64,000 nucleotides of DNA from Psychrosphaera sp. B3R10 (GTDB taxonomy: Bacteria > Pseudomonadota > Gammaproteobacteria > Enterobacterales > Alteromonadaceae): positions 1,964-65,963 of the forward strand of contig NZ_JAHKQH010000042.1 in NCBI RefSeq assembly GCF_018861025.1, read 5' to 3'. Positions 1-64,000 of this stretch are shown here, piece by piece (within the stretch, counting starts at the first letter, position 1; each line of letters starts with the position of its first letter). The notes below the pieces were generated by a model. The model had not been told where the DNA came from. It saw only the letters and a list, made by a program, of their open reading frames with translations, and made no database searches. A program made the position numbers and the translations under genes.

Positions 1-1
1 A

Positions 2-1063
2 GATACCGCAATTGCAGCAGTGCAAGCAGATGTTGACTTAAACGAGTCTGATGCGGATACCGCGATTGCAGCAAATACAAGCTCTATAGCAGCAGTGCAA
101 GCGGATGTGGACTTAAACGAGTCTGATGCAGATACCGCAATTGCAGCAGTGCAAGCGGATGTGGACTTAAACGAGTCTGACGCAGATACCGCAATTGCAG
201 CAGTGCAAGCGGATGTGGACTTAAACGAGTCTGATGCAGATACCGCAATTGCAGCAGTGCAAGCGGATGTGGACTTAAACGAGTCTGATGCAGATACCGC
301 AATTGCAGCAGTGCAAGCGGATGTGGACTTAAACGAATCTGATGCGGATACCGCGATTGCTGCAGTGCAAGCGGACGTTGACTTAAACGAATCTGATGCC
401 GATACCGCGATTGCAGCAAATACAACAGCGATAGCAGAAAATGCAACTGGTATTTCGGATGAAATGACACGTGCTATGGCAGCCGAAGCTGCACTTCAAA
501 CTGAAATAGATACGATAGATTCAGATCTCAGTGGTGTTGTTGCCGACAATGCAACGGCTATAGCAAGCAATGCAACCGCGATAATGTCTAATTCAAGTGC
601 AATCGATGCAGAAACGGCTCGTGCTGTCGCAGCAGAATCGCTAAATACAACAGCGATTGCGGCCAATGGCACTAATATCAATATTAATGCAGAGGCAATT
701 ACCGCAGAAAGCGCACGGGCAATGGCTGCCGAAGCAAGTAATTCTGAATCCGCAATGCTGGCTAATGCAAAAGCTGATTCATTGGCGACTTATTCAACAT
801 CAAGCGGTGAAACTCCAGTAGCGGCGGATGGCAGTGACATTGCAAATGCGAAGTTAAATGCAGTTGACGCTTCGTTGGTTACTGCGGGGGCAGACAGTAC
901 CGGACTTGGAACGGAACTAGATGCGATTCAGGCTGACCAAGAAAGTGGCAGTGGATTTGTCGATTTCTTCCGTAAATTGTTTGGTGAAAGCGACGACAGT
1001 GGTACAACTGATTCAGGAGACAGTGAAACTGGCGAAAGTGAGTCTGGGACCAATAACGGATAA
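2..1063 (+). CDS. C-terminal part of a large repetitive secreted or surface protein (candidate TpsA exoprotein), cut by the window edge
   Basis: The frame is open from the first bases, so the N-terminus lies outside the window; the GTG at position 20 is an internal Val codon of a repeat. About 353 residues are visible. The first part is a run of 18-residue repeats (AVQADVDLNESDADTAIA). Next come degenerate Asn/Ala/Ile-rich segments of the type NATAIASNATAI and ETARAVAAES, which look like a long alpha-helical coiled-coil stalk. The end is an acidic Ser/Gly/Asp/Glu-rich tail after DFFRKLFGES. No YadA-type membrane anchor, LPXTG motif or RTX nonapeptides are seen. A lipoprotein and a ShlB/FhaC-like transporter follow on the same strand, so I infer that this is the exported partner of a two-partner system. 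The diagnostic N-terminal secretion domain cannot be checked here; a phage-fibre-like or other adhesin remains possible. Confidence 0.6.
   Translation, partial: DTAIAAVQADVDLNESDADTAIAANTSSIAAVQADVDLNESDADTAIAAVQADVDLNESDADTAIAAVQADVDLNESDADTAIAAVQADVDLNESDADTAIAAVQADVDLNESDADTAIAAVQADVDLNESDADTAIAANTTAIAENATGISDEMTRAMAAEAALQTEIDTIDSDLSGVVADNATAIASNATAIMSNSSAIDAETARAVAAESLNTTAIAANGTNININAEAITAESARAMAAEASNSESAMLANAKADSLATYSTSSGETPVAADGSDIANAKLNAVDASLVTAGADSTGLGTELDAIQADQESGSGFVDFFRKLFGESDDSGTTDSGDSETGESESGTNNG
20..418 (+). repeat. Tandem 54-bp coding repeats, seven copies
   Basis: Seven copies of a 54-bp unit start at 20, 95, 149, 203, 257, 311 and 365. Copies 1 and 2 are separated by an extra 21 bp encoding NTSSIAA; the remaining copies are directly adjacent. 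The tail of another copy is visible at bases 2-19, so the array continues to the left. Each unit encodes 18 residues with a D-x-D-x-N-x-x-D stretch. The copies are almost identical in nucleotides, with only a few silent changes, which indicates recent expansion or homogenisation. Confidence 0.95.
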
Positions 1064-1130
1064 TCATGCTAATGAGCAAACAAGTTGTTAAGCCTACGGA
1101 TATAGATATGTTGTTAGATAGGAGATGTGC

Positions 1131-2594
1131 ATGAACACAATGATTAAACAGTGTTTATTTGTGTTATTAGCGATTGGCGTATTACAAGGCTGTAGTCGCC
1201 CCGGGCATTCAGAGGTAGAAGTGGATCCTGAACCGTTTTTCTATAGTTTTGTTGCTGAAGATGCTTCGCTAGTTGGGCTGTTGGTTTCAGATAGTACTGG
1301 AACCGTGGCAACTGAAATTAGCCCCGGGGTTTATCAGTTTGGTCCAGACTATCTTCCTACGACACCAATTACGTTTGAGTCTAAAAATTTAGTTGAACCT
1401 GGTGCATCGTTTCAAGATATCGATGAAGATGGTCTAAAAAGTGCCACGGATATTAATTACAATGTCGGATTGGAAATTGCTTACATTGGTAGTTTTAGTG
1501 CTTTAGGAGAACGTACCGTTTTTGCCAATCCAATTACTGCTTTAATCCCATCAACAGGGATCCCCTCTTCGGGGATTGGAGGACTGCCTGAGGAGTTATT
1601 TCAGTTAGCGTTTTTAGCTGGGATAGCAGGCGCACCTACAACGACAATTGAACTAAGTGACGGCATAGAACTTTCGATAAAAGCGGTATTGTCTCGAACT
1701 GCGGTTTTACTCACGGCATTGCAGGAAGGCATTGTGATATTAGAAGGTGATACGCAAGCCGCGGTTGATGTCAGTATTGCCGTGTTAGCAAGTTTTAGGG
1801 ATGCTGAACCAACGGAAGGACTTGCTGATATCACACAATTAAGCATTGCAATGCAAAGTGCTATTGAGTCGCATGTTTCCCAAGCAAATAGCGATAAGGT
1901 AATGCAACTTGCAAGTTCAATTGGCAATACCTTAGCAAGTACGACAGATGCGACATTTTATGAAGCATTAATATTGGCTGTTCAACAAAATGTCAATGCA
2001 TCGAGTACGGTCGCCTCAATTCTTGAAAAACTGACAGTACAGGAGTTTTCTAGATTAGATAATAGCATTCAATTTGCCGTTAAACTTGCCAATGAAATCG
2101 CTGAGAGCGGCGGAATGTCGGCATTCTTAAATAGTTTGTCAATTGTTCCTATTAATGTCAGTGGCAATGGCCAGTCTATCGTTGACGATGGGGTGACCGA
2201 TTTTAATTTAGAGTTAATAACATCCACTGAAACCATCAAACTTAATGGCAGTGACGCTTTTTTTGACCAAAGTGAACTGACTTATTATTTTGAAGATGAT
2301 TTATATGGCGTTAAAGTTGATGCAGACCACGCGGTACTCATAGCTTTAAATGCCAATGAAACCAACTTGTTGGGAGCGGCACAAAATGGCATTAATTCAG
2401 CAAGATTACTGGCGTTGTGCTGGAATAGTGTTGAACAACCAAATAGCTCCGACTCGGATGTTTGTGGTTCAGAAAATGCTAACCTAGAATATTATGCGCT
2501 TGCTACTCAAAGTGAAGTCTGCGCGGCAGATTTTGACGCCGCAGAATTGGCGCAAATTAATGCCTTAAATCGTCAGCAAATATCGTGTAACTAA
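1131..2594 (+). CDS. Putative outer-membrane or periplasm-facing lipoprotein of unknown function, between exoprotein and transporter genes
   Basis: A 487-residue protein with a lipoprotein signal peptide: a short basic start, a hydrophobic stretch, then the lipobox L-Q-G-C with the acylated Cys at about residue 21. I chose the ATG at 1131 because GGAG (1121-1124) sits six bases upstream; the in-frame ATG at 1125 touches that Shine-Dalgarno sequence. The mature part is rich in Ala, Ser, Ile and acidic residues and contains a DEDGLKSATD stretch near residue 100. The last 65 residues hold four cysteines that could form disulfides. I recognise no family. It starts 67 bp after the repetitive exoprotein and ends 133 bp before the ShlB/FhaC-like transporter, so a role in export, folding or surface retention of the exoprotein is an inference from position only. 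Confidence 0.7.
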   Translation: MNTMIKQCLFVLLAIGVLQGCSRPGHSEVEVDPEPFFYSFVAEDASLVGLLVSDSTGTVATEISPGVYQFGPDYLPTTPITFESKNLVEPGASFQDIDEDGLKSATDINYNVGLEIAYIGSFSALGERTVFANPITALIPSTGIPSSGIGGLPEELFQLAFLAGIAGAPTTTIELSDGIELSIKAVLSRTAVLLTALQEGIVILEGDTQAAVDVSIAVLASFRDAEPTEGLADITQLSIAMQSAIESHVSQANSDKVMQLASSIGNTLASTTDATFYEALILAVQQNVNASSTVASILEKLTVQEFSRLDNSIQFAVKLANEIAESGGMSAFLNSLSIVPINVSGNGQSIVDDGVTDFNLELITSTETIKLNGSDAFFDQSELTYYFEDDLYGVKVDADHAVLIALNANETNLLGAAQNGINSARLLALCWNSVEQPNSSDSDVCGSENANLEYYALATQSEVCAADFDAAELAQINALNRQQISCN

Positions 2595-2727
2595 TTGAAA
2601 CTCATGCTAACTTAATCCTAATCACCTATTGTTTTTACCTTGTAAGGTTTAAACTTTTGGTGAATAGGCATCAAATCGGTGTCATTTAATTGTACCGAAT
2701 TTAGTTTAAAGGACGTATTGGGCTTTT

Positions 2728-4572
2728 ATGGTTATTCGAGTTGTAACACCTAGCTTATCGATTGTAAGTTTTTTGATTTATGTGGTGCTGAGCTTTATCG
2801 CACTCAATGTTTCCGCGGTTTTAGCTGCGCCGACCCCGAGCTTACCTGAGATAAAAAAACAACAGGAAGATTTACTCAATAAATCCAAAAATGACACATT
2901 AATCGACAATTTAGTTGACGACTTAGAAGTAGAAAAACAACAACAAAAAGCTGAAATTGCTGGCAACATTGCATTTTTATTGCGCGGAGTGAAAATCACC
3001 GGTAATAACGTCCTCACTAAAGAAGATGTTTCACCTCTCATACAACCCCGAATTAATCAACAAATCACAGCAAACGAACTCAAAGATATTGCCGCAAAAC
3101 TGACGTTGGTTTTGCAGTCTAAAGGTTATAAAAGTTCTAGAGCGTTTGTACCACCACAACAAATTAGTGGTGGCATTGTAGAGTTTCAAGTAGAAGAAGA
3201 TTTGTTGAGCAATATCCATGTTCTCGGCAAAGACAGTTTTAAATATGAAGAGTCATTGTTTTATCAATACTTTGCGGATTTAAAAGGCAAAATCATTCAT
3301 ACTCCAACCTTAGTTGAGCGTCTGAAATATCTCAATTTTTTACCGGGTACCCGAATTAAACCCACACTCAAAAAAGTTGAATTTGGCAAGAGTGCTTTAG
3401 TCTTGGTATTAGAACCTGTAGAAGACTTAACCGCATTAGCGATAAACAATAACGCATCCCGTTATCAGGGAGATTTACGTACCGTGTTTTCTACGTTAGT
3501 TACCAACCCAACAGGTAGGTCAGATACTTTTAGTCTGTTTGCTGCAATTAATCCTGAGTTTCCCAAGTACTTCTCATCAATGGCAGCCAGTTATTCCGTA
3601 CCGTTTGGCAACAAAGGGGCAAAATTGCACCTCAATATGTCTAAGCTGGACTATCAAATAGATCCTGACGCCATTGGTCAAAGTCTATTATTGTTTAGTG
3701 GGAGCAGTGACACTATGAGTGTGTCCTACGAAAAACCATTTTGGTTAGATGTAGGTAGCAACAGTTGGACCGTTGGGCTTGAGAAACGTTCGGCAAGTTC
3801 ACAAACAACCAATAATTTTCCAGACCCACTTGTTGGCAATCAAATAGGGTTTAAGTGGGTTGACCAATCTGAAACTTTATATGCATTAAATGCGTCAATG
3901 CAGTTTGTTTTTTCTGATCAGATTATTGATGAAAACTACCCAGCTCAAAATGTGCTTAATGTTAAAGTCGCTAAGATATTAGAAGGGCTAGCAGATGCCA
4001 CGACGCAGGAAGAAATTGACTACAAAGAACTCAACAATAACAATGGCATTATTCCACAAAAAGGCCCAATAGGTGACACTAGAGACGCAGTTGCTAATTT
4101 TTGGAAAGTTTATTTGAGTTATTATCGCCGACAAACATTACCGTGGAATATGACCCTTAATGTGCAGGCCAATATTGAGTGGGCCAATTTTGATAATATT
4201 CTAAGCTCATATGATTATGGTGGTGCGGATACGGGGACATCTGGCGGTGATCTCAGTATTAGTGTGGCTCGGAATTTTGAATTTGAAAAGTATCTAGATT
4301 GGATGAATCTGCAATTTGGGTTTGAACAACAAATTTCCTACAATACGTTTTACCCTGACCGAAATAGACCATTAGACCGAAGTGTAGAAGCTTGTGGTGG
4401 CTTAACTGACTTAACGCCATATTCACAATATCGTTGTGACGCATCGAGTCCCTTTCTATCGACACGACTTAAAAAAGACAATCATTTGTTGTCAGTTAAA
4501 GTACGAAGCCGATTGCAGAGCTTTGGCGTGACAGAAGATAAAGCCACTATTACCTACACTTATGTTTTTTAA
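2728..4572 (+). CDS. ShlB/FhaC/HecB-family outer-membrane transporter (TpsB-like)
   Basis: A 614-residue protein with an N-terminal signal peptide (cleavage plausible after VLA, about residue 33). A helical linker follows, then a ShlB-type POTRA domain at about residues 90-155, with GVKITGNNVLT, a helix, and the typical GYKSSRAFVPPQQISGG ending. A second POTRA-like segment comes next, and then a beta-rich region of about 370 residues that ends in aromatic YTYVF, as in outer-membrane barrels. Such proteins secrete a partner exoprotein across the outer membrane. In the region where FhaC-like barrels carry the (V/I)RG(F/Y) motif of loop 6, I read YDYGGADTGTSGGDLSISV and see no RG pair. Two cysteines near residues 555-570 may bridge a loop. 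Family is confident from POTRA; substrate is inferred from the neighbours. Confidence 0.8.
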   Translation: MVIRVVTPSLSIVSFLIYVVLSFIALNVSAVLAAPTPSLPEIKKQQEDLLNKSKNDTLIDNLVDDLEVEKQQQKAEIAGNIAFLLRGVKITGNNVLTKEDVSPLIQPRINQQITANELKDIAAKLTLVLQSKGYKSSRAFVPPQQISGGIVEFQVEEDLLSNIHVLGKDSFKYEESLFYQYFADLKGKIIHTPTLVERLKYLNFLPGTRIKPTLKKVEFGKSALVLVLEPVEDLTALAINNNASRYQGDLRTVFSTLVTNPTGRSDTFSLFAAINPEFPKYFSSMAASYSVPFGNKGAKLHLNMSKLDYQIDPDAIGQSLLLFSGSSDTMSVSYEKPFWLDVGSNSWTVGLEKRSASSQTTNNFPDPLVGNQIGFKWVDQSETLYALNASMQFVFSDQIIDENYPAQNVLNVKVAKILEGLADATTQEEIDYKELNNNNGIIPQKGPIGDTRDAVANFWKVYLSYYRRQTLPWNMTLNVQANIEWANFDNILSSYDYGGADTGTSGGDLSISVARNFEFEKYLDWMNLQFGFEQQISYNTFYPDRNRPLDRSVEACGGLTDLTPYSQYRCDASSPFLSTRLKKDNHLLSVKVRSRLQSFGVTEDKATITYTYVF

Positions 4573-4652
4573 ACTCTATTGTTGAGACGAGTCCCGATAA
4601 GTAAAAGGTAAGACGAGTAATTCGGTTGTCGAATCGGATAGTATCTGCATAT

Positions 4653-5150
4653 TTAGAATATTAACGTGTATTTTTTGATCGGCTCCTCTTCGCCATCCAT
4701 AACAACAACCCCGTCTTCTTTAAAACCTAATTTAAGCAGTAAATTTTGAGATGCAATATTAGGAAAGTCGACTACGCCATTTAGGGCTGTTAATCCTTTT
4801 CTTTTTGCGTAATTGACCAAAGCTGAAGCGGCTTCGAAGGCGTAACCTTTGCCAAAATAGTCAGGTAAAAAGGCATAGCCAATATCTTCAAATGCTAAGA
4901 AATCCCTTTTTAAAAAACTGACAGAACCAATCGCAGTATGATCGTTACGCCGCACAACTATAAACAAGCCATGGGTTGGATAATTGACAATATACTTCTC
5001 TAAAATCATTTCCTCAGCTTGCTTCACCGTACGAATACCGCGGTCACCAATATTTTCGATAAAGCCGTTGGAATTAAGTAATTCAACCAGAAAAGGCGCA
5101 TCTTTTAAGGTTAATTCACGAATGTTGAGACGGTCGGTGGTTATATTCAT
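4653..5150 (-). CDS. GNAT-family N-acetyltransferase (RimJ/RimL type)
   Basis: A 165-residue single-domain protein. The N-terminus TDRLNIRELTLKDAPFLVELLN is typical of the Acetyltransf_3 group (RimJ/RimL, ribosomal protein or small-molecule acetyltransferases). The acetyl-CoA binding turn is visible as DYFGKGYAFEAASALVNYA, and the fold ends with NLLLKLGFKEDG, the usual Asn-x-x-Ser/Leu...GF motif. The substrate cannot be told. It is convergent with the transporter gene on its left (80 bp) and stands 177 bp from the liu operon, so it appears to be a separate transcription unit. Confidence 0.8.
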   Translation of the reverse strand: MNITTDRLNIRELTLKDAPFLVELLNSNGFIENIGDRGIRTVKQAEEMILEKYIVNYPTHGLFIVVRRNDHTAIGSVSFLKRDFLAFEDIGYAFLPDYFGKGYAFEAASALVNYAKRKGLTALNGVVDFPNIASQNLLLKLGFKEDGVVVMDGEEEPIKKYTLIF

Positions 5151-5247
5151 CTTTGGCGTTTGATTTTACATTTAGTCTATTGGATTACTTTACGTGCTAT
5201 TGGCAAGTAGAGGAAATGAAATTTTATGAGGAAGTCATTTTTAAAGC

Positions 5248-5273
5248 GAACAAAATCGTCCTTGTTTTTGTTC
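5248..5273 (-). terminator. Weak AT-rich inverted repeat downstream of liuE
   Basis: GAACAAAA (5248-5255) and TTTTGTTC (5266-5273) form an AT-rich stem about 55 bp past the liuE stop. No strong T-run follows on the minus strand, so its role as the liu operon terminator is tentative. Confidence 0.25.
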
Positions 5274-5327
5274 ACTAATTTAGTATTTAGTGGTTATCAT
5301 TGACCGCCATTTTTTACTGTTTTTCTA

Positions 5328-6242
5328 TTATGACTTGGCCGCTAATGCGTTTGCTACTTTTGATTGTGGCGGTTTTCCCAATGCAGCACATATATCAAGT
5401 CCTGCCTGTGCCAGTTTAGTTAAATCGACACCATGGGTGATCCCCAACCCAGTTAACATATAAACGACGTCTTCGGTGGCTACATTACCCGATGCACCTT
5501 TGGCATACGGGCAACCGCCTAAACCAGCAACTGCCGAATCTATGACACTGACGCCAAGCTCTAGACAGGCGTAAATATTGGCTAACGCTTGTCCATAAGT
5601 ATCATGAAAGTGCACCGCTAAGTGCTCTATCGGTACGACCTCTGCAACTGCCTGCAACATCGCTTTTGCCTGTTGTGGTGTGCCAACGCCAATAGTATCG
5701 CCCAATGATATTTCGTAACAACCCATTTGATACAGGGTTTGTGCAACGTTCACGACATTGTTGATGTCAATGTTACCTTCATAGGGGCAACCTAAAACAC
5801 AAGATACATAACCACGGACTTTGACGATTTCTAATTTGGCTTGAGCCATAATGGGTTCGAAGCGCTGTAAGCTTTCTGCGATTGAACAGTTTATGTTTTT
5901 TTGTGAAAACGACTCGCTGGCAGCACCAAAAATAGCGACTTCATCAACTCCAGCACGAATCGCGTCCTCATAACCTTTCATATTTGGAGTGAGGGCAGGG
6001 TAGCTGATATTGGTTTTACGGGATATCCTGCTGAAAATGTCTGCACTACCCGCCATTTGCGGCACCCATTTAGGGGACACAAACGATCCCGATTCAATCA
6101 CCTGCAAGCCAGTTTCAGATAAGCTGTTGATCAGTTTAATTTTATCTTCTAATGTGACCGGAACTTCATTTTGAAGACCATCACGTGGACCGACTTCAAC
6201 AATTTTTACCGATTGTGGAAAGCCTGTTACTGTTGTATTCAT
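5328..6242 (-). CDS. liuE: Hydroxymethylglutaryl-CoA lyase
   Basis: This 304-residue TIM-barrel enzyme splits HMG-CoA into acetyl-CoA and acetoacetate, the last step of leucine degradation. Motifs seen: [10 protein letters not shown] near the N-terminus (metal/substrate binding Asp), the His pair in [15 protein letters not shown], and the family signature [19 protein letters not shown] with its catalytic Cys. Length matches bacterial HMG-CoA lyases. The start codon overlaps the liuD stop by 4 bp, so translation is probably coupled. It is the last gene of the liuRABCDE run. Confidence 0.95.
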
Positions 6243-8353
6243 TTATTTGTTTCCTGTTCGGCTTTGGTAACAGAAGTTGGTGCTTCTGTAACAAGGTCAA
6301 ACGCCAATAATGGCGATCCACCGTCGACCATATCGCCTTCTGCATAATAAAATTCAGTGACGACACCATCTGCTGAGGCTCGAATGGTATGCTCCATTTT
6401 CATCGCTTCCATGATCACGAGAGCCTGGCCTTTAGTTACCGGTTCACCGACGGCAACCAAGTTACTGACAAGTGTGCCGTTCATTGGTGCAAGTAATCCG
6501 TCGTTACCAGCCACATCATCAACTTCACCTAAACTTGGCAGTACGCGGCTAAACTGAAAAACACCACTTGGGTGATAAAGACTCATTTCTAAGCCATTTT
6601 GAACCAACTCTGCCGTTGTCCGATAGCCGTCAATATAACAAGTTAATGTATTGTTAGACTTAGCATTGGTGACCGTTGAATGGGCGCTATCAAGTTGCGT
6701 GTGCAACGAACCTTGGCAGTCGACAGCTAAACGAGAGAATGCTTCGCCTTGGATAGATATTAAATAATAACAAAGGTGGGCCGTGCGTTTTTGTTCAACC
6801 GAGATTTGATATTCGCGATTATCATGACTGAGCACAAACGACTGCGTATGTGGCTCATTAAGTCGCCACCCGTTGCGTTGATGCCATGGTGAGTTGCGGT
6901 CTTGGCTGTGCTCTGCGACAATTTTTGCGTCATTTTTTTCGGTTAAGACTAATGCCAGTGCTGCCATTGGTAGCTCTTTACTAAGGGCTTGTTCTGTTGA
7001 ATGGAACAACTGGTCTTGGTTTTTGTCGATAAAGCCTGTATCTATTTCTTCACGAATAAAAGGCTCGCATGTACTTAAATTATACAAAAACTCAATGTTA
7101 GTTGTAACACCACTAATGCGGAAGGCCGCGAGTGCTTTTGATAGTCGCTGTAACGCCTTTTGACGGGTTTCGCCCCATACAATGAGCTTTGCTATCATAG
7201 GATCGTAATACACGCTGACCTCGTCGCCTTGACGTACGCCCGTGTCGACCCGCACAAATTTATTTTGCTCAGGAGTTTGCATAAATTCCAACAAACCCGT
7301 TGCCGGTAAAAAGTCATTGTTGGCGTCTTCGGCGTAAATACGTGCTTCAAAAGCATGGCCATGAATGGCAAGCTCGTACTGTTGTTTCGGTAACGATTCG
7401 CCAAAGGCGACTCGCAATTGCCATTCCACGAGATCTTCGCCGGTGATCATTTCCGTTACGGGGTGTTCAACTTGCAGACGGGTATTCATTTCCATAAAGT
7501 AGAACGAACCGTCTACGTCTAATAAAAATTCCACTGTCCCCGCACCACAATAACCAATCGCTTTAGCTGCTTTGATGGCCGCTTCACCCATTTGTTGACG
7601 AAGCGATTCGGACATACCAAATGCGGGCGCTTCTTCAATGATCTTTTGATGGCGACGTTGCACAGAACAATCGCGCTCAAATAAATAAACTGCATTGCCA
7701 TGGCTGTCACAGAATACTTGAATTTCCACATGACGGGGTTGTGTTAAGTATTTTTCAACTAACATGATGTCGTCACCAAATGACGAACGTGCTTCGCGTT
7801 TCGCTGCCGCTAAGCCTTCGGCAAATTCATCCGCTGACCAAACTTGACGCATGCCCTTACCGCCGCCACCGGCTGCGGCTTTTAATAATACTGGGTAACC
7901 CATGTCGTCAGCGGCTTTTTTAATAATAGCATCTGACTGATCATCGCCATGATAACCGGGAACGAGAGGTACATTGGCTTTTTCCATTATCGTTTTAGCG
8001 GCGGATTTGCTGCCCATCGCTTCAATAGCAGAAACTGGCGGGCCGATAAAACAAATGTTTTCTTGTTCGCATCGGCGACAAAAATCTGCGTTTTCAGATA
8101 AAAAACCATATCCTGGGTGGATTGCTTGAGCGCCTGTTTGTTTAGCGGCGTCGACGACTTTATCACCCAATAAATAACTTTCACGAGATGGCGAAGGGCC
8201 TAAATAGACCGCTTCATCCGCCATATTGACATGGAGTGAATCTTTATCTGCGTCGGAATAAACAGCCACTGTGCTTATCCCCATAGCGCGCGCCGTTTTT
8301 ATTATACGGCAAGCAATTTCACCACGATTAGCAATAAGTATTTTAGTAAACAT
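6239..8353 (-). CDS. liuD: Methylcrotonyl-CoA carboxylase, biotin-containing alpha subunit
   Basis: A 704-residue protein combining biotin carboxylase and biotin carrier domains. The first ~445 residues are the carboxylase: [15 protein letters not shown] at the start, the ATP-grasp loop [13 protein letters not shown], and the [13 protein letters not shown] catalytic signature. After a less conserved middle region, the C-terminus carries the carrier domain with EAMKMEH; the Lys at about 652 is the expected biotinylation site. With LiuB it carboxylates 3-methylcrotonyl-CoA to 3-methylglutaconyl-CoA. It starts 5 bp after liuC. The liuB/liuC/liuE neighbours favour a methylcrotonyl rather than acetyl-, propionyl- or geranyl-CoA substrate. 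Confidence 0.95.
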
Positions 8354-8358
8354 TGAGA

Positions 8359-9189
8359 TTATTCCTGTAGCTTATTAGCTGTAGACCCACGTTGCCAATT
8401 TGGTTGGCGTTTTTCAAAAAAGGCGGTTAACCCTTCTTGGCCTTCGGCTGATACTCGAATTTCTGCGATTCGACGGCTTGTTTCTGCCATTATCGTGTCA
8501 TCCACATCTTGGCCTGCAACATCAAAAATCAACGCTTTAGCTTCACGAATTGCTGTAGGACCATTATTGAGTAAAAGGTTGGTCATGTTTTCAGTTAGTT
8601 CGTCTAGTTCAGTGACCGCAACAACTTCGTCAATTAAGCCAATTTGCTGGGCTTTTGCCGCAAAAAAACGTTCCGCAGTGGCAAAGTAACGTCGACTGGC
8701 CTTAACACCAATCGCGGCTACAACGTAAGGGCTAATCGTTGCTGGGATCAGGCCGAGTTTAACTTCACTTAAACAAAAGCTGGCTTTTTCAGACGCGAGG
8801 GTAATGTCACAGCAACTCACAAGTCCTACCGCACCGCCAAACGCTGCACCTTGGACTTTAGCAATTGTAGGTTGTGGAAGGTAATTTAATGCGTATAACA
8901 TCGATGCGAGGGCATTGGCGTCTGTTAAATTATCCTCGAAAGAATAACTTGCCATTCGTTTCATCCAACCTAAGTCCGCACCGGCGCTAAAACTTTTACC
9001 GTTTGCTGCAAGTACAACCACGCTGATGTCAGCGCGTGTGGCGATATGATCAAAAGTACGTTGTAATACGCCAATTATTGTATCGTCAAAAGCATTGTGT
9101 TTATCAGGATTATTGAGGGTCACCGTCGCAACACCACGGCTATCCACAGTAAATAAAACTGCGTTGTTTTGAGTCGAGAATTCAGTCAT
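8359..9189 (-). CDS. liuC: Methylglutaconyl-CoA hydratase (crotonase family)
   Basis: A 276-residue enoyl-CoA hydratase/isomerase fold. It converts 3-methylglutaconyl-CoA to HMG-CoA. Seen: NNPDKHNAFDD near the N-terminus, the first oxyanion-hole segment NGKSFSAGADLGWMKRM (about residue 65-80), and the second GAAFGGAVGLVSCCDI (about 115-130). SEVKLGLIPATISPYV follows, typical of the methylglutaconyl hydratase group. It lies 9 bp downstream of liuB and 5 bp upstream of liuD, in the expected place of the leucine operon. Confidence 0.92.
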   Translation of the reverse strand: MTEFSTQNNAVLFTVDSRGVATVTLNNPDKHNAFDDTIIGVLQRTFDHIATRADISVVVLAANGKSFSAGADLGWMKRMASYSFEDNLTDANALASMLYALNYLPQPTIAKVQGAAFGGAVGLVSCCDITLASEKASFCLSEVKLGLIPATISPYVVAAIGVKASRRYFATAERFFAAKAQQIGLIDEVVAVTELDELTENMTNLLLNNGPTAIREAKALIFDVAGQDVDDTIMAETSRRIAEIRVSAEGQEGLTAFFEKRQPNWQRGSTANKLQE

Positions 9190-9198
9190 GTCAGCCCC

Positions 9199-10806
9199 TT
9201 ACATTCTGAAAATACCAAACTTGGTATCTTCTATTGGTTTGTTAAGGGAAGCCGAAATGGCAAGACCTAATACTTGTCGAGTTTCCGCAGGGTCAATTAC
9301 ACCATCGTCCCACAATCGAGCAGAAGCGTAATATGGGTGCCCTTGGTGCTCGTAAGCGTCGATAATTGGCTGTTTAAATTCAGCTTCTTGTTCATCGCTC
9401 CAGTCTTCACCACGTTTGGCTTTTTGATCACGGGTTACTTGCGCTAATACGCCAGCAGCTTGTTCACCGCCCATGACCGAAATGCGGGCATTTGGCCACA
9501 TAAATAAAAATCGTGGGTCGTAGGCTCGCCCACACATACCGTAGTTTCCGGCACCATAACTGCCACCGATTAATATGGTAAATTTAGGGACTTTTGCACA
9601 GGCAACGGCCGTTACCATTTTTGCGCCGTGTTTGGCGATACCGCCGGCTTCATACTGTTTGCCAACCATAAAGCCTGTAATATTTTGCAAAAAGACCAGT
9701 GGAATTTTGCGTTGGGCACATAGCTCAATAAAATGCGCGCCTTTTTCTGCGGATTCGCCAAATAAAATGCCATTATTAGCAACTATACCAACAGGATAAC
9801 CGTAAATGTGGGCAAAACCACAAACCAATGTTGAACCGTAAAGTGCTTTAAATTCGTCAAATTCGCTGTTGTCGACGACCCGTGCGATGATTTCTTTTAC
9901 ATCATATGGCTGGCGTGGATCTTTAGGGATCACGCCATAAATGTCTTGAGTTGGGTAGGCCGGTGGCGTGACATCTTTAACCGCCAGTTGCATTGGCTTA
10001 ACTCGATTTAGATTGCTTATGGCACTGCGTGCTAACTCTAATGCGTGGTGATCGTTTTGAGCATAATGATCTGACACGCCAGATGTTCGGCAATGCACGT
10101 CGGCGCCGCCAAGCTCTTCCGCCGTAACAACTTCGCCCGTCGCGGCTTTTACTAGAGGTGGGCCAGCTAAAAATATCGTGCCTTGTTCTTTTACAATAAT
10201 GGATTCGTCAGCCATTGCTGGGACATACGCACCACCGGCGGTACACGACCCCATTACCACAGCAATTTGTGGAATGTTCTGAGCGGACATATTAGCTTGA
10301 TTAAAAAAGATCCGGCCAAAATGCTCCCGGTCTGGGAATACTTCGTCTTGATTGGGTAAATTGGCGCCACCTGAGTCAACCAGATAAATACAAGGCAGGT
10401 AATTTTCCTGCGCTATGGTTTGCGCGCGAAGATGTTTTTTTACCGTAAGCGGGTAATAGGTGCCGCCTTTTACTGTTGCATCATTAGCAACGATGACACA
10501 CTCTTGCCCACCCACTTGACCAATGCCGGTAATAATACCAGCAGCAGGAACATTGTCTGGGTAAACATCAAGTGCAGCAAGTTGTGACAATTCTAAAAAT
10601 GGTGAACCTTGGTCCAGCAACTGAGTCACCCGATCACGAGGTAATAACTTACCACGGGATAAGTGGCGCTCACGGCTTTTTTCGCCGCCACCTAACTTGA
10701 TTTTTTCTAATGTGGTTTTTAAGTCGTCAACCTGAGCCTGCATATGTTCTGCATTTTGGATAAACTCTGGGCTGCGTGGGTTCAATTTAGTAACTAATTT
10801 CGCCAT
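9199..10806 (-). CDS. liuB: Methylcrotonyl-CoA carboxylase, carboxyltransferase beta subunit
   Basis: At 535 residues this matches the usual beta-subunit length. Two crotonase-like carboxyltransferase halves are visible: [19 protein letters not shown] and [19 protein letters not shown] in the N-terminal half, and [19 protein letters not shown] with [16 protein letters not shown] in the C-terminal half. It transfers the carboxyl group from carboxybiotin on LiuD to methylcrotonyl-CoA. It follows liuA after a 158-bp gap that contains two hairpins, the only sizeable gap inside the operon. Confidence 0.95.
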
Positions 10807-10821
10807 GACAGTTTCTCTTTG

Positions 10822-10868
10822 GAGGCCCGTATCGGAGGCCTCTTTCTAGAGACATCAACGGATGTCTC
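10822..10868 (-). promoter_or_regulatory. Two adjacent inverted repeats in the liuA-liuB gap
   Basis: GAGACATC and GATGTCTC (10849-10868) form a perfect 8-bp stem with an AACG loop. Beside it GAGGCC and GGCCTC (about 10822-10842) form a second, 6-bp stem. Neither is followed by a T-run on the minus strand, so they look more like mRNA processing, stabilising or attenuating structures within the operon than simple terminators. The function is inferred. Confidence 0.45.
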
Positions 10869-10964
10869 GTTACGTTTATTTGTCCGATTCAAACCCTATT
10901 CATATTGTAAATATTGAATCGTGTCGATGTAATTCCAAATTCAAAATGGTCGCGTGGGCAGACC

Positions 10965-12134
10965 TTATTTGGATTCGTTAAATAATTCACGACCAATTAA
11001 CATTCTACGAATTTCAGATGTACCGGCGCCAATTTCATAGAGTTTGGCGTCACGCAATAAACGTCCAACTGGGAATTCATTGATGTAGCCGTTACCGCCA
11101 AGGAGCTGAATTGCATCAAGGGCCATTTTGGTGGCAAGTTCTGCTGAATATAAAATGACAGCAGCGGCGTCTTTACGAGTCGTTTCACCGCGGTCACATG
11201 CAGCGGCAACAGCATAAACATAAGATTTAGCCGCATTCATTTGGGTATACATATCTGCTAGTTTGCCTTGGATTAATTGGAATTCACCAATCGATTGGCC
11301 AAACTGTTTTCGGTCGTGGACATATGGCACTACAATATCCATACATGCATCCATAATCCCAAGTGGACCACCGGATAAGACAACACGTTCGTAGTCCAAA
11401 CCAGACATTAAAACGCGAACGCCTTTGCCTTCTTGACCAAGTATGTTTTCTGCTGGTACTTCACAGTCTTCAAACACTAATTCACAGGTGTTCGAACCGC
11501 GCATACCTAATTTGTCGAGTTTCTGGTGACGGGAAAACCCAGGGTAATCGCGTTCAACGATAAATGCTGAAATGCCTTTAGAACCTGCATTTACATCAGT
11601 TTTTGCATAAATAACATAAACATCAGCGTCGGGACCATTGGTGATCCACATTTTGTTGCCGTTAAGAATATACTTATCGCCTTTTTTGTCGGCTCTTAAT
11701 TTCATGCTTACAACGTCTGAGCCCGCATTCGGTTCTGACATTGCTAATGCGCCAACATGTTCGCCTGTACATAACTTAGGAAGGTATTTTAATTTTTGCT
11801 CATGGCTGCCATTTTTACGCAATTGATTCAAACAAAGGTTAGACATTGCACCATAACTTAAACCAACAGACGCCGATGCACGGCTGATCTCCTGCATTGC
11901 AATTACATGTTCTATGTAACCTAAGTTACTGCCACCGTATTCTTCTTCCACTGTCATGCCAAGCAACCCCATATCTCCAAACTTACGCCATAGGTCGCTT
12001 GGAAATTCGTTGTCGATGTCAATTTGCGCCGCTCGTGGTGCAATTTCATCGCGGGCAAAGGCATTAACTTGGTCGCGGATCATATCGACAGTTTCGCCAA
12101 GATTAAAATTTAAGGACGTGAAAGGACTGATCAT
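10965..12134 (-). CDS. liuA: Isovaleryl-CoA dehydrogenase
   Basis: A 389-residue FAD-dependent acyl-CoA dehydrogenase that oxidises isovaleryl-CoA to 3-methylcrotonyl-CoA, the first committed step here. Seen: [19 protein letters not shown], the FAD-contacting [18 protein letters not shown] and [27 protein letters not shown] with the Glu typical of isovaleryl-CoA dehydrogenases, and the C-terminal signature [33 protein letters not shown] (given here as a region near residues 340-375). It is the first structural gene after liuR, 92 bp away. Confidence 0.93.
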
Positions 12135-12226
12135 GATGGTTCTCTTATTCTTATGTTAATAGGGTTCTGTTGATTGAGTTTTTGTTCTATTTTTCAGTTT
12201 TAATATTTGTAACAACTAGTGTAGTT

Positions 12227-12613
12227 CTAAATTTTAGCTAATGATTCATTGCAGCTATCTTCGAGTGCCGCTAAGTCGTGTAAAATATCTTCCAGATCTT
12301 TTTGTTGTTGGATAAGTTGTTGTTTTTTAGCGGCGATGAGTTCCAACATTTTATTTAATTGTTTTTCTTCTGTTGGTTCATTATCGTATAGTTCAAATAT
12401 CGTTTTAGTTTCGCCTAATGAGAAGCCTAAACGTTTGCCACGTAAAATGAGCTTTAAACGAGTTCTGTCTTTTGAACTGTAAACTCGCGATTGCCCTTTA
12501 CGACTGGGATATAACAATCCTTCGTCTTCGTAAAAACGAATACTGCGGGTCGTGACATCAAACTCTTTTGCTAACTCACCAATAGTGAATGTTGTTTGGT
12601 TTTGAGTTGTCAT
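12227..12613 (-). CDS. liuR: MerR-family regulator of the leucine/isovalerate operon
   Basis: A 128-residue MerR protein. The N-terminal winged helix reads FTIGELAKEFDVTTRSIRFYEDEGLL, followed by YSSKDRTRLKLILRGKRLGFSL and then a leucine/glutamine-rich dimerisation helix. It has no metal-binding Cys pattern. In Proteobacteria LiuR represses branched-chain amino acid degradation genes, and the gene is placed at the head of its own target operon here. The SD sequence AGGAAG is six bases before the ATG. A perfect-armed palindrome lies 44 bp upstream, so autoregulation and co-transcription with liuABCDE are likely. Confidence 0.9.
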   Translation of the reverse strand: MTTQNQTTFTIGELAKEFDVTTRSIRFYEDEGLLYPSRKGQSRVYSSKDRTRLKLILRGKRLGFSLGETKTIFELYDNEPTEEKQLNKMLELIAAKKQQLIQQQKDLEDILHDLAALEDSCNESLAKI

Positions 12614-13175
12614 TAAGAACTTCCTACAAATTAATTTTTACAAATATTAGGGTAAGTTTACGTAAACGTAAAGTTAGATGTTTTTTATCCTTTTCTCCAA
12701 CTGTAAATAAATTCGCACAATGTCGTTTTAAATTTGTATTTCAGTTCATTTCCTTTGTTTGGCAATGACTCAGGTACACAGCGGCTTATTTGTAAACGAT
12801 GGTGTTGAATAGACGTTGAATTAGTGACTCTCGGCAGGGATCAAATAAGCGTCTAATATGATCATTTAGGTTTTATCTATTGGTTTATAAGTGAATTTAA
12901 TGTCGTTGAAATTAAAAATGTGGGTAAAAGTCTTTCTTCGAGGCGGGGTTTTAAGGGTTGTCTATCTATTAGTTTGTGCTTAGGTTGATGTATTTAAATA
13001 GCTTTTTTGTTTTCGTGTAAATAATATTTTCCAACTGGTGGTTAAGCAAATCAGTGTTGAAAATTGGTTTACTCATGCAACCATCGTAGTATCCCCAGCA
13101 TAAATTATAAGGGGTAAACTAAGCCCCACGCTTTAGTACCAATTAGGTCATCAACAAAATAGAAGGGTAAGCATT
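12614..13175. other. 562-bp gap between divergent liuR and the thiolase gene
   Basis: The left end holds the liuR promoter and operator. The remainder is AT-rich, with no open frame I would defend and no second LiuR-like palindrome. The right end precedes the thiolase with a purine-rich GAAGGGTAAG before its ATG. An inverted pair GGTTTAC/GTAAAC spans about 13065-13118, of unknown meaning. Confidence 0.6.
12657..12672 (-). promoter_or_regulatory. Probable LiuR operator overlapping the liuR promoter
   Basis: TTTACGTAAACGTAAA has 7-bp arms TTTACGT/ACGTAAA around an AA centre. It resembles the LiuR consensus known from comparative genomics of Proteobacteria. On the minus strand, TTTACG can serve as -35 with TAATAT 17 bp downstream as -10, so a bound repressor would cover the promoter. 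Sequence is certain; the protein assignment is inferred from family and position. Confidence 0.75.
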
Positions 13176-14360
13176 ATGTCTGATCTTGATCCAATCGTTA
13201 TTGTATCTGCACAACGGACGCCAATGGGCGGTTTTCAGGGCGCGTTAAGTGGCGCAACAGCACCGGAATTAGGTGCCAGTGCAATTCGAGCTGCAATTAG
13301 CCATGCAGGCATCTCGGGTAATGACATCGATGAAGTCATTATGGGTTGTGTATTACCCGCAGGACTAGGGCAAGCGCCAGCTCGACAAGCGGCCATTAAA
13401 GCAGATGTTAGATTAGCTGCTGGCGCCACAACGATAAACAAGGTTTGTGGTTCTGGAATGAAAGCGGTCATGATGGCCAATGATTTTATTACGGCAGGTT
13501 CTATTAATGTTGCAGTTGTTGGTGGCTTCGAGTCAATGACCAATGCACCATATATGTTACCGCAAGCTCGCTCAGGCATGAGAATGGGTCATAGCAAAAC
13601 CATGGACCATATGTTCTTAGACGGTCTTGAGGATGCGTACCAAGGCAAAGCAATGGGATGTTTTGCTCAAGACACGGCTAATGAGTACCAATTTACCCGC
13701 GAACAATTAGACGAATACGCCATTCGCTCACTGACTCGAGCTCAAGAGGCAATTGCCAGTGGTCGATTTGATAATGAAGTATCGCCTGTAACCATACAAT
13801 CCCGTCGTGGCGATATAACCGTATCCGTCGATGAACAACCGGGTAATGCCAAGATGGATAAGATCCCAACCTTACGTCCAGCCTTTGCGAAAGATGGCAC
13901 TATTACTGCGGCTAACTCTTCTTCAATCAGTGACGGTGCTGCGGCATTAGTTGTGATGAAGTTATCTGAAGCACAAAAACGTGGTTTAACGCCAATGGCA
14001 AAAATTGTTGCCCAGGCGACAAATTCTATTGAACCTGAAAAATTCACTACTGCGCCTGTTGGGGCCATGCAATCGGTATTAGAGAAAGCCGGTTGGAAGG
14101 CCAGTGACGTTGATTTGTTTGAAATTAACGAGGCGTTTGCAATGGTAACTATGGCGGCCATTAGAGATTTAGAGTTGTCATCAGAGAAAGTGAACATCAA
14201 TGGTGGTGCTTGTGCATTAGGTCATCCATTAGGTGCATCGGGCGCACGAATTATTGTCACTTTATTACATGCTCTTAAAAATCGTGGATTAAAAACCGGT
14301 GTAGCGTCGTTGTGTATTGGCGGTGGTGAAGCGACTGCAATGGCTTTCGAATTGTTGTAA
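13176..14360 (+). CDS. Acetyl-CoA C-acetyltransferase (thiolase)
   Basis: A 394-residue thiolase. The acyl-accepting Cys is at about residue 91 in NKVCGSGMKAV. The C-terminal signatures NINGGACALGHPLGASGARI (catalytic His) and CIGGGEATA (second Cys) are intact, as is NEAFA. It interconverts two acetyl-CoA and acetoacetyl-CoA. Being divergent from liuR, it may finish leucine breakdown by cleaving acetoacetyl-CoA, although no CoA-transferase or acetoacetyl-CoA synthetase gene is seen nearby. AtoB/PhaA-type specificity fits the length and motifs; longer-chain FadA-type use cannot be fully excluded. Confidence 0.9.
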   Translation: MSDLDPIVIVSAQRTPMGGFQGALSGATAPELGASAIRAAISHAGISGNDIDEVIMGCVLPAGLGQAPARQAAIKADVRLAAGATTINKVCGSGMKAVMMANDFITAGSINVAVVGGFESMTNAPYMLPQARSGMRMGHSKTMDHMFLDGLEDAYQGKAMGCFAQDTANEYQFTREQLDEYAIRSLTRAQEAIASGRFDNEVSPVTIQSRRGDITVSVDEQPGNAKMDKIPTLRPAFAKDGTITAANSSSISDGAAALVVMKLSEAQKRGLTPMAKIVAQATNSIEPEKFTTAPVGAMQSVLEKAGWKASDVDLFEINEAFAMVTMAAIRDLELSSEKVNINGGACALGHPLGASGARIIVTLLHALKNRGLKTGVASLCIGGGEATAMAFELL

Positions 14361-14397
14361 TCGTTGCGGTGTTAGACGAATGTCTTGTCTGTAAATC

Positions 14398-14430
14398 AAA
14401 ACGCTAGGATAGAACCTAGCGTTTTTTTTT
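14398..14430 (+). terminator. Intrinsic terminator of the thiolase gene
   Basis: AAAACGCTAGG (14398-14408) pairs with CCTAGCGTTTT (14415-14425) across a 6-nt loop and runs into a T-tract. The A-run on the left makes it usable from the opposite side for the convergent hibernation-factor gene. Confidence 0.9.
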
Positions 14431-14441
14431 TGGAAGTGAGA

Positions 14442-14801
14442 TTAATTTAGCTGCAAGTTTTGCAGATGTTCATGGGTATGATCTTGCTCTACTTCTTCTA
14501 TTTTATCGTTGCGTGCGGCTTGTTCGATACCTTTTCGGTCGACTAATACACGGTGAAGCTTATCGGTTGCTCTGTTTATGGCAACTGTAATATTGTCCTT
14601 TGAATCTTTAACTGCGACTTTGTGTCCGTGATATACGGTTTCAAATTCAGCAATCGCATTTTTCTTGTTATCTATAGTGAGTATGACGTTTGTCGAAATA
14701 AGTTCAGGAAAGTGCTCACTGATTTTTGCTAGTTTTTCCTCAACATGTTCTTTAATAGAATCTTTAACACTGAGGTGATGACCAGAAATATTTATCTTCA
14801 T
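14442..14801 (-). CDS. Ribosome hibernation/stabilisation factor (HPF/RaiA family)
   Basis: A 119-residue member of the sigma-54 modulation/S30EA family. Seen: MKINISGHHLSVKDSIKEHV at the N-terminus, the central sheet, and DNITVAINRATDKLHRVLVDRKG, which matches the basic helix that enters the 30S decoding region. It lacks the long C-terminal dimerisation domain of long HPF; the short acidic His-rich tail gives a length nearer RaiA (113) than short HPF (95), while the N-terminus reads more like HPF. I therefore leave the symbol empty. It has its own unit with convergent terminator sharing on the 3' side. Confidence 0.85.
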   Translation of the reverse strand: MKINISGHHLSVKDSIKEHVEEKLAKISEHFPELISTNVILTIDNKKNAIAEFETVYHGHKVAVKDSKDNITVAINRATDKLHRVLVDRKGIEQAARNDKIEEVEQDHTHEHLQNLQLN

Positions 14802-14944
14802 AAAACTTTGTCCTTAGATATGCAGAGCATACGCTCATTAATAACTATGGCCCTCTTATTTTATTTTTCCAGTGCTAACTGGTTTGTTTGCTGTTTATTT
14901 CACCAACTTGACGATTTTATTACAAATTTAGTTTTATAAAAGTT

Positions 14945-14975
14945 AAAAAACCGCCATAAAGAGGCGGTTTTTTTT
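14945..14975 (-). terminator. Terminator, mainly for the DUF2149/ExbB-like pair
   Basis: AAAAAACCGCC (14945-14955) pairs with GGCGGTTTTTT (14963-14973), with a 7-nt loop and T-runs in both directions. It lies about 130 bp downstream of the leftward gene pair at 15105-16045. Confidence 0.8.
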
Positions 14976-15104
14976 ATGCAATGTCGCAGTAACTTTCTTA
15001 CGTCATTTTTAAGCCATTTTTATGCGGTTTGTGGTGAGTTAATTTAACATAACAAAAGGGCAATAAATTGTGTTGGTATTACATGCTGGTTTTGCTTTCA
15101 GCGA

Positions 15105-15458
15105 TTAATTCTTAGGTTGACTATTTTTCGTGGGATCGTTTTTTGTGTCACCATCTTCAGGGACATAAACAAAACTGCCATCTGCCATTTTGTAGGCAAC
15201 CCCAGCACGTGACCCCTCACCTGAGCCCATTTCCCCGGTGGACTTGTATTCTTTAATTTCTTTTCCTTTTTTAACAATAACCTCCATATTTGGTTTACCG
15301 GCATTTTTTATGACGGTGACATCATCACTAGAAAACACACTTAGCGGGTTTTGGGCTAAGGCAATGAGCAGGGCCGCTATGATTACCAAAAATACATCCA
15401 CCAAATTGACCGCACTGCTCATTGGGTTTAATTCTTCGTCTTCATTGAGCAAACGCAT
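15105..15458 (-). CDS. DUF2149 protein, ExbD-like single-span membrane partner
   Basis: A 117-residue protein with a short cytosolic start (RLLNEDEELNPMSSAVNLVDV), one membrane segment (about residues 22-40, VFLVIIAALLIALA) and a hydrophilic periplasmic tail. The N-terminal pattern with the Asp just before the membrane span is the DUF2149 signature and resembles ExbD/TolR. Its start codon overlaps the stop of the ExbB-like gene (TAATG), so the two are probably made in step and form one proton-driven channel. The pair sits behind a Fur box, pointing to an iron-responsive energiser of outer-membrane uptake. The receptor it serves is not in this window. Confidence 0.75.
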   Translation of the reverse strand: MRLLNEDEELNPMSSAVNLVDVFLVIIAALLIALAQNPLSVFSSDDVTVIKNAGKPNMEVIVKKGKEIKEYKSTGEMGSGEGSRAGVAYKMADGSFVYVPEDGDTKNDPTKNSQPKN

Positions 15459-16045
15459 TACGCTGCTCCTTGTACAAGCTCGGTTTCAAATTCAGGTTCA
15501 TTTGTTGTCACTTGATCATCATTGCGTCTGAATTTGCGAATATTGATCAGCTCAGTGGCGTACCAGCGCTTTTTAACTGACGCAGGCCAAAATGTAATGG
15601 TCGAAACCAATAATCCCCAAATAACCGCGGCGAAAGCAATGATGAGGTTTTCACTTATCCCTTGAATATTACCATCAGCAAGTGCTTTTAGTGCCGGTCC
15701 CATTGGGATCATTGTTGCAATTAAGCCTAACATTGGGCTCAATTTAGTGACGATCCTTAATGACTCCAACTGCTTTAAAGCAAACACATCGACTTCATCT
15801 TCATCACATTGAGGGTTGGCAATAAAATAATTATGAATTGGGTAACCTGCAATAGGTTTGGCTAGTCCTTGTTTTAAACTTGTTTCGTACTGTACCGAAT
15901 GTTTACGACGTAATATTGATTGGGAAATAAACTTACCCAGTTCAAAAAGGGCATAGATGAACATGCCGCAAATTAAAAATAGTACCGGAACGATAAATAG
16001 TTCTGACATGTCTGCCATTAGAGTTTCAATTTGACTGATTAACAC
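15458..16045 (-). CDS. MotA/TolQ/ExbB-family proton-channel protein
   Basis: A 195-residue protein with three membrane segments: about residues 15-38 (LFIVPVLFLICGMFIYALFE), 100-120 (MLGLIATMIPMGPALKALAD) and 135-155 (LIIAFAAVIWGLLVSTITFW). The second carries the family's conserved LSPMLGLIATMIPMGPAL pattern. The start is GTG with AAGG 6-8 bases upstream; an in-frame ATG 12 codons later is possible. Together with the DUF2149 partner it should convert proton flow into mechanical work at the envelope. The transporter it energises is unknown. Upstream are a promoter and a Fur box. Confidence 0.8.
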   Translation of the reverse strand: MLISQIETLMADMSELFIVPVLFLICGMFIYALFELGKFISQSILRRKHSVQYETSLKQGLAKPIAGYPIHNYFIANPQCDEDEVDVFALKQLESLRIVTKLSPMLGLIATMIPMGPALKALADGNIQGISENLIIAFAAVIWGLLVSTITFWPASVKKRWYATELINIRKFRRNDDQVTTNEPEFETELVQGAA

Positions 16046-16081
16046 GGTGGACCTTACTTAATAAATTGATTTCAGAGCCGT

Positions 16082-16123
16082 ATTGTAAAGTAATAAAATA
16101 AAATGTAAATACGAATCATTATC
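16082..16123 (-). promoter_or_regulatory. Promoter with Fur box for the ExbB-like/DUF2149 pair
   Basis: On the minus strand TTTACA (16104-16109) and TACAAT (16082-16087) are spaced 16 bp, a good sigma-70 pair. A 19-bp element at 16105-16123 reads GATAATGATTCGTATTTAC on the minus strand and matches the classical Fur consensus at 13 of 19 positions, including the whole GATAATGAT half. It overlaps the -35 box, so iron-loaded Fur would block transcription. Confidence 0.7.
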
Positions 16124-16125
16124 AT

Positions 16126-16154
16126 TTGACTTAAATTTTGCGGTGTGTCATTAT
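16126..16154 (+). promoter_or_regulatory. Rightward promoter-like sequence next to the Fur box
   Basis: TTGACT (16126-16131), a 17-bp spacer and CATTAT (16149-16154) form a plausible sigma-70 promoter directed into a gap with no rightward gene. It starts 2 bp from the Fur box, so it could be controlled by the same repressor. Confidence 0.45.
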
Positions 16155-16160
16155 CTTTCC

Positions 16161-16261
16161 GTGGTTTGGTATGACACATTAAATACTTTGGATTACAGGC
16201 CTTTGGTATTTATATCCGTACCAAATCAAGATTAAACTACGACGTGGTAGTTTAATTTTTG
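16161..16261 (+). ncRNA. Candidate small RNA, possibly Fur-controlled
   Basis: From the predicted start near 16161 to the T-run at 16256-16260 there is about 100 nt without a credible open frame. It contains a hairpin TTTGGTA (16202-16208)/TACCAAA (16219-16225) and ends in a perfect 10-bp stem ATTAAACTAC/GTAGTTTAAT (16231-16256, 6-nt loop) followed by T residues. The ACCAAA arm can alternatively pair with other TTTGGT copies at 16165 and 16258. The layout is promoter, structured RNA, terminator. I do not recognise the sequence as RyhB. Evidence is structural only. Confidence 0.4.
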
Positions 16262-16311
16262 GTTTATTAACATCGAAGTTAATAGAGCAGTTTTTGTTTA
16301 TGTTGGAAGTC

Positions 16312-16338
16312 AAAGCCAGTGCGCACACACTGGCTTTT
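16312..16338 (+). terminator. Second rightward terminator-like hairpin without a rightward gene
   Basis: AAAGCCAGTG pairs with CACTGGCTTT across a short GC-rich loop and is followed by TTTT on the plus strand. On the minus strand it lies 46 bp past the tautomerase stop but has no T-run there, so a plus-strand transcript is the better fit. Confidence 0.5.
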
Positions 16339-16383
16339 TTCATTTAAAGCTAGTCCCTGAAATCAATTGCAAGTCGTTGTGTG

Positions 16384-16770
16384 TTAAACATCTACCTTGT
16401 AGCTTAAGGTGTTTGCTTCATCTCCAGTAATGCCTCTAAATCCCCAGCAATGTTTTGGTTGCTCATGAATGGTAATCTCGACATCAATAGGTTTGATACC
16501 TAATGTCGATTCAATCGACGTGAATAGGTGCTTGATTAGCGCTTTTTTGGTTTCTATGGTGCGTCCTTCCATCATGTTAATTTCAATGATGGTATATTGG
16601 GCGCTTCGGTCACTTGGGTAATAAAAATTATCAGCGTCCATCGGCATAAATCGTTGAATACGTTTATCTTCAGGCAATCCTAATACGGCGACAAGGCTCG
16701 CGTGGATGACATCAGATAGAGTGGCTTTTATTGGGTTTAACGTTTCTCTAATTCCATAAATGACAATCAT
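16384..16770 (-). CDS. Tautomerase-superfamily protein lacking the N-terminal proline
   Basis: A 128-residue protein resembling the tautomerase family (Tautomerase_2-like) found in Vibrio and relatives. Conserved stretches include SDVIHASLVAVLGLPEDKRIQRFMP (about residues 18-44), YTIIEINMMEGRTIETKK, and the C-terminal DVEITIHEQPKHCWGFRG. Known catalytic tautomerases use Pro-2 of the translated chain as the base; here the protein begins Met-Ile-Val, with no downstream Met-Pro alternative. It may have another activity or none. Apparently a single-gene unit. Confidence 0.75.
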   Translation of the reverse strand: MIVIYGIRETLNPIKATLSDVIHASLVAVLGLPEDKRIQRFMPMDADNFYYPSDRSAQYTIIEINMMEGRTIETKKALIKHLFTSIESTLGIKPIDVEITIHEQPKHCWGFRGITGDEANTLSYKVDV

Positions 16771-16867
16771 AATGTTTCCTTTTTTGATCCCGTTAATACA
16801 TTAATATTAATAATAACTTCTTGTTTTCTTATTCCAGCAGATTGTACAGTTTGATTAAATAGGTATA

Positions 16868-16896
16868 AAAAAACGGCGCTAATTGAGCGCCGTTTC
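16868..16896 (-). terminator. Terminator of asnB
   Basis: AAACGGCGCT (16871-16880) and AGCGCCGTTT (16886-16895) form a GC-rich stem with a 5-nt loop. Read on the minus strand it is followed by a run of seven T residues, 28 bp past the asnB stop. Confidence 0.9.
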
Positions 16897-16923
16897 TAAT
16901 GTTTGTTTTGTGTTATGTCGGTA

Positions 16924-18603
16924 TTACGATTTGTCGTTATATCCTGACGAGTGAACATCAAACATAGCACGGCCAGATGGGTCAGCATTGGCTGCAAATT
17001 TAGCATCCCATGCAATCGCTTCAGGCGTTGAACATGCAACTGACTTACCGCCAGGGACACATTCAGCTGCTGAATCTAATGGGAAGTGCGCTTCAAAAAT
17101 TGTGCGGTAATGATACGCTTCTTTAGATTGTGGTGTGTTATGAGGGAAGCGATATTCCGCGCTTGCCATCATTTGGTCAGTCACATTAGATTCCGCTGCT
17201 TCAACAAGAGAATCAATCCAACTGTAGCCAACGCCGTCAGAGAACTGTTCTTTTTGACGCCACAATACTTCTTCAGGTAAATAACCTTCGAACGCTTCAC
17301 GTAAAACGTGTTTTTCCATTTTACCATTGCTACCACAAAGTTTTAGTTCAGGGTTTATCGACATTGCGATATCCAAGAATTCTTTGTCTAAGAATGGTAC
17401 ACGGGCTTCAACACCCCATGCCGACATAGCTTTATTAGCACGAGCACAGTCAAACATGTGCAAACGGTCTAATTTACGAATGGTTTCTTCATGGAATTCT
17501 TTTGCATTTGGTGCTTTGTGGAAATACAAATAACCACCAAACACTTCATCTGCACCTTCACCAGAAAGAACCATTTTAATGCCCATCGCTTTGATTTTAC
17601 GCGCCATCAAATACATTGGAGTAGAGGCACGGATAGTTGTTACATCGTATGTCTCTAAATGGTAAATAACGTCACGAATGGCGTCGATACCTTCTTGTAC
17701 AGTGTAATGCACTTCGTGGTGGATCGTACCAATCGCGTCGGCAACTTTTTTCGCTGCGATTAAATCCGGTGCGCCTTCAAGACCAACAGCAAATGAATGC
17801 AGTTGTGGCCACCAAGCTTTTGATTGGCCATCATCTTCAATGCGTTTTTGCGCGTATTTTTGCGCAACAGCAGAGATTACAGATGAATCAAGGCCACCTG
17901 AAAGTAATACGCCGTATGGTACGTCAGACATCATATGAGACTTAACAGCGTTAGATAATGCGTCGTGAATTTCCTTTGCAGAACCTTTGTTGTCTTTAAC
18001 GTTGTCAAACTCTCTCCAGTCACGCGAATAATATGGCGTAATTTTGCCGTCACGGCTTGACCAGTAATGGCCAGGAGGAAATTCAGTTACGGTACGACAA
18101 ACTGGTACAAGTGCTTTCATTTCAGAAGCCACATACAGTTGACCATGCATGTCATAACCATAATACAGAGGGATGATCCCCATGTGATCACGTGCAATTA
18201 GGTAACTGTTATCTGTTTCATCAACTAAGATAAACGCGAACATGCCTTTAAGCTTGTCGATAAACCCTAAACCTTCCTGTTCATATAGCGCTAAAATGAT
18301 TTCACAGTCAGATTGGGTTTGAAATTGATAGTCGACGGTCAGTTCGGCCTGCAATTCTTTGTGGTTATAAATTTCGCCATTAACGGCTAATATGTGATTT
18401 CGATTATTATTTAATAGAGGTTGCGCGCCATTCTCTAAATCGACAATCGCTAACCGCTCATGGGCTAAAATCGCATTGTCGTTACTCCAAATACCAGACC
18501 AATCAGGGCCACGGTGACGTAATAAACCAGATAATTCTAACGCTTTAGGGCGCAATTCTGTGGCATCAGTAGTGATGTCCAGAATTCCAAAAATCGAACA
18601 CAT
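16924..18603 (-). CDS. asnB: Asparagine synthetase B (glutamine-hydrolysing)
   Basis: This enzyme makes asparagine from aspartate, glutamine and ATP. The start is the ATG at 18603, because it places Cys directly after Met (MCSIFGILD), the nucleophile of the glutaminase domain; an upstream in-frame start would add 22 residues and bury that Cys. This gives 559 residues, close to E. coli AsnB (554). The glutaminase half has LRHRGPDWSG, HERLAIVDLENGAQPL and NGEIYNH. The synthetase half has the pyrophosphatase loop LLSGGLDSSVISA and GEGADEVFGGY. It is a single-gene unit with its own terminator. Confidence 0.96.
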   Translation of the reverse strand: MCSIFGILDITTDATELRPKALELSGLLRHRGPDWSGIWSNDNAILAHERLAIVDLENGAQPLLNNNRNHILAVNGEIYNHKELQAELTVDYQFQTQSDCEIILALYEQEGLGFIDKLKGMFAFILVDETDNSYLIARDHMGIIPLYYGYDMHGQLYVASEMKALVPVCRTVTEFPPGHYWSSRDGKITPYYSRDWREFDNVKDNKGSAKEIHDALSNAVKSHMMSDVPYGVLLSGGLDSSVISAVAQKYAQKRIEDDGQSKAWWPQLHSFAVGLEGAPDLIAAKKVADAIGTIHHEVHYTVQEGIDAIRDVIYHLETYDVTTIRASTPMYLMARKIKAMGIKMVLSGEGADEVFGGYLYFHKAPNAKEFHEETIRKLDRLHMFDCARANKAMSAWGVEARVPFLDKEFLDIAMSINPELKLCGSNGKMEKHVLREAFEGYLPEEVLWRQKEQFSDGVGYSWIDSLVEAAESNVTDQMMASAEYRFPHNTPQSKEAYHYRTIFEAHFPLDSAAECVPGGKSVACSTPEAIAWDAKFAANADPSGRAMFDVHSSGYNDKS

Positions 18604-18832
18604 AGGTGTTGTACTCCAAAAATTAATAATCAAAATCACGGTGCTTAGGTTTGACTTTGGCGCGGTCACTGGCCTAAGCAGTTGTATAAGTGTAATTAGA
18701 GTTAGTACTTTAACTCTTATCGCACACTGTCATAAACTTTAAATTATGCCAAGTGATTTTTGTGCAATTAATAAATGTAGGCGATTAAACGAAGACTTAT
18801 TGAACAATTTTGGAGGTTGGGACTCGATTGAA

Positions 18833-18855
18833 GCGGCCCGTATTGAAAGGGCCGC
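18833..18855 (-). terminator. Possible terminator of the M28 peptidase gene
   Basis: GCGGCCC (18833-18839) pairs with GGGCCGC (18849-18855) 29 bp past the stop. The following bases on the minus strand are only mildly T-rich, so it may be a weak or factor-assisted terminator. Confidence 0.5.
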
Positions 18856-18883
18856 AGAAGATTAGACAATACTAAATATCTGA

Positions 18884-20512
18884 CTATTTTGAACGTTGAA
18901 ACTCGGACGTTTTTGACCATTTTGGCCAGTCTTCGTTAGTCGATAATGAATAGCCAATATCGAAAAAGAGTTGTACGTCTTGTTGCGCTCCGGTGAGGTC
19001 CCAATTACGACGATATTCATCACATGGTTGGTGGTAACAACCGCGCACAACCAACTTCATTTTTTTACTGTATTTCGCCGTTTTTTCATCGACAGGGGTT
19101 TCGCCATTGCCAGCGTAAAGGGCTGGAACACCCACTTTGGCAAAGTTAAAATGATCCGAGCGATAATAGTAACCCGCAGATGGGTTTTTACCTTTAATTA
19201 AAGTTCGGTTTTGTTTTGCTGCAGCAACGGTAAGGTAATTGTCGAGTTCTGATTTACCTAAGCCTTGAACAGCCACTTCTTTGACTTTTCCAAGAATATT
19301 AAGACTGTCCATATTGATATTCGCGACGGATTTATTCAGTGGGATAATTGGGTTTTCAGCATAAAACTTAGAACCTAACAAACCTTGCTCTTCCGCTGTA
19401 ACGGCCAGCACAGTAATTGAGCGGTCAGGCCGATTTTTTAATATGCTGAATGCTTGTCCTAACTCCAATAAGCCAGCAATGCCCGTAGCATTGTCATGGG
19501 CCCCATTATAGATTTTGTCGCCTTTTTTAGTGTCGTCAAAACCAATATGATCCCAGTGGGCGGTGTAAATGATGTGTTCGTCAGGGCGTTTAGCGCCGGG
19601 TAGGGTTGCAATAAAGTTATAGCTGGTTGATTTTTTTACTTTTGAATTAACAACGACCGAAGCTTTTAAACCACTCAAATTTACAGCTGTTGGCTTTTTC
19701 ATTGCTTGTTTTTTGTAAGTTTCAAAATCGAGTCCAGCCTGATTAAATAGCTCTACGGCAACATTACGCTGGATCCAACCTTCAACGGCGACTCGACTCT
19801 TATTACCGTCGTCTTTCCAAAGTCCATATTGCGGGCCTGTCCAGCTATTTTCTACGACGCTCCAGCCATATGATGCTGGCGCGGTTTCATGAATGATAAT
19901 AGCTCCGGCAGCACCTTGACGGCTCGCTTCTTCATATTTGTATGTCCAACGACCGTAATAGGTCATGGTTTTACCTTGGAATTTACTGTCGTCGCCGGAT
20001 TCAAACCCCGGATCGTTGACAAGTATAACGGCGGTTTTGCCTTTCATATCGACATTGGCGTAGTCATTCCAGTTATATTCTGGTGCGTTAATGCCATAAC
20101 CTACAAAAACAAGCTCTGAGTTTTTTAGTTTTTCAAGTTCACTTGTGCGACTGGTGCCCATGACCATGTCTTTTCTAAATTGATATTTTTTATTGCCAAG
20201 TGTTAATACTTGGTCTTCACTTGCAACGATTTCGACCAGATCAACAGGTTGTAAAAAACTGTCGCCATTACCAGGTTGAAAACCATATTTTTTAAAATTA
20301 GTCGTTAAATAATCAAGCATTAATTGCTCTCCCGGACCAGTAGGCAATCGGCCCATGTATTTGTCTGAGGCAATTTCTTTAACGTGAGTGGCGAGGTCTT
20401 GATCAGAAATAGAAAGGTATGCAGCTGACATTTTGTCATTGGCAGCAAACAATGGACTTGTTACAACGGATAAAGCAACAATCCATTTTCTTAAAGCTGG
20501 GTGTCGAAACAT
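18884..20512 (-). CDS. Secreted or periplasmic M28-family metallopeptidase with PA domain
   Basis: A 542-residue zinc aminopeptidase-like protein. The signal peptide (FRHPALRKWIVALSVVTSPLFAA) has a plausible cleavage site after about residue 24. A protease-associated segment (AAGAIIIHETAPASYGWSV) is inserted before the catalytic domain. Di-zinc ligands appear in order: HWDHIGFDD, GAHDNATGIAGLLELG, TAEEQGLLGSKFYAEN, NINMDSLNIL and YYRSDHFNFAKVGVPALY. The ATG at 20512 is chosen over TTG at 20518, since AGGAA stands seven bases upstream of it. Substrates are probably peptides taken from the medium. It forms a single-gene unit. Confidence 0.88.
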   Translation of the reverse strand: MFRHPALRKWIVALSVVTSPLFAANDKMSAAYLSISDQDLATHVKEIASDKYMGRLPTGPGEQLMLDYLTTNFKKYGFQPGNGDSFLQPVDLVEIVASEDQVLTLGNKKYQFRKDMVMGTSRTSELEKLKNSELVFVGYGINAPEYNWNDYANVDMKGKTAVILVNDPGFESGDDSKFQGKTMTYYGRWTYKYEEASRQGAAGAIIIHETAPASYGWSVVENSWTGPQYGLWKDDGNKSRVAVEGWIQRNVAVELFNQAGLDFETYKKQAMKKPTAVNLSGLKASVVVNSKVKKSTSYNFIATLPGAKRPDEHIIYTAHWDHIGFDDTKKGDKIYNGAHDNATGIAGLLELGQAFSILKNRPDRSITVLAVTAEEQGLLGSKFYAENPIIPLNKSVANINMDSLNILGKVKEVAVQGLGKSELDNYLTVAAAKQNRTLIKGKNPSAGYYYRSDHFNFAKVGVPALYAGNGETPVDEKTAKYSKKMKLVVRGCYHQPCDEYRRNWDLTGAQQDVQLFFDIGYSLSTNEDWPKWSKTSEFQRSK

Positions 20513-20728
20513 GAACAATTTCCTATAAATGCAATGTTTTAAAATGAAACATTTAACTTCATCAGTATACGCAAGGCGAACCGTGTGGCAAATAATGCTG
20601 CAGTAATTCAGATATTGGAAAGTGTAAACTTTTCGTTTCTGATATACTCAGTTTATTCGATTTTATCCTCGATTATATTGTTTTAAGTTATTGATTGAGG
20701 AAGTATTTAATAAGCGTAACCTTTAATA

Positions 20729-21550
20729 ATGAAAAAATTCCAACCACTTACCCATTGGACCACTGACTTTGCAGCGCAAGGTGTTTTTGACGATATTAAT
20801 CGATTGGTCGCCTTTGACGAGTGGTCTAACTGGCCAACGTGTGAAGAGCTTGCGACGCTTTTTCCTTATGACATTACCAATCTAAATAACAAAGCGATTG
20901 AATTTGTGCCGCAAAAGGTCAGCGAAAACTTTAGCGCTGTGGCCTACGAAGAAGTGATTTACACAACCGGTAAAATACCGACTCGTGAACAGTCGTGGCA
21001 CGATGTGTTTGGCGCGTTAACATGGAGTTTGTTCCCGCAGACTAAAGCGTTAATTAACAAATTGCACTTTGACGACATCCAAAAAAATGGCAAGGAACAA
21101 CGTTCTAAATTACGAAACGCCTTAACTTTGTTTGATGAATGCGGAGTCGTATTGGTAACGACAAACAAAGAGGTTTTAACGAAATTGGAGTCGCATCAAT
21201 GGACTGAAACGTTTGTTGATAATCGCAAACTTTGGCACTGCGCTAAAGCCGACGGGGTTGGTGTGTTTCAGTTTGGACATGCAAATTATGAGATGTTAAC
21301 AAAACCGTATATCGGCTTAACCGGAAAATGGCTAGCGCTAGAGATGAGCGCTGAGTTGTTGTCGTTACCATTAAACGTTCAATATCGAATGGTGGACGAA
21401 AGACTAGCAAAGTATATTAAATCCGGTGCCCTTAACGACAATCAAAAGTTATTCCCGCTGCCATTGTTAGGCGTACCTAACTGGTATTCTGAAAATGAAC
21501 ATCCTGATTTTTATTTAAATGAAGATTATTTTCAGCCAAAACGAAAATAA
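20729..21550 (+). CDS. DUF3025 domain protein
   Basis: A 273-residue soluble protein without signal peptide or membrane segment. The segment REQSWHDVFGALTWSLFPQTKALIN (about residues 87-110) and YEEVIYTTGKIPTREQ match the DUF3025 family, which occurs in Gammaproteobacteria and Betaproteobacteria and has no established function. The conserved Trp-His-Asp is suggestive of a catalytic or binding site but unproven. The C-terminus LFPLPLLGVPNWYSENEHPDFYLNEDYFQP is also family-like. It is flanked by single-gene units and gives no functional hint by context. Confidence 0.8.
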   Translation: MKKFQPLTHWTTDFAAQGVFDDINRLVAFDEWSNWPTCEELATLFPYDITNLNNKAIEFVPQKVSENFSAVAYEEVIYTTGKIPTREQSWHDVFGALTWSLFPQTKALINKLHFDDIQKNGKEQRSKLRNALTLFDECGVVLVTTNKEVLTKLESHQWTETFVDNRKLWHCAKADGVGVFQFGHANYEMLTKPYIGLTGKWLALEMSAELLSLPLNVQYRMVDERLAKYIKSGALNDNQKLFPLPLLGVPNWYSENEHPDFYLNEDYFQPKRK

Positions 21551-21705
21551 TTAATTGCGATTTAAGTAACAGCGGTTGAATGTAGAGTTTATATCATTAG
21601 TGTTTGTCTGATAGAGCATAACCGGTGGGCACTAATTGGTATTTTTTTGTTAGAGTCATATGCCAAACGTTGATGAGCTAATTTCATAACTATCTAGGAA
21701 CCAAT

Positions 21706-22797
21706 ATGTTAAAAATGATTTTGAGTATGTTGGCTGTGGTTAGTTTTTACAGTCATGCTGAATTCGACTTTAAAGTAGATGTATTAGCTGACGATTTGCA
21801 ACGGCCCTGGGGCATAAGTCACATAGGCAGTGGCAAAATGTTAATTACTGAACGAGATGGTGATGTGCGACTCTATGATGGCAAAACTATGCTGCCTGCA
21901 CTTCAAGGTTTACCCTCCGTTTATAATGTTGGGCAAGGAGGCTTGTTAGATGTATATGCTCACCCTAATTATGCATCAAACAAGTACGTTTACTTTACAT
22001 TTGGTGAAGGGACGGCGACGAAAAACTACACTAAACTTATCCGAACAAAATTTACGGGATCTGAGTTTGTCGACGTAAAAACACTTTTTATGGCTTCCCC
22101 GACTAAAAAACAAGCGTTGCACTACGCAGGGCGAATTAGCTTTTTAGCAGATAATTCAATGGTTTTTGGGGTTGGAGACGGTTACCTCTACAAAGAACAA
22201 GCTCAGGAACTAAACTCACACCTTGGTAAAATTATACGGCTTTATGACGATGGTTCTATTCCGGCAGATAATCCGTTTATTGGTAAAAAGAAAACACTGC
22301 ATGAAATATATTCCTATGGGCACCGTAATCCACAGGGCATGTTTTTTGACAACAAACGCAAAATTCTATTTTCTAACGAACATGGCCCGAAAGGCGGTGA
22401 TGAAATTAATATCATCCAGGCTGGGAAAAACTATGGCTGGCCTGCAATTACCTATGGTGTTGATTACTCTGGGGATATCATCAGTGATTTAACTCATAAA
22501 GCGGGGATGGAACAGCCTTTATTGCAATGGACACCGTCCATCGCGCCGTCATCTATGTTGGTTTATTATGGCGCAATGTTCCCTGATCTAAATGGCCATA
22601 TATTGGCAACAGCGTTAAAGTTTACGCAGATGAGAGTTGTTAGATTAAACGATAAAAATGGTCAAGTGTCAGTAGTGAAACAAGAAGTGTATTTAAAAGA
22701 CCGCGGCGAGCGAATTAGAGATATTGAATTGGATGACGTTGGCCGGATATATTTGATCACCGACAGTGGTAAGTTACTTCGCCTGACTAAACCTTAG
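21706..22797 (+). CDS. PQQ-dependent sugar dehydrogenase-like protein, exported
   Basis: A 363-residue beta-propeller of the glucose/sorbosone dehydrogenase family (YliI/aldose sugar dehydrogenase type). A short signal peptide ends near SHAEF. Family landmarks: LQRPWGISHIGSGKMLITERDGDVRL, VYNVGQGGLLDVYAHPNY, GDGYLYKEQAQELNSHLGKIIRL, YGHRNPQGMFFD, NEHGPKGGDEINII and NYGWPAITYG. It would oxidise aldoses in the periplasm using PQQ. No PQQ biosynthesis genes are in this window. Single-gene unit. Confidence 0.87.
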   Translation: MLKMILSMLAVVSFYSHAEFDFKVDVLADDLQRPWGISHIGSGKMLITERDGDVRLYDGKTMLPALQGLPSVYNVGQGGLLDVYAHPNYASNKYVYFTFGEGTATKNYTKLIRTKFTGSEFVDVKTLFMASPTKKQALHYAGRISFLADNSMVFGVGDGYLYKEQAQELNSHLGKIIRLYDDGSIPADNPFIGKKKTLHEIYSYGHRNPQGMFFDNKRKILFSNEHGPKGGDEINIIQAGKNYGWPAITYGVDYSGDIISDLTHKAGMEQPLLQWTPSIAPSSMLVYYGAMFPDLNGHILATALKFTQMRVVRLNDKNGQVSVVKQEVYLKDRGERIRDIELDDVGRIYLITDSGKLLRLTKP

Positions 22798-22869
22798 TTA
22801 AATCAGTTTCACTAAACCCCTAGCAGGCAGTGGAACTGACTTTGCGACAAAATGTTTATGATGATAAAA

Positions 22870-22894
22870 GGAGCGAATTAGGTAAACTCGCTCC
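22870..22894 (-). terminator. Terminator of hisF
   Basis: GGAGCGA (22870-22876) pairs with TCGCTCC (22888-22894); on the minus strand TTTTAT follows. It begins 9 bp past the hisF stop. Confidence 0.75.
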
Positions 22895-22902
22895 GTTAAC
22901 TA

Positions 22903-23676
22903 TTAGGTTCTGATTGGAATATTGTTGCTAATTAAATACGATTTTAGCTCTTGAATGTCGATGATTTTTTTATGGAATACTGACGCAGCAAGGGCTCCGT
23001 CGACACCAGCTTGTTGGTAAACGTCATAGAAATGCGACATTTCACCAGCGCCACCAGAAGCAATGAGAGGGACTTTGCATTTCTCACGAACTTTAGCGAG
23101 TTGTTCGATGTCATATCCTTTACGAACGCCATCTTGATTCATGCAATTTAATACAATTTCTCCTGCGCCTCTAGACTGCACTTCTTCTATCCAATCAAGT
23201 GTACGATAACCTGCTTTTTGAGTTCGAGATTCATCACCGGTAAATTTGTACACTTCGTACTCACCAGTTTCCGCATTAAAAAATGAATCAATCCCGATTA
23301 CAACGCATTGTTGACCATATCGGTCATGCAGCTCAGTGATTAAACTTGGGTTTAACAAGGCTGGGGAGTTTATTGAGATTTTGTCTGCACCCATTGCCAA
23401 AATTTCACCGGCTTGCTCAACACTCTTAATTCCACCGGCAACACAAAATGGAATATCGATAACCTCAGCAATTCGAGAAACCCAACTTTTATCAACAACG
23501 CGAGCGTCACTAGAGGCGGTAATATCATAAAAGACAAGTTCGTCAGCGCCTTCGGCAGCATAACGTTCAGCTAATGGCACTATGTCGCCAATCGTTTCAT
23601 GGTTTCTGAATTGAACACCTTTAACAACTTTACCGTCTTTAACGTCTAAACAAGGAATGATCCGTTTGGCTAACAT
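22903..23676 (-). CDS. hisF: Imidazole glycerol phosphate synthase, cyclase subunit HisF
   Basis: HisF closes the imidazole ring in histidine synthesis, using ammonia delivered by HisH. The start at 23676 gives [20 protein letters not shown], nearly identical to E. coli, and a 257-residue product; an upstream start would add 16 unrelated residues. Catalytic Asp residues are present in CLDVKDG (about 11) and VVIGIDSFF (about 130). [21 protein letters not shown] and [13 protein letters not shown] bind phosphate. No other his gene is adjacent: neighbours are a sugar dehydrogenase (convergent) and an amylase (divergent). It reads as authentic HisF, not an O-antigen paralog. Confidence 0.93.
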
Positions 23677-23886
23677 ATATACTTCAACTATGACAAATTC
23701 TGGACCGTAATGGTCGCTGACCACATGTTTAGTGTCAAGACTCTAGAATTTTATTTTCAGGAATTAATTATATTAAATGCCTAACATCCATAAAGTGCAT
23801 ACGTAGTCATCAGTAAATAGGTTCCCAAAGCCCCCTGTGATCGGCTAAATTGACGTCACAACAACAGTGGATTTGGCTTTAATTTT

Positions 23887-25677
23887 ATGACAAAACGATA
23901 TTTAGGTATGAAAATACTTAGCATGGCAGCCGTGACAACTTCTCTTTTAATGTTAAATGGTTGCGGTAAAAGCTCGATGGAAACATCAATAGGCGCAAGC
24001 AATAAAATAAACGCTACGGGTGATATAGAATTTTCAGAACATTATCTGACTCGGGATGTCCGTGATGATGTGTTTTATTTTGTTATGCCAGACAGATTTG
24101 ATAACGGTGATCCGAGCAATGACTTAGGATCTAAAACCATCAAAATTAGCTCTGGTGGATTCGATCCAAAAAGCACTGGGCATTACCATGGTGGTGACAT
24201 TAAGGGGCTTACTAAGCGTTTAGATTATTTAAAAGATTTAGGGATTTCGGCAATTTGGCTTACGCCTATCCTCCGTAATCAAGCAGTGCAGGGCGATTCG
24301 TCAGGTTATCATGGTTATTGGCCGTTAGATTTTACGGAAATTGACCCTCATTTGGGTACCAATGCGGATCTAAAAGAGTTTATAGACAAAGCCCACGCTA
24401 AAAATATAAAAGTGTTTTTTGACATCATCACAAACCACACCGCAGATGTGATTAAATTCAAAGAATGCCATGGCAGTGACCAACCTCAATTTAGTACTTC
24501 TACCGCATTATGTGATTATCGTTCAGTCGCCGATACAAAAGCTGGTAAGGGTTATACACCATATTTACCTGAGGGGACCGCTGAGTTAAAAAGCCCTGCA
24601 TGGTTAAATGACCCTAAGTTTTACCACAATCAAGGTGATAGTACATGGCAGGGGGAAAACTCTGTTTACGGTGACTTTATGGGACTTGATGATGTTGATA
24701 CCGACAACCCTGAAGTTGTAAAAGGCATGATTGAAATATTCAATAATCTCATTAAAGAATTTAAACCAGACGGTTTTCGAATTGATACCGTCAAACACGT
24801 GAATATTGAATTTTGGCAGCAATTTACTCCCGCGATAACTGAGTTTGCTCAGTCTATTGGGATCCCACAATTTTTTGTGTTTGGTGAAGTTTTCTCTGGT
24901 GATACCGACGTATTAAGTCATTACACAACTACAGGTGATATGCCTTCTGTTTTAGATTTTGCATTTCAATATCGAGTTAAGGATGTATTTGCCAGTCAAA
25001 AAGGCACTGACAATTTGGCGGACTTATTTAGCCATGATGTAAAATACGAAGATCATAATAGCTCTGCTGATCTGTTGATGAATTTTGTCAGTAACCATGA
25101 TGTGGGACGACTTGCTTATACGCTTGACCAATCGTTGCCAAATGCAGATGAAGACGAAAAAATACAACGCTTTTTATTGTCCAATGCGATGATGTATTTT
25201 GCGCGCGGTATTCCTGTTATTTATTATGGTGATGAGCAGGGATTCACTGGCGACGGTGGGGACCGCGGTGCGCGCGAAGACATGATGCCTTCAGTGACGC
25301 CAGAGTATAATGATAATAATCTGTATGGCACGAGTAAAACCACAGCCGATGACAATTTTGACCCTTCGCATCCTATTTACCAGCAGTTTGCTAAATATGC
25401 TGAGTTGTACCATGGGCACAAAGCACTTCGTCAGGGCAAACAAACGGTTTTACAAACAAGTGATGAACCAGGGATTTTTGCGATCAAACGTTCTTTTGCT
25501 AATAACGAAGACTATATCGTTGTTTTTAACTCTGCAACTGAGGAAAAAAACTTTACCCAATCAATTGAAGGTCATTCAGCTGAATTAATTTATGGTAAAA
25601 AGGCGAATGTGAAAAACAGGGTTGTTTCGACGACGTTACCTGCATTAAGTATGAGTATATACCGAATTGGTCGATAG
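23887..25677 (+). CDS. GH13 alpha-amylase family lipoprotein
   Basis: A 596-residue glycoside hydrolase. The signal ends in lipobox L-N-G-C, so it should be lipid-anchored. The (beta/alpha)8 domain shows HYHGGDIKGLTKRLDYLKDLG, DIITNHT (region I), GFRIDTVKH with the nucleophile Asp (region II), VFGEVFSG with the acid/base Glu (region III) and NFVSNHDVGR with the third Asp (region IV). A small beta domain ends the protein. It probably degrades starch or maltodextrins at the cell surface or in the periplasm. The ATG at 23887 lacks a clear SD; an in-frame ATG at 23908 would still leave a complete lipoprotein signal. Confidence 0.9.
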   Translation: MTKRYLGMKILSMAAVTTSLLMLNGCGKSSMETSIGASNKINATGDIEFSEHYLTRDVRDDVFYFVMPDRFDNGDPSNDLGSKTIKISSGGFDPKSTGHYHGGDIKGLTKRLDYLKDLGISAIWLTPILRNQAVQGDSSGYHGYWPLDFTEIDPHLGTNADLKEFIDKAHAKNIKVFFDIITNHTADVIKFKECHGSDQPQFSTSTALCDYRSVADTKAGKGYTPYLPEGTAELKSPAWLNDPKFYHNQGDSTWQGENSVYGDFMGLDDVDTDNPEVVKGMIEIFNNLIKEFKPDGFRIDTVKHVNIEFWQQFTPAITEFAQSIGIPQFFVFGEVFSGDTDVLSHYTTTGDMPSVLDFAFQYRVKDVFASQKGTDNLADLFSHDVKYEDHNSSADLLMNFVSNHDVGRLAYTLDQSLPNADEDEKIQRFLLSNAMMYFARGIPVIYYGDEQGFTGDGGDRGAREDMMPSVTPEYNDNNLYGTSKTTADDNFDPSHPIYQQFAKYAELYHGHKALRQGKQTVLQTSDEPGIFAIKRSFANNEDYIVVFNSATEEKNFTQSIEGHSAELIYGKKANVKNRVVSTTLPALSMSIYRIGR

Positions 25678-25692
25678 TTTACGCTAACGCAG

Positions 25693-25731
25693 AAAAAGCC
25701 CCGGACAAATAAATTGTTCGGGGCTTTTTTG
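25693..25731 (+). terminator. Strong terminator after the amylase gene
   Basis: AAAAAGCCCCGGACAA pairs with TTGTTCGGGGCTTTTT (one G-T pair, 5-nt loop), followed by more T residues, 16 bp past the stop. Confidence 0.93.
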
Positions 25732-25853
25732 TTTTAAAGGTGTTTTTAACTAAATTAAAATTAATTGCTATTAATACCGCTAAGTCTTTCACAAATGGCT
25801 AAAAAATTACTAAAATAGGCAGATACCCGACAACAATAATAATTAGGAAAGTA

Positions 25854-27548
25854 ATGATCCAGCCTGAGCCAAAAAGCGCACTGTATATTCACCACTCCGG
25901 TCCTGCACTGATTGAAACGCCGTTGTTAAACAAAGGCACAGCATTTAGTAAATTGGAACGAACTAATTTTAACTTGATGGGGTTGCTACCACCTCGTTAT
26001 GAAACGATAGAAGAACAAGTCGATCGTGCTTACCGCCAGTTTTCAAGTTTTGACGATCCGATCAACAAACACATCTATTTACGTGCAATTCAGGACAATA
26101 ACGAGACTTTATTTTTTAAATTGTTGCAGCGCAATATTGAAGAAATGATGCCGATTATATACACCCCGACGGTGGGCGATGCCTGTGAGAAATTCTCTGA
26201 TATTTATCGCAGTAACCGGGGATTGTTTATCTCCTATACCGAACGCGACCAAATGGAAGATATCCTACGCAACGCAACTAAACAAAAAGTTAAGGTTATC
26301 GTAGTTACCGACGGCGAACGGATCTTAGGCTTAGGTGACCAAGGTATTGGTGGTATGGGGATCCCAATTGGTAAATTGAGTCTCTATACAGCCTGTGGTG
26401 GGATCAGCCCCGCATATACTATGCCTATCACATTAGACGTAGGCACAAATAACGAAAAGCTATTAAACGACCCAATGTATATGGGCGAACGTCACAAACG
26501 AGTTTCTCAACAGGAATATGATGCGTTTGTTGAACGGTTTATACGCGCGGCTCAAAAGCGTTGGCCTGGCGTTATGATCCAATTTGAAGATTTTGCACAG
26601 CCAAACGCAATGCCATTATTAAAACGTTATCGAGACGAAGTTTGTTGTTTTAATGACGATATTCAGGGAACCGCTGCGGTAACCGTTGGAACCTTGTTAG
26701 CCGCATGTCGCAAAAAAGGCGAAAAACTATCTGAACAAAAAGTCGTGTTTGTAGGTGCTGGTTCTGCCGGTTGTGGGATTGCTGAGCAAATCATTATGCA
26801 GATGAAGGCAGAGGGGGTTGACGACAAAACTGCACGTAGCCAAGTCTTTATGATTGACCGCCACGGTTTGGTTTCAGAAGGTATGACGGACTTACGAGAT
26901 TTTCAGCAAGTTTTGACTCAAAGTGCAGAAAATCTAAAAGACTGGCAGTACTCAGGTGACTACCCAAGTTTATTGGATGTTATGCATTGTGCCAAACCGG
27001 GAATTTTAATCGGGGTGTCTGGCGTACCAGGATTGTTTACCGAAGAAGTTGTTAAAGCCATGTCAAAAGGCACAGAACAACCGATTATATTCCCACTAAG
27101 TAATCCAATTAAACAAATAGAAGCCCGTCCGGAAGACATTCTGAAATGGACTAAAGGTCAAGCCATCGTTGCCACTGGCAGCCCATTTAGTAAAGTTGAA
27201 GTTGATGGAGAAACGTTTGAAATTGCCCAGTGTAATAATGCTTATATCTTCCCAGGTATTGGGTTAGGTGTGATTGCAGTCGGTGCTAAGTTGATTAGTG
27301 ATGAAATGTTAATGGCCACAAGTGTTACCTTGGCTGACGCGAGTCCGGTTGTAGAAAATAATGATGGCGCGTTATTACCTAAGCTGGTGGATTTACCAGA
27401 GTTAAGTAAAACCATCGCATTTAATGTGGCTAAAGTTGCTATAGAGCAAGGTTTAGCGCTGCCGTTATCCGATGAACAATTACGCGATAAAATTAATAAA
27501 AACTTCTGGCAACCAGAATATAGACCGTATAAGCGGGTAAGTGTTTAA
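25854..27548 (+). CDS. maeA: NAD-dependent malic enzyme
   Basis: A 564-residue oxidative decarboxylase converting malate to pyruvate and CO2 (E. coli MaeA is 565). Seen: the N-terminal [29 protein letters not shown] with the catalytic Tyr, [18 protein letters not shown], the metal-binding [18 protein letters not shown], and [18 protein letters not shown] leading into the Rossmann segment [16 protein letters not shown]. The absence of a phosphotransacetylase domain rules out the long MaeB type. The AGGAAAG sequence precedes the ATG. Single-gene unit; links TCA intermediates to pyruvate. Confidence 0.94.
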
Positions 27549-27701
27549 TCGAACGTTTGTGGTTATAAACGCATTCGGATTTAAAGCTTGTTGCAAGCTC
27601 TAGCTGCATTAATGGTCAAGTAACATTCGATAACAAATGATTACATAATGGTGTTACTTGACCTGCTAGATTATGGACTGGATTAAATTAAGGACGAAAG
27701 A

Positions 27702-28985
27702 ATGAATAAAATTACCACAATGTGTTTTGTATTGGCTTTGTTAGGAGGCTGTGGTGAAGTGGTTACTGAAAGTGCTGACTCCGATACAGAAATCGTCACA
27801 GAGACTCCCGTTGCTGATGGCACAGACAAAACAAGTGTCGATTCTGATGCTTTATGGTCTGGAGAAGTCAGCCCGTCTACCGGTACGGAAACCGAAATTC
27901 AAGCCGGCACATTAACGTCTGGCGATTATGACGACTTACTTAATCCTGCACTTTATTCAGATTATATAACCTCTATTTTACAGGGGTCAGAAGAATTTTC
28001 TGAATTTCCTACCTTTGATATTACTAATGCAATTAAATTGTCTGTTGTTGATATGGATGACAAACCATTCGGTGGTGCAACGATTTCAATACAGTCTGGT
28101 GATACTGGGTATTCACTTTCAACACCTAGCGCTGGTTGGGTTCACCTTTATCCTGCATTAGATAGCCTATCAGATACGGTTGATATTACGGTTACTTATG
28201 ATACTTATTCAGTTTCAAAAACAATAAAAATTAGCGAATTAGGCGACCAACGTACTGTTGATTTCAAAATAGAAGACTTTGCAAATTCGCCGTCAATGTT
28301 AGACTTGATGGTGGTAATTGATACAACAGGAAGTATGGGGGACGAACTGGCTTATCTTAAAGTTGAACTGGCTTCGATACTGAATGAACTCTCAGTTTCA
28401 TTAGGCGGCATTGACCTTAATTTAGGATTGGTTATGTATCGTGATGATGGCGATCTTTATGTTACTCGAGTCTTTGACCTATCAAGTGATGTCGACCAAA
28501 TTCTCGATGACTTGTCAGAACAGAATTACGATGGTGGTGGTGATTACCCAGAGGCGATGGAACGAGGTATTGGCGAGGCATTACAACAACAATGGCGTGG
28601 ACAGGCGACCAAAATGATGTTGTTAGTCGCTGACGCGCCACCACACGACGAAGCGTTAATAACAACCTGGGAACTTGGCCAACAGGCACGTGAACAGCAA
28701 ATTCATATCATCCCGATCGCAGCCAGTGGTGTAGCGTTAAAAGCTGAGTTTGTAATGCGCGGTTTGGCGGCGCTAACACACAGTCGGTATATATTCCTAA
28801 CCGATGATTCAGGCGTTGGTGGCACCCATGAAGAGCCAACAGCAGACTGTTATGTTGTGACACGTCTCGACAGTAATATCCGCCGAGTGATATTGGATTT
28901 GTTCACAGGCGCTCGTACTGAACCAACAGAAAACGAAATTGTTCGAACCAAAGGTAACTATCAAAATGGCATCTGTGGCGAATAG
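27702..28985 (+). CDS. von Willebrand factor A domain lipoprotein
   Basis: A 427-residue protein. The lipobox L-G-G-C follows a short hydrophobic segment, and AAGGA lies seven bases before the ATG. An acidic Ser/Thr-rich linker is followed by a small beta domain (about residues 110-190, with GGATISIQSGDTGYSLSTPS), possibly carboxypeptidase-regulatory-like. A vWA domain (about 197-390) then starts with LDLMVVIDTTGSMGDELAYL, a DxTxS-type metal-ion-dependent adhesion site, and continues with MLLVADAPPHDEA. It probably binds a protein ligand at the envelope. The ligand is unknown and no obvious partner gene is adjacent. Confidence 0.82.
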   Translation: MNKITTMCFVLALLGGCGEVVTESADSDTEIVTETPVADGTDKTSVDSDALWSGEVSPSTGTETEIQAGTLTSGDYDDLLNPALYSDYITSILQGSEEFSEFPTFDITNAIKLSVVDMDDKPFGGATISIQSGDTGYSLSTPSAGWVHLYPALDSLSDTVDITVTYDTYSVSKTIKISELGDQRTVDFKIEDFANSPSMLDLMVVIDTTGSMGDELAYLKVELASILNELSVSLGGIDLNLGLVMYRDDGDLYVTRVFDLSSDVDQILDDLSEQNYDGGGDYPEAMERGIGEALQQQWRGQATKMMLLVADAPPHDEALITTWELGQQAREQQIHIIPIAASGVALKAEFVMRGLAALTHSRYIFLTDDSGVGGTHEEPTADCYVVTRLDSNIRRVILDLFTGARTEPTENEIVRTKGNYQNGICGE

Positions 28986-29069
28986 TGCGCAATCATTCAT
29001 GTGATATCGCACTTTAGGTGTTAACTTTAGGATTAAATGATTAATCTTGGTTATACGATAAAGCGATGT

Positions 29070-29107
29070 AAAAAGGCGCCCAATGTGATTGCAATGGGCG
29101 CCTTTTA
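29070..29107. terminator. Bidirectional terminator between the vWA lipoprotein and lipA
   Basis: AAAAGGCGCCCA and TGGGCGCCTTTT form a long stem with A/T runs on both sides, in the gap between converging genes. Confidence 0.9.
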
Positions 29108-29140
29108 TCTAATAGAGACTGATTTTACAGTCGACTATTT

Positions 29141-30112
29141 TTATTTAACCTCTTCACCAGCTGCTTGTTTGTCCGCATGATAACTAGAGCGTACAAATGG
29201 ACCTGAGGCCGCATGTTTAAAACCTAGGTTGTCAGCTTCAGCTTTAAAGATATCAAACTCAGCAGGCGGTACATAACGTTCTACTGGCAAGTGATGTTTA
29301 CTTGGTTGTAAGTACTGGCCAATAGTTAACATGTCTACGTCGTGCTCGCGAAGATCTTTTAGTACTTCAATTATCTCTTCGTTTGTTTCACCAAGTCCAA
29401 CCATCAGCCCTGATTTAGTATCAACCTCTGGATGTTGTGCTTTGAATTTTTGAAGTAATTCTAGTGACCACTTGTAGTTAGCGCCTGGACGAGCTAAACG
29501 ATACATACGAGGCGCTGTTTCTAAATTGTGATTAAACACATCCGGTGGTGCGGTCCCTAAAATCTCCAGAGCAGTGTCCATTCTTCCACGGAAATCAGGA
29601 ACCAAAATTTCAACTTTAATGCCAGGGTTATGTTTACGAATTTCAGTCACACAATCAGCAAAGTGTTGGGCACCGCCGTCACGCAAGTCATCACGGTCAA
29701 CAGAGGTGATAACAACATATTTAAGGCCCATTTCTTTGATGGTTATGGCGAGCTTTTCTGGCTCTTGAGCACTTGGAGGCAATGGGCGTCCATGAGCAAC
29801 GTCACAAAATGGACAACGGCGAGTACAAATGTCACCTAGAATCATGAAAGTTGCCGTGCCGTGGGTAAAACATTCTGGCAGGTTAGGGCATGACGCTTCT
29901 TCACATACAGAACTTAACCCTTGGCTACGCATCGCTTTTTTGATGTTGTCGATTTTTTCGCTCGACTTAGGCAATCTGATCTTCAACCAATCAGGTTTTC
30001 TTAACATGGTTTCGCGTTCAGTCGGCATGATCTTTACCGGAATTAGCGCCATTTTGTCTGCATCACGTAATTTAACGCCTGCTTCTAATTGAGATGTTTT
30101 AATTCTGCTCAT
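29141..30112 (-). CDS. lipA: Lipoyl synthase (radical SAM)
   Basis: LipA inserts two sulfurs into protein-bound octanoyl chains. The auxiliary cluster motif [12 protein letters not shown], the radical-SAM motif CTRRCPFC and the C-terminal [11 protein letters not shown] with the conserved Ser are present. The ATG at 30112 gives 323 residues (E. coli 321) and overlaps the end of lipB by 14 bp; a TTG at 30124 would add four residues. It is the last gene of a leftward run after ybeD and lipB, so octanoylation and sulfur insertion are co-produced. Confidence 0.95.
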
Positions 30113-30794
30113 CGTTTTTTTCAACTAACCTTTGTTCAAGATCCGTTATGCCTTGTGTGATTTCAATGTCCTTCGCATTAAGCGAAAGCGCCAGTATTTT
30201 TGTCAGTCTATCTGCAGCATCAGAAACGTGGGAAGGCCCGCCAATCTGATTAGACTGGACCATTTCAAGTCCAGCGTAGCCACATGGATTAATTCGCAAA
30301 AACGGTTCCATATCCATATCTACGTTTAACGCAAGGCCATGAAAACTGCAACCTTTACGAACCCGCAATCCTAGGGAAGCGATCTTTTTCTGATCAACAT
30401 AAACACCAGGAGCGTCTTTTTTTGGATATGCTTCAATATCAAATTGTGCCAGTAGGTCGACAATTGATTGTTCAATTTGAGTAACTAATTCACGAACACC
30501 TATCTTACGGCGACGTAAATTAAGCAATAAGTAAACAACAAGTTGGCCGGGACCGTGATAAGTGACTTGACCACCACGGTCTACTTTAATGACCGGAATT
30601 CCACCGGTATTTAACAAATGTTCTTCTTTACCTGCTTGGCCTTGTGTAAATACCGGGTTGTGCTCGACCACCCATAATTCATCGACGGTGTCGTCGTTTC
30701 TGCGGTCAGTAAAGTCCTGCATTTTGTGCCATATTGGCTCGTAATCAGAACGACCAAGTTGACGAATAACAAGCTTGTCATTTAGGTTGGTCAT
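30099..30794 (-). CDS. lipB: Octanoyl-[ACP]:protein N-octanoyltransferase
   Basis: LipB transfers octanoyl groups from acyl carrier protein to lipoyl domains. The 231-residue product has [18 protein letters not shown], the catalytic Lys in [23 protein letters not shown] and the catalytic Cys in [13 protein letters not shown]. It is 5 bp downstream of ybeD and overlaps lipA, keeping the order dacA-ybeD-lipB-lipA known from E. coli. Confidence 0.95.
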
Positions 30795-30799
30795 GACGA

Positions 30800-31072
30800 C
30801 TAAAGTACCACACGCACAAGTTCAAGTGCACCAAGTTCGTTATAAACAAGTTCCATATGGTCTTTGCTTGTCACAGTTACCGATATAGAAAGTGAATGGT
30901 AATTGCCTTTACTGCTCGGCTTTATTTTTGGGACGTAATCACCCGGAGCGAGCCTTTGTAAAACGGTTATGACGTGAACCGGTAAGTCGTCGTGCGCCAC
31001 GCCCATGATTTTAAACGTTTGCTGACAAGGAAAATCCAATAACTCGTCAAATTTCGTATCTTTTACTGTCAT
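30800..31072 (-). CDS. ybeD: DUF493 protein YbeD
   Basis: A 90-residue member of the DUF493 (YbeD) family, a small ferredoxin-like ACT-type fold often found between dacA and lipB. The N-terminal [15 protein letters not shown] and the [28 protein letters not shown] region match the family. It has been suggested to be a regulatory protein, but no firm function is known to me. Confidence 0.9.
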
Positions 31073-31110
31073 GTTAAAACCTCATGTTTCGTAGGGGTAA
31101 GGTTTAATAA

Positions 31111-31145
31111 AACCGAAAAACCGATCTTTAGACCGGTTTTTTGTT
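31111..31145 (-). terminator. Terminator after dacA
   Basis: A stem AAAACCG-A-TC/GA-C-CGGTTTT with one mismatch and a 4-nt loop is followed on the minus strand by T-rich sequence. It lies just past the dacA stop and would separate dacA from ybeD-lipB-lipA. Confidence 0.7.
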
Positions 31146-31159
31146 ACTCAACGTATTTA

Positions 31160-32314
31160 TTATAGGTCGAGTTTCTTTTTGACGAAGTCTTTTATCTTTT
31201 TAAAGACACTGCCTTCATTCACTTCATCGAGTGAAACTAATGGATATTGGGTAATGAGTTCGTCTTCAATTTTTAACGTCAGAGTCCCAACAACAGCGCC
31301 TTTATTAATTGGGGCTTCTAACTCTTTATCAAGAGTGAAACTTGCTGTTAATTTTTCTCTATAACCACGAGGGATAGTAATTGGGGTGCTTTGGTTTATA
31401 CCTAAACGTACTTCATCTTTGTCGCCCATGTAGATTTTTTGCTTGGCAAACTCAGTACCGGCTTCATAAGCGGTTAAAGTTTCAAAGAATCGGAATCCGT
31501 AATTTAATAGCTTTTTGCTTTCAACTTTACGCGCTCGCTTACTTGCGGTACCCATAACAACCGCGATAAGGCGCATTTCGCCTTTGGTCGCTGATGATAC
31601 AAGTGAATAACCAGCAGCGTCTGTATGACCGGTTTTAATACCATCTACATTGAGGCTTTTATCCCATAACAAACTGTTACGATTAATTTGAGAAATGTTG
31701 TTAAACGTGAAGTCTTTTTCTTGGTAGATTGCGTATTCTTCAGGTACGTCGCGTATTAAAGCGGCACCAAGTTTAGCCATATCGCGAGCGGTAGTCATGT
31801 GGCCATCTGCAGTTAAGCCATGGCTATTCACAAAATGAGAATCATGTAGGCCAATTTTTTCAGCGTACAAGTTCATTAATTGTGCAAACTGATCTTCACT
31901 CCCGGCAATATGTTCTGCCATTGCCACACATGCGTCGTTACCTGATTGAATGATAATGCCCCGATTTAAGTCAGAAACAGAAACTTCTTTCCCGACTTCG
32001 ATGAACATTTTTGATGATTCTGGGAAGTTCTTTGACCAGGCTTTGTGACTAACAGTTACCATGTCCGTTAATGAAATTGTGCCGTTTTGAATTTCACGAC
32101 CAATAACATAACTCGTCATCATTTTTGTCAAACTTGCAGGGTTAAGTTGCTCATCCGCATTTTTTTCAGCGAGAACCTTACCAGTGTCAAAGTCAATTAG
32201 AATGTAACCCTTGGCATTAACTAAAGGCGGGTTTGGGACTAAAAAGTTGGCGTTAACGTTCAGGGTGAAAACCGTGGCAGATACTAAGATAATTCGAGTT
32301 AATAATTTTTTCAT
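31160..32314 (-). CDS. dacA: D-alanyl-D-alanine carboxypeptidase (PBP5/6 type)
   Basis: A 384-residue periplasmic enzyme that trims the terminal D-Ala of peptidoglycan stems. The signal peptide ends near VNANF. The three penicillin-binding motifs are intact: SLTK in NPASLTKMMTSY, SGN in IIQSGNDACVAMAEH and KTG in GIKTGHTDAAGYSL. A C-terminal beta domain and an amphipathic end (KKIKDFVKKKLDL) fit membrane tethering, as in PBP5. It belongs to the elongation/wall cluster rodA-mrdA-rlpA, but a 479-bp gap separates it from rlpA. Confidence 0.94.
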   Translation of the reverse strand: MKKLLTRIILVSATVFTLNVNANFLVPNPPLVNAKGYILIDFDTGKVLAEKNADEQLNPASLTKMMTSYVIGREIQNGTISLTDMVTVSHKAWSKNFPESSKMFIEVGKEVSVSDLNRGIIIQSGNDACVAMAEHIAGSEDQFAQLMNLYAEKIGLHDSHFVNSHGLTADGHMTTARDMAKLGAALIRDVPEEYAIYQEKDFTFNNISQINRNSLLWDKSLNVDGIKTGHTDAAGYSLVSSATKGEMRLIAVVMGTASKRARKVESKKLLNYGFRFFETLTAYEAGTEFAKQKIYMGDKDEVRLGINQSTPITIPRGYREKLTASFTLDKELEAPINKGAVVGTLTLKIEDELITQYPLVSLDEVNEGSVFKKIKDFVKKKLDL

Positions 32315-32793
32315 GTTTTAAAATTGAATTCCAATAACAGTAGTTAAATACAAAAGGATGAGGCGTGTTATTTAGGGTCGATATTATCCACACGTTAGCT
32401 AAGCATGTCTAGCAGACCAGTGAAATAACCGACAATTTGTTTAATCTAATGGTATCCCCCTAACAAGTGACAAATTAATGGCTATGGAGTTCAGGGTTTT
32501 ACGAAATAAATAAGGTTTGAGATAAATTCATGCGGTGGCCTAAATGGACGCAAAAATTTGCCTATTGCCTAGCCCAGAGGAAGATTGCAACACAAATGTC
32601 GAGTGAAGGCGTGACTATTTCTGGTCAAAGTAACTGTATGTTGGTCGTCAATGCGAATCTACGACAACGAATACGAATACTAAAGTGGGTCCGTTTAGCT
32701 CTGCGGTACGATAAATAGTATGTTCTTATTAAGAGTACTAAAAGTCGAGAACCCAAATGTAAGCAATCTAAAAGTCTGAAATCGGAAATTCGA
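32315..32793. other. 479-bp gap between rlpA and dacA
   Basis: This must contain the dacA promoter (leftward) and the end of the rlpA transcript. I see no convincing gene, no strong terminator stem and no clear consensus promoter. A 62-codon plus-strand frame at 32530-32718 has poor initiation context and no recognisable features. Confidence 0.5.
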
Positions 32794-33561
32794 CTATTTT
32801 GAATAGGCTTCCAATGTTGCTTCTGGGTAACCAAAGTCATGTACTTTTTGTTTAAGCTGCTTGGCATCTTTTTCTGAGCCAAATGGGCCAATTATCAAGG
32901 TTTGGTGATGTGAGTCGTCAATAAACTTTGAGTCAATATGTAACATATGACTAAGCCCTACAGCGGTATCACGGACTTCATCACGAGATTGAAACCCAGA
33001 AACTCTTATTTGATACTGTGACGATTCAAGCGCAACAGTAGGCTTTTCAGGTTTGAGAGGGGGTGGTAATATCGTTTCGATTTTCACATTGGCAGTACCG
33101 GTGTCAAAAACCCCAATTTTCACTGCCGCTGAATAGGATAAGTCAATGATACGACTTTCATGAAATGGCCCTCTGTCATTCACTCGGACCACTACGGTTT
33201 TATTATTTGAAAGGTTGGTTACTTTTACATAGCTAGGTAAAGGCAGAGTTTTATGCGCCGCCGACATGGCATACATGTCATAAACCTCGCCATTTGAGGT
33301 TAAGTGCCCATGGAATTTTTTGCCATACCAAGAAGCAATGCCTTGCTGTGAATAAGGTTTCCTATCTCGCATTGGTTTGTATTTTTTTCCAAAAACGATG
33401 TAAGGATTATTGCCACGTCCCACAGGCTCGTGCACTACTTTTGCATCTTCGAGTTCCATTGCCGTTGGCGGGCGAACGGGTGCGCTATCGTGTTTGTGAT
33501 CATATCGGCCACTGGTACAAGACGCCAATAATAAGGCTACAAAGACAAATACAAACTTCAT
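32794..33561 (-). CDS. rlpA: RlpA-family septal lytic transglycosylase lipoprotein
   Basis: A 255-residue lipoprotein (lipobox L-A-S-C). It has a double-psi beta-barrel (about residues 70-160: GIASWYGKKFHGHLTSNGE, VRVNDRGPFHESRIIDLS), with the catalytic-type residues of RlpA, and a C-terminal SPOR domain (about 180-255: QYQIRVSGFQSRDEV...) that binds denuded glycan strands at the division site. The start lies one base after the rodA stop (TAACATG), so it is translationally linked to rodA. Confidence 0.93.
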   Translation of the reverse strand: MKFVFVFVALLLASCTSGRYDHKHDSAPVRPPTAMELEDAKVVHEPVGRGNNPYIVFGKKYKPMRDRKPYSQQGIASWYGKKFHGHLTSNGEVYDMYAMSAAHKTLPLPSYVKVTNLSNNKTVVVRVNDRGPFHESRIIDLSYSAAVKIGVFDTGTANVKIETILPPPLKPEKPTVALESSQYQIRVSGFQSRDEVRDTAVGLSHMLHIDSKFIDDSHHQTLIIGPFGSEKDAKQLKQKVHDFGYPEATLEAYSK

Positions 33562-33562
33562 G

Positions 33563-34678
33563 TTAACTCGCTAATAAACGTTTATTGGTGCTAATTGCCA
33601 TTAAAATACCAAAACTTGCCATTAACGTCACAATAGAGGTGCCGCCATAACTGACGAGTGGAAGCGGTACACCAACGACAGGGAGAAGGCCGGAAACCAT
33701 TCCAATATTGACAAAGAGATAAACAAAAAAGGTTAAGATCAAACTGCCAGCCAGCAATTTAGCAAAGCCTTCTTGAGCCCGAACCGCAATATAAATACCT
33801 CGGGCGATAATAAAGGCATATACAGACATCAGCATTAAAACCCCAATAAACCCAAACTCTTCACTAAAGACTGAAAAGATAAAGTCGGTGTGGCGTTCTG
33901 GTAAAAATTCCAGTTGCGACTGTGTCCCGTGTAAAAATCCTTTACCATTTGTGCCGCCTGAGCCAATGGCAATTTTTGATTGAATAATATGATAGCCAGA
34001 ACCGAGTGGATCGCTTTCGGGGTTTAAGAAAGTAAGCACACGTTGCTTTTGATATCCATGCATCAAGAAGTTCCAGAGGATATAAAGGAAGGGCACAGAT
34101 GCACTGAGCAAACCGATAATTATCCGAAACCTTAAACCCGCCAAAAACAACACAAAAAATCCACTGCTGGCAACTAATATGGCGGTGCCTAAATCAGGCT
34201 GTTTGGCAATAAGTAGCGTTGGAATAGCGATTATTATAAAGCTAAATAGCGTATTTTTACTCGAAGGGGGCAAGGTAAATACACTTAAAAACCACGCCAT
34301 CATCATAGGTAAAGCGAGTTTCATTACTTCAGATGGTTGGAATTTAACGATTTTTAAATCGAGCCAACGTTGGGCTCCTTTACCCATATCGCCAAATAAC
34401 AATACAGCGAGTAAAAACGCAACGCCAAGGATATACAAGTGGGGTGCCCATTTTTGGTAAGTAAATGGGGATATTTGTGCGACGACAATCATCACAACGA
34501 TGCCAATGCCAAGTCTAACCGCTTGTCGAATAACCATATCCATGTTTTGACCGCCGGCACTATATACGACGCACATACTCAGCGCCATTAGTGTCAATAT
34601 TCCGAGCAATAACGGAATGTCGATATGAAAGCGAAAAAACAACGAACTACGACGTTTTTCGTGTTCAGTTTTTGCCAT
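33563..34678 (-). CDS. rodA: Rod-shape-determining glycosyltransferase RodA (SEDS family)
   Basis: A 371-residue, multi-span SEDS protein that polymerises glycan strands together with PBP2 during elongation. Typical segments: GAQRWLDLKIVKFQPSEVMKLALP, KQPDLGTAILVASSG, HTDFIFSVFSEEFGFIGV and PVVGVPLPLVSYGGTSIV. About ten hydrophobic stretches are visible. It is one base from mrdA upstream and one base from rlpA downstream. Confidence 0.96.
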   Translation of the reverse strand: MAKTEHEKRRSSLFFRFHIDIPLLLGILTLMALSMCVVYSAGGQNMDMVIRQAVRLGIGIVVMIVVAQISPFTYQKWAPHLYILGVAFLLAVLLFGDMGKGAQRWLDLKIVKFQPSEVMKLALPMMMAWFLSVFTLPPSSKNTLFSFIIIAIPTLLIAKQPDLGTAILVASSGFFVLFLAGLRFRIIIGLLSASVPFLYILWNFLMHGYQKQRVLTFLNPESDPLGSGYHIIQSKIAIGSGGTNGKGFLHGTQSQLEFLPERHTDFIFSVFSEEFGFIGVLMLMSVYAFIIARGIYIAVRAQEGFAKLLAGSLILTFFVYLFVNIGMVSGLLPVVGVPLPLVSYGGTSIVTLMASFGILMAISTNKRLLAS

Positions 34679-34679
34679 C

Positions 34680-36614
34680 TTATTCTCCGGCCTTAACTGT
34701 AGTTGAAACGGGCGCTACGATATCAATTAACGGAGCAACTTTTCGTTTACTCGGAATACCTAGTGCAAAATACAAATCCATCATTTGCCGTGCAATCGGC
34801 GCTGCGTTAGAACCACCACCGCCAGCATTCTCGACGGCAACCACGATAACAATTGACGGTGAATCAAAAGGCGCAAAACCAATATACATGGCGTTATCGC
34901 GTTGACGTTCAGCAACTTTTTCTACTTCATACTCTTCGTCTTCACCAAGAGAGAAAAGCTGCGCCGTTCCGGTTTTTCCCGCAGAACTATAAACTGACCC
35001 TACGAAGGCCGAACGGGCCGTACCGTTATCAGCATTTACAGTATCGTACATGGCCTTTAAAATGAGATCCCAATTTTCAGTTTCTACGTCATCAATTGGC
35101 TCACGGATTTTAACGGGGGTTGCTTGATATTCGCCTTGATTAGTGATCCCTGTGACGATCCTAGGCTCGATGACCGTACCTTTGTTGACCATAACCGATG
35201 TTGCCATCGCAAGTTGAATTGGCGTTGCCGTCCAATATCCTTGGCCTATACCAATAGAAATTGTATCGCCTTTGTACCAAGGTTGCTTAAATCGTTCTTT
35301 TTTCCATTCCCTCGAAGGCATATTGGCTTTGGATTCTTCTTTTAAGTCGATGCCAGTGTAATTGCCAAAGCCAAACCGATGCCCAAATTTACTAATTTCA
35401 TCGATCCCTAGCCGATAGGCTAAATCATAGTAATAAATATCGCAGGATTGGCGGATAGATAATGACAAGTTAACATGGCCATGACCAGATGGTTTCCAAT
35501 CTCTAAAACGACGTTTAACATCTAGGTTTGGAAATCGCCAATAGCCAGGGTCCCATATAGTGGTTTCGGGGGTAATCAATTTGTTATGCAAACCAAGTAA
35601 TGCTAATTGTGGTTTAACGGTTGAAGCCGGTGGATATTGGCCCTGCGTTACCCGGTTTAACATAGGTTTGTCTTTAGAATTAACAATCTTAGAATAAAGT
35701 TTTTGGCTTATACCACTAACAAAGTAATTAGGGTTATAACTTGGATTACTGTACAGAGCTAATATTGAACCGTCGCGTGGATCCATTGCGACAATGGCTC
35801 CGCGATTCCCGTCTAAAATTTCCTGGGCCTTTTTCTGCATTTCAACATCAATGGATAGGTGTAAGTCGCTGCCAGGAATGGGCGGTGTGACACTAAGCTG
35901 TCTAATCACTCGACTACGGTGATTAACTTCAACTTCTTCACTGCCAGTTATGCCGTGGAGTTGCGTCTCGTAGAAACGTTCAATTCCTAACTTTCCGATA
36001 CTCCGTGTTGCGGCATAGTTTTGAATTTGACTGTTTTGTTCTAAGCGATGAATGTCTTTTTTATTTATTTTTCCGACATAACCTACTGCATGGGTCAGAA
36101 ATGAATCATAGGGATAATAACGCGCTAAACGAGCTTCGATAGAAACACCTGGAAACTTGTGTTGGTGAACACTAAAGGATGCAACTTCTTTTTCAGTCAA
36201 TTTTGTCTTAATCGGCATGCCTTTAAAGCGACGCTGGTATTTTATTGATTTTTTAAACGCGCTGATGTGCTCTTCTGAAAGTTCGATAACCTCACTAACC
36301 GCAGCGATAGTTTCATCCATATCGTCGACGAGTTCGGGAATGATCTCCAATGAAAACGTGGGTTCATTGGTTGCCAGCACATTGCCATTAATGTCTTTAA
36401 TTACACCACGATTAGGTGCAATCGGTTGGACTTTTATTCGATTGTCGTTAGACCGAGTTTGGTAAGATTGGTAAGAAGCGACTTGTAAATAATAGAGATT
36501 ACCGATTAATACCCCCATCATGCAAACCACAAAAACAAACGAGATTATAGCTCGACGCGCAAATAAATTTGCTTCAGCAGAATGGTCTTGGATTTGATAG
36601 GAGTTACGGCGCAT
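34680..36614 (-). CDS. mrdA: Penicillin-binding protein 2 (peptidoglycan transpeptidase)
   Basis: A 644-residue elongasome transpeptidase. One N-terminal membrane span (about residues 25-47) precedes the PBP dimerisation/pedestal domain with NRGVIKDINGNVLATN. The catalytic domain has STVK in PPASTVKPQLALLG, SCD in RQSCDIYYYDLAYRLG and KTGT in SSAGKTGTAQLF. It cross-links strands made by RodA, encoded next in the operon. It follows rlmH by 20 bp. Confidence 0.96.
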   Translation of the reverse strand: MRRNSYQIQDHSAEANLFARRAIISFVFVVCMMGVLIGNLYYLQVASYQSYQTRSNDNRIKVQPIAPNRGVIKDINGNVLATNEPTFSLEIIPELVDDMDETIAAVSEVIELSEEHISAFKKSIKYQRRFKGMPIKTKLTEKEVASFSVHQHKFPGVSIEARLARYYPYDSFLTHAVGYVGKINKKDIHRLEQNSQIQNYAATRSIGKLGIERFYETQLHGITGSEEVEVNHRSRVIRQLSVTPPIPGSDLHLSIDVEMQKKAQEILDGNRGAIVAMDPRDGSILALYSNPSYNPNYFVSGISQKLYSKIVNSKDKPMLNRVTQGQYPPASTVKPQLALLGLHNKLITPETTIWDPGYWRFPNLDVKRRFRDWKPSGHGHVNLSLSIRQSCDIYYYDLAYRLGIDEISKFGHRFGFGNYTGIDLKEESKANMPSREWKKERFKQPWYKGDTISIGIGQGYWTATPIQLAMATSVMVNKGTVIEPRIVTGITNQGEYQATPVKIREPIDDVETENWDLILKAMYDTVNADNGTARSAFVGSVYSSAGKTGTAQLFSLGEDEEYEVEKVAERQRDNAMYIGFAPFDSPSIVIVVAVENAGGGGSNAAPIARQMMDLYFALGIPSKRKVAPLIDIVAPVSTTVKAGE

Positions 36615-36634
36615 ATGATTGAATTATATAAAAA

Positions 36635-37105
36635 TCATTCTCTATGATAAGGATGATTATTATTTAAACTCCAAGCTCGATATAGACTTTCCGCCACGAT
36701 AACGCGAACCATCGGATGTGGCAAGGTTAAAGGTGATAGGGACCATTTTTGTTCTGAACGTTGAATACACTCAGGTGACAAACCTTCAGGGCCACCGACA
36801 AGTAGACTGACGTCTCTGCCGTCCATCTGCCAACGACTCAGTTGCTCAGACAGTTGGTGAGTATCCCAAGGTTTACCGGTAACTTCTAACGTTACTATGC
36901 GATTTGATTGAGGCACAGCCGCTAGCATTTTTTCGCCTTCGGCTTGCAAAATACGAGGTATGTCTGCGTTTTTACCGCGCTTCCCGGCGGCAATTTCGGT
37001 GAGGTCAAACTGGCAGTCTTTTGGAAATCGGCGCTGATATTCAGCAAATCCGATTTCTACCCACTTGGGCATTTTGGTGCCAACAGCAACTAACTGAATT
37101 TTCAT
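36635..37105 (-). CDS. rlmH: 23S rRNA (pseudouridine1915-N3)-methyltransferase
   Basis: A 156-residue SPOUT methyltransferase modifying helix 69 of 23S rRNA. Seen: [39 protein letters not shown] with the S-adenosylmethionine knot loop, and the C-terminal [19 protein letters not shown] followed by NNHPYHRE. Length equals E. coli RlmH (155). It lies between rsfS and mrdA, the usual order. Confidence 0.96.
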
Positions 37106-37120
37106 TTGGTCAGTCGCAAT

Positions 37121-37459
37121 TTATTCGTCATTTGAGCTGGAGGCTTGCCAAAGTTTTTCTAATTGGTAGAAGTCTCGAGTGGCATCTTGCATCACATGCA
37201 GAACAACGCCGCCTAAATCCACTAAAACCCATTCACCTTCAGTAAATCCTTCAATACCAATCGGTGGATTGTCAGAATGCTTAGCTTCAGTTAATGCGTG
37301 GTCTGCAATAGATTGCACATGTTTTTTAGAGTTGCCTGAACAAATTACCATGTAATCGGTAATCGAAGATGTTTTGCTGACATTTATAGTTTGAACATCA
37401 CGAGCTTTAAGACTGTCTATATTTTCTAAAACAGCATTTAATATTTCTTTATTTAACAA
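37121..37459 (-). CDS. rsfS: Ribosomal silencing factor RsfS
   Basis: A 112-residue protein that binds L14 on the 50S subunit and blocks subunit joining in poor nutrient conditions. Recognisable segments: DVQTINVSKTSSITDYMVICSGNSKKHVQSIAD and GEWVLVDLGGVVLHVM, then FYQLEKLW. It heads the run rsfS-rlmH-mrdA-rodA-rlpA. The genes usually upstream of it in relatives (nadD, holA, lptE, leuS) are not here. Confidence 0.96.
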   Translation of the reverse strand: MLNKEILNAVLENIDSLKARDVQTINVSKTSSITDYMVICSGNSKKHVQSIADHALTEAKHSDNPPIGIEGFTEGEWVLVDLGGVVLHVMQDATRDFYQLEKLWQASSSNDE

Positions 37460-37561
37460 AGTAAGTTTGGCCTATTTATAATTAAGGTTTGTAATTTTAC
37501 GCGTCACAGCCCGATTTGTAAAAGTGTTCGCGGATTTAATCCCAAATTAATGGTACAAACC

Positions 37562-37891
37562 TTATTTTGAGGTGGATTTTGGAAGCTTTCCAAATAAAAA
37601 GTCTTTTAACATGACCCAATCACCAAGAAAACTATAGAAAGGATAGGTAAAAGTGGCGGGGCGGTTTTTCTCAATAAAAAAATGGGCGATCCAAGCAAAG
37701 CCATAACCAAGTAGTGGCAAATACCAAAATACATAATATTGGGATGTGAACAGACCATAAAACAAAGTTAACAGTACCAATGTTGAGCCAACGTAATGAA
37801 GGGCTCGGCACATTGGTTTGCTGTGTTCAGCAAGATAAAAAGGATAAAATTCAGCAAATGATGAAAATTTTTGAGGGGGGGCATCGTTCAT
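37562..37891 (-). CDS. DUF962/Mpo1-like membrane protein
   Basis: A 109-residue membrane protein with two hydrophobic hairpins (about residues 32-50 and 55-72) and the conserved His positions of the DUF962/Mpo1-like family: FYPFYLAEHSKPMCRALHYVG and FAWIAHFFIEKNRPATFTYPFYS. The yeast member Mpo1 is an iron-dependent dioxygenase acting on 2-hydroxy fatty acids, and the His residues are kept here; bacterial function is unproven. It is separated from rsfS by 102 bp. Confidence 0.85.
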   Translation of the reverse strand: MNDAPPQKFSSFAEFYPFYLAEHSKPMCRALHYVGSTLVLLTLFYGLFTSQYYVFWYLPLLGYGFAWIAHFFIEKNRPATFTYPFYSFLGDWVMLKDFLFGKLPKSTSK

Positions 37892-38018
37892 CTATTCATC
37901 TCCCTTTGTCGTTGGTACGCTTTTTCACTTTTGTTTCGAATTTACATTCATTTTATCTAAAACATTATCAGACAATAAGGTTAACTTGTTTGCCGCTAAG
38001 TCTGTATTGAATGACGTT

Positions 38019-38654
38019 TTACTTCTCTCTAAACATTAGCGTACCGCAAACATCGCCGATGGTGATATCTTCTAATTCTTTATAATTGCCACCGTCAAAC
38101 AGAGGCTTGTTTTTTTCTTTTGTAACAAAAACCGCAACACCTTTAGATAGGCTATTTTCATTAACAATTGAATCAACGGCTTTGATCAAATAATGGCCCA
38201 ATCCTAAATGTTGATGGTCAGGGTGAACGGCAATAAATGTTAATAAATGATAGTGGTCAAATGGGATAGCAGCGGCGACACGTTTTTCTTTTTCGATCAT
38301 GTTTTTAGTGCTTAAATAGCCTGCGTTGATCATCATTTTTAAGCGCCAGTGCCAAAAACGTTCTGGTTCCAATCCGGTTTGCGGTTCAATTAAACACGCA
38401 ACAGCGAGTAAATGTTCATCAGAATAGAGGCCAATCATAGGCTGTTCAGTTTGCCAAAAAGCCGCAAGTTCTTCGCGGATCGCAGCACGAAGACGCTTAT
38501 CGTAATCTGGACGCTCACTTTCGAAAATATGTTTAAATACAGGATCTTCGTGATAAGCAACATAAAGCAACGAGGCTGCGAGATTAATTTCTTCTGCCGT
38601 TAATAAAATTGCTTTAATTCCTAAGTCTTCCGAGTGTTCTTGTGTAGCAGACAT
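38019..38654 (-). CDS. GNAT-family N-acetyltransferase
   Basis: A 211-residue acetyltransferase fold. The acetyl-CoA binding motif is FIAVHPDHQHLGLGHYLIKAV (about residues 140-160, in the Q/R-x-x-G-x-G/A form), preceded by a long helical N-terminal part (YHEDPVFKHIF...). I use the ATG at 38654, which has AAGGA about ten bases upstream; two upstream in-frame ATGs would add 7 or 18 residues of unusual composition. Substrate unknown. Confidence 0.75.
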   Translation of the reverse strand: MSATQEHSEDLGIKAILLTAEEINLAASLLYVAYHEDPVFKHIFESERPDYDKRLRAAIREELAAFWQTEQPMIGLYSDEHLLAVACLIEPQTGLEPERFWHWRLKMMINAGYLSTKNMIEKEKRVAAAIPFDHYHLLTFIAVHPDHQHLGLGHYLIKAVDSIVNENSLSKGVAVFVTKEKNKPLFDGGNYKELEDITIGDVCGTLMFREK

Positions 38655-38708
38655 TCGTTTACAATCCTTATTCATTTGAGTGAACATAACGTACCAATAT
38701 ATTTTCAA

Positions 38709-39022
38709 ATCGCCAAGTATAAATATTCAACGATTCACTGAATTTACAATTTTTAGTTTAAAACGGCAAAATATTTCTGAAGATTGGTTCACAATATGCT
38801 TTCTGATTGATAGATGACTTTGCTCCGTTCTAATCTTTTTATAATGGAATGTTGGAATGTTATTTGGCAGTTACAACGAGGTATAAAGAGGGCTAGTGCA
38901 AAGGTCGATTTTAGGGCTGGCTTTTACAGGTGTGGCTGTCAAAACAAGAAGTGAGGTCAATTGAAAAGAATTGACCTCACGACTTAATGGTTTCACGCTA
39001 ACCTAAATTCCTCAGGAGGGGG
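38709..39022. other. 314-bp gap between a GNAT gene and the DUF4426 gene
   Basis: It contains the 3' terminator hairpin of the yggS-proC-yggT-DUF4426 run and, nearer 38709, the AT-rich presumed promoter region of the GNAT gene. No open frame is convincing. Confidence 0.5.
38951..38980 (-). terminator. Terminator-like hairpin after the DUF4426 gene
   Basis: GTGAGGTCAATT (38951-38962) and AATTGACCTCAC (38969-38980) form a perfect 12-bp stem with a GAAAAG loop. On the minus strand TTCTTGTTTT follows, so it should end the leftward run. Confidence 0.8.
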
Positions 39023-39463
39023 TTAATCAACATAAAATTTTTGGTCAAATTTTAATTTTTCTGACCGGTCACCTAATTTGATATCAATATCAAACTTATA
39101 GATTTCTTCATTACTAAATTTCAGTTGTGCTAAATAATAAATAGCGTCTCCCTCTTTCACCTTGCTAAATGATAACGATTTAGTTTGGCCAAGTAGGTTT
39201 CTTGCTGTTCCGGTAACATAGACATTTTTTGCAGCGTCATTATTTTGATTGTCTAGAACGGAAATATTTACAACCCCCATATATCGACTACGCTGCAATT
39301 CGTAAGTTTTAGCTACCGTTGGGTTTAGAAAGGAGCTTGGAAAGGCGATGTAATGAATATCCCAATCACCCTTTACGACCTTTTGTTCTGCCGATACAGT
39401 CCATGACGTAAGGACCATAACGCAGATAAAACACAGTGTTTTTAAATTTATTTGACTGCTCAT
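39023..39463 (-). CDS. DUF4426 periplasmic protein
   Basis: A 146-residue protein with an N-terminal signal peptide (CFICVMVLTSWTVSAEQK, cleavage after VSA). The mature beta-rich part (GDWDIHYIAFPSSFLNPTVAKTYELQRSR) is the DUF4426 signature. Function unknown. It sits directly after yggT, sharing one base, as in many Alteromonadales and Vibrio genomes, so it is a conserved companion of proC-yggT. Confidence 0.82.
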   Translation of the reverse strand: MSSQINLKTLCFICVMVLTSWTVSAEQKVVKGDWDIHYIAFPSSFLNPTVAKTYELQRSRYMGVVNISVLDNQNNDAAKNVYVTGTARNLLGQTKSLSFSKVKEGDAIYYLAQLKFSNEEIYKFDIDIKLGDRSEKLKFDQKFYVD

Positions 39464-40005
39464 TAAAATACCATTTTTAACATTTCATTAACTAATATTT
39501 GAACAAACTGCAGTCCGATTAAAAATACAATTAGGCTTAAATCCAATCCACCAATTGGTGGAATGATTTTACGAATGGGCGCCAATATAGGGTCTGTTAG
39601 TTGGTGTAATAACGCTTCGACCGGATTATAACCCTGTGATATCCAACTCATGATGGCGCGGATAATAGTTACCCAGAAAACAATAGTGAATATTTCTTTA
39701 ATCACAGTAAATAAACCAGCAATTAAAATTTCAGGAATTGGAAATCCGTTACTAAACAAGGCTTGGATTGCGACTATTTTTAGTGTCGCCACTAAGTAAA
39801 CAAGTACAACGCCAGCCCAGTCGATACCGGCAACACCGGGAACAACTCGACGTAACGGAACTAAAAGCGGATTTGTCGCTTTAACTACAAATTGGCTAAC
39901 AGGATTGTAAAAGTCAGCTCGAACCAACTGTAGCCAAACACGCAGAATGGCAACCATGAGATATAAATCAAATAAGGTTGAAATTAAAAAGTGAAACGCT
40001 TGCAT
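39463..40005 (-). CDS. yggT: YggT-family integral membrane protein
   Basis: A 180-residue protein made of two YGGT repeats. Each repeat has a hydrophobic segment pair and the motif NPVSQFVVKATNPLLVPLRRVVPGVAGIDW or NPVEALLHQLTDPILAPIRKIIPPIGGLDL (regions near residues 37-65 and 127-155). Family members are linked to osmotic tolerance and cell division in some bacteria; role here is not certain. It lies 19 bp after proC. Confidence 0.92.
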   Translation of the reverse strand: MQAFHFLISTLFDLYLMVAILRVWLQLVRADFYNPVSQFVVKATNPLLVPLRRVVPGVAGIDWAGVVLVYLVATLKIVAIQALFSNGFPIPEILIAGLFTVIKEIFTIVFWVTIIRAIMSWISQGYNPVEALLHQLTDPILAPIRKIIPPIGGLDLSLIVFLIGLQFVQILVNEMLKMVF

Positions 40006-40024
40006 ATATAAAGTACCTTAATAA

Positions 40025-40867
40025 TTATGATAATTGGCTAAGCTCTTTTGCTCTTGCGATATTTGCATCTAAAGCATCGGCAGATATGGCGGACAAATTA
40101 TTCTGTTCATAACAACGGATCGCCTCTGCGGTTGTGCCACCGGGCGAAGTGACATTTTTTCTCAGTTGCTCAACTTCAATCGTGGCTTGTTGCGCCATTG
40201 TTGTTGCGCCAATAGCCGTTTGCTTGACCATCAGTTTAGCTTCTTCGTCAGAGAATCCTAGCGATTTAGCTTTTTCAATTAGTCCTTCCATAAACAAGAA
40301 AAAATACGCCGGACCGGAGCCCGAAATCGCCGCTACAGCGTCAATTTGTGCTTCTTCATTTAGCCAAACCGTTTCGCCAACACATTTAAATACATTCTCA
40401 GCAACCGCTTTGTCCTGTTCGATTACATCCTGATCAAACGTTGTTATGTCAGACGCTGAATAAATGCCCGTCATGCCAAGGCCTAATACTGACGGCGTAT
40501 TTGGCATAGTGCGGATAAACCTAACATTGCCAATAATGTCTTTATAGCTTTGACTATTAAGACCTGCAGCAACGGTGACAACAAGTTTTGAACTAAAATC
40601 GACGCCGTCTGCCACCAACTCTTTAAGCATTTGCAACATCATTTGCGGTTTGACGCCAAGGATAACAACATCTGAGTGTTCGATAGCCTGACGGTTACTG
40701 CAATTTGTAATAACACCGAGTTCCGCATGTAGTTTTTCGTTTTTCTCTTTGCTTCGATTGGTGGCATAAATTTGTGTGGCTGGGACGCCAGCGTTAACCA
40801 TACCAGTTAAAATTGCGCCAGACATATTGCCTGCGCCAATAAATGCGAATGTTTGATTTAATGTCAT
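40025..40867 (-). CDS. proC: Pyrroline-5-carboxylate reductase
   Basis: ProC reduces pyrroline-5-carboxylate to proline. The 280-residue protein has the Rossmann start FAFIGAGNMSGAILTGMV, the AAGLNS and RTMPNTPS loops, and the C-terminal dimerisation helix bundle with SGSGPAYFFLFMEGLIEKA and VTSPGGTTAEAI. It lies 18 bp downstream of yggS. Confidence 0.96.
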   Translation of the reverse strand: MTLNQTFAFIGAGNMSGAILTGMVNAGVPATQIYATNRSKEKNEKLHAELGVITNCSNRQAIEHSDVVILGVKPQMMLQMLKELVADGVDFSSKLVVTVAAGLNSQSYKDIIGNVRFIRTMPNTPSVLGLGMTGIYSASDITTFDQDVIEQDKAVAENVFKCVGETVWLNEEAQIDAVAAISGSGPAYFFLFMEGLIEKAKSLGFSDEEAKLMVKQTAIGATTMAQQATIEVEQLRKNVTSPGGTTAEAIRCYEQNNLSAISADALDANIARAKELSQLS

Positions 40868-40885
40868 AAATAGTTTCTTGTCTTT

Positions 40886-41590
40886 TTAGTTTCTTGAGCC
40901 AAAGATGGCAGTGCCAATTCTTACCATTGTGCTACCACTCGCGATTGCTAAATCCATATCACCAGACATTCCTAGCGACAAAGTGTCAACTGTAGGATAT
41001 TGATGTTGCAATTGCATAAAACAAGTGTGCATTTGGATAAATTCATTTTTAAGTTGTTGTTTGTCGTCATGTTGATCGGGAATAGCCATCAGGCCTTTTA
41101 GAGTCAAGTGCGGTAAATTGTTTATAACGTCTGCTAACTCTTCTACCTTTGTTATTAATACCCCCGACTTTTTGTCAGAGTTTGATATGTTCACCTGGAT
41201 CAAAATATTCAGATTTTTTTCCAGTTGTTGTGCGTGATTATTGAGTCGAATTGCGATTTTTTCACGGTCAACACTGTCTACCCAATTAGCGGCTTCTGCT
41301 ACGATTTGCGTCTTATTACTTTGAATAGGGCCGATATAATGCCATTCAATGTCCTTTAGATGTGCCAGAGCCTTATATTTTTCATTTAGTTCTTGGGCAT
41401 AATTTTCGCCAAATATACGTTGCCCACATTCATATGCCGCTATAATGTTTGATAAGGGTTTGGTTTTACTTACCGCCATAAGTTTTACATTAGTTGCTGA
41501 TTTTTCAGCTTTTTGAGCCGCCATTTGAATATTGTCGTGGGCAGTTGACAGGCTATTTGCTATGGTATTTATAAGTTCTTTTTCCGACAT
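40886..41590 (-). CDS. yggS: PLP homeostasis protein YggS
   Basis: A 234-residue pyridoxal-phosphate binding protein of the YggS/PLPBP family, related to the N-terminal barrel of alanine racemase. The PLP Lys is in VKLMAVSKTKPLSNII; other landmarks are FGENYAQELNEKY, WHYIGPIQSNK and SLGMSGDMDLAIASGSTMVRIGTAIFG. It controls intracellular PLP balance. It diverges from pilT with only 34 bp between start codons. Confidence 0.95.
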   Translation of the reverse strand: MSEKELINTIANSLSTAHDNIQMAAQKAEKSATNVKLMAVSKTKPLSNIIAAYECGQRIFGENYAQELNEKYKALAHLKDIEWHYIGPIQSNKTQIVAEAANWVDSVDREKIAIRLNNHAQQLEKNLNILIQVNISNSDKKSGVLITKVEELADVINNLPHLTLKGLMAIPDQHDDKQQLKNEFIQMHTCFMQLQHQYPTVDTLSLGMSGDMDLAIASGSTMVRIGTAIFGSRN

Positions 41591-41624
41591 GATTTTTGAC
41601 TTTAATTAACTCTAGGTTATTAGT

Positions 41625-42686
41625 ATGGATATTACCGAATTATTAGCGTTTAGTGTGCAACATAAAGCATCCGATTTACATTTGTCAGCTGGATCACCAC
41701 CAATGATTAGGGTTGATGGCGACGTGAGGCGCGTAAATATTCCGGCATTGGACTCGAAAGAAGTTCAATCGCTTATTTACGATATTATGAATGATAAGCA
41801 ACGTAAAGAATACGAAGAAAATTTAGAAACGGATTTTTCGTTTGAAGTTCCAGATCTGGCGCGCTTTCGTGTTAACGCATTTAACATGAATCGTGGTGCT
41901 GGTGCGGTATTTAGAACAATTCCGGCAGAAGTGTTGTCATTAGAAGAAGTTGGCGCTCCTGATATTTTCAGAGATATTGCTGATAACCCTCGTGGTCTAG
42001 TTCTAGTAACCGGCCCTACCGGCTCGGGTAAATCAACAACGTTAGCAGCAATTATTGATTATATTAATGCTAAACGTCACGACCATATTTTAACAATTGA
42101 AGACCCTATCGAATTTGTTCACAACAATAAGAGCAGTTTAATTAGTCAACGAGAAGTACATCGAGATACGCACAGTTTTAGTAATGCATTACGCTCGGCG
42201 TTACGTGAAGATCCAGATGTTATTTTAGTTGGTGAATTACGAGATCTTGAAACCATACGATTAGCAATGACCGCAGCAGAAACCGGCCATTTAGTCTTTG
42301 GTACTTTGCATACAACATCGGCCCCTAAAACAATAGACCGGATTATTGACGTATTTCCAGGTGAAGAAAAAAGCATGGTTAGGTCGATGTTATCTGAATC
42401 TCTGCGCGCGGTAATTTCTCAAACCTTATGTAAGAAAGTCGGTGGTGGACGTGCCGCTGCTCATGAAATAATGATTGGTATTCCGGCAATACGTAACTTA
42501 ATTCGTGAAGACAAAGTCGCGCAAATGTACTCTTCGATTCAGACTGGTGCAGCACATGGCATGCAAACAATGGATCAGTGTTTAATGAATCTCATTAATA
42601 TGGGCTTGATTACACGAGATGAAGCATTAACAAAAGCGAATGACAAAAATATGTTTAGCCAAGGTTTTGGCGGCGGCGGATTCTAG
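41625..42686 (+). CDS. pilT: Type IV pilus retraction ATPase PilT
   Basis: A 353-residue hexameric ATPase at the pilus base that drives retraction and twitching. Seen: ASDLHLSAGSPPMIRVDGDVR, Walker A GPTGSGKSTTL, the Asp box DHILTIEDPIEFVH, Walker B LVGELRDLETIRLA, the His box ETGHLVFGTLHTTSAPKTIDRI and the C-terminal AIRNLIRED motif specific to PilT. It is followed by pilU after 12 bp. Confidence 0.97.
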   Translation: MDITELLAFSVQHKASDLHLSAGSPPMIRVDGDVRRVNIPALDSKEVQSLIYDIMNDKQRKEYEENLETDFSFEVPDLARFRVNAFNMNRGAGAVFRTIPAEVLSLEEVGAPDIFRDIADNPRGLVLVTGPTGSGKSTTLAAIIDYINAKRHDHILTIEDPIEFVHNNKSSLISQREVHRDTHSFSNALRSALREDPDVILVGELRDLETIRLAMTAAETGHLVFGTLHTTSAPKTIDRIIDVFPGEEKSMVRSMLSESLRAVISQTLCKKVGGGRAAAHEIMIGIPAIRNLIREDKVAQMYSSIQTGAAHGMQTMDQCLMNLINMGLITRDEALTKANDKNMFSQGFGGGGF

Positions 42687-42698
42687 GACGGAAATTAT

Positions 42699-43823
42699 AT
42701 GGATTCTATAGATAAAATTTTTGAAAAGATGGCGATGCAAAAAGCGTCAGACCTTTTCATCACGGTAGGTTTGCCAATAAGTGCGAAGATTAATGGCGAA
42801 TTAACACCACTTGAAAGTGAGCCTTTGTCAAAAGACGAAGCTCAGGAACTTGTTTTTAGTTGCATGAGTAGCAAGCAACAAACTGAGTTTGAAACAACTA
42901 AAGAATGCAATTTCGCGGTGGCGAATGATGTCGGTCGATTCCGTATTTCGGCGTTTTGGCAGCGCGATCAAGTTGGTATGGTTGTAAGACGCATCGTAAC
43001 CAAAATACCTGATGTGGATGAGTTAGGCTTACCACCAATCCTTAAAGACATGATCATGGCTAAACGTGGGTTATTGTTATTTGTCGGCGGCACTGGCACA
43101 GGTAAATCAACAAGTCTTGCCGCGTTGTTAGGCTATCGAAACCGTAATTCAAAAGGGCATATTTTAACCATTGAAGACCCAATCGAATTTGTTCATGATC
43201 ATAAAAAATGCATCGTTACCCAACGCGAAGTTGGTATTGATACACCATCGTTTGAATCTGCACTGAAAAGTTCGTTGCGACAAGCACCTGATGTGATCCT
43301 AATTGGTGAAATTCGTTCCCAAGATATTATGGAATATGCACTGTCTTTTGCTGAAACAGGTCATTTATGTGTAGCCACATTACACGCAAACAATGCGAAC
43401 CAAGCAATTGACCGAATTATGCATTTAGTGCCAAAAGAAAAACACGACAAACTTAAATACGATTTGGCCTTGAACTTAAGAGCAATCGTCGCCCAACAAC
43501 TTATTCAGACATCTGATGGGTTAGGGCGTGTGGCAGCCATAGAAGTACTACTAAACTCTCCTATGGTTGCTGAGTTGATTAAGAAAGGTGATATTTCTGG
43601 ACTTAAAGAGGTAATGGCCAAATCCAAAGAAATGGGAATGCAAACTTTTGATCAGGCATTGTTTGAATTGTATCAGCAATCTCGGATCAGTTATGCAGAC
43701 GCCTTGCATCATGCAGATTCGCCAAATGATTTACGATTGATGATTAAATTGAGAAACAATGAGCAGACGGGTTCTGGTTTTCTTCAAGGTGTGACTGTTG
43801 ACGGCTTAGAGAAAGACGAATAG
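42699..43823 (+). CDS. pilU: PilT-dependent retraction ATPase PilU
   Basis: A 374-residue paralog of PilT that assists retraction. Walker A is GGTGTGKSTSL and Walker B LIGEIRSQDIMEYAL, with the ATLHANNANQAIDRIMHLVP His-box variant typical of PilU. The C-terminus is longer than PilT and ends in an acidic tail. Co-directional with pilT and only 12 bp away, so the two are one transcript. Confidence 0.95.
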   Translation: MDSIDKIFEKMAMQKASDLFITVGLPISAKINGELTPLESEPLSKDEAQELVFSCMSSKQQTEFETTKECNFAVANDVGRFRISAFWQRDQVGMVVRRIVTKIPDVDELGLPPILKDMIMAKRGLLLFVGGTGTGKSTSLAALLGYRNRNSKGHILTIEDPIEFVHDHKKCIVTQREVGIDTPSFESALKSSLRQAPDVILIGEIRSQDIMEYALSFAETGHLCVATLHANNANQAIDRIMHLVPKEKHDKLKYDLALNLRAIVAQQLIQTSDGLGRVAAIEVLLNSPMVAELIKKGDISGLKEVMAKSKEMGMQTFDQALFELYQQSRISYADALHHADSPNDLRLMIKLRNNEQTGSGFLQGVTVDGLEKDE

Positions 43824-44189
43824 AAATAGCCTTGTCATTCACAATTGTAATTTAGTTTTATTTACTATGCCGACGCACAGTCGGCATAGTTATTCTAATC
43901 GAACTTCAAGCATTATTATCCCTCTTAACTTCGAAACAAAATCCGATGAGTGCTAAATGGAACCTAGTTTGATGTGACTCTCTAGGCCATAGACGCTTAG
44001 CTAGAACATTGTGAAAACGTAAATTGCTGTGATAAATGCAATCGATAGGTCATTAAATTAGCTTATAACTAAAAGTGTAAAATAAACACAATATATTAGT
44101 GCTTTTATTCTAAAAATTGATTAGAATATACACTCTATTAATTTAGAGCATAAACTCAATCATTAATTTATTTTTAAAGGATAGCAATT
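43824..44189. other. 366-bp gap between pilU and a small gene
   Basis: It contains the pilU hairpin at 43864-43890 and the probable promoter region of the small gene at 44190. The inverted repeat TTCTAA (44108-44113)/TTAGAA (44121-44126) lies just ahead of a TATACA sequence and might be an operator. Nothing else recognised. Confidence 0.5.
43864..43890 (+). terminator. Hairpin after pilU
   Basis: ACTATGCCGAC and GTCGGCATAGT form an 11-bp perfect stem with a 5-nt loop, 40 bp past pilU. The T-run after it is short (TATT), so termination strength is uncertain. Confidence 0.6.
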
Positions 44190-44393
44190 ATGACTTTCGC
44201 AGAACTCGCAACAACATTATTGATCACAGCAACTCCAGTAGATGCAGCGGCAATTGATAAAAATATTATCAAAGTTGAAATTCAAAACTCTTTACAATCA
44301 GAACTTAGCTTGATTAATTTTGAACACCAAGTAAAACCTGTATTTGCAGCTAAACTTGACAAACAAACATCAGTTAACGAAAACGCTGAATAA
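44190..44393 (+). CDS. Small protein of unknown function
   Basis: A 67-residue product without recognised family. Support for a real gene: AAAGGAT nine bases upstream of the ATG, a strong intrinsic terminator 110 bp past the stop, and a position alone between pilU and rne. The N-terminal third is Thr/Ala/Leu-rich and weakly hydrophobic (FAELATTLLITATPVDAAA), too short and polar for a sure membrane span; the remainder is soluble. No Cys. It could be a small stress or regulatory protein, but I see no specific hint. Confidence 0.5.
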   Translation: MTFAELATTLLITATPVDAAAIDKNIIKVEIQNSLQSELSLINFEHQVKPVFAAKLDKQTSVNENAE

Positions 44394-44502
44394 TTACACC
44401 AGTTTATTAGCATTTCCATATATTATATGGTTCCAAAATGCACAATGGCTGAGTTTTTATCCGCGTTAGTTTTATCCTGATTTACATAAAGAATTATTAA
44501 AG

Positions 44503-44528
44503 AACCGTTTAGTTAAACGGTTTTTTTT
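44503..44528 (+). terminator. Terminator of the small gene
   Basis: AACCGTTT and AAACGGTT pair around an AGTT loop and are followed by eight T residues. Confidence 0.85.
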
Positions 44529-44560
44529 CGTCTTAAATTTGGTGTTTAGTTGTTAACTTA

Positions 44561-44602
44561 GTAACTCATCAAAAGTAACTCACCACAAGTAACTCATCAC
44601 AA
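44561..44602. repeat. Three tandem 14-bp repeats
   Basis: Units GTAACTCATCAAAA, GTAACTCACCACAA and GTAACTCATCACAA follow one another without spacing at 44561, 44575 and 44589. They differ at two positions and lie in noncoding DNA. Confidence 0.9.
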
Positions 44603-44786
44603 ATAAACTTAACTTAATCATCCACACCCGATAGAAATCCCAAATATCACGGTGGCTAGGTGCTATTACAAGTTAAGGAATGACTTTTTTATTCTTGATT
44701 TAAAATGTTCATGGGTAAAGCTAAGGAAGTCGTAGTTGCGTGGGGATGGCATATTTTGTCAATATTAAAGCCCAAATTTTGGACAT

Positions 44787-44816
44787 AAAAAAACCGCTCA
44801 TCAGAGCGGTTTTTTA
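44787..44816 (-). terminator. Terminator of rne
   Basis: AAAAACCGCTC and GAGCGGTTTTT pair across ATCA, with T-runs on either strand, 13 bp past the rne stop. Confidence 0.9.
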
Positions 44817-44828
44817 AACGACTTAACG

Positions 44829-47711
44829 TTAAAGTGTTTTAGTCGCTTCAGATGTTGCACTGTTGGTTGCATTAGATGCACCAGCAGAGCGGCCTGATAC
44901 CGTAATTGCAGGACGTGACTCGATAGCCATAGCCACTAAACTTTCACCAGTACCTGCTACTACAGGCGTTGGTTTTGTCATCGGCGCGCTAGCGAAGCCA
45001 ATCGTTGCTGATTTTGGTTTAACAATTTCAGTTTCGACCTTAGTCTCAGCTTTTACAACTTCAGCTTTCAATTCGGTTTTAGCAGGTTCTTTTACTTCTT
45101 CAGCCGGTTTAGGCTCTTCCGTAATTGGTGCTTCAACTTGTTCTACTTCAGCTTTAGGCGTATCGACAACGTCAGTTTTCACCTCAGGAGCCGCTTCAGC
45201 TTCAGGGACAGATACCGGAGCATCGACGCTTTGAACTTCTTCAATCGTTTTGGCAGCCGGTGTCAAATGTTCATGCGTTTGATCAAATGTTGCATCAGAC
45301 TCAGGATAACGACTTTCAACTTCAGCAGCTGTTTTGACAGATGCGAGTTGTTTAATCAATAAACGTTGTGCTTTAGTAACAAAGACTTTATCTGTTCTTA
45401 GTGGGCGTTTAAACCTATCTAAACCCGTCACTTTAACAACCGCTTTTTCTACAACTGGTTTAGCTGCTTCTGGCTGTTTTGTCGGTGCTTTTTTAGCAAC
45501 GTCAGTTTTAGCAACTTCAGTTTTAGCAACTTCAGTTTTAGCAGGCTCTGCTACGTTGGTCGCCTTTTGTTCGTTTTGAACTTTAGGTTTAACGTTTTGT
45601 TTCGCCGCTACTGCCGAGTCGTCTTTTTGAACTCGAACACGCTTACGATTGTTACGACGCTGACGACGTTCAGCGAGCTTCTCTTCTTTCTTAGGAGCAG
45701 GCGCTGCTGTTTTGGTTGTCGTTGCATCTTCGTTTTCATTAGTACGAGGCGCATTCTTTTGACGATTGTCATTCTTAGGCTTATTCGTGCGTTCCTGTGG
45801 TTTTCTACCACGCGGTTGTTCTGCACGTTTGTCATCGCGGTCTTCGTTATCGCGTTTGTTGTTACGATTACGATTACGGTTGCCATCAGCATTTTGGTTG
45901 CGATTGCGACTGCGATTTTTATTGTTATTACGACGATTGTCTTCACGTGGCCCATTGTTGGTATTACGTGATTTATTTTGCGTCTTCTTAGTCGTTTCTT
46001 CTTCAGATTTGAATAAGTCAGTAACAAACTTAACAAGTTTACTAAATAAGCTTGGACCAGCTGGCTTAGCCTGTTCTGCTGCTTTTGCTGGAGCCGCAGT
46101 CGGCGCCGGAGCAACAGGTGCTGCAAAACCTTTTAATACCGGTTGTTCAATCTCTTTTTTCATCGGAATAACGATTTCTTGAGTTGATTCTGCAGTTTCA
46201 GGTTTGGTCACAAGTTTAAAGCTTGAGTCAGCAATGTCTTCATCAATACGAACACGCACAACATCATAATGTGGTGTATCCATATGGATGTTAGGGATGA
46301 TCATTACGTTAACTTTATTGTTAATTTCGATGTGGCGAATAGAGTCACGTTTCTCATTTAACAAATAAGACGATACAGGAACAGGCACTTGCGCTTGAAT
46401 TTGAGCTGTATTTTCTTTAATAGCCTCTTCTTCAATAATACGAAGAATAGAAAGTGCTAAAGACTCATTACTACGGATTGTGCCTTGGCCATCACAACGA
46501 GGGCAAGTATGTTGGCTTGCATCACCTAATGAAGGACGTAAACGTTGACGTGACATTTCAAGCAAACCAAAACGACTGATTTTACCAATTTGCACGCGTG
46601 CACGGTCTTGTTTAACGCTGTCTTTTAGACGGTTTTCAACTTCGCGTTGATGTTTTGGTGGTGTCATGTCAATAAAGTCAATAACCAACAAACCACCTAA
46701 ATCTCTAAGGCGCAGTTGACGGGCAACTTCTTCAGCGGCTTCTAAATTAGTATTTAGGGCCGTTTCTTCGATGTCGCCACCTTTAGTTGCTTTTGAAGAG
46801 TTAATATCAATTGATACTAGGGCTTCAGTTGGGTCGATAACAATTGAGCCACCAGACGGAAGACGAACTTCACGTTGGAATGCCGATTCAATTTGCGACT
46901 CAATTTGGTAATGAGTAAATAAAGGTACGTCGCCTTTATAAAGCTTAACGCGTTCAACAAAGTCAGGTCTAAATAGTTCGATATGACCTTTTGCTTCATT
47001 AAATACGTTTTGGCTGTCGATTAGAATCTCGCCTACATCACGCTTAAGATAGTCACGTATCGCACGGAATACGACGTTACTTTCTTGGTGAATTAGGAAT
47101 GGAGCAGGGCGACCGCCAGCAGCTTGTTGGATTTTATCCCAATGTAATAGTAGTGCACGTAAGTCGTATTCAAGTTCTTCATACGATTTACCAACACCAG
47201 CAGTACGAACAATTAGACCCATGCCTTTAGGCAATTCTAATTTGTTTAGCGCTGTTTTAAGTTGTGTGCGTTCGTCACCTTCGATACGACGTGAAATACC
47301 GCCTGCACGTGGGTTATTTGGCATTAATACCAAATAGCTTCCAGCTACAGAGATAAACGTCGTAAGGGCTGCGCCTTTTTGACCGCGTTCTTCTTTTTCA
47401 ATCTGAATGATAACTTCTTGACCTTCTTTCACCACTTCTTTGATGTTAGGTCGGCCTTGAAATTTATAATCGTCAGGGAAGTAATTGCGGGCAATTTCTT
47501 TGAGAGGTAAGAATCCGTGTCTATCCGCACCATAGTCGACAAATGCCGCCTCTAGGCTCGGTTCAACTCGAGTGATAGTTCCTTTGTAGATGTTGGCCTT
47601 CTTTTGTTCATGACCTGGACTTTCGATGTCAAGGTCATACAAACGCTGACCATCAACCAACGCGACACGCATTTCTTCTTGTTGCGTGGCATTAATTAAC
47701 ATGCGTTTCAT
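44829..47711 (-). CDS. rne: Ribonuclease E
   Basis: A 960-residue endoribonuclease, scaffold of the RNA degradosome. The start [21 protein letters not shown] equals the E. coli N-terminus. The S1 domain is at about 35-125; the catalytic Asp residues lie in [15 protein letters not shown] and [12 protein letters not shown]; the zinc-link is CPRC near residue 405. The C-terminal half is disordered. It has an amphipathic [15 protein letters not shown] membrane anchor near 565, an Arg/Asn-rich RNA-binding stretch (about 585-700), a [16 protein letters not shown] repeat, and SAPMTKPTP near the end, resembling the PNPase-binding site. Its own mRNA leader is expected to be a feedback target. Confidence 0.97.
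45492..45545 (-). repeat. Short in-frame repeats in the RNase E tail
   Basis: An approximately 15-bp unit encoding [10 protein letters not shown] occurs three times in a row within the disordered C-terminal half of rne. Copies are nearly identical in nucleotides, so the length may vary between strains. Confidence 0.8.
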
Positions 47712-48239
47712 ATATATAGTAGCTCTTTATTTTTTAGGGCCACGTTTCACACATTTTTACCTGCACTATTGAACACACCTAGGCGCTGTATAGTTTCTCA
47801 ACTAGTTATTGCTTCATTTCAATCGTCTCGATTGTAATCAAGGGTTTCAAATTCTATTTGTCAGAATACTTCATGTGCCAATTGCTAAAAATGCTTTTGG
47901 AATACGTGGCACTGGTTAAATTAACGCCTCTTTTAGTTGACAGGTCTGAACGGTTAAAGAAGAGGGTAATATGTTACACGCATTACCGTACTTAAGTGGC
48001 GTGGAGGTTTGAGATTATGTTCCTGGCACCGATTATAGATGTGCGCTGTGGAAGTTTTCTGATATTATCGAGTTCTCAAACCCTGCTCCGTTACATGACT
48101 CTTACGTCCATTGAGTGAGGCAGTTCAATCAGTTGCTCAACTGAGCGCGGCCATTATCAGTCGCATTGCCAGATATAGCAACATAATTAAAGCAGTTTTT
48201 CATATAATTGTTGAAAAAATGACAGGTAATGACGTTTTT
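47712..48239. other. 528-bp divergent leader region between rne and rluC
   Basis: Both genes are read outward from here. Small inverted repeats are visible: CAATCG/CGATTG (47820-47834) and GTGCCA/TGGCAC (about 47875-47911), which would be folded in the rne leader RNA. RNase E of E. coli controls its own mRNA through leader hairpins, and a long leader here is consistent with that. I could not settle promoter boxes. Plus-strand codons from 48111 continue in frame into rluC but do not look coding. Confidence 0.5.
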
Positions 48240-49208
48240 ATGACCGAACAAACCACAGAATTCCCGAAAGTTCAATTTGTCGAAATTGACGAGGTTCATG
48301 AAGGGCAACGAATAGACAACTTTCTCATTACCAAATTGAAAGGGGTTCCTAAATCAGTTATTTACCGAATTTTGCGAAAAGGCGAAGTTCGAGTTAACAA
48401 GGGCCGTATTAAACAGACATACAAATTGTTAAATGGCGATGTTGTCCGAATCCCCCCCGTTAGAGTAAAAAGTGACCAAGAGTCAAATATATCTAGTGGT
48501 CTGAAATCTGTACAAAAATTGGAACAAGCGATCATTTATGAAGACAAATCTCTTATCGTATTAAATAAGCCATCTGGCATTGCTGTTCACGGGGGGAGCG
48601 GATTAAGTTTTGGGGTTATCGAAGGGTTGCGTGCACTTAGACCTAAAGAAAAGATGCTTGAACTTGTGCATCGATTAGATCGCGACACGTCAGGTATTTT
48701 ATTGATTGCTAAAAAACGTTCTACTTTAGTGGCGCTACATGAGCAACTAAGAAGTAAGTCGATGAACAAAATCTACTGGGCATTGGTTGAAGGCGAATGG
48801 GATAAGTCAGTACGTTCAGTGCAAGAGCCCCTGTTAAAAATCAATACAAAATCTGGTGAGCGCATCGTTGTTGTTGATAGAGAACAAGGCAAAAGCTCAT
48901 GCACTATGTTTGATGTTGTCGAACCGCTCGACGGCGCAACATTGATAGAAGCAAGACCGCAAACCGGTCGTACTCATCAAATTCGAGTGCATACCGCGTG
49001 TAAAGGTCATGCTATTGCGTGTGACGATAAATATGGTGACAAAGCATTTGCGGCTCGAGCGAATTCACTGGGGTTAAAACGATTATTTTTACATGCCAAG
49101 GAAATTTCGTTTTACCACCCTGTGTCTGAAACCACTGTGCGATTTGAAGCCGAATTGGAACCTGCTCTACTAAATGCAATTGAAGCGTTTAGGATTAAGT
49201 CGGATTAA
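48240..49208 (+). CDS. rluC: 23S rRNA pseudouridine synthase (955/2504/2580)
   Basis: A 322-residue RluA-family synthase (E. coli RluC 319). The ATG at 48240 gives MTEQTTEFPKVQFVEIDE, aligning with the E. coli start; an in-frame ATG at 48219 is possible, while the frame open from 48111 adds a poor-quality extension. An S4-like RNA-binding domain comes first (GQRIDNFLITKLKGVPKSVIYRILRKGEVRVN), then the catalytic motif ELVHRLDRDTSGILLIAKK with its Asp, and RPQTGRTHQIRVH. Standard divergent neighbour of rne. Confidence 0.94.
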   Translation: MTEQTTEFPKVQFVEIDEVHEGQRIDNFLITKLKGVPKSVIYRILRKGEVRVNKGRIKQTYKLLNGDVVRIPPVRVKSDQESNISSGLKSVQKLEQAIIYEDKSLIVLNKPSGIAVHGGSGLSFGVIEGLRALRPKEKMLELVHRLDRDTSGILLIAKKRSTLVALHEQLRSKSMNKIYWALVEGEWDKSVRSVQEPLLKINTKSGERIVVVDREQGKSSCTMFDVVEPLDGATLIEARPQTGRTHQIRVHTACKGHAIACDDKYGDKAFAARANSLGLKRLFLHAKEISFYHPVSETTVRFEAELEPALLNAIEAFRIKSD

Positions 49209-49358
49209 CCAGCGCTATAAACCAGTTGAGTAGCTAATACAAACGCGGTTCAAAAACGATATGATGAAAGTGCTAATAGAAGTAAAGTTTAATGGGTATA
49301 ACAATTGAATTATTTCGTTTGGCGATTGCGATAACGTAATTAAAAAGAATAGCCATTA

Positions 49359-49393
49359 AAAAGCCACATCTTCATTTATTGAATGTGGCTTTT
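49359..49393. terminator. Bidirectional terminator between rluC and yceF
   Basis: AAAAGCCACAT (49359-49369) and ATGTGGCTTTT (49383-49393) pair around a 13-nt AT-rich loop between converging genes. Confidence 0.85.
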
Positions 49394-49399
49394 GTGATT

Positions 49400-50008
49400 T
49401 TATGTGGCTTGTTGTTCTAATACATGAAATCCAAACTGCGACAATATTTCAGTTAATTTAATTAAAGGTAGCCCAATTAATGTATTTGGATCGTCGCCAA
49501 CCAGTTTTTCAAATAAGCAAATGCCCAATGCTTCACTTTTAAAACTGCCTGCACAATTATATGGTTTTTCTGCAAGCAGGTAGTTTTCTATTTGATCACG
49601 ACTCAACGCTTTAAAATGAACTTCAAATGGTTCTACAATAGCCGTTGTTTTGCCAGTAGCAGAGCACGTAACCGCTAAACCCGTTAAAAAGGTGACTTTA
49701 TTACCAGAGAACTCTGAAAGCTGCTTGACGGCATTTTCGTGGGTATGTGGCTTTCCTAAAATACGATTATCGAAAACCGCAACTTGATCTGAACCAATAA
49801 TAAGGGCATCTTCATGACGTACTGCAACAGCATTCGCTTTTAAAATCGCTAAACGTTCAACAAGCTGCTGTGGTGTTTCGTTTAATAGAGGTGTTTCATC
49901 TACTTCTGGTTTATCCGTAACAAATTTGATATTAAGTTTATCGAGAATCTGTTTGCGAAATGGCGATGTTGAACCAAGTACTATTGTGGGTGTTTTAATT
50001 TTAGTCAT
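49400..50008 (-). CDS. yceF: Maf-family nucleotide pyrophosphatase YceF (7-methyl-GTP type)
   Basis: A 202-residue Maf/HAM1-like pyrophosphatase, which cleans modified nucleotides from the pool. Motifs: VLGSTSPFRKQILDKLNIKF, KPEVDETPLL, ALIIGSDQVAVFDNRILGKP with the catalytic Asp/Gln, and GSFKSEALGICLFE. The Arg-less Gln-rich segment and the place next to yceD-rpmF fit the YceF subgroup. It diverges from yceD with 125 bp between starts. Confidence 0.92.
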   Translation of the reverse strand: MTKIKTPTIVLGSTSPFRKQILDKLNIKFVTDKPEVDETPLLNETPQQLVERLAILKANAVAVRHEDALIIGSDQVAVFDNRILGKPHTHENAVKQLSEFSGNKVTFLTGLAVTCSATGKTTAIVEPFEVHFKALSRDQIENYLLAEKPYNCAGSFKSEALGICLFEKLVGDDPNTLIGLPLIKLTEILSQFGFHVLEQQAT

Positions 50009-50095
50009 GTTTTGCTCAGAAAATTAGCAATTTGTTAATTAATAGTGGATTATGTCCGGAGTTTAGCTTTTTTTCGTGTTTCGTACTATTTTCTT

Positions 50096-50124
50096 TTGAC
50101 TATAGAGAACACTAACTATATTAT
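50096..50124 (+). promoter_or_regulatory. Consensus-like promoter of the yceD-rpmF-plsX-fab run
   Basis: TTGACT (50096-50101), a 17-bp spacer and TATTAT (50119-50124) are close to the sigma-70 consensus. A start about seven bases downstream falls at 50130-50132, only 2-4 bases before the yceD ATG at 50134. Confidence 0.75.
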
Positions 50125-50133
50125 GCGCGCCCT

Positions 50134-50667
50134 ATGCAAATGGTAAAAATTCCTATCTCGATCGCACCAGCAAGAGCTGCGCTTAAACGAATGACTTATG
50201 ACGGTATTATCGTTAAGAGTGAGTTTGTTCGTATTAAAGAAGTGGCAACTGTTTTAGACGATCACATAAACGTGACTATTGAATGTGGTATTGATGCCCA
50301 GAATTTAGTTGTGATTAAAGGCAACGCGGCTGCTAATTTAGAATTAGTATGTCAACGATGTGGAACGGGTTTAAAAACCCACATTTCTACAGAGTTCGCA
50401 TTTACTCCGGTAAATGTGTCGGCTGAAGAGAGTGACGAACGGATACCAGATGCGTACGAAGAAATCGAACTAAATGAATTTGGTGAGGTCAGCCTCGTTG
50501 AATTAATCGAAGACGAATTAATGTTGGCGCTACCTATTGTAGCAATGCATGAGCTAAAAGATTGTCAACTCAAAGAGACTGACATGACATTTGGTGAATT
50601 GGCGCCAGAAGCGACGGAAGAGAAAAAATCGAATCCGTTTGATGTATTGAAAAAACTTAAGAACTAG
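50134..50667 (+). CDS. yceD: YceD (DUF177) protein, 23S rRNA accumulation factor
   Basis: A 177-residue protein of the DUF177 family (E. coli YceD 173), needed for normal 23S rRNA levels in plants and bacteria. Conserved: CQRCGTGL, a Cys pair; AYEEIELNEFGEVSLVELIEDELMLALPIV; and NPFDVLKKLK at the end. The ATG at 50134 (or the next codon-in-frame ATG at 50140) has no SD upstream, and the promoter lies just before it. It is 9 bp upstream of rpmF. Confidence 0.93.
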   Translation: MQMVKIPISIAPARAALKRMTYDGIIVKSEFVRIKEVATVLDDHINVTIECGIDAQNLVVIKGNAAANLELVCQRCGTGLKTHISTEFAFTPVNVSAEESDERIPDAYEEIELNEFGEVSLVELIEDELMLALPIVAMHELKDCQLKETDMTFGELAPEATEEKKSNPFDVLKKLKN

Positions 50668-50676
50668 GAGACGGCA

Positions 50677-50841
50677 ATGGCAGTTCAAAAAAGTAAGAAA
50701 TCCCGTGCTAGACGTGGCATGCGTCGTTCACATGATGCATTAACTGCAGAGAATCTTTCTGTAGATCAAACGACTGGTGAAACTCACCGTCGTCATCATA
50801 TGACTGCAGACGGCTATTTCAAAGGCCGTAAAATTAAGTAA
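50677..50841 (+). CDS. rpmF: 50S ribosomal protein L32
   Basis: A 54-residue ribosomal protein. It begins [20 protein letters not shown], the L32 signature, and ends [10 protein letters not shown]. coli L32 has 57 residues. AGGAG lies seven bases before the ATG. Conserved position between yceD and plsX couples ribosome and lipid synthesis genes. Confidence 0.97.
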
Positions 50842-50859
50842 GCGAAAGTAGACTTAATT

Positions 50860-51885
50860 ATGCGTGATATTCGCATCGCGCTAGATATGATGGGGGGCGA
50901 TTATGGCCCCCGAGCTACTATTCCAGCAGCCATACGCGCTGTTGAAAAATACCCCTATTTACATCTATATCTTTGTGGTCATTCGCAAAGTATTCACACG
51001 TTTTTAAATAAGCATAATGCGTTAAATCATCCTCGCTTGACAGTTGTCCATACGGAACAAGTTGTTAATCAAGATGAACGACCTGATATTGCTTTACGTC
51101 GTAAAAATCGTTCATCAATGCGCAAAGCCCTCGATCTTGTTGAGCAAGACCAAGCGGATGCCTGCGTTTCCGCCGGAAATACCGGTGCCTTATTGGCGAT
51201 GGCGCGATATGTACTAAAAACGTTGCCGTTAATCAAACGTCCCGCGTTAATTAGTTCACTACCTACTTATGAAAACGAAAAAGTCTATTTGCTGGATTTA
51301 GGTGCAAACATACACCAATGCCCAGAGACCTTGTTTCAGTTTGCCGTAATGGGTTCTGTGATGGCAAACGAAGTTGAAGGTATTGAAAACCCTAGGGTAG
51401 CCTTGCTAAACGTTGGTGAAGAAGAGATCAAAGGCAGTGACCATTTAAAGCAAGCTGCAGAAATGTTGTCCAAATGCAAACACATTAATTATGTTGGATT
51501 TGCTGAAGGTAACGATATTTTTTCAGGAAAAGCCGATGTTATTGTCTGTGACGGTTTTGTCGGCAATGTGGCATTAAAAACCATTGAAGGCGTCGCAAAG
51601 CTTATTATATCTAAGCTTAGAGCCTTAAGTGAAAAGTCTTTGTTTACCAAAATAATGATTGGTATCTTAATGCCAGGGATCAGAAAACTGTTTTCAAAGA
51701 TGAACCCCGACCACTACAACGGTGCGAGTCTGGTAGGATTGCGCGGAATTGTGGTTAAGAGCCATGGTAATGCGTCTGCTAAAGCTTTTTATAGCGCGAT
51801 TAAAGAAGCGGTAAAAGAAGCGCAGCGTCAAGTTCCACATAAAATTAAAGATAGAGTGGAACAGGTCCTCAAAGACGAGGAATAA
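50860..51885 (+). CDS. plsX: Phosphate acyltransferase PlsX
   Basis: A 341-residue peripheral membrane enzyme that makes acyl-phosphate from acyl-ACP for phospholipid synthesis. Motifs: IALDMMGGDYGPRATIPAAI at the N-terminus, CVSAGNTGALLAMARYVLK, KGSDHLKQAAEML and ICDGFVGNVALKTIEGVAK (VCDGFVGN here). It starts 18 bp after rpmF, and fabH follows. Confidence 0.96.
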   Translation: MRDIRIALDMMGGDYGPRATIPAAIRAVEKYPYLHLYLCGHSQSIHTFLNKHNALNHPRLTVVHTEQVVNQDERPDIALRRKNRSSMRKALDLVEQDQADACVSAGNTGALLAMARYVLKTLPLIKRPALISSLPTYENEKVYLLDLGANIHQCPETLFQFAVMGSVMANEVEGIENPRVALLNVGEEEIKGSDHLKQAAEMLSKCKHINYVGFAEGNDIFSGKADVIVCDGFVGNVALKTIEGVAKLIISKLRALSEKSLFTKIMIGILMPGIRKLFSKMNPDHYNGASLVGLRGIVVKSHGNASAKAFYSAIKEAVKEAQRQVPHKIKDRVEQVLKDEE

Positions 51886-51918
51886 TAACAAAAAGTCTTA
51901 GCGACATTGAGAGGATTC

Positions 51919-52881
51919 ATGTTTTCAAGAATTATAGGCACAGGTAGTTATTTCCCGCCTCATATACGTACCAATTCAGATTTAGAAAAAATGGTCGACA
52001 CTAGTGATGAGTGGATCCAAGAGCGTACTGGCATGAAAGAACGCCGCATCATTGGTGAAGGTGAAACATTGGCATCAATGGCTGTTGAAGCGTCTAAAAA
52101 GGCGATTGAAGCGGCTGGTATAGACGCTGATGAAATAGATTTTGTTATTGTTGGTACTACGAGTCATTACCGCTCGTTGCCAAGTGCTGCATGTGAAGTG
52201 CAACGAGATTTAGGTCTAAAGTCAGGTGTTCCAGCTATGGATGTATCAGCAGCCTGTTCCGGTTTTGTTTATGCACTTAGCGTGGCAGATGCCTATGTTA
52301 AAACTGGGCAAGCAAAAAAAGCCTTAGTCATTGGCGCTGATTGTTTAAGTCGATTAATGAGTCCTGAAGACCGTTCAATGGTCATTTTGTTTGGTGATGC
52401 TGCTGGAGCTGTTATTGTTGAAGCATCAGAAGAGCCTGGCGTGTTGTCCACACACATCCATTCAGACGGCAACTACACAGAATTACTCCAAGTTGGAATT
52501 CCGACACGTGGTGATGAAGCATCAGTTCATACGAACTGGGGTTCTATGGAAGGCAATAAAGTATTTAAAGTTGCGGTTTCAAAATTAACAGAAGTCGTAG
52601 ACGAAACGCTTGAACACAATGGTATTGATAAGTCACAAATTGACTGGTTAGTGCCTCATCAAGCGAACTTAAGAATTATTTCTGCGGTAGCCAAAAAGCT
52701 CGATATGTCAATGGATCAGGTTGTTATCAACTTAGACCGTTACGGCAATACATCAGCCGCAACTGTACCAACCGCGCTAGATGAAGCAATTCGCGATGGC
52801 CGAATTCAACGTGGACACAACCTAATGTTTAATGCATTTGGTGGTGGATTCACCTGGGCATCAGCACTGATTAAATATTAA
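51919..52881 (+). CDS. fabH: Beta-ketoacyl-ACP synthase III
   Basis: FabH condenses acetyl-CoA with malonyl-ACP to start fatty-acid synthesis. The ATG at 51919 gives [19 protein letters not shown] and 320 residues (E. coli 317); a TTG four codons upstream is less likely. The catalytic triad is visible: Cys in [13 protein letters not shown] (about 112), His in [12 protein letters not shown] and Asn in [15 protein letters not shown]. It follows plsX and precedes fabD. Confidence 0.96.
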
Positions 52882-52894
52882 GAAAGAGATTTAG

Positions 52895-53818
52895 ATGACA
52901 AAAGCAATCATTTTCCCTGGTCAGGGTTCACAGTCTGTAGGCATGTTAGCAGACCTCTATGACAAGTTTGATGTTGTACAATCAACGTTTAATCAAGCAT
53001 CAGATGCCCTTGGTTACGATTTATGGGCGTTAGTTAAAGACGATGCTGAAGGTAAACTTAGCCAAACCGAATTTACTCAGCCAGCTTTATTAACAGCGTC
53101 AGTTGCGGTTTGGCGTGCTTACGTTGCTGAAGGCGGTTCTGTTCCTCGTTATTTAGCAGGCCACAGTTTAGGTGAGTACTCAGCTTTAGTTTGCGCTGGG
53201 GTACTAAGTCTTGAAGATGCCGTTAAACTTGTTGAGAAGCGTGGTCAATATATGCAACAGGCGGTTCCCGCAGGAACCGGAGCAATGGCCGCCATTATAG
53301 GTTTGGCTGACGATTTAATTGCTAAGGCCTGTAGTGAAGCCGCTCAGGGTGAAGTCGTTTCACCGGTGAACTTCAATTCACCAGGTCAAATTGTAATCGC
53401 GGGCAATAAAGCTGCCGTTGAACGTGCAATGGAATTGTGTAAAGAAGCAGGCGCTAAACGTGCCTTGCCATTACCAGTTTCTGTACCGTCTCATTGTGCA
53501 CTTATGAAACCTGCGGCTGATATGTTGGCAGCGGATTTGGTTAATTTAGAATTTAATACACCTGAAATTTCGGTGGTTAATAATGTTGATGTCAAAGTTG
53601 AATCTGACCCAGAAGCGATAAAACAAGCATTAATTAAGCAGTTATATAGTCCTGTACGTTGGACAGAAACCATTCAGTTTTTTGCAGCTGAAGGGATCAC
53701 AGACAGCTTTGAATTTGGCCCAGGGAAAGTACTTTCTGGTCTAGCAAAACGTATCGATAAGTCAGTAAGTTGTGTGTCTGTTTCAGACAGCGATAGCTTG
53801 TTGGCAATAGTTAAATAA
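52895..53818 (+). CDS. fabD: Malonyl-CoA:ACP transacylase
   Basis: A 307-residue enzyme loading malonyl groups on ACP. N-terminal IIFPGQGSQSVGML, the nucleophile Ser in GHSLGEYSALV (about residue 92) and the partner His in VSVPSHCALM (about 201) are present. Length equals E. coli FabD (309). Spacing to fabH is 13 bp and to fabG 11 bp. Confidence 0.97.
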   Translation: MTKAIIFPGQGSQSVGMLADLYDKFDVVQSTFNQASDALGYDLWALVKDDAEGKLSQTEFTQPALLTASVAVWRAYVAEGGSVPRYLAGHSLGEYSALVCAGVLSLEDAVKLVEKRGQYMQQAVPAGTGAMAAIIGLADDLIAKACSEAAQGEVVSPVNFNSPGQIVIAGNKAAVERAMELCKEAGAKRALPLPVSVPSHCALMKPAADMLAADLVNLEFNTPEISVVNNVDVKVESDPEAIKQALIKQLYSPVRWTETIQFFAAEGITDSFEFGPGKVLSGLAKRIDKSVSCVSVSDSDSLLAIVK

Positions 53819-53829
53819 GAGGGATATAG

Positions 53830-54573
53830 ATGTCTTTATTTAGTTTAGAAGGCAAAGTGGTATTAGTTACCGGCGCGTCTCGTGGTATTGGTAAAGCAGT
53901 TGCAGAGCAACTTGTTGCCCAAGGTGCGAAAGTTGCAGGTACGGCTACATCAGAAAGTGGTGCAGCGAATATCTCAGAATATTTGGGTGAAAATGGTAAA
54001 GGTTACGCGTTAAATGTAACGGATATCGATTCAGTTAACGAAACGTTAGCAGCAATTAAAGCTGATATGGGTGACGTTGACGTATTAGTGAATAATGCTG
54101 GTATTACCCGCGACAATCTTTTGATGCGCATGAAAGAGTCTGAATGGGATGAAATTATTCAAACCAATTTGACCTCAATCTTCCGTTTGTCGAAAGCGGT
54201 ATTACGTCCTATGATGAAAAAACGTCATGGTCGTATCATTAATATCGGCTCTGTCGTTGGTACTATGGGGAATGGCGGTCAGGCTAATTATGCAGCAGCG
54301 AAAGCGGGTGTTATTGGTTTTTCTAAGTCATTGGCGCGAGAAGTTGCCTCACGTGGCATTACGGTTAACGTAATTGCACCTGGTTTTATCGATACAGATA
54401 TGACTAAAGCGTTGGGAGATGACCAAAGAAAAGCGATTTCAGATCAGGTTCCAGCCGACAGGTTAGGTGATCCGAAAGAAATTGCGGCGACGGTTGCATT
54501 CCTTGCAAGCAGTGAATCTGGCTACATTACGGGTGAAACAATCCACGTAAATGGTGGCATGTATATGGTATAG
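53830..54573 (+). CDS. fabG: 3-oxoacyl-ACP reductase
   Basis: A 247-residue short-chain dehydrogenase reducing 3-ketoacyl-ACP with NADPH. The cofactor loop VTGASRGIGKAVAEQL, NNAGITRDNLLMRM, the catalytic Ser region GSVVGTMGN, and YAAAKAGVIGFSK with Tyr-x-x-x-Lys are present. C-terminus GYITGETIHVNGGMYMV is typical FabG. It lies between fabD and acpP. Confidence 0.97.
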   Translation: MSLFSLEGKVVLVTGASRGIGKAVAEQLVAQGAKVAGTATSESGAANISEYLGENGKGYALNVTDIDSVNETLAAIKADMGDVDVLVNNAGITRDNLLMRMKESEWDEIIQTNLTSIFRLSKAVLRPMMKKRHGRIINIGSVVGTMGNGGQANYAAAKAGVIGFSKSLAREVASRGITVNVIAPGFIDTDMTKALGDDQRKAISDQVPADRLGDPKEIAATVAFLASSESGYITGETIHVNGGMYMV

Positions 54574-54729
54574 CTATTGAAATTGTTTGATTTTGATAGC
54601 AAAAGGGTCGAAACTGTCATCAGGTTTGACCACCGCAATAAATAAAATTATAACTTGAATACGACGTAGTCATTCTTTTAAACTACGCGCATTCAAACAT
54701 TATCTTATAAAATGATAAGGAAAATAAAA

Positions 54730-54963
54730 ATGAGTATTGAAGATCGCGTAGCAAAGATCGTTATTGAGCAATTAGGTGTTAAAGAAGAAGAAGTTAAATC
54801 TGAGTCTTCTTTCGTAGATGATCTTGGCGCTGATTCTCTAGATACTGTTGAGTTGGTTATGGCTCTTGAAGAAGAATTCGACACAGAGATCCCAGACGAA
54901 GAAGCAGAGAAAATCACAACTGTTCAATCTGCAATTGACTATATCAAAGCACACGCTGAATAA
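54730..54963 (+). CDS. acpP: Acyl carrier protein
   Basis: A 77-residue acidic four-helix protein; the phosphopantetheine Ser is in [20 protein letters not shown] (DSL motif). The ATG at 54730 gives [17 protein letters not shown], as in other Gammaproteobacteria; an in-frame ATG at 54712 would add six basic residues. AAGGA is nine bases upstream. A 156-bp gap from fabG leaves room for a separate promoter, and a strong terminator follows. Confidence 0.98.
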
Positions 54964-54983
54964 TCGATTTTGTATTTGAAATT

Positions 54984-55008
54984 GGGCAGCACACGCTGCC
55001 CTTTTTTT
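54984..55008 (+). terminator. Terminator of acpP
   Basis: GGGCAGC and GCTGCCC pair across ACAC and are followed by seven T residues, 20 bp past acpP. fabF therefore needs read-through or its own promoter in the next 80 bp. Confidence 0.92.
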
Positions 55009-55090
55009 CGCCTCAATATAAATTCCGCTTGAGTTTTAAACTTAGAATACAATCAGAATCAATATTCTTGGCAGTTTCCGGAGAAAGAAC

Positions 55091-56329
55091 GTGACGAAAC
55101 GTAGGATAGTTATAACGGGTATGGGCATGTTGTCACCATTAGGTAATGATGTGGCAACATCCTGGAATAGTATGTTAGCGGGTAAAAGTGGCGCGCAGTT
55201 TATCGATCACTTTGATACGACTAATTACGGTACTAAATTTGCCGCCATGGTTAAAGGCTTAGAAACGACGGATTTTATTCCGCGTAAAGAAGCTAAAAAA
55301 ATGGACCTTTTTATTCAGTACGGGATCATTGCTGCACAGCAAGCAATAAAAGATTCGGGTATTGAAATTACAGAACAAAACGCACACCGCATAGGTGCTG
55401 CAATTGGTTCTGGAATTGGTGGCTTAGGTCTTATTGAAGAAAATCATACTAAAATGCTTGCTTCAGGACCACGTAAACTATCTCCATTTTTTGTGCCATC
55501 GACCATTATTAATATGATTGCTGGTCATTTGTCGATTATGTACGGACTTAAAGGTCCTAATATCTCCATTACGACCGCATGTACCTCTGGTGTACATAAC
55601 ATCGGCCATGCAGCCCGAATGATTGCCTACGGCGATGCGGATGTGATGGTAGCCGGTGGGGCAGAAAAAGCTTCTACTGAAATGGGCATTGGCGGATTTG
55701 GTGCGGCTCGTGCGTTATCAACACGCAATGACGATCCATCAAAGGCTAGCCGTCCTTGGGATAAAGACCGTGATGGATTTATGCTTGGAGATGGTGCCGG
55801 GATTATGGTTGTTGAAGAATACGAACACGCAAAAGCCCGTGGTGCTAAGATTTATGCAGAATTAGTCGGATTTGGCATGAGCGGTGATGCTTATCATATG
55901 ACGTCACCGCCTGAAAACGGTGAAGGCGCAGGTCGTGCAATGGAAAATGCACTAAACGACGCAAAAGTGAATGCTGAACAAGTGGGATATATTAATGCTC
56001 ACGGTACATCAACAGCGGCAGGCGATAAAGCTGAGACTCAAGCGGTTAAACGTGTCTTTGGTAAAAGTGCGTCATCTGTGATGGTGAGTTCGTCTAAGTC
56101 GATGATAGGACACCTATTAGGTGCAGCAGGCGCTGTTGAGTCAATTGTGACAGTAATGAGTTTATTGGAGCAGAAAATAACACCAACAATTAATTTGGAT
56201 AACCCAGATGTTGATTGTGACTTAGATTATGTTCCACACGTAGCCCGCGATGCGGCAATTGAGTACGCGTTATGTAACTCTTTTGGTTTTGGTGGTACAA
56301 ACGGTTCATTGCTTTTCAAAAAGATGTAA
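55091..56329 (+). CDS. fabF: Beta-ketoacyl-ACP synthase II
   Basis: A 412-residue condensing enzyme (E. coli FabF 413). The catalytic Cys is in [15 protein letters not shown], the two His in [17 protein letters not shown] and [14 protein letters not shown]. The start is GTG at 55091 with GGAG seven bases before it. It follows acpP in the usual order and is closed by a terminator right before pabC. Confidence 0.96.
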
Positions 56330-56397
56330 CCGCTAAGTATTAACAAAACGACTAAATAAATACAGAGTTTAGTGAATTTTGCGCTAAATTTTGGTAC

Positions 56398-56428
56398 AAA
56401 AGCCCAATGGATCTATTGGGCTTTTTTT
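56398..56428 (+). terminator. Intrinsic terminator ending at the pabC start codon
   Basis: AAAAGCCCAAT (56398-56408) pairs with ATTGGGCTTTT (56415-56425) across GGATCT, and the T-run reaches 56428. The next three bases are the most plausible pabC start codon. Confidence 0.92.
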
Positions 56429-57235
56429 ATGTCATTTTTTTGCTTTAATTCAGACGGATATAAAGTCGACCTATCGGACGACTGGTTTAAGCAACGTTCA
56501 TTTTTGTACGGCGATGGCCACTTTACAACTGCATCTGTGGTTAATGGTTCTGTTACCATGCTTGAACAGCATATTGAACGACTGCAACAGGCAAACCAAC
56601 GACTTAAATTTAATGCACTTAACTGGACTCAGTTAATCCATAATATTAGTGAGTTAGTCCAGAACACCCCTTGCGGTGTGCTTAAAATTCAAATTGACCG
56701 TGGTTCAGCGGTGCGGGGCTATGGTAATACGACTGAAACTAAGCCAACGGTTTTTGTGTGGTTAACGCCGATGGCAGATTTTTCGGCGTTCCAACAGCCT
56801 GTGGATAATCTTGATCTAGTAGAAACTCCGCTAAGTCATAATAGGATGTTAGCCGGACTTAAACACATCAATCGGCTTGAACAAGTGATGATTGCTGTTG
56901 AACTTGAACGCACTCAATGTCTTGATGGGCTCGTTGTTGATATTGACGGTAATTTGATTGAAACAAATAAAGCGAATGTATTTTGGTGTGAAGACGGTAA
57001 GTGGTATACCCCCGATCTCGAATTGTGCGGCGTAGCCGGTACGGTAAGGGAAAACCTGCTGGCGCAGCGTCAAGGTATAAAGATCACAAAAAGACTCGGC
57101 CAAGACGTTTTGGCGAATGCTGACGCGCTAGTTTTATCTAATGCGTTAATTAAGTTGCAACCGGTTCTCCATTTGGCTGGTAGGCGACTAGACTTAGAGA
57201 TTGCCCAGGCCTTTATTAAGAAGTTTACAATATGA
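56429..57235 (+). CDS. pabC: Aminodeoxychorismate lyase
   Basis: PabC releases pyruvate from aminodeoxychorismate to yield 4-aminobenzoate for folate. The 268-residue form from ATG 56429 starts MSFFCFNSDGYKVDLSDDW and matches homolog length (E. coli 269). Seen: RSFLYGDGHFTTASV, the PLP Lys in AGLKHINRLEQVMIA, and NLIETNKANVFW. No SD is present before 56429, because the fabF terminator ends there. A GTG at 56372 is in frame and would give a 19-residue extension encoded by the hairpin itself. It overlaps mltG by 4 bp. Confidence 0.9.
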   Translation: MSFFCFNSDGYKVDLSDDWFKQRSFLYGDGHFTTASVVNGSVTMLEQHIERLQQANQRLKFNALNWTQLIHNISELVQNTPCGVLKIQIDRGSAVRGYGNTTETKPTVFVWLTPMADFSAFQQPVDNLDLVETPLSHNRMLAGLKHINRLEQVMIAVELERTQCLDGLVVDIDGNLIETNKANVFWCEDGKWYTPDLELCGVAGTVRENLLAQRQGIKITKRLGQDVLANADALVLSNALIKLQPVLHLAGRRLDLEIAQAFIKKFTI

Positions 57236-58284
57236 CCTTGTTCTCCAATTTATCTAAACGACTGACAATTAAACATCGCCCAAGAACAATAAAAGTCTTA
57301 ATGTTCGTCGTCGCAGTGTGCGCAATTTTACTATTAGTGTTAAGTTCAAGAGTTATTAGCTCCAAAGAACAACGTTTGCAAAATTCTCAACCAATATTAT
57401 TCACAATCCAAAAAGGTGAATCTTTCAGTAAAGTATGTAAAAACCTTGTAAAACAAACGTTAATTACCGATTGTTTTGGCCATAAACTAGAGAACAAGCT
57501 ATTTGGAACCGGTCTCAAAGTTAAATCCGGGACTTATAAAATCGAGCTTGAGCAGCATTTCGACGCTGTAGTTCAGCAGTTTATTGCAGGCAAAGAAGCA
57601 CAGTTCAGTTTTATTATTTTGGAAGGTGAGAATGTTTATCAGGTGCTAGATAAGGTCGGTGCTCAAGAATACTTAACAGATGATGTATCAACACTTGACC
57701 TTAATTCGTTAGCTCAAAAGCTTGATTTACCAGAGCCACACCCGGAAGGATTTTTGTATCCAGACACGTATTTTTATACTAAAGGTACAACGGCCAGTGC
57801 GTTATTAAAACGAGCAGCATTAAAACAACAACAAACCTTGATTCGATTATGGAATGAAAATAATCACCAACAGATCCTTACAACACCTTATGAGGTGTTA
57901 ATTCTTGCATCAATAATCGAAAAAGAATCTGCGTTAAAATCGGAACGCGATATTATCGCTTCGGTATTTTTTAACCGACTAGAAAAAAATATGCGACTGC
58001 AGACTGACCCAACTGTTATTTATGGTGTTTGGGACGAATACAAAGGCGATATTACTCGTCGACATTTAAAACAAAAAACAGCGTATAATACCTATCGAAT
58101 TAATGGTTTGCCGCCAACACCAATTGCAAACCCAAGTGCCGAATCGATTAAAGCTGCGTTAGATCCGGCAGCCACCGATTATTTTTATTTTGTTTCCTCC
58201 GGCGATGGAGCCCATGTGTTTAGTCAAACACTTAAAGAACATAACCTTGCTGTAAAGCGCTATTTAGAAAAAACGAGAAGTTAA
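57232..58284 (+). CDS. mltG: Endolytic murein transglycosylase MltG
   Basis: A 350-residue inner-membrane enzyme (YceG-like) that cuts nascent glycan strands. One membrane span at about residues 22-42, a LysM-like subdomain (ILFTIQKGESFSKVCKNL), then the catalytic domain PEGFLYPDTYFYTKGT, the active Glu in LILASIIEKESALKSER, and GLPPTPIANPSAESIKAALDP. It starts inside the pabC stop (ATGA) and ends one base before tmk. Confidence 0.95.
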   Translation: MTLFSNLSKRLTIKHRPRTIKVLMFVVAVCAILLLVLSSRVISSKEQRLQNSQPILFTIQKGESFSKVCKNLVKQTLITDCFGHKLENKLFGTGLKVKSGTYKIELEQHFDAVVQQFIAGKEAQFSFIILEGENVYQVLDKVGAQEYLTDDVSTLDLNSLAQKLDLPEPHPEGFLYPDTYFYTKGTTASALLKRAALKQQQTLIRLWNENNHQQILTTPYEVLILASIIEKESALKSERDIIASVFFNRLEKNMRLQTDPTVIYGVWDEYKGDITRRHLKQKTAYNTYRINGLPPTPIANPSAESIKAALDPAATDYFYFVSSGDGAHVFSQTLKEHNLAVKRYLEKTRS

Positions 58285-58285
58285 T

Positions 58286-58924
58286 ATGTCATCAGTTATT
58301 CCAGGGAAATTTATTGTAATCGAAGGACTTGAAGGCGCAGGTAAATCAACAGCAATTAGCCAAATTAGCCAACAATTATTAGATCAAGGTATTCACTTTG
58401 TTAATACACGCGAACCTGGTGGCACCCCGCTAGCAGAGAAAATGCGTGAAATTGTTAAGGCTGAAACTGACGAACTATTAACCCCAGAAGCGGAATTGTT
58501 AATGATGTATGCCAGTCGCATACAGCTCATTGAGAACGTAATAAAACCCGCGTTAGCAAAAGGCCTGTGGGTAATTGGCGACCGCCACGACTTGTCATCA
58601 CTAGCTTATCAAGGCGGCGGTAGACAACTTCCGGATGACTTAATCTTACCTATTCGAAACGCAGTATTAAAAGGTTTTGAACCTGATCTCACAATTTTAA
58701 TGGACATAGATCCGCGCATTGGACTCGGTCGCGCAGCAGAACGTGGCGCCCTTGATAGGATTGAACGTGAGCAAATTGAGTTTTTTGACCGCACTCGAAG
58801 TGTCTATTTACATCACGCGAACACTAATCCGCGAATAGTCACGGTAGATGCCTCTAAAGCGCTTGAAGACGTTCAACAGCAACTACAAGCCGTGTTGTCG
58901 ACATGGTTAAAGAGTCTAAGCTGA
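58286..58924 (+). CDS. tmk: dTMP kinase
   Basis: A 212-residue kinase phosphorylating dTMP. The P-loop is GLEGAGKSTA, with TREPGGTPLAEKMREI, the DRHDLSSLAYQGGGR motif and the LID Arg region GRAAERGALDRIE. Its stop overlaps the holB start by one base (TGATG), implying translational coupling. Confidence 0.96.
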   Translation: MSSVIPGKFIVIEGLEGAGKSTAISQISQQLLDQGIHFVNTREPGGTPLAEKMREIVKAETDELLTPEAELLMMYASRIQLIENVIKPALAKGLWVIGDRHDLSSLAYQGGGRQLPDDLILPIRNAVLKGFEPDLTILMDIDPRIGLGRAAERGALDRIEREQIEFFDRTRSVYLHHANTNPRIVTVDASKALEDVQQQLQAVLSTWLKSLS

Positions 58925-59790
58925 TGAATTTAAAGCAGCTTGCCCTGCAACCGCAACAATTGGCCCATGCCCATATTATTGAAGGTGCCGACTTACCAAA
59001 GGTTGTTGAATCTTGTTTACAGTTTACTGCTTTAATGCTTTGTTCAAAGCGGCCATTAAGCTCAGATACGCCCTGCGGCCAATGTCAAAGTTGTAAACTG
59101 TTTGCAGCCAACAACCACCCAGATCTTTTGTCAATTGGACAAGAAGGGTTAAGTGTTGGTGTGGATGAGGTTAGGTCTATCGCCACGTTTTTCTCACAAA
59201 AACCCCATATTGCAGGTCGGCAAATCGTACTTATCTATAATGCTGATAAAATGACTGAAAGTGCGGCCAACGCGGTATTAAAAACGTTGGAAGAGCCAAC
59301 AGACAACAGTTTCATTTTATTAATGAGCGAAAATAGACATAATCAAGTGGCGACAATATTAAGTCGTTGCCAAGTGTGGGCCATTGATATTGATCAAAAT
59401 ACTGATTTGAAAGTCAAGTTTAGCGACATACCAGACTATGTAGTTGGTTATGCCGCTGGTGTTGAAAGCAAGTTAGAACGTTGGCGTGAAGATGGCGATA
59501 TCGAACATTTTACCGCGATGTATCAAACCTTTATTCGATGGCTTAAAGGACAAGCAACAGCAGATGAATTTGTTGAAGTCTCCGGGAAACATGCTGAATT
59601 AAATACGTTTTTATTGTATTTAATCGAACGCAGAATTAGACAACTTATGTTGAAAAATGTCGGACAAAAGGCAATTGACGGGCATACTAAATTAACGCAA
59701 TATCGACTATCTCGTAAAGAGTTTCATAACCTCGGTGCACAAGTCGCCTTAATTACTTTTATTCAAGAATTGGAATATTTGATTAGATAA
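58924..59790 (+). CDS. holB: DNA polymerase III delta' subunit
   Basis: A 288-residue clamp-loader subunit. I use the ATG at 58924 (MNLKQLALQPQQLAHAHII); an upstream in-frame GTG would overlap tmk by 22 bp. The zinc module PCGQCQSCKLFAANNHPDL and the sensor-like ATILSRCQVW are present; the N-terminal Walker A is degenerate, as expected for delta'. It follows tmk and precedes pilZ by two bases. Confidence 0.93.
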   Translation: MNLKQLALQPQQLAHAHIIEGADLPKVVESCLQFTALMLCSKRPLSSDTPCGQCQSCKLFAANNHPDLLSIGQEGLSVGVDEVRSIATFFSQKPHIAGRQIVLIYNADKMTESAANAVLKTLEEPTDNSFILLMSENRHNQVATILSRCQVWAIDIDQNTDLKVKFSDIPDYVVGYAAGVESKLERWREDGDIEHFTAMYQTFIRWLKGQATADEFVEVSGKHAELNTFLLYLIERRIRQLMLKNVGQKAIDGHTKLTQYRLSRKEFHNLGAQVALITFIQELEYLIR

Positions 59791-59792
59791 CT

Positions 59793-60119
59793 ATGAACAG
59801 ACTGACAATAGAAATAGAAGACGTAAAGGAATTGTTTCAGAGCTACATGCCTTTTATTAAAGGGGGTGGCTTGTTTGTTAAGAGCAATCAGCCTTTTAAA
59901 ATAGGGGATGAAGTTAATTTGGTCGTTACTTTACCAGACGCATTAGAACCTGAAATGTTTACAAGTCAGATAGTTTGGATGAACCCGCAGGGCGCTCAAA
60001 ATGAAAACCCAACCGGTGTTGGCTGTTCGCTTAATAATCACGACAATAAGATGCAGTTAAAGATAGAAAAGCTATTAGGGCCAATGCTTAATTCGCCTGA
60101 GCCCACTTATACAATGTAG
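59793..60119 (+). CDS. pilZ: PilZ-domain protein, probable type IV pilus assembly factor
   Basis: A 108-residue single-domain protein encoded after holB, the same place as Pseudomonas pilZ. It has GGGLFVKSNQPFKIGDEVNLVVTLPD and NPTGVGCSLNN, but no RxxxR motif ahead of the domain, so it likely does not bind cyclic di-GMP, as in the type IV pilus PilZ. With pilT and pilU elsewhere in this window it points to functional twitching motility. tatD, the usual next gene in relatives, is not present. Confidence 0.88.
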   Translation: MNRLTIEIEDVKELFQSYMPFIKGGGLFVKSNQPFKIGDEVNLVVTLPDALEPEMFTSQIVWMNPQGAQNENPTGVGCSLNNHDNKMQLKIEKLLGPMLNSPEPTYTM

Positions 60120-60260
60120 CTACAAATAAGCGACGAACAAAGTAATTATGCCCCGAGTAGTTGTGAATTGAGTGAAGTGTTTGCATGTTGTAACGCGTAA
60201 ACACCCGCTAATTAACAGTCCCATTACTATTCTCAAATGGCGAGTGTTAAGTAGTCTTAG

Positions 60261-61727
60261 CTATTTTGTAATACGTCGTCCGTTTATTTTCACTATCGCT
60301 TTATGTACCGCTTCAATATCCATTGGTTCGTTGACATTTTTATTGGTTGAAAACGTTTTATTAGAAACCAACTGACCTTTAGAAAACAACATGGATTTGT
60401 CTTTATAAATTAAGTGGAAATAACCATCACTATAATTACTCGCTACATCCGTAAATTGGACGTCCTCTAATGTTGAATCTAATAAGTTGTCACGAACAAA
60501 TTCTGGACAATTTAGTCCTTTGTCTATGTAGGACGCCACAATGTTTTGCGCGCTAATAGGGACATCGCCAAATGATTCAAAACCGACAAATATTGCCGTT
60601 GTTCGATAAAACAATTGCTCAGATTTAGACTGGTAAAACAAAAATACTCTGTGGTCTGACAATTTTCCGAAGTCTTGTTCAATATCAAAGGTTTGTTGAT
60701 GAATTTGAATGGTCAGTTTTTGCTGATCAAACAGTTTATTTATTTCAAGCGGTGTATCTGAATTGGCATAACGGTAAATACCCGGTAAGCCTGTATTCAA
60801 ATTAAAGAGGTTGGTATCCATGTCGGTGCTAAAACTTAGCTGATGGCTGTGACTAGAAGCGATGTTGTTCGCCTGTAACCAACTTTTAACCTTTGGTTCT
60901 ATCGACGCGTCCAGTAAATAAATGTGTAGGTTAGGTTTGTCTGTGACGTCACACGATGGCGCAATCGTCGGGCGCATTTCAAACTCCCGATTTGAAACAA
61001 ACGCAAATTTACTTTTGTTTTGATTGTATTCATTAATATCGATTAGGCCATGACGAACCAACAAGCTTTTTGCTGTAAGGGGGTAACTTGCTGGGAACAT
61101 TGCGCTTTGTTTTGCGATATCGGTATTTACCGTGGCATCACCCCATAAATGCATGGCGTGACTCAAACCAAAACAAATCACTAGGCCCGTTGCGATTTGA
61201 TTTTTAAATCTATAATTTTGCAGTTGATTAATGCGTTTCCAGGTCAAGTTACTCACTAAAAATTGGTAACACAATATCCCGATAAACATGACTAAAAGTA
61301 GCACCCAATATCCGCCGCCTAAGCTAGCAAGATAAACGTCTTCTACTTCACTGAGTTGGTCAACTGAACTGGTGGATAAATGATAACCTAAACCACGATA
61401 GGCAAGGACATCTAAAAATAAAAAAAGCTGAAAAAACGCAGCCATAATCGCGCTAACACCACGAATATGCCGTTTATAAGGAAACAAGGTGATTACTGGA
61501 AATATCGTTAGAATAAAACAACTAAGCGATATAAACGCAAAATGACCCACCCAAGTGATCAGTAAATAAAACCAGCCAATGAAGGTTTCTGGTAGGGGGG
61601 AGCCAGAAAAATAAAAAAACGAAACGACTAATGCTAAAATTAAATTAGCAAATGTAAACCAGTGACCCCACGCCAGTAAATTAAACGAGCGTTCAGTGTC
61701 GTGTTGCCCTTGAAGGTTTATAACCAT
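60261..61727 (-). CDS. yejM: YejM/PbgA-like inner-membrane protein with shortened periplasmic domain
   Basis: A 488-residue protein. The N-terminal DUF3413 part has about five membrane spans (to about residue 190) and the interface segment ASYPLTAKSLLVRHGLIDINEY, very like E. coli YejM, which senses lipid A and controls LpxC turnover through LapB. The periplasmic part that is an alkaline-phosphatase/sulfatase-like fold in E. coli (total 586 residues) is about 100 residues shorter and divergent; remnants such as DTNLFNLNTGLPGIYRY can be matched. I see no catalytic metal site, which E. coli YejM also lacks. It is 40 bp after yejL. Confidence 0.85.
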   Translation of the reverse strand: MVINLQGQHDTERSFNLLAWGHWFTFANLILALVVSFFYFSGSPLPETFIGWFYLLITWVGHFAFISLSCFILTIFPVITLFPYKRHIRGVSAIMAAFFQLFLFLDVLAYRGLGYHLSTSSVDQLSEVEDVYLASLGGGYWVLLLVMFIGILCYQFLVSNLTWKRINQLQNYRFKNQIATGLVICFGLSHAMHLWGDATVNTDIAKQSAMFPASYPLTAKSLLVRHGLIDINEYNQNKSKFAFVSNREFEMRPTIAPSCDVTDKPNLHIYLLDASIEPKVKSWLQANNIASSHSHQLSFSTDMDTNLFNLNTGLPGIYRYANSDTPLEINKLFDQQKLTIQIHQQTFDIEQDFGKLSDHRVFLFYQSKSEQLFYRTTAIFVGFESFGDVPISAQNIVASYIDKGLNCPEFVRDNLLDSTLEDVQFTDVASNYSDGYFHLIYKDKSMLFSKGQLVSNKTFSTNKNVNEPMDIEAVHKAIVKINGRRITK

Positions 61728-61767
61728 AACCCAACCGTATTAGTGTTTCGTTAACTTTCTTTTTGTA

Positions 61768-61992
61768 TTAGTGCTGTTTGCCGCCAACCGACGCAAGTAG
61801 CGCCTCTGAAAAGCTTTTTGCGATATCCGCTTTTGCTTTTGCAGGCACATTTGAGTCGATGACATTACTAACCGCGTTGCCCAAAGCAATTAATGCCAAG
61901 TCTACAGAAGGTTTTTGAGTTTGTATTACAGATAATAATTCTTCTACTAAATTATTAATCTCTTCGTTTGAGTATTTTGATATGATTGGCAT
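61768..61992 (-). CDS. yejL: YejL (DUF1414) protein
   Basis: A 74-residue protein of the DUF1414 family (E. coli YejL 75). I use the ATG at 61992, giving MPIISKYSNEEINNLVEELL; the frame extends 24 hydrophobic codons upstream but these do not match the family. C-terminus SFSEALLASVGGK. Function unknown. It is co-directional with yejM and divergent from yejK, the E. coli arrangement. Confidence 0.93.
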   Translation of the reverse strand: MPIISKYSNEEINNLVEELLSVIQTQKPSVDLALIALGNAVSNVIDSNVPAKAKADIAKSFSEALLASVGGKQH

Positions 61993-62062
61993 ATTAAAGT
62001 CTGTGCTTTGTTCAAAGATGATAAAAAGCAATGCTAACACAACAAAATGATTAGGAAAAATC

Positions 62063-63076
62063 ATGTCTTTAGAAGTAAATCAATTTTCTATCGCATTTTA
62101 CGAAAAAAAAGAAAATACCGACTTTTCCACGAAGTGGGCGGTAATGACAGATAATAGTCTCGGCAAATCAGAATCGTTTGTCGAACAGTTGCATAATATC
62201 TATACCGCAAAGCCAAGTAAAAGCTTTGCGGCGTTCAATGAGGAAAAAAACACAGCGTTTTCTCAACGCTTGCACAGCTATCTGGCTAACGACGTAGCCT
62301 TTGATCATTTATCAAAAGATACGTTGCAATTATTCCAAGCTGAGTTAGAAAAATACGAATTTGAAGAGACGGGATATTTGTTGTTAATCGACTATGAATA
62401 TGTTGCAAGTCGTTACTTTTTAGTTGGTGTAGTTAATTTGACGGATCATTATTCAGTAGACAGTGAATTTGGGATCAATCGCTCTCGTCATCTGGATTTA
62501 AATAAAATACAACTCGCTGCTCGTATTGATGTAAGCAATTTGTTGCACGCAAAAGATGACTTAAAAACGATTTCATTTATAAAAGGTCGTGCCGGTCGTC
62601 AAGTAAATGACTTCTTTATGGACTTACTTGGTTGCTCTGAAACAGTCAATGCTAAAGCACAAAGTAAAGAGTTACTTACTGCGATTGATGACTTTATGGC
62701 ATCGGAGTCACTTGATCCAAAAGAAAAAGCCGAAACCCGTGAAAAAGTATACGAATATTGTAACGAACGTATTGCCAGTGGCGAAGATGCAGAAATGTCT
62801 GAACTTAACGACACATTATCGACACTAAGTAACAGTGAATTTAATGATTTTGTCGCAACCAAAGAATACAAATTTGACGATAATTTACCGTTAGATAAAA
62901 GTACTGTACGGAAACTGGTTAAATTGTCTGGTGCCGGTGGTGGTGTGTCCGTTTCCTTTGACCGCATCTTATTAGGTGACCGAGTTAACTATCAACCGCA
63001 AACCGATACGTTAACGATTAAAGGAGTTCCTGCGTCTCTTAAAGCGCATTTACTAAACGAATTTGGACTTGAGTGA
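62063..63076 (+). CDS. yejK: Nucleoid-associated protein YejK
   Basis: A 337-residue protein (E. coli YejK/NdpA 335) that associates with the nucleoid. Strong matches along the chain: FIKGRAGRQVNDFFMDLLGCSE, SKELLTAIDDFMASESLD, the GAGGGVSVSFDRILLGDRV region and DTLTIKGVPASLK at the end. AGGAA precedes the ATG. The start is 70 bp from the divergent yejL start, so promoters must overlap in that gap. Confidence 0.95.
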   Translation: MSLEVNQFSIAFYEKKENTDFSTKWAVMTDNSLGKSESFVEQLHNIYTAKPSKSFAAFNEEKNTAFSQRLHSYLANDVAFDHLSKDTLQLFQAELEKYEFEETGYLLLIDYEYVASRYFLVGVVNLTDHYSVDSEFGINRSRHLDLNKIQLAARIDVSNLLHAKDDLKTISFIKGRAGRQVNDFFMDLLGCSETVNAKAQSKELLTAIDDFMASESLDPKEKAETREKVYEYCNERIASGEDAEMSELNDTLSTLSNSEFNDFVATKEYKFDDNLPLDKSTVRKLVKLSGAGGGVSVSFDRILLGDRVNYQPQTDTLTIKGVPASLKAHLLNEFGLE

Positions 63077-63086
63077 GAAATTTAGA

Positions 63087-63305
63087 ATGTTAAATGTTAA
63101 AGCAAAGATTGCTCGAAAAATTCGCGATAAAGCGATAATGCGCGCCAATACACGGATCATATTAGCGGGTAAAACCGCTAACGACTTTGATGAAGAACAA
63201 CTTGAAGTGATCGTAAGGGAAGAAGAAGACAAGATAAAAGGCAATGCGAAAGAGCGTGGTCTTATGGCTTTGGCGGCCATGTTAGGACTATCACTTTGGG
63301 GATAG
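63087..63305 (+). CDS. Small conserved-looking protein downstream of yejK
   Basis: A 72-residue product, starting at ATG 63087 ten bases after the yejK stop; a longer form from 63063 would overlap yejK. It is highly charged (VKAKIARKIRDKAIMRANTR, then EEEDKIKGNAKERG) and ends in a short hydrophobic patch MALAAMLGLSLWG. A DNA- or membrane-associated helix protein is conceivable. I recognise no named family; co-transcription with yejK is likely. Confidence 0.6.
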   Translation: MLNVKAKIARKIRDKAIMRANTRIILAGKTANDFDEEQLEVIVREEEDKIKGNAKERGLMALAAMLGLSLWG

Positions 63306-63415
63306 TGGTCGTATTAGGTTGTATTTGACCCCATTGGTCTGGGTTAACCTTAGGTCAGTTGCACGTTGATTAAGTTCAGATTTGGCAGATTAGTAAATGG
63401 TAGGGTAAGCATAAT

Positions 63416-63850
63416 ATGTTTCAACAAATGGTTAGGTTAACGTTAGCAGCAACAATTTGGCGTAAGTACCGTAATTATATTGTCGGTATTTTATCTCTAG
63501 TCGCATTTTGGTTATTGCTCAATTTTATTCATCAAGATTATTTGTCTTATGCGCAACTTGATGTTGAAGCTAATCAGTCAATCATCGCATATTCATATGT
63601 ACTTAAATGGGGATTAATTTTGCTGTCGGCTGGGGTATTTATTCGTTACGTGAAAAAGCCACTGAGCAGTGACAAAAACAAAACCCTGCAACGCGAGATG
63701 GAAAAGTCACATAAGATCAACAAAGAATCGCCGGTATCGGCGGTTTCCGAGACATTAGAAAATGATCCGTTTGCAAATATTCGAACAAAAAAGTCGTTAC
63801 GTTCAGAGGCTGATTTTGTTCTTGAAAAAAGTGCAGACAAGAAAAAATAG
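63416..63850 (+). CDS. Two-span membrane protein of unknown function
   Basis: A 144-residue protein. Two hydrophobic segments at about residues 22-42 (YIVGILSLVAFWLLLNFI) and 62-80 (YSYVLKWGLILLSAGVFIRYV) are followed by a charged cytoplasmic tail rich in Lys, Ser and Glu. No enzymatic motif. It stands 110 bp after the small yejK-linked gene on the same strand. The right end of the window (63851-64000) holds nothing I can identify. Confidence 0.6.
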   Translation: MFQQMVRLTLAATIWRKYRNYIVGILSLVAFWLLLNFIHQDYLSYAQLDVEANQSIIAYSYVLKWGLILLSAGVFIRYVKKPLSSDKNKTLQREMEKSHKINKESPVSAVSETLENDPFANIRTKKSLRSEADFVLEKSADKKK

Positions 63851-64000
63851 ATAGCTGTAGAACGACTATTTAATGTGTAGTCATAAACCATAATCGATTT
63901 GTCGACCGACGATTATGGTAAACAAAAATGTCTTGTTTGAAGAGAACCGGGCACAAGAATAGCCCATACGCAGAATAATATCAGGCCTAGTAGTATTCCA

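Follow-up and report, generated by a model that had tools for sequence, protein, structure and literature searches.

A predicted Fur-repressed noncoding transcript at a probably reduced heme-uptake locus of Psychrosphaera sp. B3R10

As a 338-bp gap between two leftward genes of Psychrosphaera sp. B3R10 contains a Fur box with promoter-like letters and a hairpin to its right, we were interested whether this gap gives rise to a rightward RNA and where such a transcription unit might come from. The window, i.e. the whole stretch of 64,000 nucleotides that was analysed, belongs to the genome (G000; 4.7 Mb, 48 contigs) of a marine bacterium. The gap (16046-16383) has the length given in an earlier sequence-only reading. 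On its left lies a gene of the MotA/TolQ/ExbB family (exbB; 15458-16045, minus strand; PF01618), which starts at 16045, forms the leftward arm of the Fur operator and has a DUF2149 gene as operon partner (15105-15458, minus strand; PF09919). On its right, a leftward tautomerase gene (16384-16770, minus strand; PF14552) ends at 16384 and would be convergent with the proposed RNA. In agreement with the earlier statement that no rightward gene precedes the terminator, only one rightward frame of at least 80 aa was found between the end of the thiolase gene (14360) and the terminator at 16312-16337, and this frame of 97 aa lies opposite the DUF2149 and exbB genes. Fur-repressed small RNAs are induced under iron limitation or upon loss of fur and pair with target mRNAs, usually together with Hfq. 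A repeat or mobile element was ruled out, as a 361-bp region matched its own place alone in the genome at E 0.001. At E 1, a 246-bp query led to five places in the same genome, four of them short, and among the matches listed for this query many fall on the Fur box; plasmids and phages gave no match at E 1e-5.

The Fur box itself was confirmed. Scoring with a relative-based matrix placed 16106-16128 first in the 64 kb with 24.2, followed by 11.6 for the next site, and the maxima of 100 first-order simulated sequences had a mean of 10.0, none of them reaching 24.2. This matrix was built from 25 related exbB loci, with the window and the congeneric genome G001 left out. For each input site, the best match to a Fur consensus in a fixed region was taken, 20 sites being distinct among the 26 listed with G001 included; because the sites were chosen by that consensus and several are identical, the matrix is biased towards it. 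The contrast between scores within the window stays large despite this bias. The plain 15-mer consensus has three mismatches at the site (10 such sites in 64 kb vs 6.4 expected) and the 19-mer consensus gave no match with up to three mismatches, so that the site is strong only by the relative-based matrix. Two divergent promoter-like sites share it, with one -35 element at each end. Leftward, exbB has TTTACA-16-TACAAT (16082-16109, minus strand; 10/12 matches), and its -35 element (16109-16104) is located within the left end of the Fur site. Rightward, TTGACT (16126-16131) and CATTAT (16149-16154) are separated by 17 bp exactly as read before and are accompanied by an extended TG (16126-16154, plus strand; 9/12 matches), with the -35 element overlapping the right end of the Fur site. 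There is good support for a Fur site in a region of divergent promoters. This site overlaps the promoter of the proposed RNA, that promoter being a consensus match only, and such matches occur at chance level (38 in 20 kb vs 44 expected from shuffles). As the Fur site also covers the exbB -35 element, it is on its own no proof of a rightward gene.

The proposed transcript (16161-16341, plus strand) would start at a position deduced from the -10 element and comprise about 100 nt if it ends at 16261. Folding of 16160-16262 led to a minimum free energy of -33.2 kcal/mol (z -5.2) and folding of 16160-16342 to -59.4 (z -6.8); among 6390 overlapping 103-nt stretches of both strands, 16161-16263 ranked third by folding energy corrected for G+C content. 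Apart from this stretch, folding in the window is strongest at 29001-29160 and 25638-25783. A long hairpin (16162-16228) with a 12-bp outer stem (16162-16173/16217-16228) and a nested 8-bp stem dominates the fold, and TTTGGTA (16165-16171) pairs with TACCAAA (16219-16225) within the outer stem, as had been proposed. All three TTTGGT copies (16165, 16202, 16258) are present too, but the alternative folds suggested for them are costly: forced pairing of the second or third copy gave -26.3 or -24.4 instead of -33.2, a loss of about 7 or 9 kcal/mol. The A+T-rich stem-loop at 16230-16257, claimed as a terminator at 16231-16256, does fold, but it is weak, having two G-C pairs and an interrupted T run (TTTTTGGTTT), and a terminator scan did not list it. 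A better rightward terminator at 16312-16337 (AAAGCCAGTG/CACTGGCTTT; 10 pairs, 5 of them G-C, run of six T) had been overlooked and points to a transcript length of about 180 nt. In the leftward direction, GACTTCC rather than a T run comes after the stem of this terminator. Rightward frames within the RNA are tiny, the longest one of 24 aa beginning with GTG at the deduced start point. Thus, gap, promoter letters, Fur site and stems of the original observation stand, with corrections to the weight of the promoter match and of the Fur site, to the terminator and to the alternative folds. From its anatomy, namely the Fur site, the promoter-like site at its edge, the terminator, the strong folding and the lack of a rightward gene, a Fur-repressed noncoding rightward transcript is likely.

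A possible origin of the rightward promoter, also missed in the sequence-only reading, became apparent from related loci. ExbB homologues were detected in 55 of 295 family genomes, and the layout was examined at the 30 best-scoring places, which include 28 from other genera. A TonB-dependent receptor gene that starts beyond the operator and is directed rightward is present at 24 of the 28 and missing at L067 and the three lowest-scoring loci (L087-L089). The one receptor that was classified (L136) exceeds the NCBIfam cut-offs for receptors of heme/hemoglobin and has PhuR as its best solved relative. In relatives, the gene driven by this operator is that of a TonB-dependent, heme-type receptor. 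In all eight of the wider regions from other genera (L136-L140, L143-L145), a protein of about 1300-1390 aa is additionally encoded downstream of exbB. The one such protein tested is CobN-like (PF02514). A DUF2149 gene is listed between exbB and the large protein in seven of the eight; in the exception, L143, the overlap filter shows an opposite frame at this position. Neither receptor nor CobN-like genes were found in the window (no match at E 1). The genome itself has 48 receptor-barrel matches but no close match to the relatives' receptors; a search with 405 N-terminal aa from the L077 receptor reached at best 32% identity over 141 aa, compared to 57-76% among the receptors of the related loci (self-matches left out). 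With a receptor at this operator in relatives and no close match in the genome of the window, the promoter probably descends from that of a lost heme receptor gene and would now direct the synthesis of a noncoding RNA.

The ExbB-like and DUF2149 genes at 15105-16045 are kept without the CobN-like and receptor genes found with them in relatives, and this stretch reads as a reduced heme-uptake locus. The genes presumably correspond to the Hmu proteins of Bacteroidota, going by gene names. Heme-type receptor, ExbB-like, DUF2149 and CobN-like genes around the operator of the relatives resemble the Hmu heme-uptake operon, which includes the receptor HmuR and the CobN-like dechelatase HmuS (PMC12583661); of this set, just the ExbB-like gene and its DUF2149 partner remain in the window.

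Neither BLASTN nor a covariance model of the window RNA (R1) recognised a homologue in 395 family genomes, its own included. BLASTN at E 0.05 led to some match in 87 of the 395, but outside the own locus none of the matches listed covers more than about 50 of 191 bases, many of them fall on the stem at 16312-16337, and the best one outside the own genome (G001, L003) lies inside an unrelated coding gene. R1 gave three weak matches (E 0.018-0.094 per genome), fewer than expected by chance at that cut-off, in a search with stricter filters, which lose weak matches. Stem conservation in close relatives had been named before as a test, and R1 detected none in the seven other genomes of the genus. 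Only one of these, G001, has exbB (on a contig of 90998 bases), and at 67% protein identity this relative is too distant for the absence of the RNA to say much. Its tautomerase gene is on a different contig, so the neighbourhoods differ, and by eye the Fur-like box is kept while the sequence to its right is different. The accessible parts of the literature searched contain no description of this RNA that we could find. The transcript is probably either a lineage-specific small RNA or the leftover of a receptor gene.

Between these, we favour at a probability of about 0.5 a Fur-repressed, orphaned transcription unit whose promoter position was inherited from a lost heme-receptor gene and whose RNA acts as a base-pairing small RNA. 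Fur with iron on the one operator would cover both -35 elements, shutting exbB leftward and the RNA rightward. When iron is short, both promoters would fire, the rightward one giving a noncoding, structured RNA whose length would be about 100 nt or, with greater likelihood, about 180 nt. Its promoter position would derive from the ancestral heme-receptor gene lost in the lineage of the window, and the RNA, rather than being idle, may act in trans by base-pairing in iron sparing or in the control of heme uptake. This reading draws on the Fur site with its divergent promoter-like sites, the folding rank and z-scores, the T-run terminator without a rightward gene, the receptor layout of the relatives with no close receptor in the own genome, and a precedent in another genome (G175, see below). 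Counting against it are the lack of a recognised RNA homologue in the genus or the 395 family genomes, the chance-level promoter match, the fact that exbB alone explains the Fur site, the different right flank in G001, the dissimilarity of the window RNA to a leader RNA of relatives, and a receptor layout seen just in the closest exbB loci.

The main rival, less probable yet serious, is that the receptor was deleted and the Fur-controlled promoter now fires into a short, functionless leader ending at the old terminator. The receptor layout of relatives, the lack of a close receptor in the own genome and the unrecognised conservation of the RNA would be expected from such a relic as well. Moreover, the second terminator with its flank (16298-16340) is similar to the one that follows another TonB-dependent receptor gene of the same genome (L154 1361-1406, contig C20, minus strand; 82% over 43 nt, E 1e-3). 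This likeness is weakened by the AAAGCC/GGCTTT-stem terminators that are also found behind other receptor genes (at 30 of the 48 receptor loci inspected). Against a relic, a convincing remnant of receptor coding sequence was not detectable, as tblastn with six receptors gave in the short region of the gap matches of just 10-27 aa (E 0.026-0.098) and none at E 1 across the whole window, and a hairpin ranking third of 6390 exceeds what an idle leftover would need to retain.

We consider it unlikely that there is no rightward gene at all, i.e. that the Fur site serves exbB only, the promoter match is due to chance and the hairpins are fortuitous or terminate leftward transcription. Promoter-like matches are indeed not commoner than in shuffles, exbB has with 10/12 its own promoter-like site overlapping the Fur site, and terminator-like sites also occur within genes, e.g. 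at 16526-16544 in the tautomerase gene. However, the T run of the terminator at 16312-16337 is confined to the rightward strand, and in relatives a gene does run rightward from the same operator.

In other genera, the leader of the TonB-dependent heme-type receptor gene was observed to contain a structured RNA of about 100 nt, which shows covariation, has a C-rich loop and carries a GCCCAA motif upstream. This RNA is firm in g22 (L067, L070, L073, L074) and g65 (L077) and weak in g55, where three leaders (L062, L064, L069) look similar by eye. A covariance model made from L070, L073 and L074 (R2) found L067 (E 6e-10) and L077 (E 2e-4), neither being part of the model, with the 27.8 bits of L077 barely exceeding the mirror-image matches to the opposite strand of L070, L073 and L074 (23.6-27.0 bits). 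In the alignment of all five sequences, 17 of 31 pairs are changed on both sides and 95.9% of the cells are paired, values to be read with the rows having been fitted to the structure by covariance-model alignment and three of the five being close relatives. None of 500 shuffles reached as high a covariation, and slid controls gave 1-4 pairs. When a further model (R3) was applied to 21 loci outside it, the top three matches, individually weak, were the expected places in L069 (E 0.01), L062 (E 0.024) and L064 (E 0.53), with the next (E 0.63) elsewhere. Only the five source loci pass E 0.01 in the 395 family genomes, and no Rfam family matches this leader RNA at gathering score in the 20 loci searched.

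The window RNA is quite improbably a diverged member of these leader RNAs. It shares with them the position, the direction, the Fur operator and a long hairpin by the promoter, and the layout of a 12-bp outer stem, a 5' internal loop of about 6 nt and an 8-bp second stem is similar. Unlike them, it shows neither sequence nor model similarity: R2 and R3 scored no higher than 7.2 and 8.8 bits, with matches confined to the A+T-rich stem-loop, the reverse search of the relatives' leaders with R1 gave no match, and 16155-16345 contains neither the CCCCC run nor the GCCCAA motif.

A parallel to the proposed loss is provided by G175 (L067/L156 1860-2800, C7), in which the leader RNA is present beside a Fur-like site while the receptor is absent from the locus. 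This Fur-like site is one of the weaker ones (10/14), and a T run comes after the outer stem of the RNA. No receptor orthologue was found in the 10 kb analysed; the neighbouring gene points leftward, and the weak receptor matches beyond it (22-28% identity) belong to another receptor gene. If the window RNA is made, it would illustrate how a small RNA gene can originate when the protein gene is lost from a divergent iron-controlled promoter and a short terminated transcript is retained, and G175, whose leftover RNA shares its structure with relatives, makes this route testable. Rather doubtful is the wider idea that in several Alteromonadales the Fur operator of the heme locus drives both a receptor and a self-standing regulatory RNA, kept with compensatory changes after receptor loss as in G175, the window RNA being a fast-evolving or replaced example in the place of RyhB.

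The earlier statement that the sequence is not recognisable RyhB was borne out, as the covariance model of RyhB (RF00057) rejected it both at gathering score and at E 10. Rfam gave four weak matches on the window RNA (E 0.0024-2.7), the best with 25.1 bits vs a cut-off of 45 and three of four on the other strand, and three short strings of the RyhB core are absent from it. Among 98 family genomes none has RyhB above the Rfam cut-off, and 27 have weak matches below it, the own genome not among them. These negatives do not show that RyhB is absent, because neither Rfam nor BLAST is reported to have detected the RyhB of Shewanella oneidensis (168 nt, Fur box upstream), which was located by its position beside SO4716/VC0106 (PMC2964681). 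An unrecognised orthologue is nevertheless very improbable: the Fur site at the promoter, the similar length (about 180 nt via the second terminator) and the stand-alone intergenic unit fit, but there is no match even at E 10, no core string and a different genomic place than that of S. oneidensis RyhB (PMC2964681). If made, the window RNA would be a candidate for a small RNA under Fur control in a group of marine bacteria without RyhB above the Rfam cut-off.

Two further loci differ at the receptor position. G001, which has neither a receptor nor a CobN-like gene at its exbB locus, carries beyond the Fur-like box a rightward gene of the MerC family (L033 2217-2600) where relatives have the receptor. 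In G134 (L140 7794-9983) the receptor region consists of two frames of 302 and 417 aa, perhaps reflecting a broken receptor gene.
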